A stretch of 64,000 bases of DNA from Acidobacteriota bacterium (lineage in GTDB: Bacteria > Acidobacteriota > Thermoanaerobaculia > Gp7-AA8): contig QHVT01000015.1 in the NCBI GenBank assembly GCA_003223645.1, positions 62,001 to 126,000 of the forward strand, written 5' to 3'. Below, piece by piece: positions 1-64,000 of this stretch. A program made the position numbers and the translations under genes. Positions within the stretch are counted from its first letter, which is position 1. Each line of letters starts with the position of its first letter. The notes below the pieces were generated by a model, which was not told where the DNA came from, did no database searches, and worked only from the letters and a program-made list of their open reading frames with translations.

Positions 1-2
1 TC

Positions 3-293
3 GCGGAGCTGGCCGGCCTCGAAGGCCATGCAAGACAAGTCGGTTACGCGCTGCACAATCTTCCCGAGAGAAGCGACGTCCCGTGGCATCGCGTCGTGAA
101 TTCGCGCGGCGAAATCAGCCCGCGCAGCGCCGGAGATTCCCACGAGCTGCAGAAATTTCTACTCGAAGAAGAAGGCGTGGAGTTCGACCTGAGGGGGCGG
201 CTGGAGCTGAAGCGATTTCAGTGGAAGGGAAAACGGGAGCGGCCTTCCGGCCGCTCCCGACGAAACGTCACGGACAAGTCGAAAACGCGCTGA
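3..293 (+). CDS. Alkyltransferase-like protein (ATL), C-terminal part
   Basis: The reading frame is open from the left edge, so the N-terminus lies outside the window. The visible part reads GHARQVGYALHNLP, then VPWHRVVNSRGEIS, the helix-turn-helix and active-site segment of the O6-alkylguanine-DNA alkyltransferase fold. The acceptor cysteine of the PCHR motif is replaced by tryptophan (PWHR), which is the hallmark of ATL proteins. These bind O6-alkylguanine without repairing it and flag it for nucleotide excision repair. The family normally ends near LELKRFQW; here about 20 basic residues follow, encoded by a GC-rich hairpin at 234-259. It converges on the metalloprotease gene, and the two stop regions overlap. 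The family call is secure; the tail is probably an artefact of the hairpin reading through. Confidence 0.85.
   Translation, partial: AELAGLEGHARQVGYALHNLPERSDVPWHRVVNSRGEISPRSAGDSHELQKFLLEEEGVEFDLRGRLELKRFQWKGKRERPSGRSRRNVTDKSKTR
234..259. terminator. GC-rich hairpin between convergent genes
   Basis: An 11-bp perfect stem (CGGGAGCGGCC and its complement) with a 4-nt TTCC loop lies at the convergent 3' ends of the ATL and metalloprotease genes. It has no clear T-run, so it may be a bidirectional terminator or another member of the palindromic repeats of this genome. It is read as coding at the end of the ATL frame. Confidence 0.5.
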
Positions 294-2559
294 CGTCCTG
301 CAGCGGACCGTACTTTGTTCCGAGCGGATTCGTGTACGTCTTCACGGCGCCCGTCTTCGTATCGGTCACGCGCGCAGTGACTTCGACGTCGGTGAGGCCG
401 GCACCGAAGACCCAGTAGCGCGCGTTGAGATCGCAGGCGTTGAGCACCTTGATCACGACCTCCACGTTGTCGGCGCCGAAGAACCAGAAGTATCCGGAAT
501 CGGCGGTCAGCTTGACGGCACGTCCGGTGCCGGTCGTGCCGCTGCCGGTGCGCCAATCCGTCTCCACCTTGAAGCGATTGTTGTTGAGACACATCGCCGT
601 TGCGGAGGGAATGCAGCTGCCGCTCGTCTCGCAGACATCGCCGATACCGTCGTAGTCGGAGTCGAGCTGATCGCGATTCGCGACGTTCGCGCAGTTGTCG
701 CACGCGTCGCCGATGCCGTCGCCGTCATGGTCGGACTGACTGGCGTTGCTGAGGAACGGACAGTTGTCGGCGGAATCGCTTTTGCCGTCGCCGTCGTGAT
801 CGCCGCGCTGCGCGCTGCGGCCCCACCGCTGAATCGAGGCAGCGATCGCCGCCTGCAGCTGGGAGAGATCGTTGTTGCCGACGTTGTACACCGCGCCGCC
901 GGTGAGCGACGCCATCTCGGCGAGCGGACCCTTGGTGATCTCCTCGAGCGGCAGCGCGCCGGCGAGCGCGAGCGCCTGCTTCGTCGGCGGAGTCTGCGTC
1001 GAGAACGACGACGACTCGACAGGCGTCGTGGACAGCGGATTCGGATTGAACGTGAGACCGAAGAACATGTTGTTCGCGGACTGCGTCGCGATCTCGTTCA
1101 ACACGGTGGTGCGTCCCGCGACGGGACTCGAACCCGCGAACGGATAGTTCGCCTCGGTATCGCGGTTATGGAACGACTCCGGATACGTGAAGTGGTAGAT
1201 GACCATCGGATAGAGCCGGCCCAGGCTCACCGGCGGGATCTCGCCCGGCCCCGTGTAGTTGACCGGAGGCGCGAGATCGCGGCCGCTCGACGTCAGCACC
1301 TGATAGATCGCTTCGTATTGCGACTCCGGCTCGTCGGAACCGAATTTCTGCGTCAGCAGCGCGAGCGCCGCCGGCAGGTTCGAGGGATCGGCGCTGAACG
1401 TCGTCTCCACGCGATACGCCCATTCCCCGGACACTCCGTACGGCGAGAACGGGAAGTCGACGTGGCTGACGACGGCGAAGCGCGCGTTCGGATCGAAGGC
1501 CTTCCACTGATTCGCGATGATCGGAATCTGCTGGACCCACTGCGGCAGAAGCGCGCCGGTACTGCCGGTGATGTCCATGATGAACACCACGTCGGTGCCG
1601 TTCTGCGCCTGCAGCGTCCAGCCGATGTCGCGCATCAGCGGCAGCGAGAGCGCCACGAGATGATTCGATCCCGTGTACGACGGCTCCATCAGCTGATTCG
1701 GAAAAGCGGAGGTGCTGAAGTGCGATACCGATGATCCTCCCTGGAACGGATTGGGCCCGTGTATCTGTACGTGATTGCCGGGGAAGCCCGCGGTGAGCGG
1801 AATCGCCGCGGCCGCCGTGAGCGTGTTGGCGCCGATCCAGTGCAGATTCGGATCGCTCGTGCCGCACGTCGCGCGCTGCGCGTCCGTGCCGGCGGCGTAC
1901 GACGAAGGCGTGGCACCGTGGCATTCGAGATTGAGCATGTAGGTGTCGTTGGATCCCATGAACTTCACGCCCGTCGACGCGTTGACGAAGGTCTGAAATC
2001 CGAGTCCGTGTCCGAGCTCGTGCAGGACGACGGAGACGAAATCGAAGTTCGTCCCGGGATTTCCGTCGACGCCGTAGTACCAGCTCGTCGAGCCGAAGAC
2101 GACAGCACCGTCGACGTCGGAGTTGAACGTCGCCGTGATGTCATTCGTGCCCGGGTCCTGATCGAAGTTGGAGATCGCGTTGGCCAGCGCCTGCGCGTAC
2201 CACGTTCCCGCGATCGGCGCGCCCGGAAAATCGCGATGCACGGTCGTAGCACCGGCCTGTCCGAGGACAGCGAAGGTTGCGGAGCCGCCGAGTGGATTCA
2301 TTTGCGCGCCGATGCGAATCTCGACACGGCTGGTCAGCAAGCTGCCCCAGATGAACGCGGCGTGACGGAATGCATTGAGCCGCGCCTGCCCGAGAGTCGT
2401 CGCGGGATTGCCGCCGTTCGGCGTGAACGGCGAGTTGTCGTTGAAACCCTCTCCCGGACCATCGAGGTTGATGACCGTGATCGTGGCGACGGCGTAGGCC
2501 GCTCGCGGCGCGAGCAGCATGCCGGTGATGAATGCGAGTGCAAAGAGTTTTCGGTACAT
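268..2559 (-). CDS. Secreted zinc metalloprotease with VWA-like, TSP3 and C-terminal surface domains
   Basis: A 763-residue exported protein. The signal peptide is residues 1-23 (LFALAFITGMLLAPRAAYA). A metalloprotease-like domain follows with VVLHELGHGLGF, the HExxH zinc motif at about H180. A von Willebrand A-like segment begins near residue 323 (VVFIMDITGSTG; the MIDAS is DxTGS rather than DxSxS). At about 590-650 come two or three thrombospondin type-3 calcium-binding repeats (DHDGDGIGDACDNC). The last 110 residues are a beta-rich module (RYWVFGAGLTDVEVT) that I recognise from many secreted acidobacterial proteins. The protein probably acts outside the cell as a calcium-dependent protease or adhesin. 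It lies 4-20 bp after the lipoprotein gene and is likely co-transcribed with it. The substrate is unknown. Confidence 0.8.
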   Translation of the reverse strand: MYRKLFALAFITGMLLAPRAAYAVATITVINLDGPGEGFNDNSPFTPNGGNPATTLGQARLNAFRHAAFIWGSLLTSRVEIRIGAQMNPLGGSATFAVLGQAGATTVHRDFPGAPIAGTWYAQALANAISNFDQDPGTNDITATFNSDVDGAVVFGSTSWYYGVDGNPGTNFDFVSVVLHELGHGLGFQTFVNASTGVKFMGSNDTYMLNLECHGATPSSYAAGTDAQRATCGTSDPNLHWIGANTLTAAAAIPLTAGFPGNHVQIHGPNPFQGGSSVSHFSTSAFPNQLMEPSYTGSNHLVALSLPLMRDIGWTLQAQNGTDVVFIMDITGSTGALLPQWVQQIPIIANQWKAFDPNARFAVVSHVDFPFSPYGVSGEWAYRVETTFSADPSNLPAALALLTQKFGSDEPESQYEAIYQVLTSSGRDLAPPVNYTGPGEIPPVSLGRLYPMVIYHFTYPESFHNRDTEANYPFAGSSPVAGRTTVLNEIATQSANNMFFGLTFNPNPLSTTPVESSSFSTQTPPTKQALALAGALPLEEITKGPLAEMASLTGGAVYNVGNNDLSQLQAAIAASIQRWGRSAQRGDHDGDGKSDSADNCPFLSNASQSDHDGDGIGDACDNCANVANRDQLDSDYDGIGDVCETSGSCIPSATAMCLNNNRFKVETDWRTGSGTTGTGRAVKLTADSGYFWFFGADNVEVVIKVLNACDLNARYWVFGAGLTDVEVTARVTDTKTGAVKTYTNPLGTKYGPLQDVSAFSTCP

Positions 2560-2563
2560 GGCG

Positions 2564-2944
2564 TCAATCCTTTTTCCGGCGCTCGTGCTGTCCGCACTCG
2601 ACCGTCACGCTGCCGTCCGCGTTCGTCGTCGCGGTCATCGCCTGTTGGAAGCGGCCGCGCAGATCGACCATGACTCCGCCGCCGGGAGCCGGGACTTCGA
2701 CGAGTCCTTCCTGCGACATGCTCAGCGCATTCGCCGATTCTTTCGACGACTGCGCCTCCGTGGCCGGCACAAAGCGTCCCGTGACCGGGTCCTTGTACGC
2801 GACCATCCCGGCGCTGTATTGCGGCTGCGGCTGCGGCTGCGCCGCAACCGCCGGCGCCTGAGGATTGGGATTCTGCGAGCAGCCGAGGATCGCGGCGGCA
2901 AGCAGGGCGAGAGTTGCGAAGAGAGACAGATAGTTGGGCTTCAT
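2564..2944 (-). CDS. Small secreted lipoprotein, post-SET-like annotation family
   Basis: A lipoprotein of about 126 residues. The hydrophobic signal ends in the lipobox AAAILGCSQ, and a Q/P-rich linker (AAQPQPQPQYS) follows. The body carries YKDPVTGRFVP, then SQEGLVEVPAPGGGVMVDL, and ends with DGSVTVECG. This pattern recurs in exported proteins of proteobacteria and acidobacteria that databases often mislabel post-SET domain; its function is unknown. I chose the ATG at 2944 because AAAGGAG sits 7 nt upstream; an ATG at 2950 is in frame but too close to that site. It precedes the metalloprotease gene on the same strand by about 4 bp, so the two probably form one transcript and may act together at the envelope. 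Confidence 0.75.
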   Translation of the reverse strand: MKPNYLSLFATLALLAAAILGCSQNPNPQAPAVAAQPQPQPQYSAGMVAYKDPVTGRFVPATEAQSSKESANALSMSQEGLVEVPAPGGGVMVDLRGRFQQAMTATTNADGSVTVECGQHERRKKD

Positions 2945-2950
2945 CACCAT

Positions 2951-3123
2951 TCTCCTTTTTTACGGATTCACAGAAGTAGTGATGAAAGAATGAAAATCGT
3001 TTCAAGGGACAACCCGCTTCGTCCCACTCCCGGACACTTTTGCTAAGAAACAGACACATTGCTCGTCCGGCTCGCCCCAAATCCCTTGTTTGCGCGCGCG
3101 CGAGCCTGTATTCCGATCTGCGC
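2951..3123. other. Divergent intergenic region
   Basis: This 170-bp gap separates the divergent lipoprotein and M3 peptidase genes and should hold both promoters. I see no convincing -10/-35 pair, operator or RNA. Confidence 0.4.
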
Positions 3124-5223
3124 ATGAAACGAATCGTCCTTTTGCTCCTCATCGCGTCCGCCGCTCTCGCCGCACCGCCAGCCGCGAAGCGCACGAATCC
3201 GTTCTTCAATCGCAGCTCGCTGCAATACCAGGCGCCGCCGTTCGATCGCATTCGCGACAGCGACTACGCGCCGGCCCTGGAAGAAGGGATGAAGCGGCAG
3301 CTCGCGGAGATCGACGCGATCGCGAACAGTCCCGACGCGCCGACGTTCGCGAACACGATCGAGGCGCTGGAGCGCTCGGGCGAATTGCTCACGCGCGTGT
3401 CGAAAGTGTTCTCCAACCTGGCGCAATCGAACACGAATGAGGTTCTGCAAAAAGTCGAGCGGGACGAGGGACCGAAGCTCGCCGCGCACAACGACGCGAT
3501 CACGCTCAATCCGAAGCTCTTCGCGCGCGTGAAGGCGCTGTACGAGACGCGCGATACGTCCGCGCCGAACGCCGAGGCGAAGTATCTGATCGAGCGCTAC
3601 TACCGGAACTTCGTGCGATCGGGCGCGATGCTTTCGGAGAAAGACAAAGACACGCTGCGCGCGCTCAATCAGGAAGAGACGAAGCTCAACACCGACTATC
3701 GCGCGAAGCTGCTCGCCGACACCGATCAATCGGCGGTGGTCGTCGATACTCTCGCGGAGCTCGACGGCCTCAGCGCGGGCGACATCGCCGCCGCCGCGGA
3801 AGCGGCGAAGGAGCGCGGACTCAAAGGCAAATGGGTCCTCACTCTTCAGAACACGACACAACAACCGCCCCTCGGCTATCTCACGAATCGCGCGCTGCGC
3901 ACGCGCCTCTACAACGCATCGGTTGCGCGCGGCAATCACGGCGGCGAGAACGACACGAAGGCGATGGTCGCGCGTTACGCGCAGCTCCGCGCCGAGCGCG
4001 CAAAGCTGCTGGGCTTTCCGACCTACGCGGCGTTCTCGCTCGACACCGAAATGGCGACGCCGGAGAAAGCGATGCAGCTGATGACCGAGCTCGCCGCGCC
4101 GGCGACGGCGCAGGCGCACAAAGAAGCGGCGCGCATTCAACAGATGATCGACGCCGAAGGCGGAGGCTTTCAGCTCGGCCCGCAGGATTGGGATTACTAC
4201 GCCGGCAAAGTGCAGCGCGCGGAGTACGACGTCGACGAGTCGCAGGTGAAGCCGTACTTCGAGCTCGAGCGCGTGCTGCGCGACGGCGTGTTCTTCGCCG
4301 CGCACGAGTTGTACGGACTCTCATTCAAGGAGCGCAAGGACCTCCCCGTCTACAACAAGGACGTCCGCGCGTACGAAGTCTTCGACGCCGACGGAAAATC
4401 GATCGCGCTCTACTACGGCGATTACTTCGCGCGCGCGAACAAAAGCGGCGGCGCCTGGATGGACTCCTTCGTCGACCAATCCGCCCTCCTCGGCACCCGC
4501 CCCGTCGTCGTCAACGTCTCCAACTTCACGAAGCCCGCGCCCGGCCAGCCCGCACTGTTGTCATTCGACAACGTCACGACGCTCTTCCACGAGTTCGGAC
4601 ACGCGCTGCACGGCATCCTTTCCGACGTCCGTTATCCGACGTTCACCGGCGTCAGCGTCTCGCGCGACTTCGGCGAAGTGCCGTCGCAGTTCAACGAGCA
4701 TTGGGCGCTCGAGCCGGCGGTCTTCGCACATTACGCGAAGCACTATCAGACCGGCGCGCCGATGCCGCAGGCGCTCGTCGACAAGATCAAGAAGGCGAGC
4801 ACGTTCAATATCGGCTATGCGGAGACCGAATATCTCGCGTCGGCGCTGCTCGACATGGCGTGGCACACGCTGCCGGCCGACGCGCCGAAGCAGGACGTCG
4901 ACGCGTTCGAAGCAGCCGCGTTGAAGAAATTCGGAGTCGACTTCGCCGTCGTCCCGCCGCGCTATCACACGACCTACTTCTCACACATCTGGGCCAACAG
5001 CTACGCCGCCGGCTATTACGCGTATCTCTGGAGCGACGTCATCGACGAAGACGCGTGGGCATGGTTCCAGGAGCACGGCGGTCTGAAGCGCGAGAACGGA
5101 CAGCGCTTCCGCGACATGGTGCTGTCGCGCGGCGGAACGTTGGACGCGGCGGCGATGTACCGCGCATTCCGCGGACGCGATCCGATCCTCGATCCGCTGC
5201 TGGTGTCGAAAGGCTTCAAGTGA
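3124..5223 (+). CDS. dcp: M3 family oligopeptidase / peptidyl-dipeptidase
   Basis: A 699-residue zinc peptidase of the thimet/oligopeptidase A/Dcp family (M3). The active site is HEFGHALHG (HExxH at about residue 489), followed about 25 residues later by the glutamate ligand in SQFNEHWALEP. The conserved C-terminal region HIWANSYAAGYYAYLWSDV is present. I chose the ATG at 3124 because it gives a clean signal peptide, MKRIVLLLLIASAALAAPPA; upstream in-frame residues look non-coding. Export to the periplasm suggests it trims peptides made by the cell's secreted proteases. It is followed after 25 bp by an S9 peptidase gene, giving a peptide-degradation operon. Dcp is the closest named family, but oligopeptidase A specificity cannot be excluded. 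Confidence 0.88.
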   Translation: MKRIVLLLLIASAALAAPPAAKRTNPFFNRSSLQYQAPPFDRIRDSDYAPALEEGMKRQLAEIDAIANSPDAPTFANTIEALERSGELLTRVSKVFSNLAQSNTNEVLQKVERDEGPKLAAHNDAITLNPKLFARVKALYETRDTSAPNAEAKYLIERYYRNFVRSGAMLSEKDKDTLRALNQEETKLNTDYRAKLLADTDQSAVVVDTLAELDGLSAGDIAAAAEAAKERGLKGKWVLTLQNTTQQPPLGYLTNRALRTRLYNASVARGNHGGENDTKAMVARYAQLRAERAKLLGFPTYAAFSLDTEMATPEKAMQLMTELAAPATAQAHKEAARIQQMIDAEGGGFQLGPQDWDYYAGKVQRAEYDVDESQVKPYFELERVLRDGVFFAAHELYGLSFKERKDLPVYNKDVRAYEVFDADGKSIALYYGDYFARANKSGGAWMDSFVDQSALLGTRPVVVNVSNFTKPAPGQPALLSFDNVTTLFHEFGHALHGILSDVRYPTFTGVSVSRDFGEVPSQFNEHWALEPAVFAHYAKHYQTGAPMPQALVDKIKKASTFNIGYAETEYLASALLDMAWHTLPADAPKQDVDAFEAAALKKFGVDFAVVPPRYHTTYFSHIWANSYAAGYYAYLWSDVIDEDAWAWFQEHGGLKRENGQRFRDMVLSRGGTLDAAAMYRAFRGRDPILDPLLVSKGFK

Positions 5224-5248
5224 GTTTCCGCATATCATCGCCAGCCGC

Positions 5249-7561
5249 ATGAAGGCCACGCTTCGCGCTCTTCTCTTCATTTGTGCCGCCGGCGTTTTCG
5301 CAGCCGCACCGCCGAAGTTCGAGCTGACGATCGACAGCATCATGCGCGGTCACGCGCTGACCGGTTGGGAGCCGCGCGCGCTGCGCTGGTCCGCCGACGG
5401 ATCGCAGCTGTTCTTCGAATGGAAGGACGCCGCCGATCCGCTGGAGAAAGAGTGGGACACGTGGCGCGTCAATCGCGACGGCAGCGCCCTGAAGAAACTC
5501 ACCCGCGACGAGGCGAAGAACGTTCCGCCGGCCGAGGGATCGTCGACGCGCGATCACAAACGCGTCGTGTACGTCGATGACGGCGACGTCTATCTCTTCG
5601 ACGATCACGCGCACGCGCGTCGCGCGCTCACCAGCACGACCGCGACGGAGTCGCACGCGCGCATCATGGAGGATGGACGCCGCGTCACGTTCGTCCGCGA
5701 CAACAATCTCTTTCTCATCAATCTCGACGACGGCTCGCTGACGCAGCTCACGAACATCGGACGCGAGTTCGGACATCTCGACGCCCAAGGCTGGCCGGAG
5801 AAGGAGAAGACGAAGAGCCAGGAGTACGTCGCGAACGAAGAGCGAAAGCTCATCGACGCCGTGAATCGCGAGGCGAAGAAGCGCGAGGAAGACGAAAAGC
5901 TGCAGCATCGCGAACATCCGCGCAAGCCGTTTCCGCTGGAGGCATCGGAGAACGTCAGCGATCTGATGCTCACGCCGGACGGCAAGTACGTGATCGCGTT
6001 GATCGAGAAGAAAGCGGACAAAGCGAAGCGGACGATCGTGCCGCGGTACGTGACCGAGAGCGCGTACACCGACGCGCCGGAGTCGCGCATCAAAGTCGGC
6101 GATCCGCGTCCGCCGACGCGTATCGTCGCGATCGATGTGGTGAACGGCGAGCGTCATCCGCTCGACATCGCGTTCCCGCGCATCCCCGCCGACAGCAAAG
6201 AAGAGCGCGACGTGCTGCTGTCGATGCCGGTCTTCTCCGACGACGGAAAGCGCATCGTCATTCCCGCGGCGTCACTCGACAACAAAGACGCGTGGCTCGT
6301 CCAGTTCGATCCCGCGACCGGCAAGGGACAGCTCGTCGTCACGTTCCACGACGACGCCTGGCTCAGCGTCCCCGGCAATCCCATCCTCGGCATCCTCCCC
6401 GACGGCCGCATCTTCTTCACGTCCGAGAAAACCGGCTACGCACATCTCTACGAAGTGCCGTGGGGCGGCAGCGACTGGAAGGCGATCACGTCCGGCGACT
6501 GGGAAGTGATCGAAGTCGCACTGTCCGACGATCGGAAGTGGTTCGACCTCACGACGAACGAAGCGAGTCCGTTCGAGCATCAGTTCTATCGCGTGTCTGT
6601 CGACGGGGGCGAGCGCAAGCGCCTCACGACGGAAAAAGGATTTCACGACGCGCACTCCTCACCCGATCAGCGCGCGTTCGCCGACATCTACTCGTACACG
6701 AACGTCCCGCCGGAGCTGTACCTACAGACGATCGGCGGAAAGCGTGTGAGAGTCACGACGTCGCCGATCCCGGAATTCTTCGCGTTTCCGTGGCAGGACG
6801 CGCCGATCGTCCGCGTGCCCGCGCGCGACGGCGCGAACGTTCCCGCGCGTTTGTATAAGCCGGCGAACGCAAACGGCTCCGCCGTCGTTTTCGTCCACGG
6901 TGCCGGCTACCTCCAGAACGTCGCCCTCGGATGGTCTTACTACTCTCGCGAATACATGTTCCATCACCTCCTGATGGAGCGCGGCGTGACGGTGATCGAC
7001 CTCGACTACCGCGGCTCCGCCGGATACGGACGCGCGTGGCGCACCGCGATCTACCGCCACATGGGAGGCCAGGATCTTGACGATCAGGTCGACGCGGCGA
7101 AGTGGCTCGTCCGCGAGCACAACATCGACCCGAAGCGCATCGCGATCTACGGAGGCAGCTACGGCGGCTTCATCACCCTGATGGCGATGTTCACGCAGCC
7201 CGACGTCTTCGCCGCGGGCGCCGCACTGCGTCCGGTGACCGATTGGGCGCACTACAACGACGAATACACATCGAACATCCTCAATCGCCCGCAGGATGAC
7301 GCCGAGGCGTACCGGAAGTCGTCACCGATCTACTTTGCGGAGGGGCTGAAAGGCGCGCTCCTCGTCTGTCATGGGATGGTCGACACGAACGTCCACTTCC
7401 AGGACTCCGTGCGCCTCGCCCAGCGACTCATCGAACTGCGCAAAGAAAACTGGGAGCTCGCGGCGTATCCCGTCGAGAACCACTCCTTCGTCGAACCGAC
7501 GAGCTGGGCCGACGAATACAAACGCATCCTGCATTTGTTCGAGCGCACCGTTCTCCAATGA
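5249..7561 (+). CDS. S9 family prolyl oligopeptidase / DPP-like serine peptidase
   Basis: A 770-residue exported serine peptidase. The signal peptide is MKATLRALLFICAAGVFA. Residues about 35-520 form a beta-propeller with PD40-type repeats (ALRWSADGSQLFF, DLMLTPDGKYVI). The alpha/beta-hydrolase domain is C-terminal, with nucleophile S637 in YGGSYGGF, D712 in HGMVDTNVH and H745 in ENHSF. This is the arrangement of dipeptidyl-peptidase IV and acylaminoacyl peptidase relatives. It releases dipeptides or acts on short peptides in the periplasm and follows the M3 peptidase gene by 25 bp. The stop overlaps the GNAT start in ATGA, so translation is coupled. Subfamily specificity (proline or other) cannot be read from the motifs. 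Confidence 0.9.
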   Translation: MKATLRALLFICAAGVFAAAPPKFELTIDSIMRGHALTGWEPRALRWSADGSQLFFEWKDAADPLEKEWDTWRVNRDGSALKKLTRDEAKNVPPAEGSSTRDHKRVVYVDDGDVYLFDDHAHARRALTSTTATESHARIMEDGRRVTFVRDNNLFLINLDDGSLTQLTNIGREFGHLDAQGWPEKEKTKSQEYVANEERKLIDAVNREAKKREEDEKLQHREHPRKPFPLEASENVSDLMLTPDGKYVIALIEKKADKAKRTIVPRYVTESAYTDAPESRIKVGDPRPPTRIVAIDVVNGERHPLDIAFPRIPADSKEERDVLLSMPVFSDDGKRIVIPAASLDNKDAWLVQFDPATGKGQLVVTFHDDAWLSVPGNPILGILPDGRIFFTSEKTGYAHLYEVPWGGSDWKAITSGDWEVIEVALSDDRKWFDLTTNEASPFEHQFYRVSVDGGERKRLTTEKGFHDAHSSPDQRAFADIYSYTNVPPELYLQTIGGKRVRVTTSPIPEFFAFPWQDAPIVRVPARDGANVPARLYKPANANGSAVVFVHGAGYLQNVALGWSYYSREYMFHHLLMERGVTVIDLDYRGSAGYGRAWRTAIYRHMGGQDLDDQVDAAKWLVREHNIDPKRIAIYGGSYGGFITLMAMFTQPDVFAAGAALRPVTDWAHYNDEYTSNILNRPQDDAEAYRKSSPIYFAEGLKGALLVCHGMVDTNVHFQDSVRLAQRLIELRKENWELAAYPVENHSFVEPTSWADEYKRILHLFERTVLQ

Positions 7562-8049
7562 TCCGACGTGCGACTCCGGACGACGCGGAGCTGCTCGCAC
7601 ACTTCCGCTTCGCGTTCCGGTCCGAACATCGCCCGCCGTCCGAGTCTCCGTCCGATTTCATCACGCGTTGCGCCGCGTGGATGCGCGAGCGCCTGACAGC
7701 TGACTCGCACTGGCGCGCATGGATCCTCATCATTGACGACACGCCCGCCGGCAACCTCTGGCTCCAACTCATCGAGAAAATCCCCAACCCGTCCGCCGTC
7801 GAGCCCGAACTGCACGCGTATATCTCCAACTTCTTCGTCCGCCTCGATCATCGCAACCGCGGCGGCGGAGCGGAGCTGATGGACGCTGCGCTCGCCGAAT
7901 GCCGCGCGCGGAAAGTCGACAACATCTTCCTCTGGCCGACAGAGGAGAGCCGGTCGTTGTATGAGAGGTTCGGGTTTGGCGTTTCGGATCGCGTGTTGGT
8001 GCGCGCGTCAGAGGTCGGCCGGAAGGATGCGAAAACTCCGGCGTCGTGA
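7558..8049 (+). CDS. GNAT family N-acetyltransferase
   Basis: A 163-residue acetyltransferase of the GNAT fold. It begins MIRRATPDDAELLAHFRF, a typical strand-1/helix-1 start. Motif A is LDHRNRGGGAELMDAAL, which fits the acetyl-CoA loop (Q/R-x-x-G-x-G/A), and it ends with LYERFGFGVSDRVLV, the usual motif B. The substrate is unknown. The start codon overlaps the stop of the S9 peptidase gene by 4 bp, so it is co-translated with it, although that does not prove a peptide substrate. The last 42 bp overlap the convergent VapC-like gene. Confidence 0.85.
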   Translation: MIRRATPDDAELLAHFRFAFRSEHRPPSESPSDFITRCAAWMRERLTADSHWRAWILIIDDTPAGNLWLQLIEKIPNPSAVEPELHAYISNFFVRLDHRNRGGGAELMDAALAECRARKVDNIFLWPTEESRSLYERFGFGVSDRVLVRASEVGRKDAKTPAS

Positions 8050-8427
8050 AAAGCGAAGTGCACGGAAGTGACGGTGATCGAGCGTGAGCACCTCGCGGCA
8101 CCCGTACCGCTCCGCGAGAACCACGATCGAGGCGTCGGCGAGGCCAATGCCCATGTCGTGGTGATGCTGGATGAGCTCTCGAGCTTCATCAATGTCGCGC
8201 TCGCTGAACGGCGGTAAGTCATACACACCGCGCGCGACTTCTTCGAGAAAAAGCAGCTCGGCTCTCGGCCCGCCGAACTTCTGAATCATGTAGTCGATTT
8301 CCGCCAGCACGAATGGCGACAGAATCAGCGGCGGCTCCGCCTTCAGCAGCGCAGCGGCACAAGCCTCATGGTGGCGTTGATCCTCGAAGAGCGCCGCGAG
8401 AACGCCGCTCGTATCGACGAGGATCAC
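8008..8427 (-). CDS. vapC: PIN-domain ribonuclease toxin, VapC type
   Basis: A 139-residue PIN-domain protein. The acidic metal-binding residues are D5 (MILVDTSGVLAAL), E43 (FVLAEIDYM), D98 (GIGLADASIVVLA) and D117 (LTLDHRHF), the full catalytic quartet of VapC toxins, which cleave tRNA or rRNA. The start overlaps the stop of the upstream antitoxin gene in ATGA, as in coupled vapBC operons. Its 3' end overlaps the GNAT gene on the other strand by 42 bp. It lies just outside the tRNA-borne island; whether it arrived with an earlier island is unknown. The RNA target cannot be predicted. Confidence 0.9.
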   Translation of the reverse strand: MILVDTSGVLAALFEDQRHHEACAAALLKAEPPLILSPFVLAEIDYMIQKFGGPRAELLFLEEVARGVYDLPPFSERDIDEARELIQHHHDMGIGLADASIVVLAERYGCREVLTLDHRHFRALRFSRRRSFRILPADL

Positions 8428-8648
8428 TCGCCAAAGCCATCCATCAGCTCGCCGGCCCGTTCGGCGATCATAGGATCTCCCAACTTCACACCCGGAAGCG
8501 GAGCACGCGGCGCAGGCGGCCGCTGAACGGCGACCGCGGACGCAATCGCATCTCGAATGACGTCGGCTTCCGAGCGTCCCTCCGTTTGGGCAACGGATTC
8601 GACGCGTTCCTTCAGCTCGTCCGGCAGATAGAGCGTCGTCTTCTTCAT
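8424..8648 (-). CDS. vapB: Ribbon-helix-helix antitoxin (VapB-like)
   Basis: A 74-residue ribbon-helix-helix protein. The N-terminus MKKTTLYLPDELKERVESV is a CopG/RHH DNA-binding strand and helix, followed by GRSEADVIRDAI. The C-terminal half, rich in proline and ending in ELMDGFGE, would be the toxin-wrapping segment. I chose the ATG at 8648; ATGs at 8657 and 8660 would add only MMYG. It overlaps vapC by 4 bp, and the pair should repress its own promoter, which lies in 8650-8740 next to the displaced tRNA fragment. Family assignment is good; the VapB label rests on the PIN partner. Confidence 0.85.
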   Translation of the reverse strand: MKKTTLYLPDELKERVESVAQTEGRSEADVIRDAIASAVAVQRPPAPRAPLPGVKLGDPMIAERAGELMDGFGE

Positions 8649-8678
8649 GCCATACATCATACCATACGTTACGTGGAT

Positions 8679-8724
8679 TTGGTGCGCCCAGTAGGATTCG
8701 AACCTACGACCTTCAGCTCCGGAG
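8679..8724 (-). repeat. tRNA-Arg 3'-half fragment, attachment-site copy
   Basis: These 46 bp are identical to 13674-13719, the 3' half of the tRNA-Arg(CCG) gene from the anticodon loop through the T-arm to the CCA end. No 5' half follows, because the identity stops exactly at the anticodon loop. It is therefore the displaced target end left when the island integrated, not a functional tRNA. Confidence 0.9.
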
Positions 8725-9138
8725 CAGCCCCAAGGAAAGAACGCTAAATCGTGAAGAATCACAAACCTACCGCATTTGCGACGAGCCATTTTACCTCGGG
8801 TAGGGGCGTCCGGGGGTATCTAGGGGTGTCTATTTCGGGGAAAATAGACACTTGGTTAGACACCCGCGCCCAGAGGCTGGGAGCTGTTTGGAAGGTTCAA
8901 TCATCGGAGATGGCCGAGTGCGTGCAGCGATACCGGGCAGCTAGCTAGAGCAATCCGCCGCGAGTTCGGCCGGCGCAGCGTCCAAGTGATCACACCAGAA
9001 GTCTTCGTGCGTGATGTCGGGATGGCGGAGGTGCAACTCAGCACGAGATTTTCTCTTGGCTCGGCTGCGCCGGACGGTAGGGAAATCACGCTTTCCGTCA
9101 CTCCTAGCACAAACGGTTCTAGGTCTGGAGAGACGGGT
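8725..9138. other. Left-end non-coding region of the island
   Basis: About 410 bp with no convincing gene. It contains the 10-bp inverted repeat and TAGACAC motifs at 8826-8863, and the word CGCTAAATCGTGAA (about 8742), which recurs at about 11306 after the first cargo gene. An upstream in-frame extension of the cargo gene reaches 8986 but lacks protein-like character. Confidence 0.5.
8826..8863. repeat. Inverted repeat plus direct TAGACAC motifs at island left end
   Basis: GTGTCTATTT at 8826-8835 pairs perfectly with AAATAGACAC at 8842-8851 across a 6-nt loop, and a second TAGACAC follows at 8857-8863. A near-identical stretch (AATAGACACCTTGGTAGA) lies at about 13582-13599 at the other end of the island. 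Such repeated words near both ends fit arm-type binding sites for a recombinase or excisionase. Confidence 0.55.
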
Positions 9139-11298
9139 ATGCAGATTCCTATTGGTCGACGTGTGGTCGCCGTGGTTCTTGCCGCATGCATCACCACCGC
9201 GCCCCTCGTCGAGGCGCAGTTGCGACTTCCGACGGCTGACGATCTGCGACGAGGCGCGCAAAATGTCGGATCGCAGGCCATCTCTGACGCCGTGCTGTGG
9301 GCAGCGGCCAAAACGCTGGGGATCAAAGACCCCGTCGCGGAGCGACAACTCACCGGGGCCGAACTCAATGCCTCGGCGAAAGCACGCAGCATCTTCGAGC
9401 ACACCTACGCGAACGCACAGCTCACCACGTACGATCCTAATAATGCGGATGTCGCGAAGCAACTGACAAAACGCTATCGAGGTGTCGTCGAGCGGATCGG
9501 CAGGAACAAGGGCGTTGGTAAGACTGACCTCGCGGAACTGGCTTCGGCCCTTCTTCCCTTCCTACGCTTTCTCGGCGAGAACCGAAGCGACAAACCGAAT
9601 ACGGTTGTCGTGCTTCCCGGACAGGTCCAGCGTGTCACGTTTCAGACCTATTGCATGGATCACGACGCACCCGCGCCGCGTAGCGATGAGTACATCCATC
9701 TCGTGCGGCGCGAGCGACTCATCCCGCAATACGGCGCCACGTTGTATGGGTCCCTCATGGATTACTCGGCGCGACATCCCGATCAACATGGCGCGGTTCA
9801 AAACCTTGTGTGGGGGATGCGCCATGCGCGAGCACAAGCGCCTTTCATCCGTCAGCTTGCGCCGGATCAGGTGGCGATGCTTAACGAAGTCACGTCCGGA
9901 GGAGCCGATCAGTATCAGCAGTATCTGTCGAAGGAGATGCAGACAGGCCGAGTCGATGAAATCAAAAGCAAGATATACCGGCGAGCGGTTGCAGAGATCG
10001 AACACACGATCGGGAGGCCATTACCGCCGCCATCAGGAGCTGGGTTATCGGTGACTGATGTCAATACGGCACTGCGGTACCTAGAACAGGCCACCGTCAC
10101 CAAAGGCGCTGTCACCCCGGACAGCGGGTTTACATTACTTGCAAACGGCGTTGCCGCTCGATCTGTGTCCGGGACGATTGGGATCCACAGCTCGCAGCTC
10201 GACATCCTGAACGACGGTTGCGAGCCTTACACGTTCAACGGCGAGGACTATGTCGGGCAATCCACGCGCGTCACGCAGCGACTCGCTCTCGGAGGCGTCG
10301 TTCGCGGATCGTCCGAGGATGTGCGAGCGGTCCTTCTGAATGCGCTCGGACGCGATTCGCTCACGCAACTCGATCGGAAACTTCGGGCATCGACGGAGTC
10401 ATTCGCTAGTGTCCTGCATGAAGTCATTCAGGCGGCACTCGTGAGCTCGGGCGCGATCATCCCTGTGACGGAACTCGCATCTGCGCTCGCGTTCGTAACG
10501 CGGTCGAATACACCCTGCGCGTCACGCGATCTCTGCGACATCGTGAAAAGGATCGCCAATCTCGATGTCGCGAAAGGCGACAAGCAACGCCTTCAGCAAT
10601 TAAGCCGTCAGCTCCTTGGCGCGATTTCGACTCTTGCCAAGTACCGCGAAGCTTTCCTACGCGAGGGCAAGCCGATCGACGTATTTCCGGCCGCGTACTT
10701 CCACGTGACGGCCATCGAAATGGACCGCATCGCCAACGGTGACTTTAGCTATCCGATTGAGAAAATGCAGCAGCTGGTCGCATTCTTCGATGCATACGAG
10801 TACAACCGGCACGCCTGGGAAACCGGCGGTACTGCTGAGCCACACTGGCAAAAACACTTCGACGAAGCGCGAGCGGGCCTCTCGGCCGGATACGATTACC
10901 AAGACGCATTGCAAAGCGGCATCACAGCTCACGTGGACTTCGACCTTCCTCGGGCGCTTCGCGACAGCTTTGAGCATCGGTTTCATCAGAACATCCCGAT
11001 TGAACAACTCGGCCCTGACTTCACGAAGACGAACGATACTCTGCGTCAGGCAAACGGCCCAACGCTCGACGACTGGAACCGAGTCTCGCCAGACTTCACG
11101 GTTCCATTCGTAGTTGCAGGCGGGAAGCTCTGGGGCGATTCACGCACCAATGACGTCATCAACCGCCGAGAAAATGCATGGGAGCTTGCCTTCGGAAACG
11201 GAGCACTGAAGACGCATGACGCGCCCCAGCCTTCAATCGATCCGGCAGCCCTCGAAAGAATAGCTACGGACGTTTGCGGTGCTTCGCCGCGAAAATGA
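9139..11298 (+). CDS. Secreted protein with C-terminal DUF5995-like region, island cargo
   Basis: A 719-residue protein counted from the ATG at 9139, chosen because it gives a signal peptide (IPIGRRVVAVVLAACITTAPLVEAQ); the frame stays open upstream to 8986. Most of the protein is unlike anything I recognise. Near the C-terminus, SGITAHVDFDLPRALRDSF resembles the core of DUF5995, a family of helical proteins with conserved His/Asp residues that may bind metal. The central region has helical stretches and three cysteines close together (NTPCASRDLCDIV). It is the only intact gene of the island and should be exported to the periplasm or outside. Function unknown; toxin, enzyme or exclusion protein are all possible. 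Confidence 0.6.
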   Translation: MQIPIGRRVVAVVLAACITTAPLVEAQLRLPTADDLRRGAQNVGSQAISDAVLWAAAKTLGIKDPVAERQLTGAELNASAKARSIFEHTYANAQLTTYDPNNADVAKQLTKRYRGVVERIGRNKGVGKTDLAELASALLPFLRFLGENRSDKPNTVVVLPGQVQRVTFQTYCMDHDAPAPRSDEYIHLVRRERLIPQYGATLYGSLMDYSARHPDQHGAVQNLVWGMRHARAQAPFIRQLAPDQVAMLNEVTSGGADQYQQYLSKEMQTGRVDEIKSKIYRRAVAEIEHTIGRPLPPPSGAGLSVTDVNTALRYLEQATVTKGAVTPDSGFTLLANGVAARSVSGTIGIHSSQLDILNDGCEPYTFNGEDYVGQSTRVTQRLALGGVVRGSSEDVRAVLLNALGRDSLTQLDRKLRASTESFASVLHEVIQAALVSSGAIIPVTELASALAFVTRSNTPCASRDLCDIVKRIANLDVAKGDKQRLQQLSRQLLGAISTLAKYREAFLREGKPIDVFPAAYFHVTAIEMDRIANGDFSYPIEKMQQLVAFFDAYEYNRHAWETGGTAEPHWQKHFDEARAGLSAGYDYQDALQSGITAHVDFDLPRALRDSFEHRFHQNIPIEQLGPDFTKTNDTLRQANGPTLDDWNRVSPDFTVPFVVAGGKLWGDSRTNDVINRRENAWELAFGNGALKTHDAPQPSIDPAALERIATDVCGASPRK

Positions 11299-11352
11299 GA
11301 GAAGCGCTAAATCGTGAATAGCTGCCGCCGCCGAGAAAAGGTACGCACTCGG

Positions 11353-12725
11353 TTAGACACTCTGTTTCTTCGGGGGCGCATTCTTCTCTGTCACCGCCAC
11401 GAGCACGGAACGGCCTTGCTCCAAGAGACTCTTCGTGAGTGCCACAAGTGCCTCCGTCGTCGTACCGCGCGACCCGATCCAGCCTTGCTGAAAGAGCCTG
11501 ATGAACAGCTCGTTGTCCAAATGGCGCGCGATCGTGCGGTAGCCGAGCGTGATGCCGCCGCGCGGACCGATGGCCGCGCCGGTTTCGAGCAGGACATCGT
11601 GGTAGTCCAGCGGGATGTAGAAGCCTTTCGCGAGTGATTCGAAATCGGGCTCGAAGTAGTCGATGCGGCACAACTTGAAGAAGAACGTCTCGGGATTCAG
11701 GCGGTAGTGATCGACGGCGGTGATTGCCGCTTGCCCGTGCGCCGCGCGGAACTTGCGCATGCGCTCGACTTCCTCCGCGTATGAGGCATCGGGACGGTAC
11801 GCCAACTCCTCGTTCTCCTTCTTCATCCGCTTGTACTGGATGGTGACGAACGACGCAAAGCGATGGTGGTAGTACAGCAGATCAACGCCGAGCGCCGATT
11901 CGATCGGGCCACGGTTCGCGTTGATGATCGTGATGTGATCCTCGTTGCGCGTGAATGTGACACCGCCAACGACGTTAGGAATGCCTGCAATCCAGCCGGG
12001 AAGCGTCTGCGCGTCGTGCGCGATCAGCCGGTCCTCGTCGACGTACACGCTCGTCACGCCGCGGTAGAACGGCGCGACCGATCGTCGCGTGGCGCTTTGC
12101 GCTTTTCGAGCTGCCGTACGCCCTTCACGATTGGTGTCGAAGCATCGCCGTCCCAAATGAAGTCTTGCTTCTTCAGATCGACACCGAAGAGCCGCAGGGC
12201 GAGCGTGAACGCATCCCGCTCCTGCCCGAGCGTCGGACCTGTTGCCCCGGAAACGCGGACAAGATCGCGGTGCGCCGCGCGCTCGACGATCTCGAAATCG
12301 GCCTTCACTTCGGGCCGCGCGTCGAAGAGAACTCGCAGCAACTCACTCCACGTGGACGGCGGCACACGTCCACCGCTGCTCGTGCTCACACGAAGGAAAT
12401 AGCGTCGGAGCCCCCCCTGCATCTTCGTCTCGATCTCATCGAACGCGAGTGGGCGAAAAGGGATAACGTGCGTGAATCGCACTTGCGCCTTGAATGACGC
12501 GACATTGTTCCCGCGGCGCGCGAGCGCGAGGTGCGTTAGCTTCGCACCATCAAGCGACAGAAAGACGACGTAGGCACCCTTCAGCGGCCAGTCCGGCACG
12601 CTGATCGTGTCTGTGAAGGTTTTCACGCGTGGCAGTAGCGACTGGAGATCCTCGCTTCGTTTTGGTTCGTCGAAGACGAAGATGAATCCGGTCTCGCTCG
12701 CACGCACGGAGGCGGATTCTCGCAC
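11353..12725 (-). pseudogene. PD-(D/E)XK nuclease-like gene split by a frameshift
   Basis: Two minus-strand frames make one protein of about 450 residues: 12725 to about 12075 (GTG start, ETGFIFVFDEPKRSEDLQSL) and about 12090 to 11353. The join lies near 12075-12095, where KRKAPRDDR in one frame continues naturally as SVAPFYRGVTSVYVDE in the other, so one or two bases appear lost. The C-terminal half has GPIESALGVDLLYYHH followed by FVTIQYKRM. This E...D...QxK layout fits a restriction-endonuclease-like core and is followed by GPRGGITLGY and QQGWIGSRG. As cargo of a tRNA island it could be a defence nuclease. Family unnamed; the nuclease call rests on motif spacing alone. If translated as is, it would be two fragments. 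Confidence 0.5.
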
Positions 12726-12730
12726 GTCAT

Positions 12731-12767
12731 GAATGAAGTGGAGCCGGTATCCGGCTCCACTTCATTC
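12731..12767. terminator. Perfect 17-bp hairpin inside the island
   Basis: A perfect 17-bp stem (GAATGAAGTGGAGCCGG and its complement) with a TAT loop lies just upstream of the nuclease-like gene and overlaps the stop of the preceding frame. It could terminate or attenuate transcription between the two genes. No T-run follows on the minus strand. Confidence 0.5.
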
Positions 12768-13268
12768 GATTACCGACGCCCGCGATCCGACGGACGCAGC
12801 GGCTTGCACCCGCGACGCCGGCCCGCCTGTCGAGAAGCACGTGCTGCGCGACTCGCGCGTTGGGAAGACGAACTCCGGATTGAAGAACGCTTCCTTCATG
12901 AACTCAGGCGTGTTCACGCAGAGGCACCAGCAGGTCATCACGCCCGGCAATTGCCGCCCGTGCTCGTGGAGATAGCTGTCGGTGACGCCGAGCAGCCCCC
13001 GCAGGATCGCCCGAGTGAGCTTCCAGCCAGTCGGACGATCGTCGCAGCGGCACATGCCGCGCATGCACGGCATCGAGTTCCCATCGGGGAGCATCTTTCG
13101 TGCAGCCGATGTCGTGCACCACGTCGCCGAGCAACGGCATCGGCATGAACGGATACAGCTCGCCCGACTCCTCGTAGGGGAGAAAGCATTCGAGCGTAAT
13201 CGCGCGGCCGAAACGAAGCGCGCGCGCTTCGTTGTGGCGTCGTACTCGAATCCGGGACAGCGGCTCAT
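12762..13268 (-). pseudogene. Unrecognised island gene with at least two apparent frameshifts
   Basis: No single frame is protein-like throughout. It begins MSRCPGFEYDATTKRARFVS (ATG at 13268), then the plausible sequence moves to another frame as ECFLPYEESGELYPFMPM and LLGDVVHDIGCTKDAPRW, then returns as GWKLTRAILRGLLGVTDSYL and FMKEAFFNPEFVFPTRES before the stop at 12762. Each segment has natural composition while the alternatives are rich in Arg, Ser and Cys, so I read this as one gene of about 165 residues damaged by indels. I do not recognise the family. It lies between the helix-turn-helix gene and the nuclease-like gene on the same strand, probably in one operon. Confidence 0.4.
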
Positions 13269-13287
13269 CGCGCGCCTCCCGTCGAAA

Positions 13288-13490
13288 TTAGACACCCTGC
13301 TGCTCCGCTGCGTTGCGCCGTGAATCGAGGAAGCGGGCGACCTTCCGGTCGAGTAGGTGACGTGCGTCGGCGAGACCTCGATCCATCCTTTCGGCCCCTT
13401 GCCGAGCCGCCGCCACTTCGCCAGAGTGGCTGTCTTTACGCCGATCATGCGCGCGACGACGCGCGCCGGAATACGCTCGATTTCGTTCAT
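13288..13490 (-). pseudogene. AlpA/excisionase-like helix-turn-helix gene with a 1-nt frameshift
   Basis: From the ATG at 13490 it reads IPARVVARMIGVKTATLAKW, then KGWIEVSPTHVTY, a MerR-type winged helix as in AlpA or excisionase proteins of integrated elements. After VTY the frame becomes unlike the family, while the next frame gives LDRKVARFLDSRR and a stop at 13288, exactly the expected ending. Inserting one C in the run around 13350 would restore a 67-residue protein. Its place next to the tRNA end fits an excision/regulatory factor of the island. It could be a real mutation or a sequence error; programmed shifting is less likely. Confidence 0.55.
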
Positions 13491-13673
13491 GAGAGTCCTC
13501 CGGAAATCGAACGCTACCCAGCCATCGCGAGCCGCATGCTGAATGTGTCGTGAAGCGCGAACCGATGCGGTTTTTCAGAATAATAGACACCTTGGTAGAA
13601 ACCGCCTTTCTGTCGCGACTAACAGCGGCTCGGTGTTCTCGTGTCTAAGCGCTTCTTTCTGAGAGGCTTAAGG

Positions 13674-13674
<1 letters not shown>
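13491..13674. repeat. Right-end region of the island with TAGACAC motifs
   Basis: This 180-bp stretch holds no gene. TAGACAC occurs at 13584-13590 within AATAGACACCTTGGTAGA, matching the left-end copy, and its complement GTGTCTA at 13641-13647. It probably holds the recombinase arm sites and the promoter of the helix-turn-helix gene. Confidence 0.5.
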
Positions 13675-13751
<77 letters not shown>

Positions 13752-13808
13752 TGGTGAGGAGTGCGGATTGTACGGTCTGCAACCACGCGCGGCAACTTGC
13801 GATTCCGT

Positions 13809-14213
13809 TCAGGCGACGGACGCGCCGGAGCGGTTGCCGTTGTTCGTTGACGAGGTATGCAGGCAGCGGCGGACGGAGCCGAGGAGGCGGGAGGGGATGA
13901 CGGGCTTCGAGAGGGTCTCGCAAACGGTGGGGAAGAGTTTGCGGATCTCGGCAACCTCGAGTCCCGTCACGACGATGATCGATGCGAGGGTTTCGGGACG
14001 TGTCGAGGCGATGTACTCCATCACGTCGGTTCCGCTCATCTTGGGCAGGACGATGTCGAGGATGATCGCGTCGTAACTGCGATTGGCGAGGCATCCGATC
14101 GCGCGCTCGCCGTCGACGGCGATGTCGATCTCACACCCCTCCCCGATCAGCACCTTGCTGAGGGCTTCGCGGGTGGCGGAGTCGTCTTCGACGACCAGGA
14201 CACGAGGTGGCAT
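13809..14213 (-). CDS. Single-domain response regulator
   Basis: A 134-residue stand-alone receiver domain with no output domain. The acidic pocket is E9-D10-D11 (VLVVEDDSATREAL), the phosphoacceptor is D53 (AIILDIVLPKMSG), the conserved Thr is in IIVVTGLE, and the lysine is K103 (ETLSKPVIPSRLL). The short C-terminal tail (SSTNNGNRSGASVA) is low-complexity. It should relay phosphate from a sensor kinase to a partner, as CheY- or Spo0F-like proteins do. No kinase gene is adjacent, so its partner is unknown. It ends about 60 bp from the tRNA-Arg gene. Confidence 0.9.
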   Translation of the reverse strand: MPPRVLVVEDDSATREALSKVLIGEGCEIDIAVDGERAIGCLANRSYDAIILDIVLPKMSGTDVMEYIASTRPETLASIIVVTGLEVAEIRKLFPTVCETLSKPVIPSRLLGSVRRCLHTSSTNNGNRSGASVA

Positions 14214-14229
14214 GCCGGATCGCTTTCGA

Positions 14230-14868
14230 TCAGGAATTCATTCTATGCGATGCGACTGCCTTAAGGAAAGAGGCGGCTGCCTCGATCGCTGCCTCGATGT
14301 TACCGGTTTCAGTGGCCCCCGAGGCCGCTCGCGGCTTTAGGGAGTGATTGCCGTCCCGAATCCACTCGAAGCGAATCGCCGGCGAAAGTGCGTACTCCCC
14401 CACCTCTTCCTGCGCGCCGAACTCGTCACGCGTTCCCTGAACGAACAGCGCGGGAGTGCGCATCGTCTCGAGATGCGCGGTGCGCAACTGCTGCGGCTTC
14501 CCCGGCGGATGAAACGGATATCCGAACACGACGACTCCGCGGACGTTCATCTCGTCCGCCACCATCGTCGCCATCCGCCCGCCCATCGACTTCCCTCCGA
14601 TCGCCACGAGCTTTGCTCCGCCCAGCTCCTCGATCACCTGCCGGTACGTGTCGAGCAACACCGGCTGCCGGTCCGGCGCACCGCCTTTCTTCTTCGACGT
14701 TCGCCGCGCCGCCATGTACGGAAACTCGAATCGCGCGACGCGAATCCCGTGCTCCGCGATCCCGCGCGCGATCCTGTTCATGAACGGAACATCCATCGGC
14801 GCGCCGGCGCCGTGGGCGAAGATGAAGGTGAGGGGCGCGTGTTCGGGGCCGTCGAAGAGTAGGCTCAT
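14230..14868 (-). CDS. Alpha/beta hydrolase, KANL3/Tex30-like
   Basis: A 212-residue cytoplasmic hydrolase without a signal peptide. The oxyanion strand is TFIFAHGAGAPMDVPFMNRI, the nucleophile elbow GGKSMGGRMAT, the acid likely D in LFVQGTRDEFG, and the histidine in RDGNHSLKPR. This matches the KANL3/Tex30 (dienelactone-hydrolase-like) group. The substrate is unknown, probably a small ester or thioester. It starts at the edge of an iterated-word palindrome (14865-14925) that separates it from the D-threonine-aldolase-like gene, and its 3' end is 16 bp from the start of the response regulator gene. Confidence 0.85.
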   Translation of the reverse strand: MSLLFDGPEHAPLTFIFAHGAGAPMDVPFMNRIARGIAEHGIRVARFEFPYMAARRTSKKKGGAPDRQPVLLDTYRQVIEELGGAKLVAIGGKSMGGRMATMVADEMNVRGVVVFGYPFHPPGKPQQLRTAHLETMRTPALFVQGTRDEFGAQEEVGEYALSPAIRFEWIRDGNHSLKPRAASGATETGNIEAAIEAAASFLKAVASHRMNS

Positions 14869-14925
14869 AGGCTCATAGGCTCACAGATTCTATGAGCCCC
14901 TGAGCCCATGCGCCCATGAGCCTCG
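14865..14925. repeat. Iterated-word palindrome (GGCTCATA)n
   Basis: The left arm repeats AGGCTCAT two or three times. The right arm repeats the complementary ATGAGCC/GAGCCCATG words. It fills the whole gap between two same-strand genes, so the downstream hydrolase start codon lies within it. Confidence 0.75.
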
Positions 14926-16032
14926 TTACCATCCCCGCACCGGCTTCCACTGATCCACGACCTTGCCGCGATCGAGGATGTAGTAGCGATCGAACATCGC
15001 CGCCGTCAGGCACGAATGATTCGGGATGATGCGCAGCCGCGTGCCGACCGGCACGTGCGTGTGTGCCTCGATTTTTCCGTGCTCCTGCGACAGCGCGACG
15101 AGGCGCATCGGCAGCGGGCGCAGCGAGATGTCGCACACGATTCCGTATCCGAATTGCGGATCGACGTGATCCGGTCCGCGATCCTTCGACATCGCGAGCG
15201 CGCCGGCGTCGACGATCAGCGCGCCGCGCTCGGGATACGAGCCGACGACGGTCGCGAGCACCGAGCACGCGACGTCGGCGAGCGCGCACGATCCGATCGT
15301 GGCCTGGAACGCGTCATAGAAAACGTAATTGCCGGGACGCACTTCATCGCAGTTGCTGAACGTATCGACGACCGACGCGGTCGGTGTCGATCCGACGCTG
15401 CGCAGCGTTTCGCCGAGGCCTTCCGTGGCGAGGAGAGCGCGGAATCGGGTGAGACACGCGAGCTCCTCGGCCGCGATGCGCCGGATGTCCTCGACGCCGC
15501 TCGCGTTGTACGAATGTCCCGCATGCGTGAGCAGTCCCTGCATCCGCGCCGCCTCGGAGCGCGCGATCGCCGTCGCCAGCCGCACGCTGTCGGGACTGTC
15601 GGGATCGACGCCGGCGCGGTGATAACCGCAGTCGACTTTCAGGAAGACGTCGAACACGTGACCGTGGCTCGCGTGGTACTCCTCGATCGCGTGCAGCGCG
15701 CGCTCCGAGTCGATCAACACGCTGAGCCGCTCGATGCGCGCAGCGAGTGCAGCCACGCGGGCCAGCTTGTCCGGTGCGATCGGAAACGCGTACGTGATGT
15801 CTCGGAAGCCGTTCGCCGCAAAATACTCCGCCTCGGCGAGCGTCGACACGGTGATCGGTCCCGTCCAGCCGCCGTGCTGGATGCGCCCGATCTCGACGCT
15901 CTTGTGCGTCTTCACGTGCGGGCGGAACGCGACGCCGGAGTCGAGCGCCTTGCGCCGCATGCGGTCGCAGTTGCGATGCAGCACGCTTCGTTCAATCAGA
16001 AACGCCGGAGTGGTGATGTCGTCGGGTAGCAT
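14926..16032 (-). CDS. D-threonine aldolase / D-serine dehydratase-like PLP enzyme
   Basis: A 368-residue fold-type III (alanine racemase-like) PLP enzyme. The PLP lysine is in RPHVKTHKSVEIG, early in the barrel. The C-terminal beta domain carries the metal site NHSCLTAAMFDRYY, whose His and Cys ligands are typical of low-specificity D-threonine aldolase and eukaryote-like D-serine dehydratase. It should cleave or dehydrate D-3-hydroxyamino acids with a divalent metal. I chose the ATG at 16032 (MLPDDITTPAFLIE); an ATG at 16056 would overlap the divergent dinB gene. The two starts are 6 bp apart, so the promoters must lie inside the neighbouring coding sequences. Confidence 0.87.
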   Translation of the reverse strand: MLPDDITTPAFLIERSVLHRNCDRMRRKALDSGVAFRPHVKTHKSVEIGRIQHGGWTGPITVSTLAEAEYFAANGFRDITYAFPIAPDKLARVAALAARIERLSVLIDSERALHAIEEYHASHGHVFDVFLKVDCGYHRAGVDPDSPDSVRLATAIARSEAARMQGLLTHAGHSYNASGVEDIRRIAAEELACLTRFRALLATEGLGETLRSVGSTPTASVVDTFSNCDEVRPGNYVFYDAFQATIGSCALADVACSVLATVVGSYPERGALIVDAGALAMSKDRGPDHVDPQFGYGIVCDISLRPLPMRLVALSQEHGKIEAHTHVPVGTRLRIIPNHSCLTAAMFDRYYILDRGKVVDQWKPVRGW

Positions 16033-16038
16033 TTCGAA

Positions 16039-17112
16039 GTGCGCAAGATTATCCACATCGACATGGATGCGTTCTACGCCTCTGTCGAGCAGCGCGATGA
16101 TCCGTCACTGAAAGGCCGACCCGTGATCGTCGGCTGGGCGGGTGAGCGCAGCGTGGTCTGTGCGGCGTCGTACGAGGCGCGGAAGTTCGGGGTGTACTCG
16201 GCGATGGCGGCGTCGCGCGCTCGGCGGCTGTGTCCGGAGGGCGTTTGGATCACGCCCGATTTCGAGCGCTATCGTGCCGCATCGAGAAAAATTCGCGAGA
16301 TCTTCGAGCGCCACACACCCCTCGTCGAGCCGCTCTCGCTCGACGAGGCATACCTCGACGTGACGCAGGAGCTGACCGGGATTCCGACCGCGACCGAGAC
16401 CGCGGAAAAAATCAGAAGCGAGATTCGCGAGGAGACGAATCTCACCGCGTCCGCCGGCGTCGCGCCGAACAAATTTCTCGCGAAGATCGCCTCGGACTGG
16501 CGAAAACCCGATGGTTTGTTCGTCATCCGCCCGCATCAGATCGAAAAATTTCTCGTCAGCCTGCCGGTGCGAAAAATCCCCGGCGTCGGCAAAGCGACGG
16601 AAGCGATCATGACGGAGATGGGCATCGCCACGGTCGGCGACCTGCAGCGCTTCGAGCAACAGGCTCTCATCCACCGCTTCGGAAAATGGGGCACGCGATT
16701 GTGGGAGCTGGCGCGCGGCATCGACGAGAGTCCGGTCGAGCCGTCGCGGAAACGGAAGTCGTGGTCGAGCGAGAACACGTTCTCGAAAGACATCACGCGC
16801 GACGAAGTCGCGGAGTGGATTCGCGAACAGGCGACGTCGCTGTGGGCGTCGCTCTCGAAGAACGCGATGCGCGGACGAACGGTGACGGTGAAACTGCGCA
16901 CGCCCGATTTCAAAACCGCGACGCGGCAGGTCACGCCCGCCGAACTGCCGGCATCCGGTGAAGAAATCGCGACGCTGGCCATCTCCCTATTGGAGAAGTT
17001 TGACTTCAAGCCGGACGCGAAGTACCGGCTCGCGGGCGTCGGCGTGTCGAATTTTCTCGACGGGGACGAAGAGGAAGAGCCGGAGCCGACGCTTTTTTCG
17101 GAAGCGCAGTGA
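16039..17112 (+). CDS. dinB: DNA polymerase IV (Y family)
   Basis: A 357-residue translesion polymerase. The palm motif is IIHIDMDAFYASVEQ (catalytic Asp at 8) and the second catalytic motif LSLDEAYLDVT. SAGVAPNKFLAKIASDW and the helix-hairpin-helix KIPGVGKATEAIM follow, and the little-finger domain completes the protein. The C-terminal PTLFSEAQ may be a weak beta-clamp-binding motif. The start is a GTG at 16039, required because the conserved IIHIDMDAF begins right after it. It copies past DNA lesions and is often induced by damage; I see no LexA-type box in the shared start region. Confidence 0.95.
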   Translation: MRKIIHIDMDAFYASVEQRDDPSLKGRPVIVGWAGERSVVCAASYEARKFGVYSAMAASRARRLCPEGVWITPDFERYRAASRKIREIFERHTPLVEPLSLDEAYLDVTQELTGIPTATETAEKIRSEIREETNLTASAGVAPNKFLAKIASDWRKPDGLFVIRPHQIEKFLVSLPVRKIPGVGKATEAIMTEMGIATVGDLQRFEQQALIHRFGKWGTRLWELARGIDESPVEPSRKRKSWSSENTFSKDITRDEVAEWIREQATSLWASLSKNAMRGRTVTVKLRTPDFKTATRQVTPAELPASGEEIATLAISLLEKFDFKPDAKYRLAGVGVSNFLDGDEEEEPEPTLFSEAQ

Positions 17113-17241
17113 GGAGCGCGGAGCGTCTCGCCCGCAATCGCGGAGCGTCTCGCTCCGCGATCCAGCGCGTCGGGCGAGACGCCGGACACGGGCGGCCGGG
17201 ACGGCCGCTCTCCTTCCGGCTTCCACTACAATGCGCGCGCC
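17113..17241. repeat. Palindromic intergenic repeat
   Basis: The words GCGGAGCGTCTCGC occur twice and face GGGCGAGACGCC, giving a strong stem. A smaller hairpin, GCGGCCGGGACGGCCGC, lies at its right end. It probably terminates dinB transcription and belongs to the palindromic repeats of this genome. Confidence 0.6.
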
Positions 17242-18225
17242 ATGACGAGTCACCGCCCTCCTCTCACTGTTGCGCAATACGGAATCGGACCGATCGGCGC
17301 GGAGATCGCGCGTCTGCTGCTCACGAAGTCGTGGGTGAAAGTCGTCGCCGCGGTCGACATCGATCCGAGCAAGATCGGCAAGGATCTCGGTGAGGTGATC
17401 GGTCTTGGACGCAACGTCGGCGTCACCGTCACGAGCGAGCTGGAATCGAAGCCGGACGTGGTCTGCCACTCGACCGGCTCGCGACTGCGCGACGTCGCCG
17501 ATCAACTGAAGCAGCTGATGAATCGCGGCTGCCACGTCGTCTCGACGTGCGAGGAGTTGTCGTTCCCGCTCGACGCGGAGATTCGCGAAGAGCTGATGCA
17601 GGTCGCGCGCGCCGCGAACGTCACGCTCCTCGGCACGGGCGTGAATCCCGGCTTCGTGATGGACAAGCTCCCGCTCACCATCACCTCGGTGTGTCAGGAC
17701 GTGAAGTCGCTCGAGATCATCCGCATTCAGAACGCGTCGACGCGGCGTGAGCCGCTGCAGCGCAAAGTCGGCGCGGGCATGACCGCCGATGAGTTCCGCG
17801 CGGCCGTGGATGCGGGGAAGATCAAGCACATGGGACTAAGAGAGTCATTAATGATGGTCGGCAACGGCCTCGGCGTGGAGTTCGATCACGTCACCGATGA
17901 AGCGATCGAACCGATCCTCGCCGACCGCGAAGTCGTCACGCAGTTTCTGAAAGTCGCGCCGGGACAGGTTGCAGGCGTGCATCAGACGATCGAAGGAATG
18001 GGACGCATCAACGTCAGCCTCGAGCTGCGCATGTACGTCGGCGCGGAAGCCGTCGCCGCCGATCGCGTGATCGTGCACGGCGTGCCCGACGTCGAGATGG
18101 AGATCAAAGGCGGCGTCCACGGCGATCGCGCGACCGCGGCCATGGTCGTCAACGCAATCCCGCGCGTCGTTCAAGCGCGGCCGGGCGTGCTGACGATGGA
18201 TGACATTTCGATCAGCTTTCGCTGA
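17242..18225 (+). CDS. DapB-like NAD(P)-dependent dehydrogenase (2,4-diaminopentanoate dehydrogenase family)
   Basis: A 327-residue Rossmann-fold oxidoreductase. The nucleotide-binding loop is VAQYGIGPIGAEIARLL, and DIDPSKIGKDLGEVIG follows strand 2. LLGTGVNPGFVMDKLPLTI and GGVHGDRATAAMVVNAIPRV are typical of the dihydrodipicolinate-reductase-like group that includes 2,4-diaminopentanoate dehydrogenase of ornithine fermentation. The other ornithine-fermentation genes are absent here, so the true substrate is uncertain; a related amine or amino acid is likely. It is monocistronic between palindromic repeats and a convergent gene. Confidence 0.8.
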   Translation: MTSHRPPLTVAQYGIGPIGAEIARLLLTKSWVKVVAAVDIDPSKIGKDLGEVIGLGRNVGVTVTSELESKPDVVCHSTGSRLRDVADQLKQLMNRGCHVVSTCEELSFPLDAEIREELMQVARAANVTLLGTGVNPGFVMDKLPLTITSVCQDVKSLEIIRIQNASTRREPLQRKVGAGMTADEFRAAVDAGKIKHMGLRESLMMVGNGLGVEFDHVTDEAIEPILADREVVTQFLKVAPGQVAGVHQTIEGMGRINVSLELRMYVGAEAVAADRVIVHGVPDVEMEIKGGVHGDRATAAMVVNAIPRVVQARPGVLTMDDISISFR

Positions 18226-18258
18226 CTTTGTGGGTGCCGCTGCGGTCGCCACATAGCG

Positions 18259-19506
18259 TCAGCGCTTCGCTCTCTGCTGCATCCGCGCGATCACCGCTTT
18301 GCTCACGCCTTCTTTCGAAAGCGCGATGAGTGCGTTCGGCGACACGTCGAAGTCGACGCGTTCCGCTGCGTCGATTGCCATGATGATGTTGTCGTCGGAC
18401 AGTCCCGCTTTTGCGAGATCGATCACCGTCTGATTGCGCATGCCTGTCTTCGCGGTCGAGGGCGGCGGTGCGGCGACGGGAGTCGTCGATGCCACGCGCG
18501 TGACGGAGCCCGTGCCGCTCCACGCGGTGTAGCGCGCGAGCGAGTCGTTCGCGCGCACGGTCGGTGACGCGATGGTGTTGACGGAGAATAAACTCGAGTA
18601 GCCCTTGGTGAACAACTCCTCGCCGGGATTCGACGACATCGCTGTCTTGTAGTGACTGACGGCCGCGCGCAACATCTCCAGCGCCTGCTCGCGATCGTCG
18701 ATCTGATACGAGAGCGCTTCCTTCGCGACGGCGAGCGCGTACTGGCGATACGCCTCTTCCTTCGCGCTCTTCATCGCCGGAATCGCTTCGACGGCGGCGA
18801 GGTAGCTTTTCCAGTCGCCGCTTTCCGCGTACGGAATCAGCGGTTCGAAGCTCGCGCGCGGAATGAGCACGCTCACGCGCTCCTGCGTCGGCACGATCCG
18901 CGCGGCAACCGCGCGTGCGGCGTGCTTCAACAAGTCATCTTCGACGCTCGATGGCGCGGGCGCACCGGTGCCGTCGTCGTATTTCTGTTTGAAATTCTGA
19001 TCGACCGATCCGGAATCGACTTCGCCGCCTTTGGCGCGGATGTCATACGAGCCGGCGAGCGTCGCTTCGACGACCTTGATGTTCTTCGTCACCGGCACGT
19101 TGCCGTAGACCGCCTTCGTCTCGTATTTTTTCTTGCTCTCGTTCCACTTCTGTTCTGTGCCGGTCTGCCGGTACTCGTACTCCGTCTTCGTCTCCCACGA
19201 TTCGTGCGAGTCGAGGCGGTCGACGTCAACCGTCAGCGTGATCTCCGGCTTGCCGCTCTCGGCGAGCGTTCCGCCGCCGCTGAGGATCGCGTCGGAGACG
19301 TAGCGCGACAGCGTGCGCGCGTCGTCTTCGTCGTCGCCGCGCTGGCTGCTCACGTCAACCTTCACGCGCCGCGCGCCGGTGTTCAGCGCGGGCGGGATGG
19401 TCTTCATGATGTCGACCGCTTTTTTCTTGAAGCCGAAGCCTTCGCGCGCGTGAGCGGACGCGGAGGCGAGAACCAGCACGCACAGCAGAGCGAATGTTCG
19501 CTTCAC
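18259..19506 (-). CDS. Exported protein of unknown function, LPP20/CsgG-like fold possible
   Basis: A 415-residue exported protein. The signal peptide is VKRTFALLCVLVLASASAHA. I chose the GTG at 19506 because GGAGG lies 5 nt upstream; a TTG at 19521 is in frame. The N-terminal half alternates strands and charged loops (RVKVDVSSQRGDDEDDARTL, EITLTVDVDRLDS), and includes a Lys/Glu/Tyr-rich segment (WNESKKKYETKAVYGNVPV). The middle is helical with TPR-like repeats (AVAKEALSYQIDDREQALE). It ends with a short helical module (IDLAKAGLSDDNIIMAIDAA) that recurs in secreted acidobacterial proteins. No enzymatic motif is seen. It is followed by the divergently oriented DapB-like gene end. Confidence 0.7.
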   Translation of the reverse strand: MKRTFALLCVLVLASASAHAREGFGFKKKAVDIMKTIPPALNTGARRVKVDVSSQRGDDEDDARTLSRYVSDAILSGGGTLAESGKPEITLTVDVDRLDSHESWETKTEYEYRQTGTEQKWNESKKKYETKAVYGNVPVTKNIKVVEATLAGSYDIRAKGGEVDSGSVDQNFKQKYDDGTGAPAPSSVEDDLLKHAARAVAARIVPTQERVSVLIPRASFEPLIPYAESGDWKSYLAAVEAIPAMKSAKEEAYRQYALAVAKEALSYQIDDREQALEMLRAAVSHYKTAMSSNPGEELFTKGYSSLFSVNTIASPTVRANDSLARYTAWSGTGSVTRVASTTPVAAPPPSTAKTGMRNQTVIDLAKAGLSDDNIIMAIDAAERVDFDVSPNALIALSKEGVSKAVIARMQQRAKR

Positions 19507-19530
19507 ATGCTCCTCCGACAATCTGGATCA

Positions 19531-19598
19531 GTGGAGCGGCGGCCGCTTCGGCCGCCGGTTTTCGCGAGAATTGGCGGCCGAAGCGGCCGCCGCTCCAC
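19531..19598. repeat. Palindromic repeat family A, copy 1
   Basis: Perfect 26-bp arms (GTGGAGCGGCGGCCGCTTCG...) surround a 16-nt spacer. Other copies are at 37771-37841 and 50654-50724, with a single arm inside a coding region at 45646-45671. Confidence 0.92.
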
Positions 19599-19601
19599 CG
19601 T

Positions 19602-19841
19602 TCATCGACGCTGATGGTAACTCATCGCCAAGGCCACCAGACCGAACGCCGCCCAGACGACGATCCACGCGACGTGCGACGACTCGAGCCAGTTCCAGAG
19701 CGCGAGCGTCAGCGCCCAGAGTCCGTAGACGAGCAGAAACACGCGGCGATGATGCGCGTCATCGTCGACGCCGGCGGCGATGCTCGCGCCGAGGATCAGC
19801 GCGGGAACGAGACCGAGGAGGAGGTTGAGGAGGATGGTCAT
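19602..19841 (-). CDS. Small membrane protein of unknown function
   Basis: A 79-residue protein made almost entirely of three hydrophobic segments: MTILLNLLLGLVPALILGAS, VFLLVYGLWALTLALW and VAWIVVWAAFGLVALAM, with a charged DDDAHHRR loop after the first. I do not recognise the family. The start codon sits at the edge of palindromic repeat F (19841-19926), so no Shine-Dalgarno site is visible. It is flanked on the other side by repeat A. It may be co-transcribed with the radical SAM gene upstream. Confidence 0.65.
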   Translation of the reverse strand: MTILLNLLLGLVPALILGASIAAGVDDDAHHRRVFLLVYGLWALTLALWNWLESSHVAWIVVWAAFGLVALAMSYHQRR

Positions 19842-19926
19842 TGCGGTTGCGCGGTTGCGCAGTCACGCGGTTGCGCAGCGGGCGGGCGGGGCCGCGTGGC
19901 CGCGCGACTGAGCAACCGCGCAACCA
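19841..19926. repeat. Palindromic repeat family F, copy 1
   Basis: The arms iterate GCGGTTGCGC and GTCACGCGGTTGCGC, answered by GAGCAACCGCGCAACC. Other copies are at 53016-53095 and 53903-53985. It fills the gap between two minus-strand genes. Confidence 0.85.
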
Positions 19927-20853
19927 TCAGCGATACCGAACATCGATGACCTTCCGCACCACATCCTTCGCAAGTCCCGGCAAGTTCTGCACGCCCTTGA
20001 TCACATCCTCGAACGCGTGTGACTCGCCGCCGTGCTTGAAGCACTCGGCGCAGCGCGGGAGTTGGGTGAAGTCGCGGCGGTCGAACATCGCCTGCATCTC
20101 CGCGAAGCGCGGGCTGTCGATGATCTCGCGCAGCGACTGCGTCTTCAGATCGCCCATCACCTGCTCCGCGTGCGCGTCGTAGCAGCAGTGCGTGACGCGT
20201 CCGTCCGCGAAGACGACGACCCACGTGAAGAACGCGCCCTGCACGCAGCCGTAGAACTTTCCGTGCAGGTCGGTCTCTTCGTTGACGTCGAGTGCCTCGC
20301 ACGTCTTCTCGATCACGCGCGCGTTGCGATGCTGCTTCAGATCGAAGAGCCGTTTGAAATCGTCGACCGTCTCGTCGACGGTGAGACGCGAGCGCATCTT
20401 CTGAAGCTCGATGCGCATCGGCTGTCCGTCGGCCTGCTTCAGAAACGCGCGCGTGAGTGCGACCAGTTTGTCGAAGTCGCCGCCGGTGCGCAGCTGCGGA
20501 TAAACCTTCGGATTGATGGAGTCGACGCAGATGCGGAGACGCTTGAGCGGCGTCGCCAGCAGCTTCGCGCCGATCTCTTCCGTCAGCACGAGTCCGTTCG
20601 TCGACAAACTCGCCTCGGGGAACAAGCGGATCGCGTCATCGATCCGCGCGTACAAGAGTGGCTCGCCCATCTCGTGCAGCCACTTCAGCTTCAGGCCGAG
20701 GCCGTGGATCTCGCGCTCGGCTTTCTCGACGAGCGGCCACGGCATGTCCTCGTACGGACGGCGCAGCACCGGCAGCGGGCACATGCCGCAGCGGAGATTG
20801 CACTTCGAGGTGAGCTCGAGGCCGACCTTGATCTTGCGGGGGTTGAATTTCAT
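19927..20853 (-). CDS. Radical SAM protein with SPASM-type C-terminus
   Basis: A 308-residue radical SAM enzyme. The cluster motif is SKCNLRCGMCPLP (Cys 18, 22, 25). The beta-barrel motifs LHEMGEPLLY (the GEP strand) and LSTNGLVL follow. The C-terminal cysteines (HGKFYGCVQGAFF, THCCYDAH, LPRCAECFKHGG) form a SPASM-like auxiliary-cluster region. Such proteins modify peptides or sugars; the substrate here is unknown. I chose the ATG at 20853 (MKFNPRKIKVGLELTSKCN). It lies directly downstream of a glycosyltransferase gene, separated by iterated-word palindrome H, so a role in envelope glycan or glycolipid synthesis is possible. Confidence 0.85.
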   Translation of the reverse strand: MKFNPRKIKVGLELTSKCNLRCGMCPLPVLRRPYEDMPWPLVEKAEREIHGLGLKLKWLHEMGEPLLYARIDDAIRLFPEASLSTNGLVLTEEIGAKLLATPLKRLRICVDSINPKVYPQLRTGGDFDKLVALTRAFLKQADGQPMRIELQKMRSRLTVDETVDDFKRLFDLKQHRNARVIEKTCEALDVNEETDLHGKFYGCVQGAFFTWVVVFADGRVTHCCYDAHAEQVMGDLKTQSLREIIDSPRFAEMQAMFDRRDFTQLPRCAECFKHGGESHAFEDVIKGVQNLPGLAKDVVRKVIDVRYR

Positions 20854-20860
20854 GAACGAG

Positions 20861-20960
20861 ATGAAGGCAGAAGGCAGAAGGCAAAAGGCAGAACGAAAAA
20901 GTGCTCGCACCGCGCGACACTTCTGCCTTCTGCTTTCTGCCTTCTGCCTTCTGCCTTCAT
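20861..20960. repeat. Iterated-word palindrome H (GGCAGAA)n
   Basis: The left arm repeats GAAGGCAGAAGGCAGAAGGC. The right arm, 20913-20960, repeats its complement (CTTCTGCCTTCTGC). It spans the entire gap between the glycosyltransferase and radical SAM genes and contains the stop codon of the former. No Shine-Dalgarno site remains for the radical SAM gene. Confidence 0.85.
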
Positions 20961-22108
20961 GTGTTCGTCACCAAGCCTTCGAACACCTTTGCGTATTCCT
21001 CCCACGAATACTTCTTCGCGCTTACGGTCGCTGCGCGCTCCATCGCGGCGCGATCGGCGCTCGTGAAAAACGTATCGACCGCATGCGCGAGCGCGGCTGG
21101 ATCTTCCGGAGGAATCAACAGACCGTTCACGCCGTCTTCGACGATCTCCGGCAATCCGCCGACCGTGCTGGCGATCACCGGACGCGCGAAGTGGAACGCC
21201 GTCAGCGCGACGCCGCTCTGCGCCTCGACACGATACGGCGCGAGAACGACGTCCGTCGCGGCGAAGTAGTTCGCGATCTCCGCGTCGGGGATGAAGCGGA
21301 AGTCGAGGCGGACGTTTTCCAGCCCGCGCGCGAGCTCGCGATATTCGTCCTCGTTCTTCCACCACACTTCGCCGGCGACGACGAGCGTGACCTCGGTCTT
21401 CAACAGGCGCCAGGCGTTGAGCGCGATGTCGACTCCTTTGTAAGGACGGATGTGGCCGAAGGAGAGTGCGATGTTGCCTTGCAAGCCGAGCGCTGCGCGC
21501 GCGTTTTCGCGAGAAGGAACCGGGCCGCCCATTTCGTGGACAGGAAGAAATGTGTGCACGATACGGGGCGCCGGAGTGGTGCGCGCCTCCGGCGCGCCTT
21601 TGGGACGAGAGGCGCGCCGGAGGCGCGCACCACTCCGCACGCGCCTTGCTGCATCATTCGCTTCGCTCTCAGCGTGCACGACCAACACGTCGCCCCGCCG
21701 CAGCACACGATTGGTCAGCCAGCGCTTCCACGCGGCCGGTTCTTTGTCGCCGATGTTGTGGCACTGCAGGATCACGCGCGTCTTCTTCGGCAAGAGCGCG
21801 ATCAGCGTAAGATACGGCAGCGCCCAGACCCAGATCCACCAGACGAAAATGACCGCGTCGGCATCGCGAAGCGCGAATGCCGTGCGAATCCACGTGAACG
21901 GGTTGAGGATATCGAGGAGGAATCGCGTGCCGCGAGGCGTGCGATCGCGCAGCGACTCATCAATATCGCTCGTCCCCGGATACAGCCATCGCGGATACTG
22001 GCGCTTGTACGAGATAACATCCGCTCGCAATTCCTCGGCCAGCCGCATCGTGCAGTACGCAATGCCCGCGCGGTAGGGAGGAACAGGGCCAACAATGATC
22101 GTGTTCAC
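20957..22108 (-). CDS. Glycosyltransferase family 4, with an in-frame palindromic insert
   Basis: A 383-residue GT-B glycosyltransferase. The N-terminal domain starts IIVGPVPPYRAGIAYCTMRL. The C-terminal donor domain has LSFGHIRPYKGVDIALNAW and the E-x7-E region PYRVEAQSGVALTAFHFARP, followed by STVGGLPEIVEDGVNGLLIP. It transfers a sugar from a nucleotide sugar, probably for cell-surface glycans. I chose the GTG at 22108, directly before NTIIVG. At about residues 157-180 the sequence SGARLRRASRPKGAPEARTT is encoded by palindrome B (21573-21636) inserted between ANDAARRV and PAPRIVHTFLPV. The domain continues normally on both sides. It is divergent from a GT2 gene 18 bp away. Confidence 0.88.
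   Translation of the reverse strand: MNTIIVGPVPPYRAGIAYCTMRLAEELRADVISYKRQYPRWLYPGTSDIDESLRDRTPRGTRFLLDILNPFTWIRTAFALRDADAVIFVWWIWVWALPYLTLIALLPKKTRVILQCHNIGDKEPAAWKRWLTNRVLRRGDVLVVHAESEANDAARRVRSGARLRRASRPKGAPEARTTPAPRIVHTFLPVHEMGGPVPSRENARAALGLQGNIALSFGHIRPYKGVDIALNAWRLLKTEVTLVVAGEVWWKNEDEYRELARGLENVRLDFRFIPDAEIANYFAATDVVLAPYRVEAQSGVALTAFHFARPVIASTVGGLPEIVEDGVNGLLIPPEDPAALAHAVDTFFTSADRAAMERAATVSAKKYSWEEYAKVFEGLVTNT
21573..21636. repeat. Palindromic repeat family B inside the glycosyltransferase gene
   Basis: Perfect 27-bp arms around a 10-nt spacer, all within coding sequence and in frame. The second copy is at 31046-31116 inside glucokinase. Its right arm encodes APEARTTP in both genes, while the other arm is read in different frames. 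Confidence 0.95.
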
Positions 22109-22126
22109 TATGATTCGCGTAACCGC

Positions 22127-23374
22127 ATGAAGCTCATCATACAAATCCCTGCATTCAACGAAGAAGCGACGATCGCGCAGGCGCTGCGTGACGTCCCGAA
22201 GAAGATCGACGGCATCACCGCGATCGAGACGCTGGTGATCGACGACGGATCGTCGGACAACACCGCCGATGCCGCGCGAAAAGCGGGCGCGACGCACATC
22301 CTGCAGCTGAAAACGCATCGCGGACTGTCGGCCGCGTTCGTCGCCGGCATCGACGCCGCGCTGCGCCTCGGCGCGGACATCATCGTCAACACCGACGCCG
22401 ACAATCAGTACGCGGGCGCCGACATCGCGCGCCTCGTCGTGCCGATCGTGAAAGGCACGGCCGAAGTCGTGATCGGCGATCGCGAGGTCGCGAAGTCGCC
22501 GCACATGTCGCCGATCAAGCGCTCGCTGCAGCGCCTCGGCAGCTGGACGGTCGGACGCGCCTCCGGTCTCAGCGTCGCCGACGTCACCAGCGGCTTCCGC
22601 GCCTTCTCGCGCGAAGCGGCGATGCAGATCAACGTCTTCAACCCCTTCACCTACACGCTCGAGACGATCATCCAGGCCGGCAATCGCAACCTCGGCGTGC
22701 AGAGCGTCGTCGTCCGCACGAACGCGCCGACGCGGCCGTCGCGCCTCTATGGCGGCGTCGGCACGTACCTGCGCAAGTCCGTCGCGACGATCTTTCGCAT
22801 CTACACCATCTACCGCCCGCTGAAGACGTTCTTCGCCATCGGCACGCTGCTCGTGCTCCTCGGCGCCGCGATCAGCGGACGCTTCCTCTGGTACTACTGG
22901 CGCGGAGCCGGCGGTCACATTCAGTCGCTGATTCTCGCCGCCGTCTTTCTCGTCACCGGCTTTCAGACGTGGCTCATCGCGTTGCTCGCCGATTTGATTG
23001 CCGTGAATCGGCGGCTGACCGAGGACGTGTTGATTCGCGTGAAAAAACTCGAGTCGCCGGCTCTGGAGCGCAAAGCGCGGCCGGCGCGGCAACAGCAGCA
23101 GCAACGCGATCGCGGGCCGCGCCAGCCGCGGCCGGCGGAAAAGAAAGAGGCGGAGACGCAGTGGGTGTGGCTGCTCGATGAAGAGAAGCTCAAAGATCGG
23201 CAAGCCGAGCGCCCAGCCGAATCCGCCGCCGAGCCGGAAGAGGCGGCCGACGAGCCGCCGTCACCTTCGGAGCCCGACGGTCCGCGACGCAGACGCCGCC
23301 GCCGCGGCGGTGCGCGTCAGCGCACGGAGCTGCCGGGAAATCGCGGGAAGGATTTGGCGGGCGACGAGAACTAA
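22127..23374 (+). CDS. Glycosyltransferase family 2 (DPM1/GtrB-like) with a charged C-terminal tail
   Basis: A 415-residue protein. The GT2 domain covers residues 1-230: IIQIPAFNEEATIAQAL, VIDDGSSDNTADAARKAGA and the metal-binding NTDADNQY (DxD). Two transmembrane helices follow (FFAIGTLLVLLGAAIS and ILAAVFLVTGFQTWLIALLA), as in DPM1/GtrB enzymes that load sugars onto polyprenyl phosphate. The last 110 residues are a low-complexity tail rich in Arg, Gln, Glu and Pro (RQQQQQRDRGPRQPRPAEKK, RRRRRRRGG), probably cytoplasmic and disordered; I do not know its role. It starts 18 bp from the divergent GT4 gene, and its stop codon lies exactly at the edge of palindrome D1. Confidence 0.88.
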   Translation: MKLIIQIPAFNEEATIAQALRDVPKKIDGITAIETLVIDDGSSDNTADAARKAGATHILQLKTHRGLSAAFVAGIDAALRLGADIIVNTDADNQYAGADIARLVVPIVKGTAEVVIGDREVAKSPHMSPIKRSLQRLGSWTVGRASGLSVADVTSGFRAFSREAAMQINVFNPFTYTLETIIQAGNRNLGVQSVVVRTNAPTRPSRLYGGVGTYLRKSVATIFRIYTIYRPLKTFFAIGTLLVLLGAAISGRFLWYYWRGAGGHIQSLILAAVFLVTGFQTWLIALLADLIAVNRRLTEDVLIRVKKLESPALERKARPARQQQQQRDRGPRQPRPAEKKEAETQWVWLLDEEKLKDRQAERPAESAAEPEEAADEPPSPSEPDGPRRRRRRRGGARQRTELPGNRGKDLAGDEN

Positions 23375-23504
23375 GTACTCCATTCGCTAAGTTCGAGCAC
23401 ACGTCATCCTGAGCGTAGCGAAGGATCTCAAGTTACGTAGATTGAGATCTTTCGCCGTCTACGCGGCTCAAGATGACGTGTGACTGAACTTGGCGAATGA
23501 AGTA

Positions 23505-23506
<2 letters not shown>
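23374..23506. repeat. Palindromic repeat family D, copy 1
   Basis: Long imperfect arms start and end with AGTACT. The inner part reads GTCATCCTGAGCGTAGCGAA facing TTTCGCCGTCTACGCGGCTC. Both flanking convergent genes end at its edges: the GT2 TAA and the kinase TAG each share bases with it. Further copies lie at 33204-33357, 41001-41319 and 50390-50646. Confidence 0.88.
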
Positions 23507-25028
<1,522 letters not shown>

Positions 25029-25035
25029 CTTGCGT

Positions 25036-25134
25036 GTCGCGCGGGAACTCGGGACCACTCCGAGAGCCTGCTACTTCCCTCCAACCGGGATGCAGGATTG
25101 TAGCAGGCCGAGAGCAGCGGAGTTCCCGCGCGAC
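25036..25134. repeat. Palindrome upstream of the kinase gene
   Basis: Outer arms of 15 bp are perfect (GTCGCGCGGGAACTC and its complement). An inner stem pairs GAGCCTGCTAC with GTAGCAGGCCGAG. It fills the gap between the kinase start and the small hypothetical gene upstream. Confidence 0.75.
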
Positions 25135-25141
25135 GACGAGT

Positions 25142-25522
25142 CTATGGACCACCCGGAGGCAGGTTGTCGACCTCGGGATCGATCCCGATCCTCTGTCCCG
25201 ACTTGTTGATATAGATCGTGTAGACCCATGTCACCGACGGGGAGTCTTTCGGCACCGTGTTTCTGTAGGGTTCCGATCGCAGTTCGAAGTCGTTCATCCG
25301 ATTCACCTTCGGCGGCGCAGGCTCCGTGCCGGAGGTGTTCCATTGAAAGAAATTGGTCTCATCGAACTTCCCGTTGTCCTCCGCAATGGCCCAGACGAGA
25401 ACCGTCTCCCGATTGCTATCCACAAAATTCCTGACGTGCACGTCCACGGGCCACAGTGCTGCCTGAATGACGTCGCCCAGGATCCCCACTGCCGCGTTGA
25501 TCGTGACTGTTTCCTCAGCCAT
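25142..25522 (-). CDS. Hypothetical protein between two kinases
   Basis: A 126-residue soluble protein with no signal peptide or known motif. It begins MAEETVTINAAVGILGDVIQ and contains RNFVDSNRETVLVWAIAEDN and WVYTIYINKSGQRIGIDPEV, suggesting a beta-rich fold. I chose the ATG at 25522 because AAAGGAG lies 6 nt upstream. It sits on the same strand between two Ser/Thr kinases, 27 bp after the stop of the larger one, so it may be a substrate or regulator of them. Codon use is slightly less GC-biased than the kinases. No family recognised. Confidence 0.65.
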   Translation of the reverse strand: MAEETVTINAAVGILGDVIQAALWPVDVHVRNFVDSNRETVLVWAIAEDNGKFDETNFFQWNTSGTEPAPPKVNRMNDFELRSEPYRNTVPKDSPSVTWVYTIYINKSGQRIGIDPEVDNLPPGGP

Positions 25523-25548
25523 CACAAACTCCTTTCACTGAGCGGCCT

Positions 25549-28056
25549 TCAGCAGCCGCTTTCATTGCACAACTTCTCCAGCTCTGCGCTGGAGTATCCG
25601 GTCGATCGAATGCGATTCAGGATCTGTTTCGCCTCGGCAATCCGGCCGCGGTGAAGCAGGACGCGGAACAGGCTGTCGAGCAGATAGGGCTCGGTGATCG
25701 CGGTGGTGACCGCGGCAAATTCGTTCTCGGCGAGCCGCCAGTTCTGCTCCGCGGCCCGCGGATCGGTTTTCGCCTGCGCGTCTGCGAGGTTCAACGCCGC
25801 GCGGGCGCGCAGCACGTGCAGCCGGTCATTCGGCGTGCCGGTCGCGGTCTCGTCGAGAACGTGCGCAAAGAGAGGGATCGCCCTCCCTCCCGCGCCAAAC
25901 GAGAGCAGCGCCCGTCCGTAATCGACGTCGATCGCCCATCGATCGATCGCCAGGTACTCGCGCTTCGGAATGATGTCGGCGACCCGCGAGATGCGCTGAC
26001 GCGCCTCGGCGAATTGCGCGAGAGCGCTCTCGCGGTTGCCGCTCGTGGCGTTCGCCACCGCGATCCGGCGAAGCGTGACGGCCACGTTCCTCTGCCAGTC
26101 GACGTTCGTCGGATCGCGCACGGCCAGCTCCCGTTCGATCGTCAGCTCTTCGTTCCACAGCGTCGCGGCGCCGGCAGTATCGCCGGTGTTGTAACGGACG
26201 TTGGCGAGGTAGGCCATCGCCGTCGCGAGGCGGCTCTTCCACTGCGTCTGCTTCGGATCGCGCGCCAGGAGCGCACGGTGAATCGCGACTTCGCGCTCGA
26301 AGTTCGCGCGCGCGTCGCGGAATTCGCCCAGCTTGTATTCGACGGCGCCGACCTTGTTGATGGCGCGCGTGAGCTCCGCCTGCGCGTCGTTGTCGGCAGG
26401 GCTCTCCTCGGCGATTCTGCTCTTGATGCGCAGACTGGTCTCATATCGATCGAGCGCTTCGCGCAACGCGCCCTTGGCTTCGAGGATCTGCGCGACCGCC
26501 GTGTGGCCGTACGCGCGCTCGAGTTGATACTTCTCGTTCTCGGGATTGACTTCCGACAACAGATCGCCGTCTTTCATGTACGCGCGCATGTGGGGAAGCG
26601 CATCGTCGTTTCTTCCCTGGAGGCGGAGTCCGTTGCCGAGCCAGAAGTGCGCGGCCCCATGCGTGAGCAGCGCTTCGGGATTTCGAGGCTCGCGTCTAAG
26701 CGCTTCGCCGGCGAGCTTCAGCGAACGCTCGAAAAGCGCGGTGGCGGCGTTGTTTCCCTGCGTCTGCCGCACTTCGCCGAGATGATTCAGCGCTTTTGCG
26801 TTCCGCGCGAGATCGCTGGCCGACAATTTGGACGGATCGAGCGAGTCGACGTAGGCAAGCGCTCGAACGCCGACGTCATCGAGAATGTCCAGCCGTCCGA
26901 CCGTGTCCAGCTTCTTCCGTAAATCGCCCAGCATGAACTCGATCAGGTTCTCCGCCTGCGCTCTTCGCGACTCCGCTTCCGCGCGCGCGGTGACGGCGGC
27001 CGTGCGCTCGCGCGCCAGATCGGACGTGTAACGCCACGACGCGAGAACCACGAGCAGCACGGCGAGCGCGATCGCCGCGCGGCGTACGAGGCGGCGCGGC
27101 CGGTCGATCAGAAACTTCAGACGCGCGGTCGCTTCGATTGCAGTCGGGCGGTCGGCGGGCGCGTATTGGGTGAGGCGCGTGATGAGCGACGCGATGTCGC
27201 CGGGCACATTGTCCGCCGCCACTTTCTCGCCGCGCGCGGCGCGCAGGATCACTTCGCGCGCCGTCAACCCGCTCGGATGCGGATCGGCGGCGGTGAAGAG
27301 AAACTGCAGCACGAGACCGTACGAATACATGTCGCTGGCGACGGTCAGCTCTTCGCCACGCGCCTGCTCGGGACTCATGTACAGCGGCGTGCCCATCGTC
27401 ACGCCGGCTTCGGTGCGATGGAAGTGTTTTCCCGCGGCTTCTTTTCGCGTCCGCGGCAACACCGTCGCGCTGCTGTCGTCGACAGGGAACCAGACGTTGT
27501 TCGCGTCGTCCGCAATCGCGAGCGCGCTCTCCGCCTCCGCCGAGCTGACCGCGCGCAGCCGCTTGCTCGACGACCTCACGGTCAGCCAGCGCGCGAGTCC
27601 GAAGTCGAGCACTTTCACGTCGCCCTTCTTCGTCAGCATGATGTTTTCCGGTTTCAGATCGCGATGGATGATGCCGGCGCGATGCGCGGCGATGAGCACG
27701 TCCGCGATCGCCAGCGCGATGCGCAGTTTCTCCGCGCGCGAGAGCCGTCCCTGCTCCACCGCGTCCTGCAGCGTCTGGCCGTCGATGTACTCGAGGACGA
27801 GCAGGTCGACGTCGCTGCTCTCCATGTAGTCGTGGATGCGGCAGATGTGCTGGTGATCGACCTTCGAGAGCGTCCGCGCTTCGCGCAGCAATCGCTCCCG
27901 CGCCTCGGCGTCCAGACGGTGCTCCGCATGCAGCGCCTTCAGCGCGACTTTGCGATCGAGCTTCTCGTCATACCCGACGTAAACGTCGCCCATGCCGCCC
28001 TGACCCGCAACGTCAGTAATGCGGATATGACCGAACCGCCGGCCTAACAACTCCAT
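25549..28056 (-). CDS. Ser/Thr protein kinase with TPR sensor domain
   Basis: An 835-residue Hanks-type kinase. The glycine loop is AGQGGMGDVYVGY, the ATP lysine is in KVALKALH, the catalytic loop [11 protein letters not shown], and DFGLARW follows. The activation segment ends GTPLYMSPEQARGEE. A transmembrane helix (AAIALAVLLVVLASWRYT) lies near residue 340. The periplasmic half (about 450 residues) consists of TPR-type helix pairs, e.g. EALRREPRNPEALLTHGAAH and LALADPTNVDWQRN-like repeats. This is the common acidobacterial kinase-TPR layout, expected to sense proteins or peptides outside the membrane. It is followed by a small gene and then by a shorter paralogue (23505-25028). Confidence 0.92.
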   Translation of the reverse strand: MELLGRRFGHIRITDVAGQGGMGDVYVGYDEKLDRKVALKALHAEHRLDAEARERLLREARTLSKVDHQHICRIHDYMESSDVDLLVLEYIDGQTLQDAVEQGRLSRAEKLRIALAIADVLIAAHRAGIIHRDLKPENIMLTKKGDVKVLDFGLARWLTVRSSSKRLRAVSSAEAESALAIADDANNVWFPVDDSSATVLPRTRKEAAGKHFHRTEAGVTMGTPLYMSPEQARGEELTVASDMYSYGLVLQFLFTAADPHPSGLTAREVILRAARGEKVAADNVPGDIASLITRLTQYAPADRPTAIEATARLKFLIDRPRRLVRRAAIALAVLLVVLASWRYTSDLARERTAAVTARAEAESRRAQAENLIEFMLGDLRKKLDTVGRLDILDDVGVRALAYVDSLDPSKLSASDLARNAKALNHLGEVRQTQGNNAATALFERSLKLAGEALRREPRNPEALLTHGAAHFWLGNGLRLQGRNDDALPHMRAYMKDGDLLSEVNPENEKYQLERAYGHTAVAQILEAKGALREALDRYETSLRIKSRIAEESPADNDAQAELTRAINKVGAVEYKLGEFRDARANFEREVAIHRALLARDPKQTQWKSRLATAMAYLANVRYNTGDTAGAATLWNEELTIERELAVRDPTNVDWQRNVAVTLRRIAVANATSGNRESALAQFAEARQRISRVADIIPKREYLAIDRWAIDVDYGRALLSFGAGGRAIPLFAHVLDETATGTPNDRLHVLRARAALNLADAQAKTDPRAAEQNWRLAENEFAAVTTAITEPYLLDSLFRVLLHRGRIAEAKQILNRIRSTGYSSAELEKLCNESGC

Positions 28057-28111
28057 TGTGTTGATCCTTGTGGACCCTTGCTGAGGTGGACGTAAGGATT
28101 GTACGCCCGAA

Positions 28112-28912
28112 TTAAGTGTGCGCGGCGAGGAAATGCGCGCTCACTTCGGCGGCGAGGAGGAGCTCGAACGGAACGTTCACCAGCGGATGAATGGCGTTGT
28201 AGGTGTGGCTCGCGCGATCGAGGATCACGAGCGACGCGTCTTTGCCGCGCGCGGCGATGAGCCGCCCGTGCCGCGCGGGAACGCTGTCATCGCGGCCGCC
28301 GTGCACGACGAGGAGCGGCACGTCGAGACGCCCGGTCGCGGCGAGGATGTCGAGCCGCTCGCGATTCGCTTCGAAGTCGTCGAGGATCGCCGTCGACATC
28401 TTCATGTTCTGCTTCGTGCGCTGATTGATGACGTCGAGCGAGCCGGTCGCGCGCCAGCGGCGCTTCGTCTCGTCGTCCCAGTTGTCGGCGCGCGAGATCG
28501 GACTCCAGACCGCAACGGCCTTGAGGCGCGGCACGTCGTGCGCGCCGAGGAGTGCGACGCCGCCGCCGCGCGAATGCCCGAGGAGATAGGTCGGCAGCGT
28601 GGGAAATTTCGACTGCGCGTAGTGAACGGCCGCGCGGAGATCCGAGAGTTGGATCGAGTACGTATCGTCGGCGAAGAGATCGAGCCGGTCGAACGATTCC
28701 GGATCATCGCCGATGCCGGAGCGCGACATGTTGAAGCGGCAGACGGCGAATCGATGACGGCAGAGATGCTGCGCGAGCCAGGGAAAAAATCCCCAGTCCT
28801 TGAATCCCTTGAAGCCGTGTACGAGGACGATGAGCGCGCGCGGATGGTCCGGCGCGTCGATATCGCCGCGGATGGGGAGGCCTTCCGCCGAGTCGATCGT
28901 GAATGTCGTCAT
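28112..28912 (-). CDS. Alpha/beta hydrolase (dienelactone hydrolase / BAAT-like)
   Basis: A 266-residue hydrolase without a signal peptide. The oxyanion region is IVLVHGFKGFKDWGFFPWLA, the nucleophile elbow LLGHSRGGGVALL, the acid in VVHGGRDDSVPARHG, and the histidine in DRASHTYNAIHPL. The substrate is unknown. I chose the ATG at 28912 (MTTFTIDSAEGLPIRGDIDA), which abuts the nested palindrome 28913-29032; no Shine-Dalgarno site is visible. It follows ychF on the same strand. Confidence 0.85.
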   Translation of the reverse strand: MTTFTIDSAEGLPIRGDIDAPDHPRALIVLVHGFKGFKDWGFFPWLAQHLCRHRFAVCRFNMSRSGIGDDPESFDRLDLFADDTYSIQLSDLRAAVHYAQSKFPTLPTYLLGHSRGGGVALLGAHDVPRLKAVAVWSPISRADNWDDETKRRWRATGSLDVINQRTKQNMKMSTAILDDFEANRERLDILAATGRLDVPLLVVHGGRDDSVPARHGRLIAARGKDASLVILDRASHTYNAIHPLVNVPFELLLAAEVSAHFLAAHT

Positions 28913-29032
28913 GCAACGCCCCTCATCCGCCGAGGAGAGCGGGCGTCCCGCCCGCCCCCGGGAGGCGGGCAAGATGCCCGCTCTCCCCGCAAGCGGGGCG
29001 AGGGTGGCCGAAGGCCGGGTGAGGGGCGTTGC
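28913..29032. repeat. Nested palindrome: family C inside family G
   Basis: The outer arms GCAACGCCCCTCATCCGCC and its complement at 29014-29032 form family G. Family C (28934-28986) lies inside it, followed by CCCGCAAGCGGGGCGAGGGT. The composite exactly fills the gap between the ychF stop codon (29033) and the hydrolase start codon (28912). Confidence 0.88.
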
Positions 29033-30127
29033 CTACACATTGAACCGGAACAGGATCACGTCGCCGTCCTGCACTTCGTAATCCTTCCCTTCGCTGCGCA
29101 TCTTCCCTGCCGCTTTCGCGCCTTGTTCGCCGTCCAGCGCGATGTAGTCGTCGTAGCCGATCGTCTCGGCGCGAATGAAACCGCGCTCAAAGTCCGTGTG
29201 AATCTTTCCCGCCGCCTGCGGCGCGCGCGAACCGCGATGGATGGTCCACGCGCGCGCTTCCTTCGGGCCGGCGGTGAAAAACGTCTCGAGATCGAGGAGC
29301 TTGTATGCCGCCCGCACGAGGGCGTTGAGTCCCGGCTCTTCGAGACCCATCTCTTTCAGAAAATCGTCGCGCTCTTCCGGCGGCAGCTGCGCGATCTGCG
29401 CTTCCAGCTCGCCGCAGATGACGACGACCTCGCCGCCTTTGTCCTCCGCGGCCTTCCGTACCTTCTGCAGCAGCGGCGTTTCTTTCCCAAGGTCGTTCTC
29501 CGCGACGTTCGCGACGTACAGCACCGGCTTGAGCGTGATGAGATTGAGATCGGACAGCGCGTCCTGCTCTTCGTCCGACAAACCCGCCGCGCGCAACGGC
29601 ACTCCGCGATCGCACGCGTCGATCGCCTTCGCCAGCGCGTCCGCCTGCGCCTGATATTCCTTCTGTCCGACACGCGCGAGCCGCGACACGCGCTCGTGAC
29701 GCTTTGAGAGCGCGTCGATGTCGGCGAGCAACAGCTCCGTCTCGATCACTTCGATGTCGCGCTCCGGATCGACGGTGCCTTCGACGTGCACGACGTTCGG
29801 GTCCTCGAAACAGCGGACGACGTGCAGGATCGCGTCGGTCTCGCGGATGTTCGCGAGAAACTGATTGCCGAGTCCCTCGCCCTTGCTCGCGCCGCGCACG
29901 AGCCCCGCGATGTCGACGACTTTCAGATCGGTGAAGACGATCTGCTTGCTCTCCGCGAGCGTCGCGATTTTCGTGAGCCGCGGATCGACGACCGGCACGA
30001 TGCCGACATTCGGCTCGATCGTGCAGAACGGATAGTTCGCGCTCTGCGCGCCCGCCGCCGTCAATGCATTGAAGATGGTTGATTTCCCGACATTCGGCAA
30101 TCCAACGATGCCGACACTTAAGCCCAT
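29033..30127 (-). CDS. ychF: YchF family GTP/ATP-binding protein
   Basis: A 364-residue Obg-related nucleotidase. The P-loop is [17 protein letters not shown]. The G3 region is [20 protein letters not shown], and NVAE replaces the usual NKxD, as in the ATP-preferring YchF/OLA1 group. The C-terminal TGS domain ends [20 protein letters not shown], the usual family ending. It binds ribosomes and is linked to oxidative stress and translation control. I chose the ATG at 30127 ([12 protein letters not shown]). Between it and the glucokinase gene lies the iterated-word palindrome I (30138-30275). Confidence 0.96.
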
Positions 30128-30137
30128 CCTTCCAACC

Positions 30138-30275
30138 TCCGGATTGAGAATTGAGGATTGAGGAAACCGGATTGAGGATTGAGAATTGAGGATTGAGGAA
30201 AGGGACCGGGCAGCAAACGCTTCCTCAATTCTCAATCCTCAATCCTCAATCCGGTTTCCTCAATCCTCAATCCGG
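30138..30275. repeat. Iterated-word palindrome I (GGATTGAGAATTGA)n
   Basis: The left arm repeats GGATTGAGAATTGAGGATTG several times. The right arm repeats its complement (CTCAATTCTCAATCC). The spacer is short (about 30202-30220). Its AT-rich words stand out from the surrounding GC-rich DNA. The 3' end of glk is read from the right arm. Confidence 0.92.
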
Positions 30276-31254
30276 TCGCTGCCCGCCGCGCCCCCTCCAC
30301 CGCCCCGATCAGCCCCACTCGCTCGTTCACGATCAGGTCCACGGAAATCGTGCTGAGCAGCGGCCGAAAACGTCCTTTCCTCAGAAATGCTTCCACGAAG
30401 CGTCCGTCGGTGAAGCGCGGGATGTTCTTCGCGGCGATGCCTCCCGCGAGATACACGCCGCCGCGCGCGAGGACGCGCAGCGCCATGTTGCCCGCCTCGG
30501 CGCCGTAGATGTCGACGAAGATCTCCATCGCGCGATGCGCTCTCGCATCGCCGCGCTCCGCGAGCTCCGCGACTTCCGCGGGCTCGATCTCGTCGCCGCC
30601 GAGGAACGTAAAGATGTTGACGATGCCGTGTCCGGACAACACGCGCTCCCAGCTCACGTGTCCGTACTTTTTCGCGAGATACACGAAGAGCCGCGCCTGT
30701 TCCTCATCCTGCGGCGCAAAATCGCAGTGTCCCCCCTCGGTCGGAATGACGTCGCGCGCGTGGACGACGATCGCCTCGCCGAGTCCCGTCCCCGCGCCGA
30801 GAATCGCCATCGGCATCGTGCGGTCGCGCGCGCCGGGATGCAGCGGCAGCAGATCTTCGTCGTGCAGCAGCGGAACGCCGAGCGCGACCGCGTAGAAGTC
30901 GTTGATCAGCGCGACGCGCGGAATCGAGAACGCGCGCGCGAGCGACGACTCCTCGATCTTCCATCCGACGTTCGTCACTTCCGCATGGCCGTTGAGGACC
31001 GGACCCGCAACGGCGAAACAGGCGGCGTCGACATCGAGGTCGGTTGGAGTGGTGCGCGCCTCCGGCGCGCTTGAGGGCGGGGGGACGACAGGCGCGCCGG
31101 AGGCGCGCACCACTCCAGCAAAATCCCGCACCAACGCATCGAACGTCGCATACGCACCGCTCTCGTATCGTTTTTCCGCGGAGACCGAGCCGTCCGCCTC
31201 CACGCGCCGCAGCAGCGTCTTCGTTCCGCCGACGTCGCCCGCGAGCAAACGCAT
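30232..31254 (-). CDS. glk: Glucokinase (ROK-like Glk), with an in-frame palindromic insert and tail
   Basis: A 340-residue glucokinase of the bacterial Glk group, which phosphorylates glucose with ATP. The phosphate loop is MRLLAGDVGGTKTLLRRVEA. AACFAVAGPVLNGHAEVTNV, INDFYAVALGVPLL and ILGAGTGLGEAIV are family signatures, with the catalytic Asp in NDFYA. Between RDFAG and TDLDVDAACFAV lie about 22 residues, VVRASGAPVVPPPSSAPEAR and a few more, encoded by palindrome B (31046-31116). Related enzymes have no such segment. The C-terminus GLRIEETGLRIED is read from iterated-word palindrome I. I chose the ATG at 31254, 6 bp after the DinB-like gene. It may still be active because the insert falls in a surface loop, but this is unproven. 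Confidence 0.9.
   Translation of the reverse strand: MRLLAGDVGGTKTLLRRVEADGSVSAEKRYESGAYATFDALVRDFAGVVRASGAPVVPPPSSAPEARTTPTDLDVDAACFAVAGPVLNGHAEVTNVGWKIEESSLARAFSIPRVALINDFYAVALGVPLLHDEDLLPLHPGARDRTMPMAILGAGTGLGEAIVVHARDVIPTEGGHCDFAPQDEEQARLFVYLAKKYGHVSWERVLSGHGIVNIFTFLGGDEIEPAEVAELAERGDARAHRAMEIFVDIYGAEAGNMALRVLARGGVYLAGGIAAKNIPRFTDGRFVEAFLRKGRFRPLLSTISVDLIVNERVGLIGAVEGARRAATGLRIEETGLRIED
31046..31116. repeat. Palindromic repeat family B inside glucokinase
   Basis: Perfect 25-bp arms around a 21-nt spacer, entirely in coding sequence. The arms match those at 21573-21636. The spacer differs in length and sequence, but both copies keep the host frame open. Confidence 0.95.
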
Positions 31255-31259
31255 GATCG

Positions 31260-31757
31260 CTACGACGGGCCCTCGTCGGCGCTTCGTCCATAAATGACCG
31301 GCACCGGGATGTCGAGCAGGCGCAGATACACCGAGAGCTGTCCGCGATGGTGATAGCTGTGATTCAGAAGGATGCTGCGCACGATCGCGATCTTCGGGAC
31401 CTGCTGCAGCACTTTCTCGCCCATCCGCAGCGTGAACTGCGACTTGAGCGTCGCTTCGTCCTGCGAGCGCAGATACGCGAGCAGCGAGTCCATGTTGCGC
31501 TGCAATGTCGGCGGAAACTCTTTCGCGTCCGCGGGCATCGGCGGCGCGCCGGCCTTCACGATGTCGAAGTCGCCCGCCTCCAGCATCGTCTGCACGCGCA
31601 ACGGAATGCCGGCGATGTGCCACGCGAGGCGGCCGATCGTCATCGACTTCGCATGCGGCGCCCAGTCCAGCTTGTCGCCCGGCACGCGCTCGAGCACGCG
31701 CAGCGTCGTCGGTAATTCGAAGCTGATCTCGCCGAGGATCGGATCGAGGAATGCCAT
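31260..31757 (-). CDS. DinB-like damage-inducible/thiol transferase-type protein
   Basis: A 165-residue four-helix protein of the DinB/YfiT superfamily. The metal histidines are likely in GRLAWHIAGIPLRVQ and LLNHSYHHRGQLSVYLRLLD, the latter a strong family signature. It ends with PVPVIYGRSADEGPS, a common ending in the family. These proteins are probably metal-dependent thiol S-transferases; the substrate is not known. I chose the ATG at 31757 because the upstream frame looks non-coding. It starts 22 bp from the divergent sigma factor gene and precedes glk by 6 bp, probably as an operon. Confidence 0.85.
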   Translation of the reverse strand: MAFLDPILGEISFELPTTLRVLERVPGDKLDWAPHAKSMTIGRLAWHIAGIPLRVQTMLEAGDFDIVKAGAPPMPADAKEFPPTLQRNMDSLLAYLRSQDEATLKSQFTLRMGEKVLQQVPKIAIVRSILLNHSYHHRGQLSVYLRLLDIPVPVIYGRSADEGPS

Positions 31758-31778
31758 ACCCGGAACTATACTGCGGCG

Positions 31779-32330
31779 ATGGAGTCGTCGGGCGGTGATG
31801 ATGGTTCGACGCCGAATCCGCCGGCGGCGCTTCCGTGCGTAGAAGACGCTTATAAGAAGCACTCCGAGCTCCTGCGCAATATCGCCGAGACGAAGTTCAA
31901 CATCCCGCCCGCCGACGCGGACGCAATCGTCAGCGAGGTCTTCACCGCCTACCTTTTGCGCCGCGACACCGTGCGCAACGCGCGCAACTGGCTGATCGGC
32001 GCGACGTGTCACTCCAGCCGCGCGTACTGGCGCGAAGCGGCGCGCACGTCGCAGCTGCCTGACGAAGCATCGGAGTTCGTCGACACGAACGCGCCGGGAC
32101 TCGAGGGACAAATTCTCGATCGCGTGACGATGGCGCGCGCGCTGGCGCAGATCGGGCTGAAGTGCCGCGAGGCGCTGCGCATGTATTACGCCGAGGGATA
32201 TTCGACTGCCGAGATCGCCACGCGCCTCGGCACGAGCAGCGGTTACGTCACGCAGCTTCTCCACACCGGCCGCAAGCAGGTGCGCAAGGCGTATGACGCC
32301 CTGAAAGCGAAGCGGCGGAAAAAAACGTAA
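31779..32330 (+). CDS. RNA polymerase sigma factor, ECF-like
   Basis: A 183-residue sigma-70 family protein. Region 2 covers about residues 20-90 (DADAIVSEVFTAYLLRRDTV, then RNWLIGATCHSSRAYWREAA), and region 4 is AEGYSTAEIATRLGTSSGYV with the recognition helix, ending QLLHTGRKQVRKAYDAL. The acidic N-terminus and lack of regions 1 and 3 place it with ECF-type sigma factors. No anti-sigma factor is adjacent. It is followed by a strong terminator at 32487-32560. The divergent DinB-like start is 22 bp away, so its promoter must overlap that gene. Confidence 0.88.
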   Translation: MESSGGDDGSTPNPPAALPCVEDAYKKHSELLRNIAETKFNIPPADADAIVSEVFTAYLLRRDTVRNARNWLIGATCHSSRAYWREAARTSQLPDEASEFVDTNAPGLEGQILDRVTMARALAQIGLKCREALRMYYAEGYSTAEIATRLGTSSGYVTQLLHTGRKQVRKAYDALKAKRRKKT

Positions 32331-32697
32331 AAAATCGATTCGGCATCTAAGGTTTTCCCTCCTTCACGACACTCCTATACAGGGACTCCTTCATCAAAGG
32401 CTGCTTCGGCGGCTGGACGGAGGGGTATCCGCGGACACTGAAGCGGACAACTGAAGAGAGCTGCCCTCTCAGAGGTGGGAGAGGGTGCCGGGCCCGGATG
32501 AAGCTCGTTGGAATCTCCTTCGAACGACACTCACCTTCATCCGGCGCCCGGCCTTTTTTTGCTCTTCTTCGAGGGGATGCGTGACTGCACGCTGCGTCGG
32601 AACGCCGGCGTCCCCGCCGCCCTTCGCACCAGTGGTTCTACATTCCCCAGGAGAAGTGGCTATTGCCCGAGACCACCCGCTGATCGACCATCGCGCG
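32331..32697. other. Intergenic region with a terminator
   Basis: 367 bp without a convincing gene. It carries the terminator at 32487-32560 and presumably the promoter of the small secreted protein gene starting at 32698. In-frame extensions upstream of 32698 look non-coding. Confidence 0.5.
32487..32560 (+). terminator. Rho-independent terminator after the sigma factor gene
   Basis: GCCGGGCCCGGATGAAG pairs with CTTCATCCGGCGCCCGGC (one bulged base), and TTTTTTT follows directly. The loop is about 31 nt. It is the clearest intrinsic terminator in the window. Confidence 0.8.
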
Positions 32698-33213
32698 ATG
32701 AAAAAGCTCCTTCTCGCGCTGGCGTTGACGCTTCCCGTATTCGCACAGAACCACGACTTCGACTTCGAGCTCGGCACGTGGAAGACGCACGTCCGCCGGC
32801 TGGCGAAACCATTCACCGGATCGACGACGTGGGTCGAGATGGACGGCATCACGACGTGCAGGAAGGTGTGGGGCGGCCGCGCGAATCTCATCGAGCTCGA
32901 AGCCGACGGGCCGAACGGTCACTTCACCGGCCTCAGTCTGCGCCTCTACAACCCGCAGTCGAAACAATGGAGCCTCAACTTCGCCAACGCCGCCGACGGC
33001 ACCTTGAGCGAAGCGACGATCGGCGAGTTCAAGAACGGCCGCGGCGAATTCTACGACCAGGAAACGTACAACGGCCGCGCGATCCTCGTGCGCTTCATCA
33101 TCACGCCCGTCAACCCCGACCTCATCAAATTCGAACAGGCCTTCTCCGACGACGGCGGGAAAACGTGGGAGGTGAACTGGATCGCGACGGATACACGGAT
33201 GACGTCATCCTGA
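32698..33213 (+). CDS. Small secreted protein, DUF1579-like
   Basis: A 171-residue exported protein. The signal peptide is MKKLLLALALTLPVFAQN. The mature part starts HDFDFELGTWKTHVRRLAKP and continues as a single beta-rich domain with GLSLRLYNPQSKQWSLNFAN and FSDDGGKTWEVNWIATDTR, the pattern of DUF1579 and related lipocalin-like proteins. Function unknown. The last four codons and the stop come from palindrome D2, which begins at the end of the natural domain. I chose the ATG at 32698 for its signal peptide. Confidence 0.78.
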   Translation: MKKLLLALALTLPVFAQNHDFDFELGTWKTHVRRLAKPFTGSTTWVEMDGITTCRKVWGGRANLIELEADGPNGHFTGLSLRLYNPQSKQWSLNFANAADGTLSEATIGEFKNGRGEFYDQETYNGRAILVRFIITPVNPDLIKFEQAFSDDGGKTWEVNWIATDTRMTSS

Positions 33214-33357
33214 GCCGGCGAAGCGCGGCGAAGGATCTCGAGTTACGTAGATTGAGATCTTTCGCCGTCTACACGGCTCAACATGACGGCAAGGTGTGAG
33301 AAATTGCACGCCTTCGCGTCCGAGATCCTTCGTCGCGCTTCGCCGACTCAGGATGAC
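33204..33357. repeat. Palindromic repeat family D, copies 2 and 3 (adjacent)
   Basis: A full copy (33204-33288: GTCATCCTGAGCCGG...CTCAACATGAC) is followed by a right half (about 33321-33357: CGAGATCCTTCGTCGCGCTT, then GACTCAGGATGAC). The left end supplies the stop codon of the upstream gene and the right end that of the antisense remnant. Confidence 0.85.
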
Positions 33358-33521
33358 GACCTCGGGTTCATGCCCGTCAGCTCTCGCAACAGCTCACGGC
33401 CATCGATATAGGTGCCTTGCCGAATCTCAGCGAGCGCCAATTCCAGCTCTTCCTGATCCTCTTCGGAAAGTTGAGAGCGATTCTTCGGGAATCGGTATGA
33501 CCATGGTCCTCCTTCTCGGGA
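33348..33521 (-). pseudogene. Antitoxin-like remnant without a start codon
   Basis: The open frame reads KNRSQLSEEDQEELELALAE followed by IRQGTYIDGRELLRELTGM, the pattern of short antitoxins or addiction-module regulators. No ATG, GTG or TTG lies in frame between the upstream stop (33522-33524) and this segment; the nearby ATGs are in other frames. The stop is supplied by palindrome D. No toxin gene is adjacent. I read it as a decayed antitoxin gene, with modest confidence. Confidence 0.4.
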
Positions 33522-33529
33522 TTAGCGCG

Positions 33530-34492
33530 TCACGGAGTAGCCGCGATCTTTTTCACGACATCCAGATCGATTTGATAAATGTCCCCGAGACCGTTCCCCG
33601 GTCCGCGAAGGATCGCCATGTATTCGTCCGTCGATTTTCGTGCATCGAACGGTTTGCCGGTGAAATTGGTGCGCGAGCTGGTAAAGAAAAACCAGCGGCC
33701 GTCGGGCGAGATCTTTGGGGAGATTTCGAGGAAGCGCGAGTTGATCGGAGCGCCGAGGTTGCGGGCGGGCTTCCATTCGCCGTTGGCGAAGGTGCTGACA
33801 TAGAGATCGCCGCCGCCGCCCATTCCGCCCGGCCGGCCTGCAGCCATGAAGATGAGCATCGTCTGATCCGCATTGATCAGTGGCTCGAACTCGTCGGCCT
33901 TTGAATTGATGTTCGGTCCGAGGTTTTCGGCCGGCGCGTACGGATTGCCGTTGCGGCGGCAGCGATACAAATCCGTGCGTCCCAGTCCGCCTTCGCGATC
34001 CGAACCGAAATAGATTGTCCCATCCGCGGCTACTGTGGGGAACCATTCGTCGCCGGAGCTATTGACCGGCACGTCGAGATGCTTCGGCGCTCCCCACGCC
34101 GCTCCCTGCTTTTCCATCACCCAGATGTCCAGGTCCGCTTTCGGATTTCCGTCTACGGGACGATCGGAAATGAAGTAGAAGTATTTTCCGTCCGTCGTAA
34201 TGAACGGATCTGCGTCGCGATATTGTCCGGACCACGGCGCGACCTGCGGCGGCTGCCACTTTCCGTTCTGAAAATTCGAGACGACGATCGTCCAGAACGA
34301 GAAATTCGGCGCGTCCTTCAGGTAATAGACCGTCGTGCCGTCGGGCGTAAATGCCGGATGCGATTCAAAGTCGCCGGTCGAGATCGCACCGGGCGCAAAT
34401 ACCGCCGGCGTTTGCAACGGCGTGCGCGCCGCATAAGGCGGCTCCGCGGCATGGACGGCGAGCGCGCAGAGAACGACGAGCATGGATCGCAT
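33530..34492 (-). CDS. Secreted PD40 beta-propeller protein (TolB-like)
   Basis: A 320-residue exported protein. The signal peptide is MRSMLVVLCALAVHAAEPPY. Several WD40-like PD40 repeats follow: HPAFTPDGTTVYYLKDAPNF, DADPFITTDGKYFYFISDRP, DEWFPTVAADGTIYFGSDRE, FEPLINADQTMLIFMAAGRP and ISPKISPDGRWFFFTSSRTN, giving a 5- or 6-bladed propeller. It may bind peptides or surface partners; no catalytic site is visible. It follows the metallophosphoesterase gene on the same strand by 18 bp and may belong to that operon. It ends next to the antitoxin-like remnant. Confidence 0.85.
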   Translation of the reverse strand: MRSMLVVLCALAVHAAEPPYAARTPLQTPAVFAPGAISTGDFESHPAFTPDGTTVYYLKDAPNFSFWTIVVSNFQNGKWQPPQVAPWSGQYRDADPFITTDGKYFYFISDRPVDGNPKADLDIWVMEKQGAAWGAPKHLDVPVNSSGDEWFPTVAADGTIYFGSDREGGLGRTDLYRCRRNGNPYAPAENLGPNINSKADEFEPLINADQTMLIFMAAGRPGGMGGGGDLYVSTFANGEWKPARNLGAPINSRFLEISPKISPDGRWFFFTSSRTNFTGKPFDARKSTDEYMAILRGPGNGLGDIYQIDLDVVKKIAATP

Positions 34493-34510
34493 GCGCGCAG
34501 TGTCGCACGA

Positions 34511-35290
34511 TCACCACCGCCCCGCCGTCCGCTCCTTGGACGGGAGGATCTCCAGGCACGTCGTCCACCAGCCGGTGAGGATCGTTTCGACGAATTGTTC
34601 CGGTAAGTTTTCCGCGCGCATCTCATTCGCCAGCAGTGCGTGATCGTAATGGACGGGAACGAACGTGACGTCGACAATGCGTTCGTTGACGTCGACGAGG
34701 GTGTACCAGACGTTGGCGCGGCCGTCATTGGCGGGGCGGCCGAGAACGCCTGCGTTGAGGACGTGGCGTCCCTCGCTCAACGACTTGTGCCAGTGCAGGC
34801 CGGTGTGCGTGCACACGATCACGTCGGCGTCATAGTCATTGCAGAGTTTTTCCAGGAATACATCGGGCGACGTGGAGCGCCAGAGAAATTCGTTAATAGT
34901 CCGCGGTGAGCCGTGGACGAGGAGAAACCGCAGGCCACCTGCAGTGAAGCGGATTTCGCGCGGGAGTGTGGCCATCCAGTCTTTGTACGCGTCGCGCGTA
35001 TTGGCAAACGTGTAGTCGTAGGAGATTTGGGCGTAATGATTGTCGCGCGGGTCGGTGTAGCCACAATGACAATCATCGGCGCGCGTCGAGAGCGATTCTT
35101 CGTAATTCCCCTGGATGCCGGGAATGCCGCGCACGATGAGGAGCTCGGGGACGCGATCGGGATGCGGACCGAACGCGCCGAGATCACCGAGGAAATAGGT
35201 TGCGTCGACGTTCCGCCGCGTGATGTCGTCAAGCGCGGCGGCGAGCGCGTGGTAATTGGAGTAAATGCCGCCGAGGAACGCGAGTCTCAC
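34511..35290 (-). CDS. Metallophosphoesterase-fold protein with altered metal site
   Basis: A 259-residue protein of the calcineurin-like (YfcE-type) fold. The canonical first motif DxHG is replaced by LGGIYSNYHALAAAL, lacking both the Asp and the His. GDLGAFGPHP is kept, but GNHD/E is GNYEESLST. LVHGSPRTINEF and CTHTGLHWHKSLSEGRHVLN near the C-terminus are conserved, and DDCHCGYTDPRDN is a subfamily signature. It may be a one-metal enzyme or a binding protein. It lies in a minus-strand cluster, 25 bp after the radical SAM gene stop and 18 bp before the PD40 gene. Confidence 0.8.
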   Translation of the reverse strand: MRLAFLGGIYSNYHALAAALDDITRRNVDATYFLGDLGAFGPHPDRVPELLIVRGIPGIQGNYEESLSTRADDCHCGYTDPRDNHYAQISYDYTFANTRDAYKDWMATLPREIRFTAGGLRFLLVHGSPRTINEFLWRSTSPDVFLEKLCNDYDADVIVCTHTGLHWHKSLSEGRHVLNAGVLGRPANDGRANVWYTLVDVNERIVDVTFVPVHYDHALLANEMRAENLPEQFVETILTGWWTTCLEILPSKERTAGRW

Positions 35291-35315
35291 AAGGATTTCT
35301 CGTAGATGCTACCGT

Positions 35316-36311
35316 TCAGGTTCTGCACGTGACTCCGTCGACCCAGCAGGTGTGGCACGCGCCGTAACGAAGTTGGAATGGACGGAGTGTCTCGCCCAGT
35401 GTAGCGCCCATCCGCGCCTCCGGCTCCTCGATCAAAATCGGACAGACATACACGCCTTTGCTCGTCACCATGCGGCAGCTCGAGCATTGCAGCACCGACG
35501 CTTCTTCGTCGCTGAGCGACTCCGCGTTGAGGCGCTCCCACTCTTCGTACGCGCGCGTCCGATTCTCTTCCGCGCCGATGCGAAACAGCGACAGCACTTT
35601 GAGCCGCGGGCGGTCGAATCCGAATCCGCGGATGACGTCGAGGAATCGCGCGCGTCCTTCTTCACTCGCGACGCCTTCCGCCGCGGTCGTGACGGTGATG
35701 ACGGGATTGACGCCCGCGTCCGCGAGATTGCGCAGTCCGATCATCACGCGATCCCACACGCCTTTTCCGCGAATCGCGTCGTGCGACTCGGCATCGAATC
35801 CATCGAGACTCACGCGGATGTCGAGCGAGTACTCGCTCGCGTCGAACAGCTCGCGCAGTCTTCGACAAACATCCGGACGCAGCAGCATGCCGTTCGTCAG
35901 CACGGTCGCCGGTCCCTGCTTCAGCGTCGCTTCGAGAATGGCCAGCATGTCGCGATTCATGAACGGCTCGCCGCCGGTGAAGTAGTACTCCCGGACGCCG
36001 AGCCCGCGCGCGTCATCGAGCGATCGCTGCACGTCCGCGAGCGACATCATCTCGTGCGAGTGATTGCGCGGAGAGCAGGAGATGAAGCAATGCGTGCACT
36101 CGATGTTGCAGATCGTGCCGGCAACCTGAAACCAAAGCGTATCGAGCGCGCGGAGTTGAACATGCGGATGACGTTTGTTTCCCGTGCCCGTGCCCGCGCC
36201 CGCTCCCGCGCCCGGGGCGGGCGGGAACGCAGTCGCTTCGCTCGCCCCCACCCCGGGCGCGGGAGCGGGCGCGGGCACGGGCACGGGCACGGGATCAAGA
36301 TGAGAGGGCAT
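35316..36311 (-). CDS. Radical SAM protein with a palindrome-derived N-terminal insert
   Basis: A 331-residue radical SAM enzyme. Cluster motif TICNIECTHCFISCSP (CxxxCxxC); the glycine-rich motif is EYYFTGGEPFMNRDML, and TVLTNGMLLRP follows. C-terminal cysteines (QCSSCRMVTSKGVYVCPIL, YGACHTCWVDGVTC) suggest an auxiliary cluster. I chose the ATG at 36311. Residues about 5-45 are low-complexity (DPVPVPVPAPAPAPGVGASE, PPAPGAGAGAGTGTG), encoded by the palindrome at 36177-36299; the natural domain begins near VQLRALDTLWFQVAG. Its start overlaps the FAD oxidoreductase stop by 17 bp, so the genes are translationally coupled. Substrate unknown. Confidence 0.85.
   Translation of the reverse strand: MPSHLDPVPVPVPAPAPAPGVGASEATAFPPAPGAGAGAGTGTGNKRHPHVQLRALDTLWFQVAGTICNIECTHCFISCSPRNHSHEMMSLADVQRSLDDARGLGVREYYFTGGEPFMNRDMLAILEATLKQGPATVLTNGMLLRPDVCRRLRELFDASEYSLDIRVSLDGFDAESHDAIRGKGVWDRVMIGLRNLADAGVNPVITVTTAAEGVASEEGRARFLDVIRGFGFDRPRLKVLSLFRIGAEENRTRAYEEWERLNAESLSDEEASVLQCSSCRMVTSKGVYVCPILIEEPEARMGATLGETLRPFQLRYGACHTCWVDGVTCRT
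36177..36299. repeat. Iterated-word palindrome L in the radical SAM gene
   Basis: CCCGTGCCCGTGCCCGCGCC with more repeats of CCCGCGCC/CCCGCTCC forms one arm. The other repeats the complement GGCGCGGGAGCGGGCGCGGG. It is entirely inside coding sequence and gives alternating Pro-Val/Pro-Ala then Gly-Ala/Gly-Thr dipeptides. Confidence 0.9.
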
Positions 36312-37416
36312 CGAGCAAAATCTCCAATTGAGCAAGACCGGTTTGCAGCAGGAAGCTCCGCGAGCGTCCATACGCGCGCGATCCCACGAAGTAAAAATTC
36401 TCTTCGCCGCTTTGCAAATCGCGCGGCGAGACTTTCGGGACGCTGAGGCAGTCGGTGATGTTGGCGATCGCGCGGTAGAGACGCGCTCCGCCTTCGGTCA
36501 CCGGCGACACTTCGACGGCGAGCTCGGACAAGTACGAGTCGTCGGGACGATAGCCGGTGAACGCGGCGATGCAGTCGGCTTCGACGGTGCGTCCGCCGGA
36601 GAGTGTGATCGCGACGTGTCCGTTGTTGCGCGCGACGCTTTCGATCATCGCCCGGCGCTCCATCCGCAGAAACGGCGGCGGACTCGCCGCCAGTGCATTC
36701 GCGCGCTCGACGATGGACGCGCGCTCGGGCAGCGGATCGTTCGTCACTTCATCGCATGGGCGGAGATTCGGCGTGCGGATCGCCCACGTGACTTGCACAC
36801 CGTCGACGCGCTCGAGCCAGACGATCGCGTTCGCGGCGGAGTGGCCGTCGCCGACCACCAGCACGCGCTTTCCGCGCAGGTCGTGCGACATCAAGTCGCC
36901 AAGCGTGCGGATCGCGGCGCCGCCGAGGCGCGACTCGCCGCGTGCGGGAAGTCCGCCGGCGCCGATCGCGCGCGGCACGACGAGACCGCCGCTCGCATCG
37001 AGCACGATCTCCGCTTCGAACACTTCGTCGTTGTCGCAGACGACGCGAAACGGACGCTCGGCGCGGAGCGGATGTCCCGCGTAGTCGGCGCGCGTGAGTC
37101 CGCGTCGTCCGACTGCAATGACGTTGTGGTGCGCGCGCACGTGCGCGTGTTCCGCGAGCGGCGCGAGGACGAGATCCGCGAGCTCCGGACCGGTGAGCAA
37201 CGCATCGGGATCCGGCATCGCGTCGCCGAGAAGCTCGCGCATGCGCGCGGAGACATTCATGTGCAGCGGCGAGAAGAAGCGCGTCGCGCCCCACGTGCGG
37301 AGCGATGATCCCGCTTCGTCGCGCTCCAGCACGACGACATCGAGACCGCGATCGAGCGCGCCGATCGCGGCCGCGATACCCATCGGCCCCGCGCCGATGA
37401 CGATGACGCGGCGCAT
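36295..37416 (-). CDS. FAD-dependent NAD(P)-binding oxidoreductase
   Basis: A 373-residue flavoprotein with two dinucleotide-binding motifs: VIVIGAGPMGIAAAIGALDR at the N-terminus for FAD, and VLVVGDGHSAANAIVWLERV in the middle for NAD(P)H. LERDEAGSSLRTWGATRFFS follows strand 2, and CIAAFTGYRPDDSYLSELAV is the typical thioredoxin-reductase/monooxygenase-like end region. It may oxidise or hydroxylate a small molecule. It starts in TGATG overlap with the CMD-domain gene stop and overlaps the radical SAM gene start, so the three form one translationally coupled operon. Confidence 0.85.
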   Translation of the reverse strand: MRRVIVIGAGPMGIAAAIGALDRGLDVVVLERDEAGSSLRTWGATRFFSPLHMNVSARMRELLGDAMPDPDALLTGPELADLVLAPLAEHAHVRAHHNVIAVGRRGLTRADYAGHPLRAERPFRVVCDNDEVFEAEIVLDASGGLVVPRAIGAGGLPARGESRLGGAAIRTLGDLMSHDLRGKRVLVVGDGHSAANAIVWLERVDGVQVTWAIRTPNLRPCDEVTNDPLPERASIVERANALAASPPPFLRMERRAMIESVARNNGHVAITLSGGRTVEADCIAAFTGYRPDDSYLSELAVEVSPVTEGGARLYRAIANITDCLSVPKVSPRDLQSGEENFYFVGSRAYGRSRSFLLQTGLAQLEILLDALSS

Positions 37417-37748
37417 CAGACCTCGCGGCGCGCGAGCGCGTTGCACGACTGCGCCCAGTGCGCGATCGTGCCGCCGCCGCGGATCACCGCCGCGACGCCG
37501 ACCGCCTCGGCCATTTCCTCGGGGCTGATGCCGGCATCGCTGCACGCGGACGAATACGAGTCGATGCAGTACGGCTCCTGGATCGCGTACGCGACGGCGA
37601 GCGCGATCAGTTTCTTCGTCCGCTCATCGAGCGCGCCTTTGCCCATCACCTGCTGATACCAGCTGAGAAAGCCGTCCCAGCCCTTCGGATTGGATTTCGA
37701 AATCTCGCCGAAGCGCGCGAGGTCCTCGGACATGTAGTAGCTCGGCAT
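37416..37748 (-). CDS. Carboxymuconolactone decarboxylase/AhpD-like protein
   Basis: A 110-residue CMD-domain protein. It reads MPSYYMSEDLARFGEISKSN, KGWDGFLSWYQQVMGKGALD, then ALAVAYAIQEPYCIDSYSSA with the conserved region (only one cysteine of the usual CxxC, YCIDSY, followed by the ACS Cys), and ends IRGGGTIAHWAQSCNALA. It resembles the AhpD-like peroxidase proteins encoded in arsenosugar gene clusters. I chose the ATG at 37748 because GGAGGAGG lies 5 nt upstream. The stop overlaps the FAD gene start. The upstream gap holds palindrome A2. Confidence 0.85.
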   Translation of the reverse strand: MPSYYMSEDLARFGEISKSNPKGWDGFLSWYQQVMGKGALDERTKKLIALAVAYAIQEPYCIDSYSSACSDAGISPEEMAEAVGVAAVIRGGGTIAHWAQSCNALARREV

Positions 37749-37770
37749 GTGTTCCTCCTCCGTCGTGCCT

Positions 37771-37841
37771 GTGGAGCGGCGGCCGCCCTCGGCCGCCGAA
37801 TTTGCGCGACAAACCGGCGGCCGAAGCGGCCGCCGCTCCAC
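37771..37841. repeat. Palindromic repeat family A, copy 2
   Basis: Arms GTGGAGCGGCGGCCGCCCTC/...GCGGCCGCCGCTCCAC of about 26 bp with a few mismatches. The last base touches the stop codon of the DUF2064 gene. Confidence 0.9.
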
Positions 37842-38494
37842 TAGGCGGGAGGAGGGCGTGACGCGAGTGGGAGCGGTGTACGCGACTGCGCGACAACACG
37901 CGAGTGATGTTTCGCAGGCCGGAGTGCGGGAAGAAGTCCCCGCCAGGCGCGATCGGTGCGCGCGATGGCGATGGCGGATTCGTCGTCGAGGTCGATCGAC
38001 CCGCGCACGACGGAAAACGAGGCGAACTGCTCGCGCAGATCGCGGCGGCGCAATTCGAGTTGCGCGAGGAGCTCCGCCTCCGGCTGCACGAGGCCGATGA
38101 AGTTGATGCCGCCGTCGCGCGATGGCGAGATGACGGGCGTGCCCGCGGCGAGTTTGGCGAAGGCTTCGCCGAGGTCGTGCGGTGGGGCGTCGATGGCGGC
38201 GAGGAGGACGGCGTCGAAGCCGCGCGCGAACGCTTCATTCGTCACGCTCGCGACGCGCTCGCCGAACGTCGTGCCGCGCTGCTCGATCCACTCGCGCTCG
38301 ATCTCCGGCGCGATCGACGCGAGCGCCTCGCGATCCTCTGCCGCACACGCGATGACCGGCTTCGCCTCGAATCGCCGCGCGGCGTCGAGCCACGACGCGA
38401 CCAGCGCGCGGAACAGCGGCGCAGCGAAGCGCATCCGCTTCGCCGATGCCTCCCGCTCGGGGCTGCGCGCGAACAACAGAATCGCCGGCCGCAT
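37841..38494 (-). CDS. DUF2064 nucleotidyl/glycosyltransferase-like protein
   Basis: A 217-residue protein of the DUF2064 (TIGR04282-like) group. It starts MRPAILLFARSPEREASAKR, followed by PVIACAAEDREALASIAPEI. GFDAVLLAAIDAPPHDLGEA is the family's DxP/D-rich motif and ISPSRDGGINFIGLV the following signature. The family is related to cofC/GT-A sugar-nucleotide transferases and occurs in arsenosugar-type clusters. The C-terminal TPLPLASRPPPA is probably shaped by the adjoining palindrome A2. It heads the cluster DUF2064, CMD, FAD, radical SAM. The divergent small membrane gene starts 34 bp away. Confidence 0.8.
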   Translation of the reverse strand: MRPAILLFARSPEREASAKRMRFAAPLFRALVASWLDAARRFEAKPVIACAAEDREALASIAPEIEREWIEQRGTTFGERVASVTNEAFARGFDAVLLAAIDAPPHDLGEAFAKLAAGTPVISPSRDGGINFIGLVQPEAELLAQLELRRRDLREQFASFSVVRGSIDLDDESAIAIARTDRAWRGLLPALRPAKHHSRVVAQSRTPLPLASRPPPA

Positions 38495-38528
38495 GGCCGA
38501 CAGTGTACGCGCGTATACTCGATGCGCC

Positions 38529-38768
38529 GTGTCGCAGTTCCGCAAACGCACCGCCCTGTTGTGCCTCGGCGTCTTCGCCGTCGCGGCGATCGCGTGCTTG
38601 CTCGTCGCGATGCCGGCGATGCTCGTCGTGCTCAACGTCGCGATCGTCGCGATCACCGTTTGCGTCGTTCGCACGCGCGTCGAGTCACAAAACACGCAGC
38701 CCGCGCTGATCGCGCTGCGCGCCTCGCATCACCTCCCCCGCGCCTCGATTCTCCCGCCCGTCCGCTGA
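38529..38768 (+). CDS. Small membrane protein of unknown function
   Basis: A 79-residue protein from a GTG at 38529. It has a basic start (SQFRKRTALLCLG) and two hydrophobic segments, LLCLGVFAVAAIACLLVAMP and MLVVLNVAIVAITVCVV, then a hydrophilic tail (RTRVESQNTQPALIALRASH). The frame stays open upstream to 37956, but that part is antisense to the DUF2064 gene. No recognised family. The short distance to the divergent DUF2064 gene suggests a shared promoter region. Confidence 0.5.
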   Translation: MSQFRKRTALLCLGVFAVAAIACLLVAMPAMLVVLNVAIVAITVCVVRTRVESQNTQPALIALRASHHLPRASILPPVR

Positions 38769-38805
38769 TCGCTCACATTCGCGATTTTGCGTGACGGAGG
38801 GAGCC

Positions 38806-38979
38806 ATGTCCCTGAGAAAGAAACTCGGAAAACTGCTGCTGTGCGTGTTCCTCGAAGCCGCCGCGTTGTCGGGCGCGCGCATGACGCCCGAAGAGATCGA
38901 GAAGCTGATGCAGATGAGCGACACGCAGGTGATGTTCGTCGTGAAGAAGGACGACAAAGATCCCCACGATGATCCTTAG
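38806..38979 (+). CDS. Small hypothetical protein
   Basis: A 57-residue protein. Good ribosome-binding site GGAGG 7 nt before the ATG at 38806. The sequence MSLRKKLGKLLLCVFLEAAA gives a hydrophobic, possibly membrane-associated start, followed by ARMTPEEIEKLMQMSDTQVM and a charged end VKKDDKDPHDDP. I do not recognise it. It overlaps the convergent pyruvate-oxidase-like gene by 4 bp. Confidence 0.55.
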   Translation: MSLRKKLGKLLLCVFLEAAALSGARMTPEEIEKLMQMSDTQVMFVVKKDDKDPHDDP

Positions 38980-40724
38980 ACCATCTCCTTCACCTTGTCC
39001 TCGAGCACCGTCTTCAGAATCTTCCCGCGCGCCGGCTCCCCCTTCGCCAGCGCCTCGGCGAGATGGAGCGCCTGCTCCGGCTTGATCTTCGGCGGCATCG
39101 GCGGCTCGTACGGATCGACGACGGCTTCGACGACGACCGGTCCTTTCGCCGCGAGCGCCTGATCGATCACGCGTCCGCAGTCGGCGGGATCTTCGACCCG
39201 GATGCCGGCGGCGCCGCACGCGCGCGCGACAGCGGGGAAGTCGATCGGCTGCAGCTCGCATCCATATTCGGGATTGCCGAGGAACACCATCTGCTCCCAC
39301 TTGATCATGCCGAGCGTGTGATTGGAGAGGACGAAGACTTTGATCGGCAGCTGATACTTGACCGCGGTCGCGAGCTCGCCGATGAGCATCGTGAGTCCGC
39401 CGTCGCCGATGAACGCGACGGACTGCCGTTCGGGATACGCGAGCTGCGCGGCGATCGCGTACGGCAGTCCGCACGCCATCGTCGCGAGGTTGCCGGAGAG
39501 CGAGAACATCTGCCCTCGGCGCGCGCGGATATGGCGCGCGAACCAGGTCGTGATCGTGCCGGAGTCGCACGACACGATCGCATCGCGCGACAGGCGCTTC
39601 GACAACTCGTCCGCGAATCGCTGCGGCTTCATCGGCTTGTCGTCGCGCGCCGTCTGCGTGTCCATCTGCTCCCACCACTGGCGCATCGCCTGCTGCGCTT
39701 TCTCGAGAAACGCGCGATCCGTTTTGCGCTGCAGCAGCGGGATGAGTTTCTGCAGCGTGTGTTTCGCGTCGCCGGCGAGCGCGGCATCGACGGGATAGCG
39801 CAGCGCGATGCGCACCGGATCGTCGTCGATCTGCACCGCCCTCGCCTGCCCCGGCTTCGGCAGAAACTCGATGTACGGAAACGAAGTGCCGACGAGCAGC
39901 AGCGTGTCGCACGACTCGATCGCCTCGGTCGACGCGCGCGTGCCGAGGAGACCGATGCCGCCGGTGGTGTACGGACTGTCGTCCGGAATGACGCCCTTGC
40001 CGAGCAGCGGCTTGATGACCGGCGCGCCGAGGAGCTCGGCGATCTGCTCGACCTCGTCTCCCGCGCCGAGCGCGCCGCGGCCGGCGAGGATCGCGATCTT
40101 TTCTCCCGCGTTCAACACGCTCGCCGCGTGCTTCAGATCGTCGTCGCACGGAACGCGCGCGCCGCACGCGCGCACCTCGGACGTGTGCTCCGGGACGTTG
40201 CGCTTCGAATGCTTGTCCGCTTTCTCATCCTGCAGGTCGACGGGAAAATTGATGTGCGTGACGGTGCGATGCGCGAGTGCGATGCGGCACGCGAGGTTGG
40301 CGACGTTCTCCACGTGCGACGCGCTCATCACGCGCACGCTGTAGCGCGCGACGTTGTCGAACAGCTTGTCGAGATCGACGTCCTGCTGCGCGAACGTCCC
40401 GATGAGGTCGTGATAGTGATGTCCCGTGATCGCGAGCACCGGCTGTCCATCGAGCTTCGCGTCGTAAAGACCATTCAATAGATGAATGCCGCCGGGCCCG
40501 GACGTCGCGACGCAGACGCCGAGGCGCCCCGTGTATTTCGCCCACGCACACGCCATGAACGCGGCGGACTCTTCATGACGCACCTGGATGAAGCGAATCT
40601 TCTCCGCGCGCGTGCGCAACGCCTCCATGATCCCGTTGATCCCGTCGCCGGGAAGACCGAAGACCGTGTCCACGCCCCAATCGATGAGAGTGTCAATGAG
40701 GATTTCCGCGCCGGTGTGTGACAT
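38976..40724 (-). CDS. Thiamine-diphosphate enzyme, pyruvate oxidase/acetolactate-synthase-like
   Basis: A 582-residue TPP enzyme. The N-terminal Pyr domain carries the catalytic glutamate E51 (VRHEESAAFMACAWAKYTGR). The central domain follows (EKIAILAGRGALGAGDEVEQ). The C-terminal PP domain has the cofactor motif VAFIGDGGLTMLIGELATAV, ending at VLSN. The arrangement fits pyruvate oxidase/pyruvate dehydrogenase (quinone) or related enzymes such as indolepyruvate or benzaldehyde lyases. The end (EDKVKEMV) may associate with membranes, but this is weak. Exact substrate uncertain. It is monocistronic, divergent from the ribbon-helix-helix gene. Confidence 0.88.
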   Translation of the reverse strand: MSHTGAEILIDTLIDWGVDTVFGLPGDGINGIMEALRTRAEKIRFIQVRHEESAAFMACAWAKYTGRLGVCVATSGPGGIHLLNGLYDAKLDGQPVLAITGHHYHDLIGTFAQQDVDLDKLFDNVARYSVRVMSASHVENVANLACRIALAHRTVTHINFPVDLQDEKADKHSKRNVPEHTSEVRACGARVPCDDDLKHAASVLNAGEKIAILAGRGALGAGDEVEQIAELLGAPVIKPLLGKGVIPDDSPYTTGGIGLLGTRASTEAIESCDTLLLVGTSFPYIEFLPKPGQARAVQIDDDPVRIALRYPVDAALAGDAKHTLQKLIPLLQRKTDRAFLEKAQQAMRQWWEQMDTQTARDDKPMKPQRFADELSKRLSRDAIVSCDSGTITTWFARHIRARRGQMFSLSGNLATMACGLPYAIAAQLAYPERQSVAFIGDGGLTMLIGELATAVKYQLPIKVFVLSNHTLGMIKWEQMVFLGNPEYGCELQPIDFPAVARACGAAGIRVEDPADCGRVIDQALAAKGPVVVEAVVDPYEPPMPPKIKPEQALHLAEALAKGEPARGKILKTVLEDKVKEMV

Positions 40725-40796
40725 GGCGATTCACAGTGCACGTGCCATGCGCGATGAACAGCGGCACGTAGACGTCATGACGTTATGATGTCGAGC

Positions 40797-41048
40797 ATGT
40801 CGACTCCGAAGCGATCTACGATCTACTTCGACCCGGACATTCACCGAGCTCTACGACTGAAAGCGGCTGCCACCGATCGAACGATTTCGGACGTGGTGAA
40901 CGATGCCATTCGGCAGACACTCTCCGAGGATGCGGCGGACCTGGAAACCTTCGAGAAACGACGCCGCGAGCCCGCGCTTGATTTCGACGAGGTGGTACTG
41001 AGTACTTCGGTCGCTAAGTTCGACGACACAGAAGTTCCGTCATCCTGA
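40797..41048 (+). CDS. Orphan ribbon-helix-helix antitoxin-like protein, palindrome-derived tail
   Basis: An 83-residue protein from the ATG at 40797 (ATGs at 40785 and 40788 are alternatives). The N-terminal RHH is PKRSTIYFDPDIHRALRLKA followed by DRTISDVVNDAIRQTL, as in CopG/ParD antitoxins. Residues after FDEVVL (STSVAKFDDTEVPSS) are encoded by palindrome D4, whose CCTGA gives the stop. No toxin gene follows; instead there are 270 bp of nested palindromes. The toxin has been lost or separated. Binding DNA at its own promoter (palindromic GACGTCATGACGTTATGATG at about 40771) is plausible. Confidence 0.7.
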   Translation: MSTPKRSTIYFDPDIHRALRLKAAATDRTISDVVNDAIRQTLSEDAADLETFEKRRREPALDFDEVVLSTSVAKFDDTEVPSS

Positions 41049-41319
41049 GCGGAGGCACTGCGCGATGCGCATTTGTCGAGCAAAATGACAGCCCCTCACC
41101 CGGCGCTTCGCGCCACCCTCTCCCCGCATGCGGGGCGAGGGGCAACATGTACGAGCATCGAGATTTGTTGCCCTTCTCCCCGCATGCGGGGAGAAGGTGC
41201 CCGAAGGGCGGATGAGGGGCGGTCATTAGAAGCGCAGCGAAGGATCTCAGGCTACGTATTTTGAGATCCTTCGCTGCGCTCAGGATGACGGTGCGAATTT
41301 AGCGAATGAAGTGCTAAGG
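41001..41319. repeat. Nested palindrome: family G inside family D
   Basis: The outer D arms are at about 41001-41062 (AGTACTTCGGTCGCTAAGTT...CATCCTGAGC) and 41238-41319 (AGGATCTCAGGC...GAATGAAGTGCT). Between them lie two G-type parts, CCCCTCACCCGGCGCTTCGC and TTCTCCCCGCATGCGGGGAG, ending GGCGGATGAGGGGC. No gene is present in about 320 bp. Confidence 0.85.
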
Positions 41320-41367
41320 CTAAATTGGTGATCGCAAAGAGATCTACCGGAGGGGCGGCGGCTGACA

Positions 41368-42198
41368 GTGGACAACATCTATCGCGGCTGGCGCCGCCCC
41401 GGCCCCCTCCCGCCCGGCGGCGTGGACGTCGAGCCGGGCGAGTCGCTCGATGTCATCTCCGGGAGCTATCGCATTTTTCAGTACGAGCGCGGGCATCGGT
41501 ACTCGACGGATGACGTGCTCACCGCCTGGTACGGCAGTACATACGCTCCCAGAGTCGCGCGCGCTGCCGACCTCGGCTCGGGCATCGGTTCAGTCGCGCT
41601 GATCTGCGCGTGGCGATTGCCGGGCGCGACGTTCTGCACGGTCGAGGCGCAGGACATTTCGATCCGGCTCGCGCGCAAGACGATTCGCTACAACGGACTC
41701 GAGTCGCGCTTCACGCTCTATCACGGCGATCTGCGCGATCCGTCGATCCTCGCGAACGAAGAGCCCTTCGATCTCGTCACCGGATCGCCGCCGTATTTTC
41801 CGTCCGGCACGGCAACCGAGCCCGGACATCCGCAGGCCGTGCCCGCGCGGATGGAAGTGCGCGGCGGCGTCGAAGACTACGCGCGTGCGGCCGCGCGCAT
41901 CCTCGCGCCCGGCGGATTGTTCGCGTTCGTATTCCCCGTCGTGCAGGACGCGCGCGCGTTGAATGCGATCGACGACGCGGGACTCACGCTCATCCGCCGC
42001 CGCGACATCATCTTCAAAGACGGCGAGCCGCCGCTGATCGCGGTCTTCGCGGCCTCGCGTCGGGAAGACATTCCCGTGCAATACCACCCGCTCATCGAGC
42101 CGCCGCTGACCATTCGTCATCGCGACCGCTCGACGGATCCGGAGTACTCCGCGATTCGCTTGAGCTTCGGCTTTCCCCCGGGAAACGTACCGCCGTGA
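41368..42198 (+). CDS. tRNA(1)(Val)-A37 N6-methyltransferase-like protein (TrmN6/YfiC type)
   Basis: A 276-residue class I methyltransferase. SAM motif I is AADLGSGIGSVALICAWRLP. The catalytic motif is FDLVTGSPPYFPSGTATEPG, an NPPY variant (SPPY) typical of adenine or tRNA methylases. RGGVEDYARAAARILAPGGL follows, as in TrmN6. The start is a GTG at 41368; a more upstream start is prevented by the palindrome. TrmN6 methylates A37 of tRNA(Val); a related RNA or protein substrate is possible. Its 3' end abuts palindrome C3. Confidence 0.82.
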   Translation: MDNIYRGWRRPGPLPPGGVDVEPGESLDVISGSYRIFQYERGHRYSTDDVLTAWYGSTYAPRVARAADLGSGIGSVALICAWRLPGATFCTVEAQDISIRLARKTIRYNGLESRFTLYHGDLRDPSILANEEPFDLVTGSPPYFPSGTATEPGHPQAVPARMEVRGGVEDYARAAARILAPGGLFAFVFPVVQDARALNAIDDAGLTLIRRRDIIFKDGEPPLIAVFAASRREDIPVQYHPLIEPPLTIRHRDRSTDPEYSAIRLSFGFPPGNVPP

Positions 42199-42200
42199 TG

Positions 42201-42263
42201 CCGAGAGGAGAGCGGGCATCCTGCCCGCCTCCCGGGGGCGGGCGGGACGCCCGCTCTCCTCGG
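42201..42263. repeat. Palindromic repeat family C, copy 3
   Basis: CCGAGAGGAGAGCGGGCATC pairs with GGACGCCCGCTCTCCTCGG around CTCCCGGGGGCG. It lies directly after the methyltransferase gene and 23 bp before the next gene. Confidence 0.9.
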
Positions 42264-42286
42264 AACACATGAGCTAGCATGCGCGG

Positions 42287-44674
42287 ATGCTCTCGCGCAC
42301 GAAGACGATGTCGCTCCTCGGCCTCACGGCCGCGATCATCGTCGCACAGGAAGTTTTGCTGACTCGCCTGCTGTCCGTTCTCACCTGGTACAGCCTCGCC
42401 TTCGTCGTCATCAATCTCGCGATGATCGGCCTCACCGCCGGCGCGCTGCATGCCGGACGCGCGGAGCGCGCGCATCGGCCAATCGACAAATACATCGCGA
42501 CCGCGATGCTGATCTTGTCCATCGGTCTCATCGCGTCGACCGTCATCACCGTCGTCACGCCGCTCTCCTTCGGCATCGCCACCGACGAGATCCTGGCGTT
42601 GCTCTTCGTCGTCGCGTTCAACACGATTCCGCTCATCGCCGGCGGTGCGGTCATCGCGCGTCTCATGGCCTCCGGCAGCGCGCCGGTCGCGTCGTTGTAT
42701 GCCGTCGATCTCATCGCCGCCGCCGCGGGCGCATTGCTTCCGCTCGCGCTCCTCGGCCCGCTCAGCGCTCCGAGCGCGACGATGCTCCTCGCCGTTCTCG
42801 CGGCCGCGGGAGCATGGATCGCCGCACCGAAGCGCGCGGGAGTCTGGCCCGTGGTGCTGGGAGCCGTCGCGGTGGCGATGATTCTCCTCACCGAGGTCTC
42901 ACCGGTCGGACTGCTGCTCATTCGGGAGGCAAAAGGCCGCACCATTCGAACGGCGATTCTGAAGCCGGCCGCCGATGGCTGGAATCCGCTCTCGTACGTC
43001 TACGTCACGGACGTCGTTCGCCAGCGGATGCCGACGTTGTGGGCGCGGTCGCCGGTGTTTTACCCGGAAGCGCCCGTTTATCCGACGAGCCACATCATGA
43101 TCGACGCCGATGCCGGCACGCCGATTCACTGGTATCGCGACATGCGCGACGTCTCGTTTCTCCGCTACGACGGCATCAGCGCCGTGCACACGCTCCGCCC
43201 GCACGGCACGGCGTGCGTGATCGGCGTCGGCGGCGGACGCGATCTTCTCTCGGCGTTGCAGTTCGGACACGAGCGCGTATTCGGGATCGAGATCAATCCC
43301 GCGATCGTGCGCATGCTCCGCGACGCCGCCGGCTCGCCGGTGCTGCGCGATCCGCGCGTGGAGATCGTCGTCGGCGACGGCCGCGCCGTTCTCGCCAGCC
43401 GCAAGGACATCCGCTGCAGCACACTGCAGGCATCGCTCATCGACACGTGGGCGGCGACGTCGGCGGGCGCGTTCGCGCACACAGAGGCGACGCTGTACAC
43501 GCGCGAAGCCTGGGCGTTGTTTCTGAGACGCGTGGAGCCGGACGGGATCCTCACCTTCTCGCGCTGGTACGCACCGAACCGCATCAGCGAGACCGTGCGG
43601 CTGGTCTCGCTCGCGTACGCGGCGCTGCTCGATCGCGGCGTCGCCAATCCGCGCGATCACATCGCCATCGTCGCGTCGTCGATCTGCGCGACGATCCTCA
43701 TCAGCCCGAAGCCGTTTTCGGCGGAGGATCGCCGCCGGCTCCTGCAACTGGAAAGCGTGTTGCGCTTCGATCTGCCGGTGATGCCGGGACGAAAAGCGTC
43801 CGACCCGGTCATCGAGCAACTGTTGAACGCGAAGTCCGTCGACGATCTCGCCGCCGCCGGCAAACCGATCGGGCTCGACACGTCGGCGCCGACCGACGAT
43901 CGTCCGTTCTTTTTTCAGCTGCTCGCGCCCGACGCATGGTTCCATCCGGAAACGCGCGCAATGTTCAAGCAGGTCGCAGGACTCGGCGGAGGCGTGATTC
44001 CCGGCAACATCGCCGCGATGGTCGGCATGACGGTCATGCTGGCGGTGGTCACGCTCATCGGCATCGTGCTCCTCGGGCCGACGATCGTCCGTTCGATCCG
44101 CTCGCGCGATCCGGTGCTGCCCGGCGGCCGGCCGTGGATTTACTTCGGCGCGCTCGGCGCGGGATTCATGCTCGTCGAGATCGCGCTCATGCAGCGGCTG
44201 CACGTCGTCCTCGGGCATCCGACCTATTCGCTGATCGTCGTGCTGGCGAGCCTCCTCGTCGCCACCGGCATCGGCAGCGCGCTCTCGACGCGGGTCGTGC
44301 AATCGCGGCGCGCGGTGTCGTTCGTCGCCATCGCCGCGGCCGCGTTGCTCGTCGTGCTGCCGTATCTCGTCATCGGTCCGCTCGCCCATCGCACGATCGA
44401 CGCGTCGCTCGCGGTGCGCGCGTTGTGGTCCGGCGCGTGCGCCGCGCTGGTCGGACTCGTTCTCGGCATGCTGTTCCCGTCCGGACTCCGCTTCACGAAC
44501 CGCGACACCGGCGCTCCCGCCGCGCTCGCGATCAACGGAATCACGAGCGTCCTCGGCGGAGGCGGAGCCGTGCTCGTGTCGATCGCGTTCGGCATTCCGG
44601 CAACGTTCGTCGTCGCGGCGGTGTGCTACCTGATCGCGGCGATCACGGGACCGGTGTACTGGCGAATGGTCTAG
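42287..44674 (+). CDS. Membrane-integrated polyamine-synthase-like protein (spermidine synthase fold with TM domains)
   Basis: A 795-residue protein with two membrane regions around a methyltransferase/SpeE-like domain. About six N-terminal helices come first (LAFVVINLAMIGLTAGAL, LALLFVVAFNTIPLIAGGAV, SATMLLAVLAAAGAW). The soluble domain includes CVIGVGGGRDLLSALQFGHE, the SAM/dcSAM-binding loop, and VFGIEINPAIVRMLRD, followed by VVGDGRAVLASR. More helices follow (MTVMLAVVTLIGIVLLGPTI, GFMLVEIALMQRLHVVLG, LLVVLPYLVIGPL). Such fusion proteins have been annotated as spermidine synthases; true activity is uncertain. I keep the ATG at 42287, 23 bp after repeat C3. Confidence 0.82.
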   Translation: MLSRTKTMSLLGLTAAIIVAQEVLLTRLLSVLTWYSLAFVVINLAMIGLTAGALHAGRAERAHRPIDKYIATAMLILSIGLIASTVITVVTPLSFGIATDEILALLFVVAFNTIPLIAGGAVIARLMASGSAPVASLYAVDLIAAAAGALLPLALLGPLSAPSATMLLAVLAAAGAWIAAPKRAGVWPVVLGAVAVAMILLTEVSPVGLLLIREAKGRTIRTAILKPAADGWNPLSYVYVTDVVRQRMPTLWARSPVFYPEAPVYPTSHIMIDADAGTPIHWYRDMRDVSFLRYDGISAVHTLRPHGTACVIGVGGGRDLLSALQFGHERVFGIEINPAIVRMLRDAAGSPVLRDPRVEIVVGDGRAVLASRKDIRCSTLQASLIDTWAATSAGAFAHTEATLYTREAWALFLRRVEPDGILTFSRWYAPNRISETVRLVSLAYAALLDRGVANPRDHIAIVASSICATILISPKPFSAEDRRRLLQLESVLRFDLPVMPGRKASDPVIEQLLNAKSVDDLAAAGKPIGLDTSAPTDDRPFFFQLLAPDAWFHPETRAMFKQVAGLGGGVIPGNIAAMVGMTVMLAVVTLIGIVLLGPTIVRSIRSRDPVLPGGRPWIYFGALGAGFMLVEIALMQRLHVVLGHPTYSLIVVLASLLVATGIGSALSTRVVQSRRAVSFVAIAAAALLVVLPYLVIGPLAHRTIDASLAVRALWSGACAALVGLVLGMLFPSGLRFTNRDTGAPAALAINGITSVLGGGGAVLVSIAFGIPATFVVAAVCYLIAAITGPVYWRMV

Positions 44675-44701
44675 TGGAGCGTTAATTTTGAAACGTTGGA
44701 T

Positions 44702-44799
44702 TGTGGTGACCGCTGCCCCCAGCGGTCACAGCGCCGCCTAACGGCGGCGCCGGCGGCGCTCTTGCGCCGCCGCGACCGCTGAGGGCAGCGGTCGCCACA
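44702..44799. repeat. Palindromic repeat family E, copy 1
   Basis: TGTGGTGACCGCTGCCCCCA pairs with TGAGGGCAGCGGTCGCCACA, with an inner GGCGGCGC hairpin. A second copy lies at 50514-50610, where it is nested in family D. Confidence 0.92.
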
Positions 44800-44812
44800 T
44801 CGCGAAACAATC

Positions 44813-46357
44813 TTGAAAGCGCACCTTTACAATCATCGCGCTTTGCGTCAATTCACACGCGATGAGCTCGCGGACATTCTGCGCACGCGCAGCGGCACGC
44901 TCGAGGCGACGCCGTACGCGGTGCTGCTGCTCGCGCTCGCGGCGCGCGAAGAATCCGCCGTGCTGGAGCTGCGGCGCAATCAGTTGCAGAAGACGATCCT
45001 CTTCGACGGCGGCGCGCCGGTCGACTGCCGCTCCAACATCGCGACGGAGATGCTCAGCCGCTTTCTCGTTGCGTCGGGAAAACTGAGCGCGCAGGACGAG
45101 GGCACGGCGGTCGCGGAGTCGATCCGGCGCAGCGTGCCGATAGGCGAGATTCTCACCGAGCGAAAACTCCTCACGCCCTCCGAGCTTTATCGCGCGCTGC
45201 AACAAAACCTCGGACGCAAACTGCTCGAGCCGTTCAGCTGGACGAGCGGCACCTACTCGATCTCGCGCGACGTTCCTCCGAGCTCCTCGGTGCTGCGCGT
45301 CAAAGTGCCGCAGCTTCTCGTCACCGGCATCCAGAAAGTCGAGCCGCAGGAAAACGCCGACGCCGCGGTCGCGGCGTTGAAGGGCTCATATCTATTGTTG
45401 TCGGAATCGCCCCTCTTCACGCTCGACGAGATCAAGCTGACGGCGAATCAACAGAAAATCGTCGACGCGGCGAAGCGCGGCGCGAGGCTCGACGAAGTGC
45501 GCGCGGGTGTCGACGGCGACGATCTGAATCGCACGCTCTACGCCCTCCTGCTCCTCGGCGTGATCGAAACGAGCGACCAACGGGCCGCGCCGAAGCTGGA
45601 GCTCGCGGTCAATCCGTTTGCGGAGACGCAGGAGCGTCCGAGGCCGGCGGCCGAGGCGGCCGCCGCTCCACAGAACCTCGCGAGTGCGGAGGAAGTGATC
45701 TCCGCTTATCTGTCGGTTCGTCGCAAAGACGCGTTCGAGCTGCTCGACGTTGCGGAAGACGCGGGACCGGTCGCGATGACGAAGGCGTACCTCGCGATGT
45801 CCGAGCGATTTCTCCCATCGCGCTTCGACGAGAAATCTCCCGACGCGTTGCGCGACAAAGCGCAGGAAGTGTTTCTCGCCGCCGCACGCGCGTACGCGGA
45901 GCTCGCCGATCCGATTCGCCGCGACACGTTGCTCCGCAAACGCGCGATGCTGCGCGAAGCGGCGAAGACGACCGCCGAGGCACTCGGACCATCCGCACTC
46001 ATCGATCCCGAGGCGTTGTGGAAGACGGGCAAGAGCCTCGCGGCGGCGGGGAAAGTGCGCGAGGCATTGTCGTCCTTCGAGCTCGCGGCGGAGTGCGACG
46101 CGCAGAACGGAACGTATGCGGCCGAGGCGGCGTGGGCGCGCTATCGATTGGGAAATGCGCTCGCGACGAACACGATGAAGCTGCTGAAGAACGCGATCCG
46201 CATCGATCCGAAAGCCGGCGTCGCCTACCTCTACGCCGGTCAGGTACAAGCCGCCCTCGGACACCGCGTCGAAGCGTCCGCATATCTCGATTACGCGGCG
46301 AAGCTCCTGCCGGGCGACCCGCGTCCGGCCGAGGCGGCCAAGATTCTCGGGTTGTGA
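44813..46357 (+). CDS. DUF4388 (PATAN-like) and TPR protein
   Basis: A 514-residue cytoplasmic protein. The N-terminal region is DUF4388-like: DELADILRTRSGTLEATPYA, LRRNQLQKTILFDGGAPVDC and IGEILTERKLLTPSELYRAL. The C-terminal part has TPR-type helices (AKTTAEALGPSALIDPEALW, REALSSFELAAECDAQNGTY, NAIRIDPKAGVAYLYAGQVQ, LPGDPRPAEAAKILGL). It starts at a TTG (44813), right after palindrome E1; no ATG alternative is in frame nearby. Residues around 280 (RPAAEAAAAPQN) are encoded by a single arm of palindrome A (45646-45671). Such proteins link signals to gliding or kinase pathways; function here unknown. Confidence 0.78.
   Translation: MKAHLYNHRALRQFTRDELADILRTRSGTLEATPYAVLLLALAAREESAVLELRRNQLQKTILFDGGAPVDCRSNIATEMLSRFLVASGKLSAQDEGTAVAESIRRSVPIGEILTERKLLTPSELYRALQQNLGRKLLEPFSWTSGTYSISRDVPPSSSVLRVKVPQLLVTGIQKVEPQENADAAVAALKGSYLLLSESPLFTLDEIKLTANQQKIVDAAKRGARLDEVRAGVDGDDLNRTLYALLLLGVIETSDQRAAPKLELAVNPFAETQERPRPAAEAAAAPQNLASAEEVISAYLSVRRKDAFELLDVAEDAGPVAMTKAYLAMSERFLPSRFDEKSPDALRDKAQEVFLAAARAYAELADPIRRDTLLRKRAMLREAAKTTAEALGPSALIDPEALWKTGKSLAAAGKVREALSSFELAAECDAQNGTYAAEAAWARYRLGNALATNTMKLLKNAIRIDPKAGVAYLYAGQVQAALGHRVEASAYLDYAAKLLPGDPRPAEAAKILGL
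45646..45671. repeat. Single arm of palindrome family A inside a coding region
   Basis: These 26 bases match the right arm of the intergenic A copies with one mismatch (a G for A). No partner arm is nearby, so no hairpin forms here. It encodes AAEAAAAP in the linker of the DUF4388 protein. Confidence 0.85.
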
Positions 46358-46494
46358 GCCTCCTGGCGTCCGAGCCTCCTGGCCTCCGAGCCTCCTGGCC
46401 TCCCAGAGCTCGCCGCGCTCGTCATCCGCATATCTACTTAGAGGCTTGGAGGCTTGGAGGCTTGGAAGCTGGGAAGCTGGGAGGCTGGGAGGCC
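46356..46494. repeat. Iterated-word palindrome J, copy 1
   Basis: The left part repeats GAGCCTCCTGGCCTCC three times. The right part repeats GAGGCTTGGAGGCTTGGAGG and GGGAAGCTGGGAGG. It fills the gap between the DUF4388 and M16 genes; a shorter copy is at 50333-50378. Confidence 0.85.
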
Positions 46495-46586
46495 ACTTGT
46501 TCCAAACTCGTAACACGCGCTCACGTACAATACCCGACGCACATTTCCGTGCATTCATTCAGTACCAATCCAACCAGGGAGGAATC

Positions 46587-48116
46587 ATGAGAGCAAGACG
46601 GACAAGACTTGGGCTTGTCATGGCGCTCCTGACCTTCATCGCCGCAACGGCATTCGCGCAGGACCTCGCTTCGTTCGAGAAACGAACGAGCACGCGCAAG
46701 CTCGCCAACGGCCTGACGGTCATCATCAGCGAACGCCACGACGCACCCGTTTTTTCGTACGCCACGATCGTGAATACCGGCTCGGCGCAGGAAGTGCCGG
46801 GGATCACCGGACTCGCGCACATGTTCGAGCACATGGCGTTCAAAGGCTCGGACCGCGTCGGCACGAAAGACTGGCCGGCCGAACAGAAGGCGTTGCAGAA
46901 AGTCGAAGAGGCGTACGCCGCCTACGACAAAGCGAACCACGTGATGACGGGCCGTGACGACGCGAAAGTCAAAGAGCTCGAGAAGGCGTGGCGCGATGCG
47001 ATCGCCGAGGCCGACAAGTACGTGGTCGACAACGAATTCTCGACCATCGTCGACCGCGCCGGCGGCGTCGGCATGAACGCGTTCACGAACGCCGACGAGA
47101 CCGCGTACTTTTTCTCGCTGCCGTCGAATCGCTTCGAGATGTGGGCGTTCCTGGAGTCGGAGCGCTTCCGCCATCCGGTGTTCCGCCAGTTCTACAAAGA
47201 GCGCGACGTCGTGTTCGAAGAGCGGCGCATGCGCACCGAGTCGAGCCCGGTCGGACGGCTGGTCGAGCAGTTCCTGTCGACGGCCTTCATCGCGCATCCG
47301 TATGGCACCGGAACGATCGGCTGGCCGTCGGATCTGCATAGCTTCTCCGCGACCGACGCGACGAACTTCTTCAACAAGTACTACGTGCCGGCGAACATGG
47401 TCATCTCCATCGTCGGCGACGTGAATCCGAATGAGGCCTGGCCGATCATCGAGAAGTATTTCGGCCGCCTGCCGAATTCGCCGCTCCCCGATACGCTGCG
47501 CACGGTCGAGCCGCCGCAGAATGCGGAGCGCATCGCGATTCTTCGCGAAGGCGCGCAGCCGTTTTATCTCGAGGGCTATCACCGCCCGGCGGTGACGAGT
47601 CCCGACAACGCCACCTTCGACGTCATCTCGATCCTGATGTCGGCCGGCCGCACGTCGCGCCTCTACAAGACGCTCGTGCGCGACAAAAAAATCGCGGTTC
47701 AAGCCGCGGGCTTCAACGGATTCCCCGGCGAGAAGTACCCGCACCTCTTCGCGTTCTTCGGCGTGACCGCACAGGGCCACTCCAACGACGAAGTCTCGGC
47801 GGCCATCGCCGAAGAAGTCGACAAGCTGAAGAAAGAAGACGTACCGGCGGATGAGCTGCAGTCGGTGAAGACGCGCGTGAAAGCGGGCCTGATCCGCCAG
47901 CTCGACGACAACTCCGACCTCGCGCTGCAGCTCGCGCAGTATCAGACGAACTTCGGCGACTGGCGCGAGATCTTCCACGAGGTCGAGCGCATCGACAAGG
48001 TCACGGCCGCGGACGTGAAGCGCGTCGCGAACGAGACGTTCGTGCCGTCGCACCGCACGATCGCCAAGATCGAGTCGACGCGCCCGACCGCCGCTCCGAA
48101 AGGAGGAACGCAATGA
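46587..48116 (+). CDS. M16 family zinc peptidase (catalytic subunit)
   Basis: A 509-residue exported M16 peptidase. Signal peptide MRARRTRLGLVMALLTFIAA, cleaved after TAFA. The inverted zinc motif is GLAHMFEHMAFKGS (HxxEH) with the downstream glutamate in MNAFTNADETAYFF. The second half repeats the fold (VMSAGRTSRLYKTLVRD, VAQGHSNDEVSAA). It should degrade peptides in the periplasm and works in pairs with a non-catalytic partner. The ATG at 46587 is preceded by AGGGAGGAA. The next gene, also M16, starts in the ATGA overlap. Confidence 0.92.
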   Translation: MRARRTRLGLVMALLTFIAATAFAQDLASFEKRTSTRKLANGLTVIISERHDAPVFSYATIVNTGSAQEVPGITGLAHMFEHMAFKGSDRVGTKDWPAEQKALQKVEEAYAAYDKANHVMTGRDDAKVKELEKAWRDAIAEADKYVVDNEFSTIVDRAGGVGMNAFTNADETAYFFSLPSNRFEMWAFLESERFRHPVFRQFYKERDVVFEERRMRTESSPVGRLVEQFLSTAFIAHPYGTGTIGWPSDLHSFSATDATNFFNKYYVPANMVISIVGDVNPNEAWPIIEKYFGRLPNSPLPDTLRTVEPPQNAERIAILREGAQPFYLEGYHRPAVTSPDNATFDVISILMSAGRTSRLYKTLVRDKKIAVQAAGFNGFPGEKYPHLFAFFGVTAQGHSNDEVSAAIAEEVDKLKKEDVPADELQSVKTRVKAGLIRQLDDNSDLALQLAQYQTNFGDWREIFHEVERIDKVTAADVKRVANETFVPSHRTIAKIESTRPTAAPKGGTQ

Positions 48117-50332
48117 GATCGCTTCGTGAAATCAGATGGCAGATGGCAGATGGCAGATGGCAGGGCGGTGGGGCCGTCCGCCCATCCGCCGTACGCCATC
48201 TGTTGCTCGCCGCATCGCTGCTGCTTCTCGCCGCCGGCGCGTTCGGACAGGCAACCAGCGTCAACGACATCAAGACTCCGCCGCTGCGCTCGTTCTCGAT
48301 GCCGCAGCCGAAGAGGGTCCAGCTCTCCAACGGCATGGTCATCTTCCTCATGGAAGATCACGACCTGCCGCTCGTCCGCGGCACCGCCCTCATTCGCGGC
48401 GGCTCGCGCGACGTCCCCGCCAACAAAGCGGGCCTCATGGGCATCTACTCGCAGTCGTGGCGCACCGGCGGCACGACGACGAAGACCGGCGACGACCTCG
48501 ATCAGTTCCTCGAGTCGCGCGCGGCGCGCGTCGAGACCAGCGGCAGCACCGCCTCGACCAGCGTGTCGATGGACGTGCTGAAAGAGGACTTCGACACCGT
48601 CTTCCCGATCTGGGTCGACGTGCTGCGCAATCCCGCGTTCCGGCAGGACAAGATCGATCTCGCGAAGACGCAGGCCAACACCGCGATCTCGCGCCGCAAC
48701 GACGAGCCGGGCGGCATCATCGGACGCGAAGCGGCGAAGCTCGGCTACGGCGCCGATTCTCCGTACGCGCGCCAGTCCGAGTACGCGACCATCGCGTCGA
48801 TCACCCGCGACGACCTCGTCGCGTTCCACAACGCCTACGTGCATCCGAACAACATCATCGTGTCGTTCATCGGCGACTTCGACTCGGCGAAAATCGAGAA
48901 GAAGCTCCGCGACACCTTCGGCTCGTGGGCGAAAGGCCCGCAGGCCCCGAAGGCGACGCAGGACATCACTCCCGCGAAGCCCGGCACCTACTTCATCGCC
49001 AAAGACGACGTGACCCAGGCGAACATCTCGTTCGTGAGTCCCGGCGTCACGCGCGACAACCCCGACTACTACGCGCTGCAGGTGTTGAACGAAGTCTTCA
49101 GCAACGGCTTCTCCGGACGCCTGATGCAGGAGCTGCGCTCCAGGCGCGGCCTCACCTACGGCGTGAGCGGCGGCGTCGGCGCGAACTGGGATTACCCCGG
49201 CCTCTTCCGCGCCGGCATGGCCACGAAGAGCAGCACCACGCTCGAGTCGGTCGACGCGTTGCGCGGCGAGATCGCGAAGCTCACCACCGCGCCGGTGACG
49301 CCGGAAGAGTTGTCGCTGGCGAAGGAGTCGATCCTCAACGCGTTCGTCTTCACGCGCGACACCCGCGGCAAGGCGCTCGATCAGCAGGTGCTGCTCGAGT
49401 TCTACGGCTTCCCGAAAGACTACTACGAGAAATATCCGTCGCAGATCGAGAAGGTCACCGCGGCGGACGTCGAGCGCGTCGGGAAGAAGTACGTGCACCC
49501 CGATCAGCTCGCGCTCCTCGTCGTCGGCAACCAGAAGGATTTCGAAAAACCGCTCTCGACCCTCGGCAACGTGACGACGATCGACATCACGATCCCCGAG
49601 CCGGGCGCTGCACCTGCGAAGCCGGGCGCCGGCGGCGGCGCAGCCATGGCTGCACCCGCGGCAGGAAATGCCGAAGGCCTCGCGCTCGCGAACAAAGTCG
49701 CCGACTTCGTCGGCGGCAAGGCGAAGGTCGATGCGGTTCAGGCAGTGAAGCGCAGCGGTTCCATGAAAGCCGTCACGCCGCAGGGCGAGATGGAAATGGA
49801 GATGACGACCGTCGCGCAGTATCCCAACTCCGTCAAGGTCGTGATGAACACGCCGATGGGATCGATCACGCGCGTGATCAGCCCGCAGGCCGCATTCATG
49901 ATCGGACCGATGGGCACGCAGGACATCCCCTCATCGCAGCGCGATCAGGCGTCGAGCGACATGAAGACCGAGCTGCTCACGGTCATCAAGAACATCGGCA
50001 ATCCCAAGTACACCTTCAGCGCCGGCGCGACCGAGAAAGTCGGCACCGTCGACGCGCGCGTCGTCGAAGTCAACGCCGACGGCGCGACCGTCAAGTGGTA
50101 CGTCGACCCCGCCACCGGCAAACTCCTCCGCACCGTCAGCCACGCCGGCGGCCCCATGCCCGGCGACGCCGTGAGCGAGTACACCGAGTGGAAAACCTTC
50201 AACGGCCTCAACCTCCCGAGCGCAACCATCATCACGCGCAACGGCGAGAAAGCCGGCGAAATGCACGTGAGCAACGTCGAATTGAACCCCACGATCGACG
50301 CGAACGAGTTCGCGAAACCGCCCGCGCAGTAA
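48113..50332 (+). CDS. M16 family peptidase-like partner with extended C-terminal domain
   Basis: A 739-residue M16-family protein. In place of HxxEH it has AGLMGIYSQSWRTGG, so the zinc site is absent, and RLMQELRSRRGLTYGVSGGV is the typical substrate-binding segment of the partner subunit. Residues beyond 510 form an extra domain, LANKVADFVGGKAKVDAVQA to VSNVELNPTIDANEFAKPP, known from outer-membrane lipoprotein-like sensors in M16 fusion proteins. The N-terminus MRSLREIRWQMADGRWQGGG is distorted by iterated-word palindrome M; the signal peptide (LLLAASLLLLAAGAFGQ) follows it. The gene starts in ATGA overlap with the catalytic subunit. Confidence 0.88.
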   Translation: MRSLREIRWQMADGRWQGGGAVRPSAVRHLLLAASLLLLAAGAFGQATSVNDIKTPPLRSFSMPQPKRVQLSNGMVIFLMEDHDLPLVRGTALIRGGSRDVPANKAGLMGIYSQSWRTGGTTTKTGDDLDQFLESRAARVETSGSTASTSVSMDVLKEDFDTVFPIWVDVLRNPAFRQDKIDLAKTQANTAISRRNDEPGGIIGREAAKLGYGADSPYARQSEYATIASITRDDLVAFHNAYVHPNNIIVSFIGDFDSAKIEKKLRDTFGSWAKGPQAPKATQDITPAKPGTYFIAKDDVTQANISFVSPGVTRDNPDYYALQVLNEVFSNGFSGRLMQELRSRRGLTYGVSGGVGANWDYPGLFRAGMATKSSTTLESVDALRGEIAKLTTAPVTPEELSLAKESILNAFVFTRDTRGKALDQQVLLEFYGFPKDYYEKYPSQIEKVTAADVERVGKKYVHPDQLALLVVGNQKDFEKPLSTLGNVTTIDITIPEPGAAPAKPGAGGGAAMAAPAAGNAEGLALANKVADFVGGKAKVDAVQAVKRSGSMKAVTPQGEMEMEMTTVAQYPNSVKVVMNTPMGSITRVISPQAAFMIGPMGTQDIPSSQRDQASSDMKTELLTVIKNIGNPKYTFSAGATEKVGTVDARVVEVNADGATVKWYVDPATGKLLRTVSHAGGPMPGDAVSEYTEWKTFNGLNLPSATIITRNGEKAGEMHVSNVELNPTIDANEFAKPPAQ
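48139..48202. repeat. Iterated-word palindrome M in the M16 N-terminal region
   Basis: CAGATGGCAGATGGCAGATGG is repeated four times and faces GCCATCTG at about 48195; GGGCGGTGGGGCCGTCCGCCC forms an inner hairpin. It lies within coding sequence, between the start codon and the signal peptide. Confidence 0.75.
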
Positions 50333-50378
50333 GCCTCTGAGCCTCCAAGCCTCCCGGCCTCCTAGAAGGCCGGGAGGC
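50333..50378. repeat. Iterated-word palindrome J, copy 2
   Basis: GCCTCCAAGCCTCCCGGCCTCC faces GGCCGGGAGGC. It follows the M16 stop codon directly and may also terminate transcription. Confidence 0.75.
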
Positions 50379-50389
50379 GCAGTGGCTGC

Positions 50390-50646
50390 GTACTGCATTC
50401 GCTGAACTCGATCACACACCCTTCCGTCATCCTGAGCGCAGCGAAGGATCTCAAAATACGCAGCTCGAGATCCTTCGCTACGCTCAGAGGTTGTGAAAAT
50501 TTTCCACGAGCTTTGTGGCGACCGCTGCCCTCAGCGGTCGCGGCGGCGCTACGCGCCGCTGGCGCCGCCGTGAGGCGGCGCTGTGACCGCTGAGGGCAGC
50601 GGTCACCACATTCTCAGGGATGACGGAACTTCTGTGTCGTCGAACC
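50390..50646. repeat. Palindromic repeat family D, copy 5, interrupted by family E
   Basis: The left D arm (ACTGCATTCGCTGAACTCGA...CATCCTGAGCGCAGCGAAGG) and inner part run to about 50486 (CGCTACGCTCAG). After a 27-bp junk stretch and family E (50514-50610), D resumes with CTCAGGGATGACGGAACTTC and TGTGTCGTCGAAC, exactly matching the complement of the D4 left end. Confidence 0.9.
50514..50610. repeat. Palindromic repeat family E, copy 2
   Basis: TGTGGCGACCGCTGCCCTCA faces TGAGGGCAGCGGTCACCACA, with inner GGCGGCGC hairpins. It interrupts copy 5 of family D. Confidence 0.93.
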
Positions 50647-50653
50647 CGAACCT

Positions 50654-50724
50654 GTGGAGCGGCGGCCGCTCTCGGCCGCCGAATTCTCGCGAGACCCCGG
50701 CGGCCGAAGCGGCCGCCGCTCCAC
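50654..50724. repeat. Palindromic repeat family A, copy 3
   Basis: Arms GTGGAGCGGCGGCCGCTCTC and its complement. It follows the D5/E2 composite directly, so four palindrome families lie in 390 bp (J, D, E, A). Confidence 0.93.
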
Positions 50725-50785
50725 CTGATTTGAAAAAAATTCACGCCGCCGCAACCATCTGCGAAACGTTTCGTAGTTACTCTGC

Positions 50786-53011
50786 ATGATGCAGAAAAAC
50801 TTCCGCCGCGGCGCGATCGCTCTGGTTGCGCTCTTCCTTTCCCTCCCCGCCTTCGCGCAGGCAACCAAGCCGGCCTACCACGTCCAACGGCTGACCGGCG
50901 AGATCCGCGTGGACGGCCGCCTCGACGAGAGCACGTACAGCGCGCCGCCGACGTTCGAGCTCGCGTACGAGACCCGGCCGGCCGAGAACAAGGAAGCGCC
51001 GGTGCGCACCGAGGTGTGGATCACCTACGACGCGGGCAACCTGTATGCGGGCTTTCGTGCGCACGACCCGCATCCCGGCGAGATCCGCGCGCGCTACTCC
51101 GATCGCGACAACGCCTTCGGCGACGACTTCATCGGCATCGTCCTCGATACCTTCAACGACCAGCGCCGCGCGTTCGAGTTCTTCGCCAACCCCCTCGGCG
51201 TGCAGATGGACCTCACCCAGAACGAGATGACCGGCAACGAAGACAGCTCCTGGGACGCGATCTGGGACTCGGCCGGCCGCATCACCGCGGACGGATACGA
51301 AGTCGAGATGCGCATCCCCTTCTCGTCGCTTCGCTTCCCGTCCGGCGGCGGCGCGATGACCTGGGGCATCGACTCCGTGCGCGTCTATCCGCGCGGCCAG
51401 CAGTACCGCCTCGGCCTCAACCCGCAGCAGCGCGGAAACAACTGCTACCTCTGCCAGTCCGCCACCCTCAACGGCATCTCCGGCGTCTCTCCCGCCCGCT
51501 CCATCGAGCTCAATCCCACCGTCACCGCGTCGCAGAGCGGCGAGCGCACCGACTTCCCCAACGGACCGCTGAAGACCGGCGACCCGAATTTCGAAGCCGG
51601 CCTGACCGGACACTGGGGCATTACCCCGAACCTCACCTTCACCGGCACCGTGAACCCCGACTTCTCGCAGGTCGAAGCCGACGCCGCGCAGCTCGCCGTG
51701 AATACCCAGTTCGCGCTCTTCTTCCCAGAAAAAAGGCCCTTCTTCCTCGAAGGCGCCGACCTGTTCGAGACGCGCTTCAACGCCATCTACAGCCGCAACA
51801 TCGCCGACCCCGAGTGGGGCGTGAAGCTCACCGGCAAGGCCGGCAAGAACGCGCTCGGCGCGATCGTCACCCAGGACCGCCGCACGAATTTTCTGATTCC
51901 GTCGAGCGAGGGAAGCCGGCTGGCGACCGTCGACGACAAGAACCTCTCGACCATCCTTCGCTATCGCCGCGACCTCTTCGGCGCGACCACCGGCGGATTC
52001 TTTTTCACCAGCCGCGAAGGCGACGGCTACCACAACCGCATGCTCGGCGGCGACATCCTCTTCCGCTGGCGCGGCACGAAGGCGCTCCGCGTCGAGCTCC
52101 TCGGATCCTCGACCCAGTATCCGGCGTCGATCGTGGCGGACACCGGCCAGAACGCTTCCGAGCTCACCGGCCGCGCGATCCGCACCGTCTTTCAGCACAC
52201 CTCCCGCGACTGGACGTACTACTTCCTCTATCGCGACGTCGGCAAAGACTTCCGCGCCGACCTCGGCTTCGTTCCGCGCGTCGACTTTCGCGAGAAAGGC
52301 AGCCTGCTCGAGCACGCCTGGTACCCCGTGAAAAGCGCCTGGACGCAGTGGCGCCTCGGCGTGGAGGCAACCGACATCGACGACCAGAGCGGCGACCGCC
52401 TCGAGCGCCACGCCGACTTCTACGCCTGGGCGAACGGCCCGCGCCAGTCCTTCGTCCGCGCGGACGTCTACGCGCGCGACCAGCGCTACGCCGGAGAACT
52501 GTTCGACACCGACAGCGTCGTCCTCTACGGCGAATTCGCCGCCCATCCCGACGTCTTCGTCACCGGCCAGCTGACGGCCGGCAACCAGATCGACTTCGCC
52601 AACGCGCGCCAGGGCGAACAACTCCGCTTCGACCCCGGCGTCCGCTGGAACGTCGGCAGCCACCTCCGCCTGAACCTCAACCATTCCTACGAAACGATCG
52701 ACGTCGACGGCGGCCGCCTCTACACCGCCAACCTCACCGAACTGCGCGCGACCTATCAGCTGAACAACCGCACCTTCGTCCGCTGGATCGGCCAATCCCT
52801 CGACGTCGACCGCGACCCCGCCCTCTACACCTTCCCGATCGACGCCCGCAGCCGCGACTTCTTCAACCAGTTCCTCTTCTCCTACAAGATCAACCCCCTG
52901 GCCGTCCTCTTCCTCGGCTACTCCGACACCCGCACCGGCAACGCCCAAATCGACCTCACCCAGCAAAGCCGCACGTTGTTTTTGAAGGTCGGCTACGCCT
53001 TTCAGGTATAG
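50786..53011 (+). CDS. DUF5916 outer-membrane protein with CBM9-like N-terminal domain
   Basis: A 741-residue exported protein. Signal peptide KNFRRGAIALVALFLSLPAF, cleaved after AQA. Residues about 30-220 resemble the carbohydrate-binding-9-like domain (TGEIRVDGRLDESTYSAPPT, AYETRPAENKEAPVRTEVWI, YEVEMRIPFSSLRFP). The rest is a DUF5916 beta-barrel with PDFSQVEADAAQLAVNTQFA, ALFFPEKRPFFLEGADLFET and a final aromatic strand LFLKVGYAFQV. It is probably a surface protein binding sugars or other ligands. Two ATGs lie at 50786 and 50789; the first is kept. Upstream is the palindrome cluster, so its promoter is probably in 50725-50785. Confidence 0.87.
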   Translation: MMQKNFRRGAIALVALFLSLPAFAQATKPAYHVQRLTGEIRVDGRLDESTYSAPPTFELAYETRPAENKEAPVRTEVWITYDAGNLYAGFRAHDPHPGEIRARYSDRDNAFGDDFIGIVLDTFNDQRRAFEFFANPLGVQMDLTQNEMTGNEDSSWDAIWDSAGRITADGYEVEMRIPFSSLRFPSGGGAMTWGIDSVRVYPRGQQYRLGLNPQQRGNNCYLCQSATLNGISGVSPARSIELNPTVTASQSGERTDFPNGPLKTGDPNFEAGLTGHWGITPNLTFTGTVNPDFSQVEADAAQLAVNTQFALFFPEKRPFFLEGADLFETRFNAIYSRNIADPEWGVKLTGKAGKNALGAIVTQDRRTNFLIPSSEGSRLATVDDKNLSTILRYRRDLFGATTGGFFFTSREGDGYHNRMLGGDILFRWRGTKALRVELLGSSTQYPASIVADTGQNASELTGRAIRTVFQHTSRDWTYYFLYRDVGKDFRADLGFVPRVDFREKGSLLEHAWYPVKSAWTQWRLGVEATDIDDQSGDRLERHADFYAWANGPRQSFVRADVYARDQRYAGELFDTDSVVLYGEFAAHPDVFVTGQLTAGNQIDFANARQGEQLRFDPGVRWNVGSHLRLNLNHSYETIDVDGGRLYTANLTELRATYQLNNRTFVRWIGQSLDVDRDPALYTFPIDARSRDFFNQFLFSYKINPLAVLFLGYSDTRTGNAQIDLTQQSRTLFLKVGYAFQV

Positions 53012-53015
53012 AAAC

Positions 53016-53095
53016 GGTTGCGCGGTCACGCGGTTGCGCGGTCACGCGGCAGAGCCCTGCCGAGCAACTGCGCAACCGCGTAACCGCGCAACCAT
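53016..53095. repeat. Palindromic repeat family F, copy 2
   Basis: GGTTGCGCGGTCACGCGGTT is iterated and faces CGCAACCGCGTAACCGCGCA. It fills the gap between the DUF5916 gene and the hydrolase. Confidence 0.88.
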
Positions 53096-53118
53096 CAAGC
53101 TTTGATAGCCTTCACCCC

Positions 53119-53895
53119 TTGCGTTCAGCGACCACCGAGACCGTCCTCCTCATCCACAGCGGCGGCTTCACGTCACGCCAGTGGCGGAAGCTCGCCGAGC
53201 TGCTCGCGTCCGACTACCGCGTCGTCGCCCCCGACCTCCTCGGCTACGGCACATCCGGTCCATGGCCCGACCAAAAGCCGTTTCACTTCCGCGAGGACCT
53301 CGACTACCTCCTGACCCTGATCGACGCGCCTGTCCACCTCGTCGGACACTCCTACGGCGGATTCCTCGCACTGCAGCTCGCCCTCGCGCGGCCCGAGCTC
53401 GTGCGCTCCATCGCGGCATACGAGCCCGTCGCCTTCGGAATCCTCGATGAGATCGAAGACGCCGACGCGCGCGCCGGCCTCACGACCGTGAAGCGGACAT
53501 GGGACCCCGACGCGAGCGGCCCTGCGAGAGGGGTGGATGAAGCCTGGCTCACCGCATTCGTCGACTGGTGGAACGGCCCCGGCGCCTGGACACGCCTCCC
53601 CGAGGAGACGCGGGCGGCGTTTCGAAGCGTCGGCTGGAAAGTCTTCCAGGAAGTGATGACCCTCGCCGCCGACCGCACCACCCCCGCGACCTACGCGACC
53701 ATCACCGCCCCCACCCTGATCCTCGGCGGCGCAAACTCCCCCCTCACCGAACGCCGCGTCGTCGAAAAACTAGGCGCCACCCTCCCCCACGCCCGCGCCC
53801 AACTCCTCCCCAACGCCGGCCACATGGCCCCCATCACCCACGCGCCAATCGTCAACACCGCCATCGCCAACCACCTGCGCGCGAGCCGCGGCTGA
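53119..53895 (+). CDS. Alpha/beta hydrolase
   Basis: A 258-residue alpha/beta hydrolase without a signal peptide. Strand 3/oxyanion VLLIHSGGFTSRQWRKLAEL, VAPDLLGYGTSGPW, nucleophile elbow HLVGHSYGGFLALQL, acid near APTLILGGANSPLTE and histidine in LLPNAGHMAPITHAP. The nearest start codon after the palindrome is a TTG at 53119; no ATG is in frame. Substrate unknown. The gene lies between two copies of palindrome F. Confidence 0.82.
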   Translation: MRSATTETVLLIHSGGFTSRQWRKLAELLASDYRVVAPDLLGYGTSGPWPDQKPFHFREDLDYLLTLIDAPVHLVGHSYGGFLALQLALARPELVRSIAAYEPVAFGILDEIEDADARAGLTTVKRTWDPDASGPARGVDEAWLTAFVDWWNGPGAWTRLPEETRAAFRSVGWKVFQEVMTLAADRTTPATYATITAPTLILGGANSPLTERRVVEKLGATLPHARAQLLPNAGHMAPITHAPIVNTAIANHLRASRG

Positions 53896-53902
53896 AGTTT
53901 GG

Positions 53903-53985
53903 CCGGTTACGCGGTTGCGCGGTCACGCGGTGGATCCCCTTCCGAGCACTGCGCAACCGCGTAACCGCGCAACCGCGCAACCCCA
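53903..53985. repeat. Palindromic repeat family F, copy 3
   Basis: GGTTACGCGGTTGCGCGGTC iterated, facing GCGCAACCGCGTAACCGCGC. It separates the hydrolase gene from a convergent small gene. Together with copy 2 it brackets the hydrolase gene. Confidence 0.88.
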
Positions 53986-53989
53986 TCGC

Positions 53990-54280
53990 TTACCCCACCT
54001 TCTTCGCCACCGCGCGCACCAGCCTCTTGCCGGCGGACTTCAACGGCTTTTTCGACTTCCCGCGGAACGCCGCGATCGCCATTACCGCCGTGCTGACCGT
54101 AGCGATCGCGATCCCCACCGCATGCTCCTTGTCCTCCGCATCCATCTCATTCCAGTGAGTGAGCAGCCGAGCGACCGTGCCCTCGGCGCTTCGCTCCACA
54201 CCGCTCAACTTCTTCGCGACTCCGTCGATCGCCTTGATCGTCGCATCGCGCAACAGCGGTTCCAGCGCAGTCGTATTCAT
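53990..54280 (-). CDS. Hypothetical protein with one membrane segment
   Basis: A 96-residue protein: MNTTALEPLLRDATIKAIDG, then a helical stretch VARLLTHWNEMDAEDKEHAV, one hydrophobic segment GIAIATVSTAVMAIAAF and a strongly basic end RGKSKKPLKSAGKRLVRAVAKK. I do not recognise it. It could associate with membranes or nucleic acids. It is downstream of the ArsC-like gene on the same strand with a 40-bp gap. Confidence 0.65.
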   Translation of the reverse strand: MNTTALEPLLRDATIKAIDGVAKKLSGVERSAEGTVARLLTHWNEMDAEDKEHAVGIAIATVSTAVMAIAAFRGKSKKPLKSAGKRLVRAVAKKVG

Positions 54281-54319
54281 GGCAACGGAGAGTGCAAAGC
54301 CCAGTCCGACGAGCGCGGC

Positions 54320-54664
54320 CTAAAGAACCTCCCGCACCGCCTCCGGCGGCCGCCCCACCACCGCCCGCCCCCCGCGAACGACAATCGGCCGCTCGATGAG
54401 AATCGGATGCTCCGCCATCGCCCGCAACACCTCCTCGTCCGCCGTCCCATCGCCAAGCCCCAGTTCCGCGAACACCGCCTCCCCCCGCCGCACAATCTCA
54501 ATCGGCCGCACCCCAAGCAGCCGCACAATCCGCCGCAACTCATCGACGGAAAGCGGATCGCGAAGATACTCCCGCACCGGCAACTCGACACCCGCCTCGC
54601 GGACAAGCGCCAGCGCAGCGCGGCTCTTACTGCAGCGGGGGTTGTGGAGGAAAAGGTCGGTCAT
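54320..54664 (-). CDS. arsC: Arsenate reductase (ArsC, glutaredoxin-linked type) family
   Basis: A 114-residue thioredoxin-fold protein of the ArsC/Spx family. The active cysteine is C11 in LFLHNPRCSKSRAALALV. VELPVREYLRDPLSVDELRR follows, then LIERPIVVRGGRAVVGRPPE, the arsenate-binding arginine region of the ArsC group. It reduces arsenate with glutaredoxin, or acts on another substrate. I chose the ATG at 54664 (MTDLFLHNPRC); earlier starts in frame look non-coding. No ars operon genes are next to it; the DUF2064/CMD cluster, which can occur with arsenic genes, is 16 kb away. Confidence 0.85.
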   Translation of the reverse strand: MTDLFLHNPRCSKSRAALALVREAGVELPVREYLRDPLSVDELRRIVRLLGVRPIEIVRRGEAVFAELGLGDGTADEEVLRAMAEHPILIERPIVVRGGRAVVGRPPEAVREVL

Positions 54665-54679
54665 GGAGGAAGGATAACG

Positions 54680-54756
54680 CGGGGGCTTTGGACTGCGGCG
54701 GCATTCGCCGCCGCTTTGGGTGGGCGGGGGTGGCGCGGCCGAAGGGCCGCGCCAAC
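54680..54756. repeat. Small hairpins, possible terminator
   Basis: GCGGCGGCATTCGCCGCCGC and GGCGCGGCCGAAGGGCCGCGCC are two GC-rich hairpins upstream of a small gene. I see no T-run and no gene between 54665 and 54814. Confidence 0.6.
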
Positions 54757-54814
54757 TCAGTTTCCCCGCGCCTCCAATTTGCGCCCGCAGTGTTTCTCCC
54801 AAAGAGGGATCTCT

Positions 54815-55045
54815 ATGGCGCTCTACCGTTACATCCAGTACCTGCAAAGCTCGAATGACGACGCCTTCAACGCACTCCACTCACCCGGCACGGCAGCCCC
54901 ACTTCCGGGGATTTACCGTTGCGTTGCGTGCGGCGATGAGATCGGGATCGCCAAAGGCCACACGCTTCCACCGCAGACTCATGCACAGCATCCATCGAAT
55001 GCCGACATCAAGTGGCAATTGATCGTGTACGCGCAACAGAAGTAA
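54815..55045 (+). CDS. Small protein with zinc-ribbon-like motif
   Basis: A 76-residue protein starting at the ATG at 54815. It reads MALYRYIQYLQSSNDDAFNA, then GIYRCVACGDEIGIAKGHTL, a CxxC metal-like pair, with a short PPQTHAQHPSN stretch. Similar small proteins of unknown function are widespread. The Shine-Dalgarno AGAGGGA lies 8 nt upstream. It is the last gene before the putative defence island. Confidence 0.6.
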   Translation: MALYRYIQYLQSSNDDAFNALHSPGTAAPLPGIYRCVACGDEIGIAKGHTLPPQTHAQHPSNADIKWQLIVYAQQK

Positions 55046-55051
55046 CGTTCA

Positions 55052-55080
55052 GGTGTCGGATCGATTTCGGCTCTACTACG
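55052..55080. repeat. Direct repeat flanking the defence island, left copy
   Basis: 24 bases at 55052-55075 are identical to 61459-61482, inside the YwgA-like gene, and the match continues for a few bases after a 3-nt gap. The reading frame equals that of the gene (VSDRFRLYY). It looks like a fragment of a lost gene copy, with no other part of it nearby. Confidence 0.75.
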
Positions 55081-55127
55081 TCGCGCCGATCGTGGTGCCT
55101 TCTCGAAGGGATCCAGGTTACTCATGC

Positions 55128-55949
55128 TCAGGCGATGGACAACCCCGGCCGGCCGCCCTGACACTTCGGGCATTTCCGCAACCAGATGTCGCTCCCGTTC
55201 GCGCCGTACTCCTCGGAGCAGTGGCCGCACCGCAGAACGTAAATCGACTGACCATGATCGGTGGCCGGCAGACCTGTGGGACGAACGACGGTCTGCGCGT
55301 TCGCGTTCGTGAATCCCGGCCGCGTCGAATAGCCGCTGCCGCGAGTAGCGGGAACGGTGTCATCGTCGTCCTCCACAGCCGCGGAGGTGGTTGCACCGCG
55401 CGGCGACACGACCTCACGCAGGAGCAGCTTGGCAACGATCGAAGCGACGCTATTCTCGTAGCTTTCCGTCGCGAGCGCCTCCAGTCCCGAGATCAACCAG
55501 CTGCGTTCGAACAGTTTCCAGCCCTTCGCGTCAAAGATCGCGCGCAGCGGCACCGGGTCCCCGTGAATGTTGCCCGCCGCGAGGCAAAGCCGAGCCTTCG
55601 TGCCGGCAGGGCAGAAGCCCTGCTCCACCAGTTGCGTCTCGAGCCGCGAGAGAACGACGCGCCGGAGCAACTCATCGGAAAAGAGCTTGTACCGTGTCTC
55701 TTTCGCCGCTTTCGGACCATCAAACGACGCCGCACGCACGCCCGCCGAGTCGAGATACGACTTGCACTCGACGACAAGCAGTTCATTCTCACGGCCGCTG
55801 TAGGCGACGATGTCGAGCTCCCAGCGCGGAGCCGAAGGGCGGCCGGTCGCGTGCTTGTCTTCGCGCGTCAGATTTACTTTCACGCTCGTCCGAACCCAGT
55901 AACCGGCGCGGTCGAGAACCGTGGCGACGAGTTGCTCAAATGAATCCAT
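55128..55949 (-). CDS. Putative PD-(D/E)XK nuclease with C-terminal zinc ribbon
   Basis: A 273-residue protein. The N-terminal half shows a restriction-like core: RWELDIVAYSGRENELLVVE followed by CKSYLDSAGVRAAS (D...ExK, here ELDIVAY and VVECKSY). The C-terminus is a four-cysteine zinc ribbon, VLRCGHCSEEYGANGSDIWL then RKCPKCQGGRPG. It could cleave modified or foreign DNA. The order places it at the left end of a gene set with DUF499 and DUF1156, both known methylation-associated defence components. No family name recognised. Confidence 0.7.
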   Translation of the reverse strand: MDSFEQLVATVLDRAGYWVRTSVKVNLTREDKHATGRPSAPRWELDIVAYSGRENELLVVECKSYLDSAGVRAASFDGPKAAKETRYKLFSDELLRRVVLSRLETQLVEQGFCPAGTKARLCLAAGNIHGDPVPLRAIFDAKGWKLFERSWLISGLEALATESYENSVASIVAKLLLREVVSPRGATTSAAVEDDDDTVPATRGSGYSTRPGFTNANAQTVVRPTGLPATDHGQSIYVLRCGHCSEEYGANGSDIWLRKCPKCQGGRPGLSIA

Positions 55950-56013
55950 AGGATGTCCTGCGGTTCTGAGATCTCACGACCGGAACTGTACAATTCCGCC
56001 AGAGGACCTCTGC

Positions 56014-56220
56014 ATGAAAGTAAGTATTAAAGATCTCAGCGTGTCAATGGAAGTGAAGAACAAGGGGATAGAACTCGATGTCTATGACAGTCAAGACCTA
56101 CATTTGGGCGACCTCATCGTGACCAAGAGCGGCTTGGTCTGGTGCAAGGGCCGGACACGCAAAGAAAACGGCACGTCTGTGTCATGGACAGAATTCATTG
56201 ATTGGATGGAATCGGAATAG
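56014..56220 (+). CDS. Small hypothetical protein in the defence island
   Basis: A 68-residue protein with a more AT-rich composition than its neighbours. MKVSIKDLSVSMEVKNKGIE and DLIVTKSGLVWCKGRTRKEN precede SWTEFIDWMESE. No recognised family or motif. It is divergent from the nuclease gene (64 bp between starts), so both could share a regulatory region. Its size and location would suit a regulator or a small accessory protein. Confidence 0.5.
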   Translation: MKVSIKDLSVSMEVKNKGIELDVYDSQDLHLGDLIVTKSGLVWCKGRTRKENGTSVSWTEFIDWMESE

Positions 56221-56620
56221 CTCCGAGCGGCACGCGATCTCGATGTCTGTTCTGAACTGACTTCGTATTGGCTCAGCCACGCTTCCCCATACCTCGAGAA
56301 ACTCCAGACTGGGAGTCCCTCGCTAAGAACTGCTCAATGCAGTAACGGGTGAAATATCCAACCACGCCGAAAGCGGTTTTGCTCCCGCCCGAGGTGAGGC
56401 GTACACCGCGCTCAACTGAATATACGGACCGTACGGCGTCGGATAGCAAAGTTGAATGATCCGGAGCTTGAAGCAGATTGGATCCAGCGCGTTCTCCGCA
56501 ATTTGAAGGCGATTCAGAGCCGATTGCGCGCCCTGCGTCTACGTGAACAATTAGCACGGCGAGCACTTTTCGGTGAGACCTTCAATCAGCGAGAACCCCG
56601 GTCGCGATAGCCCAATCAAC
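56221..56620. other. Region without a convincing gene
   Basis: About 400 bp between the small gene and the end of the DUF499 gene. A minus-strand frame at 56273-56566 is open but has no family resemblance and no ribosome-binding site. The base composition is lower in GC. I see no RNA or repeat; it may be the remains of a gene or contain a terminator. Confidence 0.4.
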
Positions 56621-59600
56621 TTACCGATCCCCGAATTCGAAGTGCACCCTCAACGTGCGGCAATTCTCGCTGACGGTACGTTGGACATTTTCCGGAATAC
56701 CGCCGGGAACAGTTGCTTCGATCTGCAGACTGACCGTCACCTTCGCTCCCACCAACGCATTAAGATGCGTGATGATCGCGTCCGCAATTTGAGCCGCATC
56801 GCGACCGAAACGAAGCGCGTCCAAGTCGAGGTCGGCGTAGAAGTGATTCGGAAGTCCTCCTGTCGCAGAAGGAGACGCGGTAGTGTTCACATCCCCCACG
56901 GACTCCGTCCCGGCATCGCCCACCGGAACCTGCTCCGAAGACGATGCGGCGGGCGAATCTGCGTTCATCTGCGCTCGCGCCACAGCTGGCGCTACGACAA
57001 AGCCGCCCAGGTCGACGGCCGGTGGCCTCCGCCCCGCGATCAATCCGGCATACCGTTTTGCACCTTCGTTATAGAAGGCGGCATACGCGAATGTATCTTT
57101 CTCCCACAATATGGCTGCCGCACCATCTGAGATCGCACCGAACAGCAGATCGGTATTCCTGAGCCGCGGCAAATAGACGTATGTAGCAAAATCGTCGGCG
57201 AGTTGCTTGACGGAGACGTGATCGCCGCGCCAAAGCGGAATTCGATCGAGCTCGAGCCGCAGCAGCGGGCCGGCCCATGGTGTTGCGATCAGCAAACCGT
57301 CATTCATCAGCTTCTTCGATGACCGCGCGGCCAACGAATCGCTGCCTTTGGACGGCACTTCGCGCCATGTGACAGGCCCCGTTTTATCCGGCTGCTCGGG
57401 AACTAGCAGCCACGTATACGCCTCCGGAATTCGCGCGCGGACTGCGCTGTCCGCATCCTTCAGTTTTGTCGCAATCTGATTGAGTTGGAACTTGGAAAGG
57501 TCCATCGATTCTTTTTCGACGTCGATGGATTTCCATGCGAGATAAATTCGTACCGCCTGTTGCAGCGAGTCGAGCGCCTTCGTCTCTGCCGACAGAAACA
57601 CCAGAGCGTTCTTGTACGACCGGGGTGAGTTCCCTCGCTGCTCGAGAACTGTCTTTGCCACAGTCATGGCCGTACTGGCGGTTCCCTTCGCATGCGGCGC
57701 CTCTGGACCGATGATGACCAGCCGCACTTCCCGCTCGTCCGGCACGTCGCCGCTCTGCGAGGCGTTCTCGATCACCTGGACGCGCTCGAATTCACCGCGA
57801 GTCTTCGCTTCGACACGCAGCCGATCCTCAATCTCCTGATGCACTCTGTCGATCTTCACGCCCTCGGCACGATCCTGCGCGACGCGATTGATGCTCGGCT
57901 GCGTGTCGAACCAGTACCGATTCTCATTGACGTACAGATGCGCCGCGCGGTCGGCGAGACGGCGCAGAGCATCGCGGAACGTCGCCACCGCTTCGCCCGG
58001 CTGTACGCAGCCGAGGATGATTCGCTTGTCCTCGATCCCCTTCGTTGACGAGCGCAGATGAGGGGCGGAGCCCATGAAAACCGTTCGAGCCACCCGGCGC
58101 GCCGCGGAGAGGCGCCCGAAGTTCGGGTTTTCTTTGTCTAGTCGGAGCGACAGAGAGTCCAGGCCGTCGACTTCTCGCTCGACAACTGGCCGCAGCCCGT
58201 CTTCGACGTACAACATCAGCTCGTTCACGGTTGCTGCGTCATCGAGCGTCACGTTCGCAGGCATGATCAGAAGGTTCTTGTCCTCACGAATCCAGAGGGC
58301 ATGAATCACCGCGGCCATCAAGCGCAGTACACCGCGCGTGCGCTGGAAACGCTGCAACGACGACCAGTCTTCGTACAGCCGGTCGAACAGTTCCGGGTGC
58401 AGCGGGTAGGACGACTCCATGCGCCGCCGATAATCGCCTTCGCTGCAGCCGCTCGGGAACTCCGACTTCTGCGTGTTGTACGTGTCCGTGAAGGCGCGGA
58501 TGACCGCATCGCGGTGCTTGTAGACATCTGCCGTCATCGGCTGGAACAGCCGTCTTCTGACGATCTCGAAGCTCTCCTCCGCGCTCGCCGGCCGCCACGG
58601 CGACTGCATCCGACCGAAGACGTTCTCGATCCTCTTGAGCGCGGTCTTCCCCGCGTCGCCGCCGACTTCAATGTCCTCAATCCAGTTTTCGCCCCTCGGC
58701 CGCTGCGCCTCGGTCGCCGGAACGCTCGCAACGACCAGCGTCTTCTTGCACGCTTTTGCGGCCTCGGTCAATTCCTGCGCGAAGCTGAAGTTCGAATCGA
58801 ACGTGCCGGCCGGCAGGTCGTCCTTGCCGACGAGCTGGCGTGCGTGCGCGACCCATTCGTCGATCAGAATGAGGCAAGGCTCGGCCACCGTGAACAACTC
58901 GCGCAACGCTTCCGACCCGGGACTGACACCCTTTCTGTCCGCCGTCTCGACCAGTGCATAACCGTCTTTGCCGAGGAGCTGCCACGCGAGCTCGCCCCAC
59001 ATCGTCCGCACGACCGTGCCGTCCTTCTTCTTCTTCGGCTCAGCAAGCGGAAGCTCCTGGCCCACCAGCACCGCACGATTCGCTTTCGGAAGGGAGCTTG
59101 TTGCCGCATCCTTCAGCACAGGTTCGATGTCCCGCAGCTTGTCGGCGGAGACGCCGCTGAAAAAGTGATACAGCGCGATCATCGAATGCGTTTTGCCGCC
59201 GCCGAAGTTCGTCTGCAGTTCCACGATCGGATCGCCGCCGGTGCCTGAGAGCCGTTTGAGCGCACCCGCCAATAGTGTGCGCAGGCCCTGCGTGATGTAG
59301 GTGCGCTGGAAGAACTGAATCGGGTCCTTGTATTCATCGCTTCCCTCGTCGCGATGCACCTGCCCGAGGTCGGCGGCGAATTCCGCCTGTTGATAACGGC
59401 CCGAGTGGACGTCCGGATGCGGCGTGATGACCTCGCGCCATGGCCTCAGTCCGAGGCCCGTCGCGACGCCGGTTTCAACGGCAGCCACCGCCGCCTTGAC
59501 GGTCTCCTTCTTTGCTTGTTCTTCGTACCGGACGCGCAGCAACTCCTGCTTCTGGCGCTCGATGTCGAGGGCTTCTTTCGCTCCGATCGCCGACAACAAC

Positions 59601-59938
59601 CGATAGACGTTGTCGAATACGCGATACGTGTCGTCGGTACTGAATGCCACCTCATGTGCCCAACGGTTGCGAACATCCCGCATCTCGCCGACGATGGCAC
59701 GCTCGGTGGCGCCGAGGTTTCGCTTGAACACGTTCTGCCACTCGCTGATCATGACGCTAAGAAGCGCCGTCGTGTCCCATGTGCCTTTCATCAGCGGCTT
59801 GTCGAGAGCCGCAGCAGCCTGCGTCTCCCATTTCGTAGCGCCATAGACCGACTTCATTTCGCGCTCTACGAACGGAAGAAGTCCTGCCTTGAGAAGCTCC
59901 AGCGCCTGCTCGACGCGCTGCCGATTTGTCAGTGCCAT
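56621..59938 (-). CDS. Swt1-type HEPN and DUF499 ATPase (methylation-associated defence)
   Basis: An 1105-residue protein. Residues 1-130 form an Swt1-like HEPN domain with the RNxxxH motif MRDVRNRWAHEVAF, suggesting RNase or nucleic-acid binding. A coiled segment follows (LDIERQKQELLRVRYEEQAK). The DUF499 ATPase domain has Walker A QTNFGGGKTHSMIALYHF, and Walker B is CLILIDEWVAHARQLVG. The rest (about 500 residues) includes VELMLYVEDGLRPVVEREV-like helices and ends with an acidic tail and VTVSLQIEATVPGGIPENV. DUF499 proteins work with DUF1156 methylases in several defence systems and are related to PglY/BrxC of BREX. The gene is on the same strand as the methylase, with HD and YwgA-like genes oppositely placed between them. 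Confidence 0.82.
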   Translation of the reverse strand: MALTNRQRVEQALELLKAGLLPFVEREMKSVYGATKWETQAAAALDKPLMKGTWDTTALLSVMISEWQNVFKRNLGATERAIVGEMRDVRNRWAHEVAFSTDDTYRVFDNVYRLLSAIGAKEALDIERQKQELLRVRYEEQAKKETVKAAVAAVETGVATGLGLRPWREVITPHPDVHSGRYQQAEFAADLGQVHRDEGSDEYKDPIQFFQRTYITQGLRTLLAGALKRLSGTGGDPIVELQTNFGGGKTHSMIALYHFFSGVSADKLRDIEPVLKDAATSSLPKANRAVLVGQELPLAEPKKKKDGTVVRTMWGELAWQLLGKDGYALVETADRKGVSPGSEALRELFTVAEPCLILIDEWVAHARQLVGKDDLPAGTFDSNFSFAQELTEAAKACKKTLVVASVPATEAQRPRGENWIEDIEVGGDAGKTALKRIENVFGRMQSPWRPASAEESFEIVRRRLFQPMTADVYKHRDAVIRAFTDTYNTQKSEFPSGCSEGDYRRRMESSYPLHPELFDRLYEDWSSLQRFQRTRGVLRLMAAVIHALWIREDKNLLIMPANVTLDDAATVNELMLYVEDGLRPVVEREVDGLDSLSLRLDKENPNFGRLSAARRVARTVFMGSAPHLRSSTKGIEDKRIILGCVQPGEAVATFRDALRRLADRAAHLYVNENRYWFDTQPSINRVAQDRAEGVKIDRVHQEIEDRLRVEAKTRGEFERVQVIENASQSGDVPDEREVRLVIIGPEAPHAKGTASTAMTVAKTVLEQRGNSPRSYKNALVFLSAETKALDSLQQAVRIYLAWKSIDVEKESMDLSKFQLNQIATKLKDADSAVRARIPEAYTWLLVPEQPDKTGPVTWREVPSKGSDSLAARSSKKLMNDGLLIATPWAGPLLRLELDRIPLWRGDHVSVKQLADDFATYVYLPRLRNTDLLFGAISDGAAAILWEKDTFAYAAFYNEGAKRYAGLIAGRRPPAVDLGGFVVAPAVARAQMNADSPAASSSEQVPVGDAGTESVGDVNTTASPSATGGLPNHFYADLDLDALRFGRDAAQIADAIITHLNALVGAKVTVSLQIEATVPGGIPENVQRTVSENCRTLRVHFEFGDR

Positions 59939-60018
59939 TGATTTCCTCGAACATCAGGGAGCGTCTACACGGAGTGGAAATCCGGAGCGCAGCCATGATT
60001 TGTCGTTACGATTCTCCC

Positions 60019-61314
60019 ATGCCGTCGGCGAAGTACGAGCATGAGATCCGCGACCCGGTTCACACGTTTATCCGGGTCTCGTCCGACGAGCGAAGAGTGA
60101 TCGACTCCCGTCCCTTTCAGCGTCTCCGGGACATTCATCAGCTCGCGCTCACTTACATGGTTTATCCCGGAGCGACGCACAGACGGTTCGAGCACTGCCT
60201 CGGCGTGATGGATCTCGCCGGACGCGTGTTTGACGTGATCGTTCGCCACGCCCATCGACGTGACGAGGTACGCCAGTTCTTCCCGCCGGACGAAAAGCTG
60301 CAGTACTGGAGGACCGTCGTCCGGATGGGTGCACTGTGCCACGACCTCGGGCACATGCCGTTCTCGCATGGAGCGGAGGAGCTTCTTCCGGAGGGATACC
60401 ACCACGAACAGCTGTCGGTCGACGTCATTCTGAGCCCGGAGATGCAAGAGATCTGGTTGCAGATCCCGCTCATCGCGAAAGACGTCGCGAAAGTGGCGGT
60501 CGGCGTAAAGAAGTGGCCGGGATCGGAATCCGACTTCTCTCCCTGGGACGAGTTGATGACCGAGATCGTGACCGGCGATGCGTTCGGCGTCGATCGGATC
60601 GACTATCTCCTGCGCGACTCCCTCCATGCCGGCGTCGCTTACGGCCGCTTCGACCACTATCGGCTGATCGACACTCTCCGCGTCCTCCCATCCGCCGATC
60701 CCGACAAACCCGGCAAGCCGGTCATCGGGATCGAGCGCGGAGGACTTCACGCGGCGGAGGGACTGCAGCTCGGCCGCTACTTCATGTTCGAACAGCTCTA
60801 CTTCCACAAGGTGCGCAGGGCTCTCGACATCCATCTCAAAGCCTTCCTCCGAGCGTTTCTCCCCGCCGGCACCTATCCGATCGACGTGGATGCGCATCTC
60901 CGGCTGACGGACAACGAAGTGCTGGCGGCGATGAGAAAAGCAGCGGAAGATCCCGCCGCGCCGGGTCACGAGCCGGCCCGAAGGATCATGAAAGATCGTG
61001 CGTTCTATCGTGTTCTTTACGTGCCGTCAGCCGACGACCTGACAAAGGCAGCAGATCCGATCGGAGCTGTCCATCGGGCTGCTCGCGACCGGTTCCCCGG
61101 ATGCGTGGAGAAGGACGTGCACACCCCCGTTGCCAGGCCGATGGAGTTTGCCGTCGACAAGGACGGAGCGATCGTCTCCTCGGTCGCGGAGTCGCAGATC
61201 CTCGGGCAGATTCCGACGGCCCGGTTCGGATACGTCTTCATCACTCCCGAGAAGTTGGACGAAGGACGGCGATGGCTCCGGCAGAACATCCGAGGTATTC
61301 TCGAAACGCCTTGA
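60019..61314 (+). CDS. HD-domain phosphohydrolase (YwfO/SAMHD1-like)
   Basis: A 431-residue HD-superfamily phosphohydrolase. The metal ligands are in HRRFEHCLGVMDLAGRVFDV and RMGALCHDLGHMPFSHGAEE (the HD pair), and TGDAFGVDRIDYLLRDSLHA carries the final Asp. This is the COG1078 pattern shared by YwfO and SAMHD1, enzymes that hydrolyse dNTPs. Here it may deplete nucleotides upon phage attack or have a housekeeping role. I chose the ATG at 60019 (MPSAKYEHEIRDPVHTFIRV); an upstream in-frame ATG is at 59995. It is divergent from the DUF499 gene by about 80 bp and precedes the YwgA-like gene by 10 bp. Confidence 0.85.
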   Translation: MPSAKYEHEIRDPVHTFIRVSSDERRVIDSRPFQRLRDIHQLALTYMVYPGATHRRFEHCLGVMDLAGRVFDVIVRHAHRRDEVRQFFPPDEKLQYWRTVVRMGALCHDLGHMPFSHGAEELLPEGYHHEQLSVDVILSPEMQEIWLQIPLIAKDVAKVAVGVKKWPGSESDFSPWDELMTEIVTGDAFGVDRIDYLLRDSLHAGVAYGRFDHYRLIDTLRVLPSADPDKPGKPVIGIERGGLHAAEGLQLGRYFMFEQLYFHKVRRALDIHLKAFLRAFLPAGTYPIDVDAHLRLTDNEVLAAMRKAAEDPAAPGHEPARRIMKDRAFYRVLYVPSADDLTKAADPIGAVHRAARDRFPGCVEKDVHTPVARPMEFAVDKDGAIVSSVAESQILGQIPTARFGYVFITPEKLDEGRRWLRQNIRGILETP

Positions 61315-61324
61315 AGGAGGATCC

Positions 61325-61867
61325 ATGAGCCTGAATGAGCTGGAGGAAGCAACGGTGATTGCAACGCTGATCGACCGCGTGGCGGCCACGGGGCGATTCT
61401 GCGGCGAGACCCTCATTCAGAAATCGGTGTTTTTCCTCAAAGAGCTTTTCAGCGTCCCGGTGTCGGATCGATTTCGGCTCTATTACTACGGCCCGTTCTC
61501 GTTCGAACTGAGCGACCGGCTGCGGGGGATGCAGGCGGACGACTTCGTAAAAGTGAAGCCGCACCAGTACGGAGCCACGTTCGTCCCGAGCGAGCGTTAC
61601 TCGCTGTTGCAGCGCCAGTTCTCGAAGACCATTGAGAACCACGAACATGCGCTCGGGTTTGTGGTCCGCGAGCTGGCCACGCGTGGGGTCGGCCAACTGG
61701 AACCGCTCGCGACCGCGCTGTTTCTCACCCGTCAGCACCCTTCCGGCAGCGTGGGAGAGCGTGCTCAAGAGCTGCATGCGGTCAAACCGCACGTCGATCT
61801 TCCGGTTGCGATTCAGTCGGTCAGGCAGATCGACGAGTGGATCGCGCGGTACTCCTCTACATCGTGA
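61325..61867 (+). CDS. YwgA-like protein, partner of the HD phosphohydrolase
   Basis: A 180-residue protein. LIDRVAATGRFCGETLIQKS followed by VFFLKELFSVPVSDRFRLYY and YGPFSFELSDRLRGMQ resembles YwgA/Panacea-type regions (QK..FFLK...YGPFS). In Firmicutes YwgA is often encoded next to YwfO, the same HD family as the preceding gene, so the two probably act together. GGAGG lies 5 nt before the ATG at 61325. The 24 bases at 61459-61482 recur at 55052. Function unknown; an antitoxin or regulator role would fit. Confidence 0.7.
   Translation: MSLNELEEATVIATLIDRVAATGRFCGETLIQKSVFFLKELFSVPVSDRFRLYYYGPFSFELSDRLRGMQADDFVKVKPHQYGATFVPSERYSLLQRQFSKTIENHEHALGFVVRELATRGVGQLEPLATALFLTRQHPSGSVGERAQELHAVKPHVDLPVAIQSVRQIDEWIARYSSTS
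61459..61482. repeat. Direct repeat flanking the defence island, right copy
   Basis: Identical to 55052-55075. It lies inside the YwgA-like gene (SDRFRLYYYGP). The two copies lie 6.4 kb apart and are in the same orientation. Confidence 0.8.
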
Positions 61868-61924
61868 TTACCCATCCCGCCTTGTTGAATGAGCCAGACC
61901 GCCGAAGGGCGCAGCCTTAATGCG

Positions 61925-64000
61925 TTACCCGAGCGGTATCTGCTCAGCCGCACGGGGCGCCTGCGATTCCGTGGCGAGACGTGTGATCTCCGGCCAGGCG
62001 ACGACGAGCGAGTTGTAGGCGATGGCTTCTTCCGTCCAGCCTTTTCTCGGGTTTGAGCAAATTGCGTAGAGGCGGTAAGCCAAGTCACGTGCGATCTCGC
62101 CCATACCGCCGACTTTGCGGAGCAGCTCGGCGGAAGCCTGCTCCCCGCCGGATTTGAGTCGCGCGATCAGATGTTGCGTCACTTCCCAGATCGTGATGCG
62201 GCGGTCGGATGTAGGATCCCAATCGGAGTCAAGCTGCTCGCGCGCGATAAGCTGAACTTTCCCTTTCGCCGCACGGAGTAGGCCCGAGTCCACGAGTCCG
62301 CCGACTGAGGTGACCTTCGCCTTCGAGAGCGTCTCCGCCTCCCCGAAAGGTGCCTCGCTCATGCCGAACTGTTCGAACCACGCGAGAGCCCACTGCGTGT
62401 CGGCGTCGTACTCGCTCTCCTGTTCTGTGAGCACTTCGTCGAGCGCCTGGTTGATGAGCTGCAGTGCGCTTCTTACGCGCATCGGAGAGCCGTCGGCTTC
62501 GATTATTTTCGCATAGCGCGAGAAGACGGCCATGCCTGGACCAATCGCTGCCTGCGCGAGATCCACAGCGGCGATGCTGCTGTGCTGGAGCTTTTTCAGC
62601 GCGTCCGGCAGCTCGGACTTAAGCGCAGCGATGAACTGGCGGCGAGTGCCGATGGAGGCGCTGTCGTTTCGCGCACGACAGACGAGCACAATCGACGAAG
62701 CGAGAGCGTTTGTCCCGCTGCCGATCATCCGATTACTCAGTTCACTGCGAACCGGCCAAGTCCCGTCGACAGAGAGACCGGACCCCAAAACAGCCTCCAG
62801 CATCGTTTCCCATCCGGTCGACGCAACCGAATCAGCTTCGTCTTCCGACTGCTTGAACGCGTAGTAGATCGTGATAGGAAATCGTGGATCCTGCATCTCC
62901 CGTAAGCGCCTGAAAACTTCGCACAGTCCTGCCTCGAAGAACTCTTTCGCCTGCTCCTTACTTCCATCATGGCGGTACGGGCTCGCTATCAGCTCTTGCG
63001 CCTTCGGGACAAGGAGCGTGCTGAAAAGTTGGGGATACACTTCTCGCAGTGATCGTCTCAACCAAACATAGAAAAAATCCGAGAGGTCTGCATATCCAAT
63101 GTTGTCGTAATACGGTGGATCAGTTGAAATGAGCATAGGCGAGATTGACCGACCCGTCATAGCATCGCGATTGTGCACTGTACCCGACGCTCGCGCCGGT
63201 GTACGTTCGATCGCTGGTACTAGCCATTCCAATGCGCTTGTAAACCCACCGCCTGAATCACTGAAGGGCGAGGCCTCAGCAAAATCCCAAGTCATTGCAA
63301 GCGCCTGTCGGGCGAATGCATTCCGTACCGATGCGGTCCGCGCAGAACCACCAGTGGAACTCTTCGTCCCACTGGGTCCGCTATCCCAAGTCGCAAGGGT
63401 GTTATTTCGATCAGTGAACTTGCTCACGGCCAATCCTAGATACGTTGCTACTGCGTCGGCGTACGCCTGTGCGCCAACCCCACCATCGACCAGACGCACT
63501 CCGTCGTCAGTCATAGTCTTCTTTGCATCAGTCAGCACGCGGTGGCGCATCTCGCTGACCAAGTCGCCGAAGGTCGTAAGTGCCACCAGTTGCCGTGGCG
63601 TAAAGAGGTCGCGATGCTTCACCATCCCGTAAGCTTGAACCCTAAAACTCATCGCTTTTTCGGGAAGGGGCGTATCCGGAACAGAATCTGGCGCTTGCAC
63701 ATCGGCTCCGCGAACCTGATAAACATCCGGCGCCACATAGGAACGTCCTCGCGGCTCCTCCACAACGACAGCCATCATTTCTGACGAAAGCTTTCCTGCG
63801 CGCCCCTCACGCCGGATGTATTCGAGACTCACGTCCGTGCTACAAGCCGCGCATTTCGCACCGGTACGGCCGACAGTTCCCTCATCGCGTCCGGCCCTTC
63901 CACTTCGAACCTCAAAGTTCACGCGCTGCCCGGCTATGTGCGGAAACACCCGCATTTCTCTGCCAACCATCGTCGAAAGGGCAAACGACCGAACAAGTGG
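61925..64000 (-). CDS. DUF1156 family DNA methylase with zinc ribbon, N-terminus beyond the window
   Basis: About 690 residues are visible; the frame runs off the right edge, reading PLVRSFALSTMVGREMRVFP upstream of an internal ATG at 63970. Near the left, TGAKCAACSTDVSLEYIRRE is half of a zinc ribbon. The methylase motif IV is SPMLISTDPPYYDNIGYADL (DPPY, adenine or N4-cytosine methylation). TVHNRDAMTGRS, FYVWLRRSLREVYPQL and FPITIYYAFKQSEDEADSVA follow, as in COG1743/DUF1156 enzymes. The motif I region (SAM binding) would lie later or partly outside. It probably modifies host DNA in a defence system together with DUF499. The stop at 61925 is 58 bp from the convergent YwgA-like gene. Confidence 0.85.
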   Translation of the reverse strand, partial: PLVRSFALSTMVGREMRVFPHIAGQRVNFEVRSGRAGRDEGTVGRTGAKCAACSTDVSLEYIRREGRAGKLSSEMMAVVVEEPRGRSYVAPDVYQVRGADVQAPDSVPDTPLPEKAMSFRVQAYGMVKHRDLFTPRQLVALTTFGDLVSEMRHRVLTDAKKTMTDDGVRLVDGGVGAQAYADAVATYLGLAVSKFTDRNNTLATWDSGPSGTKSSTGGSARTASVRNAFARQALAMTWDFAEASPFSDSGGGFTSALEWLVPAIERTPARASGTVHNRDAMTGRSISPMLISTDPPYYDNIGYADLSDFFYVWLRRSLREVYPQLFSTLLVPKAQELIASPYRHDGSKEQAKEFFEAGLCEVFRRLREMQDPRFPITIYYAFKQSEDEADSVASTGWETMLEAVLGSGLSVDGTWPVRSELSNRMIGSGTNALASSIVLVCRARNDSASIGTRRQFIAALKSELPDALKKLQHSSIAAVDLAQAAIGPGMAVFSRYAKIIEADGSPMRVRSALQLINQALDEVLTEQESEYDADTQWALAWFEQFGMSEAPFGEAETLSKAKVTSVGGLVDSGLLRAAKGKVQLIAREQLDSDWDPTSDRRITIWEVTQHLIARLKSGGEQASAELLRKVGGMGEIARDLAYRLYAICSNPRKGWTEEAIAYNSLVVAWPEITRLATESQAPRAAEQIPLG

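What the first reader, a model, noticed from the sequence alone, without database searches (positions are those of the whole stretch)
21573..31116. The same palindrome is inserted in-frame inside two unrelated enzymes
Family B palindromes lie wholly inside coding sequence at 21573-21636 (GT4 glycosyltransferase) and 31046-31116 (glucokinase). Both keep the frame open, and both right arms encode APEARTTP while the left arms are read in different frames. The host proteins continue with normal family motifs on both sides. This is the behaviour of Rickettsia palindromic elements, but I know of none described for this lineage.
Basis: partly seen in the sequence, partly recalled or inferred. Interest (0 to 1): 0.85.

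Follow-up and report, generated by a model that had tools for sequence, protein, structure and literature searches.

The report
Mobile palindromes written into bacterial enzymes
A short self-copying DNA palindrome has spread to roughly a hundred places in the genome of one soil Acidobacteriota species and not in its sequenced relatives, and in more than half of the copies examined it sits inside a working-looking gene without breaking the reading frame, adding about 20 amino acids to the enzyme.

Summary
Both palindromes are real (perfect 25-nt arms). The same arm occurs 206 times in this genome, and in none of 100 relatives, including a congener. In 1.31 Mb examined I found 75 complete copies. 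Of these, 41 (45 by a looser criterion) lie in-frame inside coding sequence, and at most one plausibly breaks a gene's frame. Hosts include TilS, glycerol kinase, histidine ammonia-lyase, a UvrD-type helicase, ABC transporters and glucokinase. Congener homologues align on both sides and lack the segment. Each arm is a REP-like unit: a near-invariant GGAGTGGT head plus a 7-bp hairpin kept by compensatory changes. The whole is therefore a REPIN-like pair of inverted REPs. The genome's only detected REP-associated transposase is flanked by a different GGAG-headed REPIN family. So these work like Rickettsia palindromic elements but are built like REPINs. Unusually for REPINs, they do not avoid genes. 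35 of 41 are read in the same codon phase (GVVRASGAP…), and insertion typically replaces about 8 nt of target. Two other species of the same family carry unrelated palindromes, in-frame, in the same glycosyltransferase loop. In-gene REPs are already published (Di Nocera 2013), so this is a new variant of a known kind.

The parts
21573..21636 (.). Family-B element copy 1, 64 nt, two inverted 26-nt arms and a 12-nt loop, inside the GT4 gene
   Evidence: RNA hairpin -65.6 kcal/mol
21573..21597 (+). REP-like arm: GGAGTGGT head + GCGCGCC-TCC-GGCGCGC hairpin
21612..21636 (-). Second, inverted REP-like arm (on the coding strand this is the left arm, read SGARLRR; the arm at 21573-21597 is read APEARTTP)
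20957..22084 (-). Host gene: GT4 glycosyltransferase (5' end approximate); insert is about residues 149-171 of the translated piece, predicted with low confidence (disordered loop) between a helix and a strand
31046..31116 (.). Family-B element copy 2, 71 nt, two inverted 25-nt arms and a 21-nt loop, inside the glucokinase gene
   Evidence: RNA hairpin -62.4 kcal/mol
31046..31070 (+). REP-like arm, read APEARTTP on the coding (minus) strand
31092..31116 (-). REP-like arm, read GVVRASGA on the coding (minus) strand
30232..31254 (-). Host gene: glucokinase (PF02685); the only match in this genome at the threshold used

Best explanation
Family B is a non-autonomous mobile element of the REPIN type: two inverted REP units, each with a conserved GGAG-headed segment and a small hairpin. 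It has recently multiplied in this one species, most likely mobilised in trans by a GGAG-recognising REP-associated tyrosine transposase (RAYT). It inserts without marked avoidance of genes and usually replaces about 8 nt of target. Insertions that shift the frame or encode harmful peptides are lost. Those that keep the frame, mostly in the phase encoding GVVRASGAP...GAPEARTTP, survive as loop extensions of about 20 residues in functional enzymes. Shown: repetition, species restriction, unit anatomy and covariation, in-frame excess, phase bias, absence in congener homologues, net target loss. Inferred: mobilisation by RAYT, selection as the cause of frame and phase bias, host proteins still active.
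For: 206 arms in G000 and 0 in 100 relatives including G001. 75 complete copies with different flanks, 41 in-frame and 3 same-strand in another frame; gene ends place two of those three between genes and leave one ambiguous, and four more copies are in the same open frame on both sides. 35 of 41 align to a G001 homologue on both flanks, and in 34 G001 is shorter at the site. Phase 0 in 35/41, P=5e-12 against a null built from the flanking-base preference. Net target loss median 8 nt, 31 of 35 positive, P=2e-6. Inner hairpin: 14 compensatory double changes; the long hairpin: only 2 of 109 changed positions matched between arms. RAYT present, NF047646 102 bits over cut-off 80, flanked by another GGAG REPIN family. 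Random 63-nt windows are classed in-frame coding 56% of the time, equal to family B's 55%.
Against: The single detected RAYT is flanked by family A, not family B, so the mobiliser of B is unproven. Sister family A is in-frame in only 15 of 69 classified copies, so one transposase does not by itself explain the difference. Gene calls rest on a codon-usage model plus homology, not on annotation. If insertion were blind, the phase bias would demand heavy loss and a larger intergenic share than seen; this is not resolved. Activity of the host proteins is untested.
Confidence: 0.8

Rival explanations
1. The elements were inserted at random and the host genes are incipient pseudogenes; the insertions are too recent to have decayed.
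For: Arms are nearly identical (mean 1.4-1.6 changes per 50 nt), so the spread is recent.
Against: 41 in-frame versus 3 same-strand copies in another frame, at most one of which plausibly breaks a gene (P=1e-16 against 1/3), cannot arise without selection for function; family domains run on beyond the insert; essential-type enzymes such as TilS carry inserts.
Confidence: 0.08
2. The inserts are domesticated: the peptide or the mRNA hairpin has a regulatory or protein function, which explains the shared reading phase.
For: Same phase in 35/41; very strong mRNA hairpin inside the coding sequence, -62 to -66 kcal/mol.
Against: Unrelated hosts, different loop sequences and lengths; changes in the arms are not clearly synonymous-biased (9 of 19 in the left arm); absent from the congener.
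Confidence: 0.07
3. The palindrome inserts by a mechanism with its own codon-phase or gene preference (for example a target motif that coincides with codon position 3), so the phase bias is mechanistic rather than selected.
For: The base outside GGAG is T or C in 130 of 150 ends; among 30 aligned phase-0 copies the preceding codon ends in T in 22; the in-frame share looks high if selection alone removed the other phases.
Against: The same flanking-base preference outside genes predicts phase 0 in only 33%; other families show different favoured phases.
Confidence: 0.15
4. Rickettsia-type palindromic element proper (homologous to RPE).
For: Same in-frame behaviour, peptide of about 20 residues.
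Against: Different size, sequence and unit structure; no match to the arm outside this species in the collections scanned.
Confidence: 0.03

Closest known systems
REPINs / BIMEs mobilised by RAYTs (Bertels & Rainey 2011, PMC3116915; Nunvar 2010, PMC2817692)
   Same: Inverted pair of short units, each a conserved head plus hairpin; about 100 copies; species-specific; a RAYT gene in the genome flanked by REPINs of the same general plan.
   Different: GGAG head rather than GTAG; about 55-60% of copies inside genes, where SBW25 had 14 of 1,067 REP 16-mers overlapping genes (PMC3116915); the detected RAYT is not flanked by this family.
Intragenic GTAG/CGTC REPs in Opitutus terrae, Thauera, Thioalkalivibrio, Rickettsia conorii (Di Nocera 2013, PMC3733652)
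   Same: REP dimers inside coding sequence, encoding 20-30 residues in known proteins.
   Different: There most REPs are intergenic; here one family is mostly in genes, with a single dominant codon phase, net target loss measured against a congener, and a different head sequence.
Rickettsia palindromic elements (reviewed in PMC10969869, PMC2229807)
   Same: Palindromic repeats found in-frame in unrelated conserved genes; one host enzyme (guanylate kinase) shown active with the insert.
   Different: 105-150 bp, Rickettsia-specific sequence, no two-REP architecture described there for RPE-1.

Membership tests
REPIN/REP | High copy number, dispersed in one genome | tested here: met
   206 arms; 75 full copies in 1.31 Mb
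REPIN/REP | Conserved short head next to a hairpin in each unit | tested here: met
   Positions 2-8 changed in 0-2 of 150 arms; 7-bp hairpin with 14 compensatory changes; head is GGAG, not the usual GTAG
REPIN/REP | Two units in inverted orientation | tested here: met
REPIN/REP | Extragenic location | tested here: not met
   41-45 of 75 inside genes; intragenic REPs are accepted in PMC3733652
REPIN/REP | Cognate RAYT gene flanked by the same repeat | tested here: not met
   One RAYT in the assembly, flanked by family A; assembly 96.67% complete
REPIN/REP | Bound and cleaved by the RAYT | not testable with these tools
   needs biochemistry
Rickettsia palindromic element | In-frame insertion into unrelated protein genes | tested here: met
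Rickettsia palindromic element | 105-150 bp element of RPE sequence in Rickettsia | tested here: not met
   55-71 nt, Acidobacteriota; arm not found outside this species
Target-duplicating MITE | Direct repeat at the insertion site | tested here: not met
   60 of 75 copies have no flanking direct repeat, the rest 1-2 nt

The most novel reading that the evidence does not exclude
A REPIN family in Acidobacteriota that has shifted from intergenic space to coding sequence: its length and sequence are such that in-frame copies encode a harmless linker, so proteins become its main habitat. In the same bacterial family other palindromes have independently used the same protein loop.
Probability: 0.45. 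Interest if true: 0.75.

Novelty: new variant of a known kind. Interest (0 to 1): 0.62.

Why it matters
It extends in-frame palindromic insertion from Rickettsia and a few scattered REP hosts to a soil phylum, with a clean congener comparison, so target loss, frame selection and loop tolerance can be measured genome-wide. It links RPE-like behaviour to REPIN anatomy, and it gives a natural insertion scan of about 40 enzymes, useful for finding permissive protein loops. It also raises a testable puzzle: how ribosomes translate through a -65 kcal/mol mRNA hairpin.

Tried and rejected
Structure prediction of glucokinase from a single sequence failed (mean pLDDT 40) and was not used. Rfam, phage, plasmid, viral-contig and 84,980-genome searches for the element or its arm found nothing (the window's own genome may be left out of some of these). 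A target-site duplication was looked for and not found. Flanking-base preference as the cause of the phase bias was tested and fails. A signal of synonymous change after insertion was sought and is weak.

Full report
Observation. The window lies in G000:C22:62001-126000. The four arms are exact and not chance: 4 matches, 0 in 100 shuffles. Both palindromes are inside minus-strand frames of a GT4 glycosyltransferase and a glucokinase. Right arms read APEARTTP in both; left arms read SGARLRR and GVVRASGA. By direct reading the arms have no stop codon in any frame, so an open frame alone would mean little.

The segments are insertions. In glucokinase the congener G001 and the other family members whose match covers the site lack the segment (net 22 residues against G001) between FxxL..DF and (V/I)D(A/S)AC; more distant homologues lack it too. 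Against solved glucokinases the match breaks at residues 54/82, between the helix matching YPSLEAVIRVY and the strand starting at VKDGCIAIACP (the secondary structure is from general knowledge of the fold). In GT4 the congener lacks it. An AlphaFold model of GT4 (mean pLDDT 78) puts the insert in a low-confidence stretch (blocks at 44-47) between helix 139-159 and strand 175-177. Each host gene has a single match in this genome at the threshold used.

Genome-wide. The arm occurs 104 + 102 times with up to 3 mismatches in G000 and not at all in 100 relatives, of which one is the same genus and 16 the same family. It is absent from the viral and genome collections scanned, where the window's own genome may be left out, and the element has no match in phage or plasmid records. 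Record titles of the nearest named relatives are soil Acidobacteria gp7 and Thermoanaerobaculia MAGs. In 1.31 Mb held, 75 complete elements of 55-71 nt (mode 62) and 19 half elements were found; loops are asymmetric and variable.

Context. A codon-usage model trained on 487 long ORFs classed 41 of 75 as in-frame inside coding sequence and 3 as same strand, other frame. Gene ends show two of these three to be between genes and leave one (C49:2683) ambiguous; four more copies are in one open frame on both sides, giving 45 of 75. Random 63-nt windows are classed in-frame 56% of the time, so family B shows no visible avoidance of genes once frame-breaking copies are missing. Hosts named by Pfam include glycerol-kinase-type FGGY, TilS, a UvrD-type helicase/nuclease, radical SAM, PPDK/PEP-utilising enzyme, 2-oxoglutarate dehydrogenase, histidine kinase, ABC transporters, aminotransferases and aromatic amino acid lyase.

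Congener comparison. 35 of the 41 align with a G001 protein on both sides of the insert; in 34 G001 is shorter there. The exception is the linker of 2-oxoglutarate dehydrogenase. Net length gained is less than the element: median loss of 8 nt, 31 of 35 positive, P=1.7e-6. In clean cases about 9 nt (3 codons) of G001 correspond to 63 nt of G000. No flanking duplication in 60 of 75. Because G001 is only about 70% identical in protein, single-base junctions cannot be fixed.

Frame and phase. 35 of 41 begin exactly at a codon boundary and read GVVRASGAP; 28 of 41 end in the APEARTTP frame. The flanking-base preference measured outside genes predicts phase 0 in 33%; P=5e-12. Lengths of 2 mod 3 are commoner among in-frame copies (31/41 versus 16/34, P=0.016). 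My reading is selection for a bland peptide over the basic (RRRRAPL, SGARLRR) or Trp/Cys-bearing (EWCAPPAR) alternatives; a mechanistic bias is not excluded, and blind insertion followed by loss of the other phases would predict a larger intergenic share than seen.

Anatomy. Each arm folds as an 8-nt unpaired head and a 7-bp hairpin with TCC loop. Across 150 arms the head positions 2-8 changed 0-2 times each. In the small hairpin 14 cells changed on both sides and kept pairing; in the long palindrome only 2 of 109 changed positions were matched in the other arm. So the small hairpin unit, not the long palindrome, is what is conserved: a REP, and the pair a REPIN. As mRNA the whole forms a -62 to -66 kcal/mol hairpin.

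Transposase. G000 has one Y1 transposase over the cut-off and G001 none. It is a REP-associated tyrosine transposase (NF047646) flanked by family A, GTGGAGCGGCG..., also GGAG-headed. In the same genome the in-frame share is A 15/69, C 6/21, D 8/13, E 2/16 against B 41/75; A differs at P=7e-5. In 480 kb of G001 no REPIN-like palindrome was seen; in 400 kb of G011 they are GTAG-headed and almost all outside genes. Going into genes is thus a trait of particular families, not of the lineage as a whole.

A shared permissive loop. At the GT4 site, G016 carries an in-frame palindrome of a family headed GGAGTGCGGACGTCC (83+87 copies in G016, 64+56 in its congener G009) and G015 one of a GTGTGCGGGC...CAGCC family (about 40 copies). 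Three species of one family have independently received different palindromes in the same loop.

Comparison with the literature. Most REPs are intergenic, but intragenic ones with 20-30 residue products are known, most in Opitutus terrae and, as RPE-4/6, Rickettsia conorii (PMC3733652). RPE insertions are in-frame and one host enzyme stayed active (PMC2229807; PMC10969869). I found no report for this lineage in the papers searched. Verdict: new variant of a known kind.

Noticed in passing
L076, L063 (GT4 genes of G016 and G015): Unrelated palindrome families are inserted in-frame in the same GT4 loop as in the window; each is repeated in its own genome.
   Followed up: partly
window 19526-19607, 37768-37841, 50651-50724: GGAG-headed family-A REPINs (GTGGAGCGGCGGCCG...), the family that flanks the genome's only detected RAYT.
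   Followed up: partly
window 23510-23567, 28930-28987, 42205-42262: Family-C palindromes (GGAGAGCGGGCG-TCC-CGCCCGC), also GGAG-headed and in-frame in genes in 6 of 21 copies in the tiles examined.
   Followed up: partly
L104:1879-1965: The RAYT's own predicted C-terminus (VERRPLRAPGSRDKSAAEAAAAPQDDELP) is encoded by a family-A REPIN.
   Followed up: no
window 44699-44799 and 50514-50613: Another large palindrome family, TGTGGCGACCGCTGCCCTCAGCGGTCGC, 16 copies in the tiles, mostly outside genes.
   Followed up: partly
window 30139-30275, 20861-20960, 53016-53093: Inverted repeats made of short tandem units (ATTGAGG, GAAGGCA, GCGCGGTT) between genes, common in this genome and also seen in G001 and G011.
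   Followed up: no
window 23412-23478, 33222-33288, 41231-41297, 50435-50501: Dispersed repeat GCGAAGGATCTCA..., a non-REP palindromic family of unknown nature.
   Followed up: no

Follow-up and report, generated by a model that had tools for sequence, protein, structure and literature searches.

THE NESTED SITE

The site described here occupies positions 50390–50646 of the window, by which we mean the whole 64,000-nucleotide stretch of DNA that was analysed, taken from a host genome of 6.38 Mb in 51 contigs. It is intergenic, lying between an open reading frame of 739 aa that ends at 50332 and another of 741 aa that starts at 50786. A palindrome, D, is interrupted here by an insert containing a second palindrome, E, and a third, palindrome C, starts 22 bases past the nest. 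The features are as follows (a dot marks those without an assigned strand).

50422–50487, strand. : larger portion of D, the interrupted palindrome, a REP doublet with CGTC heads (TTCCGTCATCCTGAGCG...GCTACGCTCAG), ending in CTCAG
50483–50487, strand +: CTCAG, copy 1 of a 5-bp direct repeat (target duplication), read from the sequence and recurring at other copies
50488–50513, strand +: leader AGGTTGTGAAAATTTTCCACGAGCTT, 26 bases, common to 17 E copies, its first 13 bases like an IS1182-type terminal repeat
50514–50610, strand +: E, a REPIN-like doublet TGTGG...CCACA
50514–50541, strand +: first REP-like unit of E, a GTGG head and the palindrome CGACCGCTG-CCCT-CAGCGGTCG (REP definition, PMC2817692)
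50582–50610, strand −: second REP-like unit of E, inverted, read from the sequence
50611–50612, strand +: TT separating E from the second CTCAG, found in most composite copies
50613–50617, strand +: CTCAG, copy 2 of the 5-bp direct repeat, read from the sequence
50618–50628, strand. : remaining end of D, GGATGACGGAA, with an extra G relative to the D consensus, complementary to the 50422–50432 region
50651–50724, strand. : palindrome C (GTGGAGCGGCGG...), a neighbour outside the insert; the same palindrome flanks the genome's RAYT gene
44702–44799, strand −: solo E without leader (L048), in the opposite orientation to the E at 50514–50610
41231–41291, strand. : D without E, from the window sequence

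The original prediction, made from the sequence alone, placed an E within an interrupted D, and this nested arrangement is confirmed, with the coordinates of D, of E and of the resumed D all holding. The intact solo E that it reported at 44702–44799 is present, in the other orientation, and so are the D copies without E, which in the window lie at 23402 and 33222 as well as 41231 and which also occur elsewhere in the genome and in relatives. It erred over the 27 bases between D and E, described as unrelated: 26 of them (50488–50513) form a leader that recurs beside 16 other E copies. The inserted unit at 50488–50612, of ∼125 bp, consists of leader, E and TT and stands between two direct copies of CTCAG, where an intact D has one. 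We call this unit the composite, and E copies lacking the leader solo.

THE D PALINDROME

D has the features of the CGTC-tagged class of REPs, namely a CGTC head, a stem starting with AT and an arrangement in head-to-head doublets (CGTCATCCTGAGCG...CGCTCAGGATGACG). When the flanks of the insert are joined (50422–50487 and 50619–50628), the rebuilt D matches intact D copies in the genome, the best being an uninterrupted one at C6:49800–49873 (96% over 72 of 73 bases). At least a dozen relatives have D-like sequence too, again without E. The 148 other genomes of the class yielded no full-length E and no composite, with one partial match of 36 bases, and nothing in 84,980 GTDB species genomes, a set that may omit records close to this genome, matched a 26-base E pattern exactly. 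D is therefore widespread and E and the composite are local, so that the objection that D in other genomes always carries E at this position, which would make the two a single element, does not apply. Genomes of the same genus or family are ∼70% or less identical at the flanking genes, too distant to offer an empty orthologous site. A literature search with the D sequence gave no match.

THE E FAMILY

A 27-base pattern for the E end has 204 matches in the genome and its reversed control has 0, from which we arrive at ∼100 E copies. The best 67 of these were aligned, and fractions given for this aligned set are not genome-wide: 17 of the 67 are composites with the leader and about 50 are solo. 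When folded, E forms a single long hairpin with branches at −59 kcal/mol (shuffle mean −29.7, z −11), a chance origin is excluded, and where copies differ in the middle hairpins the changes appear, as judged by eye, to preserve pairing. Placement of E centrally in older palindromes was looked for as inverted flanks at solo E, giving one perfect case (L024) and no excess over shuffles.

In the definition of REPs, a short palindrome follows a GT(A/G)G head (PMC2817692), and the TnpA-REP enzymes cut at a CT beside the REP (PMC8266576). E has two such units in inverted arrangement, with TGTGG and CGACCGCTG-CCCT-CAGCGGTCG at both ends, and is dispersed at high copy number. Moreover, of 50 solo E copies 23 have CT at −3,−2 ahead of one end, against a background of 5.6%, and 5 have it at the other end. 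Solo copies show no target duplication, the k=5 test being marginal (p 0.05) on a set that included three composite copies.

A single REP-associated tyrosine transposase (RAYT) was identified in the genome, by a match to NF047646 above its cut-off. Its gene (C4:53044–53589, or L070:9045–9590) has one copy of palindrome C upstream and three downstream (GTGGAGCGGCG...), a classic REPtron. Palindrome C, which occurs in the window at 37768–37841 besides 50651–50724, shares the GTGG head of E and has a different stem. We say REPIN-like of E because the only RAYT found in the genome is flanked by C and not by E, and since C differs from E in its stem, we infer rather than assert that RAYT moved E.

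THE COMPOSITE AND ITS TARGET DUPLICATION

Composite copies come from 40 places that were fetched from the genome on comparison with the whole site and then aligned; many genome matches to the whole site begin within the supposedly unrelated bases. The leader AGGYTGTGAAAATTTCCAAGAGCTT lies directly left of 17 of the 67 aligned E copies, 16 of them at other loci, and TT follows E in most. Mean pairwise identity is 95.1% among composite E copies and 88.1% among solo ones. Given this shared placement of the leader and the closer likeness of its E copies, the composite behaves as one family that has spread as a unit. The solo copies L023, L024, L025 and L028 share the inner loop of the composite and may be leaderless derivatives.

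With 1–3 bases allowed after E, an exact 5-bp direct repeat, mostly CTCAG, is found just outside the composite in 8 of the 17 copies and is inexact or absent in the other 9; the binomial p-value for these repeats assumes independent copies and is not to be taken literally. A target duplication had been proposed as a check at the E junctions; the 5-bp CTCAG repeat does exist, though outside the leader and not at the ends of E. Composites have a D motif next to them in 12 of 17 cases and solo E copies in 8 of 50 (p 6e-5), by a permissive test that 15% of random stretches of the D-rich window pass.

Like its presumed parent IS, the composite thus has a target duplication (CTCAG or GTCAG, 8/17), but an IS-type terminal repeat is present at its left end only, where a MITE of the IS1182 type would have inverted repeats at both. 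Because the right end, CCACATT, shares nothing but CACA with the IS1182-type repeat TTCACAGCCT, we do not file the composite as an IS1182 MITE and say only that it works like one. Past its first 13 bases the leader is unlike the IS ends, and its last bases are CTT ahead of TGTGG. A 52-bp unit in L014, made of the leader and a CCACATT end without E, could be an ancestor of the composite or, equally, a deletion product. The composites L018, L019 and L021 have in common a right flank, TTCTAATGACAGCCCCTCATCCGCCCTTCGGGCACC, which is another dispersed repeat.

THE IS1182-FAMILY ELEMENT AND D-CARRYING MINIATURES

An IS1182-family element of this genome has the ends AGGGTGTGAAGAATT and AGGCTGTGAAGGATT. 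Its protein was recognized by an N-terminal part of 85 residues that matches NCBIfam NF033551 (9e-17), a partial match below the 270-bit cut-off for the full-length protein because contigs break inside it; this part has no Pfam match. The left end, AGGGTGTGAAGAATTCGCG, occurs at nine contig ends, with CTCAG beside it in 8 of 9, while the ninth, at the start of contig C15, continues with the D-like CTCGGAATGAC. Most of these left ends sit immediately within a D-type palindrome; at contigs C48 and C50 the left end comes after the right-hand CTCAG of a composite, and at C5 it is next to a further terminal repeat. The opposite end, AGGCTGTGAAGGATTCGCG, is seen at contig C49, where it borders CTGAG, and at C18, where it borders CCGAG, both times beside D-like sequence.

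Small elements with two IS1182-type ends, each enclosing a complete D, stand between direct repeats CTCAG..CTCAG or CTGAG..CTGAG. Since these miniatures are symmetrical, a pentamer belonging to their own ends would appear inverted, so the direct CTCAG and CTGAG are target duplications. Such two-ended miniatures were noted at L084, L087, L088, L144, L153 and others, several of them inserted in another D. The IS1182 element, the D-carrying miniatures and the composite share one insertion point in D, its CTCAG/CTGAG, and relative to CTCAG the IS and the leader are oriented alike. In a relative, an IS1182 element has CCGAG on both sides and lies within the loop of a hairpin with the arms CCCCGCG and CGCGGGG. 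Replacement of the target inverted repeat, as by IS1272, is not what is seen at our site, where D is kept on both sides and CTCAG occurs twice. A terminal repeat adjoining D was found in none of the 148 relatives, a strict pattern of terminal repeat plus D gave no match in the GTDB scan, and this genome alone showed the pairing.

PROPOSED HISTORY OF THE SITE

We consider it fairly likely that the nest has three layers, with D the oldest at the site, an IS1182-type non-autonomous element bearing E inserted into D, and E itself taken up earlier by that element through RAYT. In this history D, a dispersed doublet of CGTC-head REPs, would have been in place first. E would have entered an IS1182-type miniature at a CT, most likely by way of the single-strand transposase RAYT. 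The resulting composite would then have spread, presumably moved in trans by the IS1182 transposase, landing mostly in D at CTCAG and duplicating 5 bp. At least two rounds of transposition, involving two unrelated transposases, are thus probably recorded at one intergenic spot, and because the two systems are stacked there the putative order of events can be read from the sequence.

The best-surviving alternative, though an unlikely one, is recombination in place of transposition, a D already bearing the composite converting other D copies. Many composites do adjoin D, and all those flanked by CTCAG share one orientation relative to it, as conversion would have it; the IS1182 element, however, has this same fixed orientation. 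Moreover, the D sequences beside composites differ between loci, and two composites have their repeats where there is little or nothing of D to recombine with: L022, with CTCAG on both sides and only a weak D motif nearby, and L035, with GTCAG on both sides and no D motif.

Less probable still is that some other transposase moves the composite, one whose end motif and target happen to coincide with those of the IS1182 element. Such an enzyme would suit the composite's right end, which is not an IS1182 terminal repeat, and the leader beyond its first 13 bases, but end motif, CTCAG target, position in D and orientation are all those of the IS1182 element.

The original prediction that something was inserted into an existing D stands, given that D copies free of E occur in the window, elsewhere in the genome and in a dozen or more relatives; its proposal that E alone moved, the 27 bases being filler or already there, is strongly disfavoured and comes last, for although E is solo at about 50 of the 67 aligned places (44702–44799 among them), leader, E and TT recur together at 17 loci, with the same leader at the same distance from E at the 16 others, the 5-bp repeat outside the leader, and solo E without target duplication.

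RELATION TO KNOWN SYSTEMS

The three-layer reading brings together several known kinds of element. E resembles REPINs and other RAYT-associated REP doublets (PMC3116915, PMC2817692, PMC8266576) in its inverted units with a GT(A/G)G head and palindrome, its ∼100 copies, the lack of target duplication, the CT before one end and the presence of a RAYT in the genome; it differs in that this RAYT is flanked by palindrome C, in having an extra pair of inner hairpins, and in that part of the family rides in a miniature of DDE type. The composite is short and repeated, with an IS-type end and target duplication, as MITEs are, yet only one of its ends is a clear terminal repeat, the other being formed by the terminus of E and TT. 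Targeting of REPs at a fixed point is known from insertion sequences such as ISPpu9 and ISRm22 (PMC1525189); here it is an IS1182-type element and its miniatures that do so, some of which carry REPs themselves.

The IS of this genome agrees with the IS1182 family, which includes IS1272 (PMC5678879), in its partial transposase match, its terminal repeats and its palindromic targets. IS1272 replaces its stem-loop target without duplication, whereas here D survives and gains a 5-bp duplication, adding a palindrome-targeting member that duplicates 5 bp to a family known from a target-replacing one.

D is like the CGTC-tagged REPs (PMC3733652) in that it is a CGTC-head doublet, scattered between genes, whose stem starts with AT. 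Those REPs were reported without a linked transposase and their means of spread was left open (PMC3733652), unlike D here, which is both target and cargo of IS1182-type ends; the two-ended elements that carry D are of interest for this reason. The genome gives a concrete candidate for the spread of CGTC REPs, in an IS1182 element with a fixed landing base within them and in miniatures with IS1182 ends that carry REPs. We suggest, as a tentative and still rather doubtful generalization from these sequences, that IS1182-family transposases may mobilise REP-type palindromes in trans, with D doublets and E as cargo and CGTC REPs as the preferred landing site. If this were true, CGTC REPs would gain a means of spread, and repeated self-targeting would lead to nested palindromes.

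VARIANTS AND NEIGHBOURS OF E

A shorter relative of E, of 56 bp (TGTGGCGACCGCTGCCCTCAGCGGTCGCGGTGCCGCTGAGGGCAGCGGCACCCACA) and without the inner hairpins, occurs at L122, L123, L125, L126 and L127. At L026, L036, L111 and L119, short tandem arrays of ∼15–20 bases containing GCGGTCACCACA lie directly right of E, as if the end of E had been reiterated. Sequence like TTTCAAGATTGACGCTCCACTAG is found just right of E in L030, L033, L043, L048, L017, L103 and L128, whose flanks are otherwise unrelated. In L116 and L117 the right half of E is fused directly to palindrome C.
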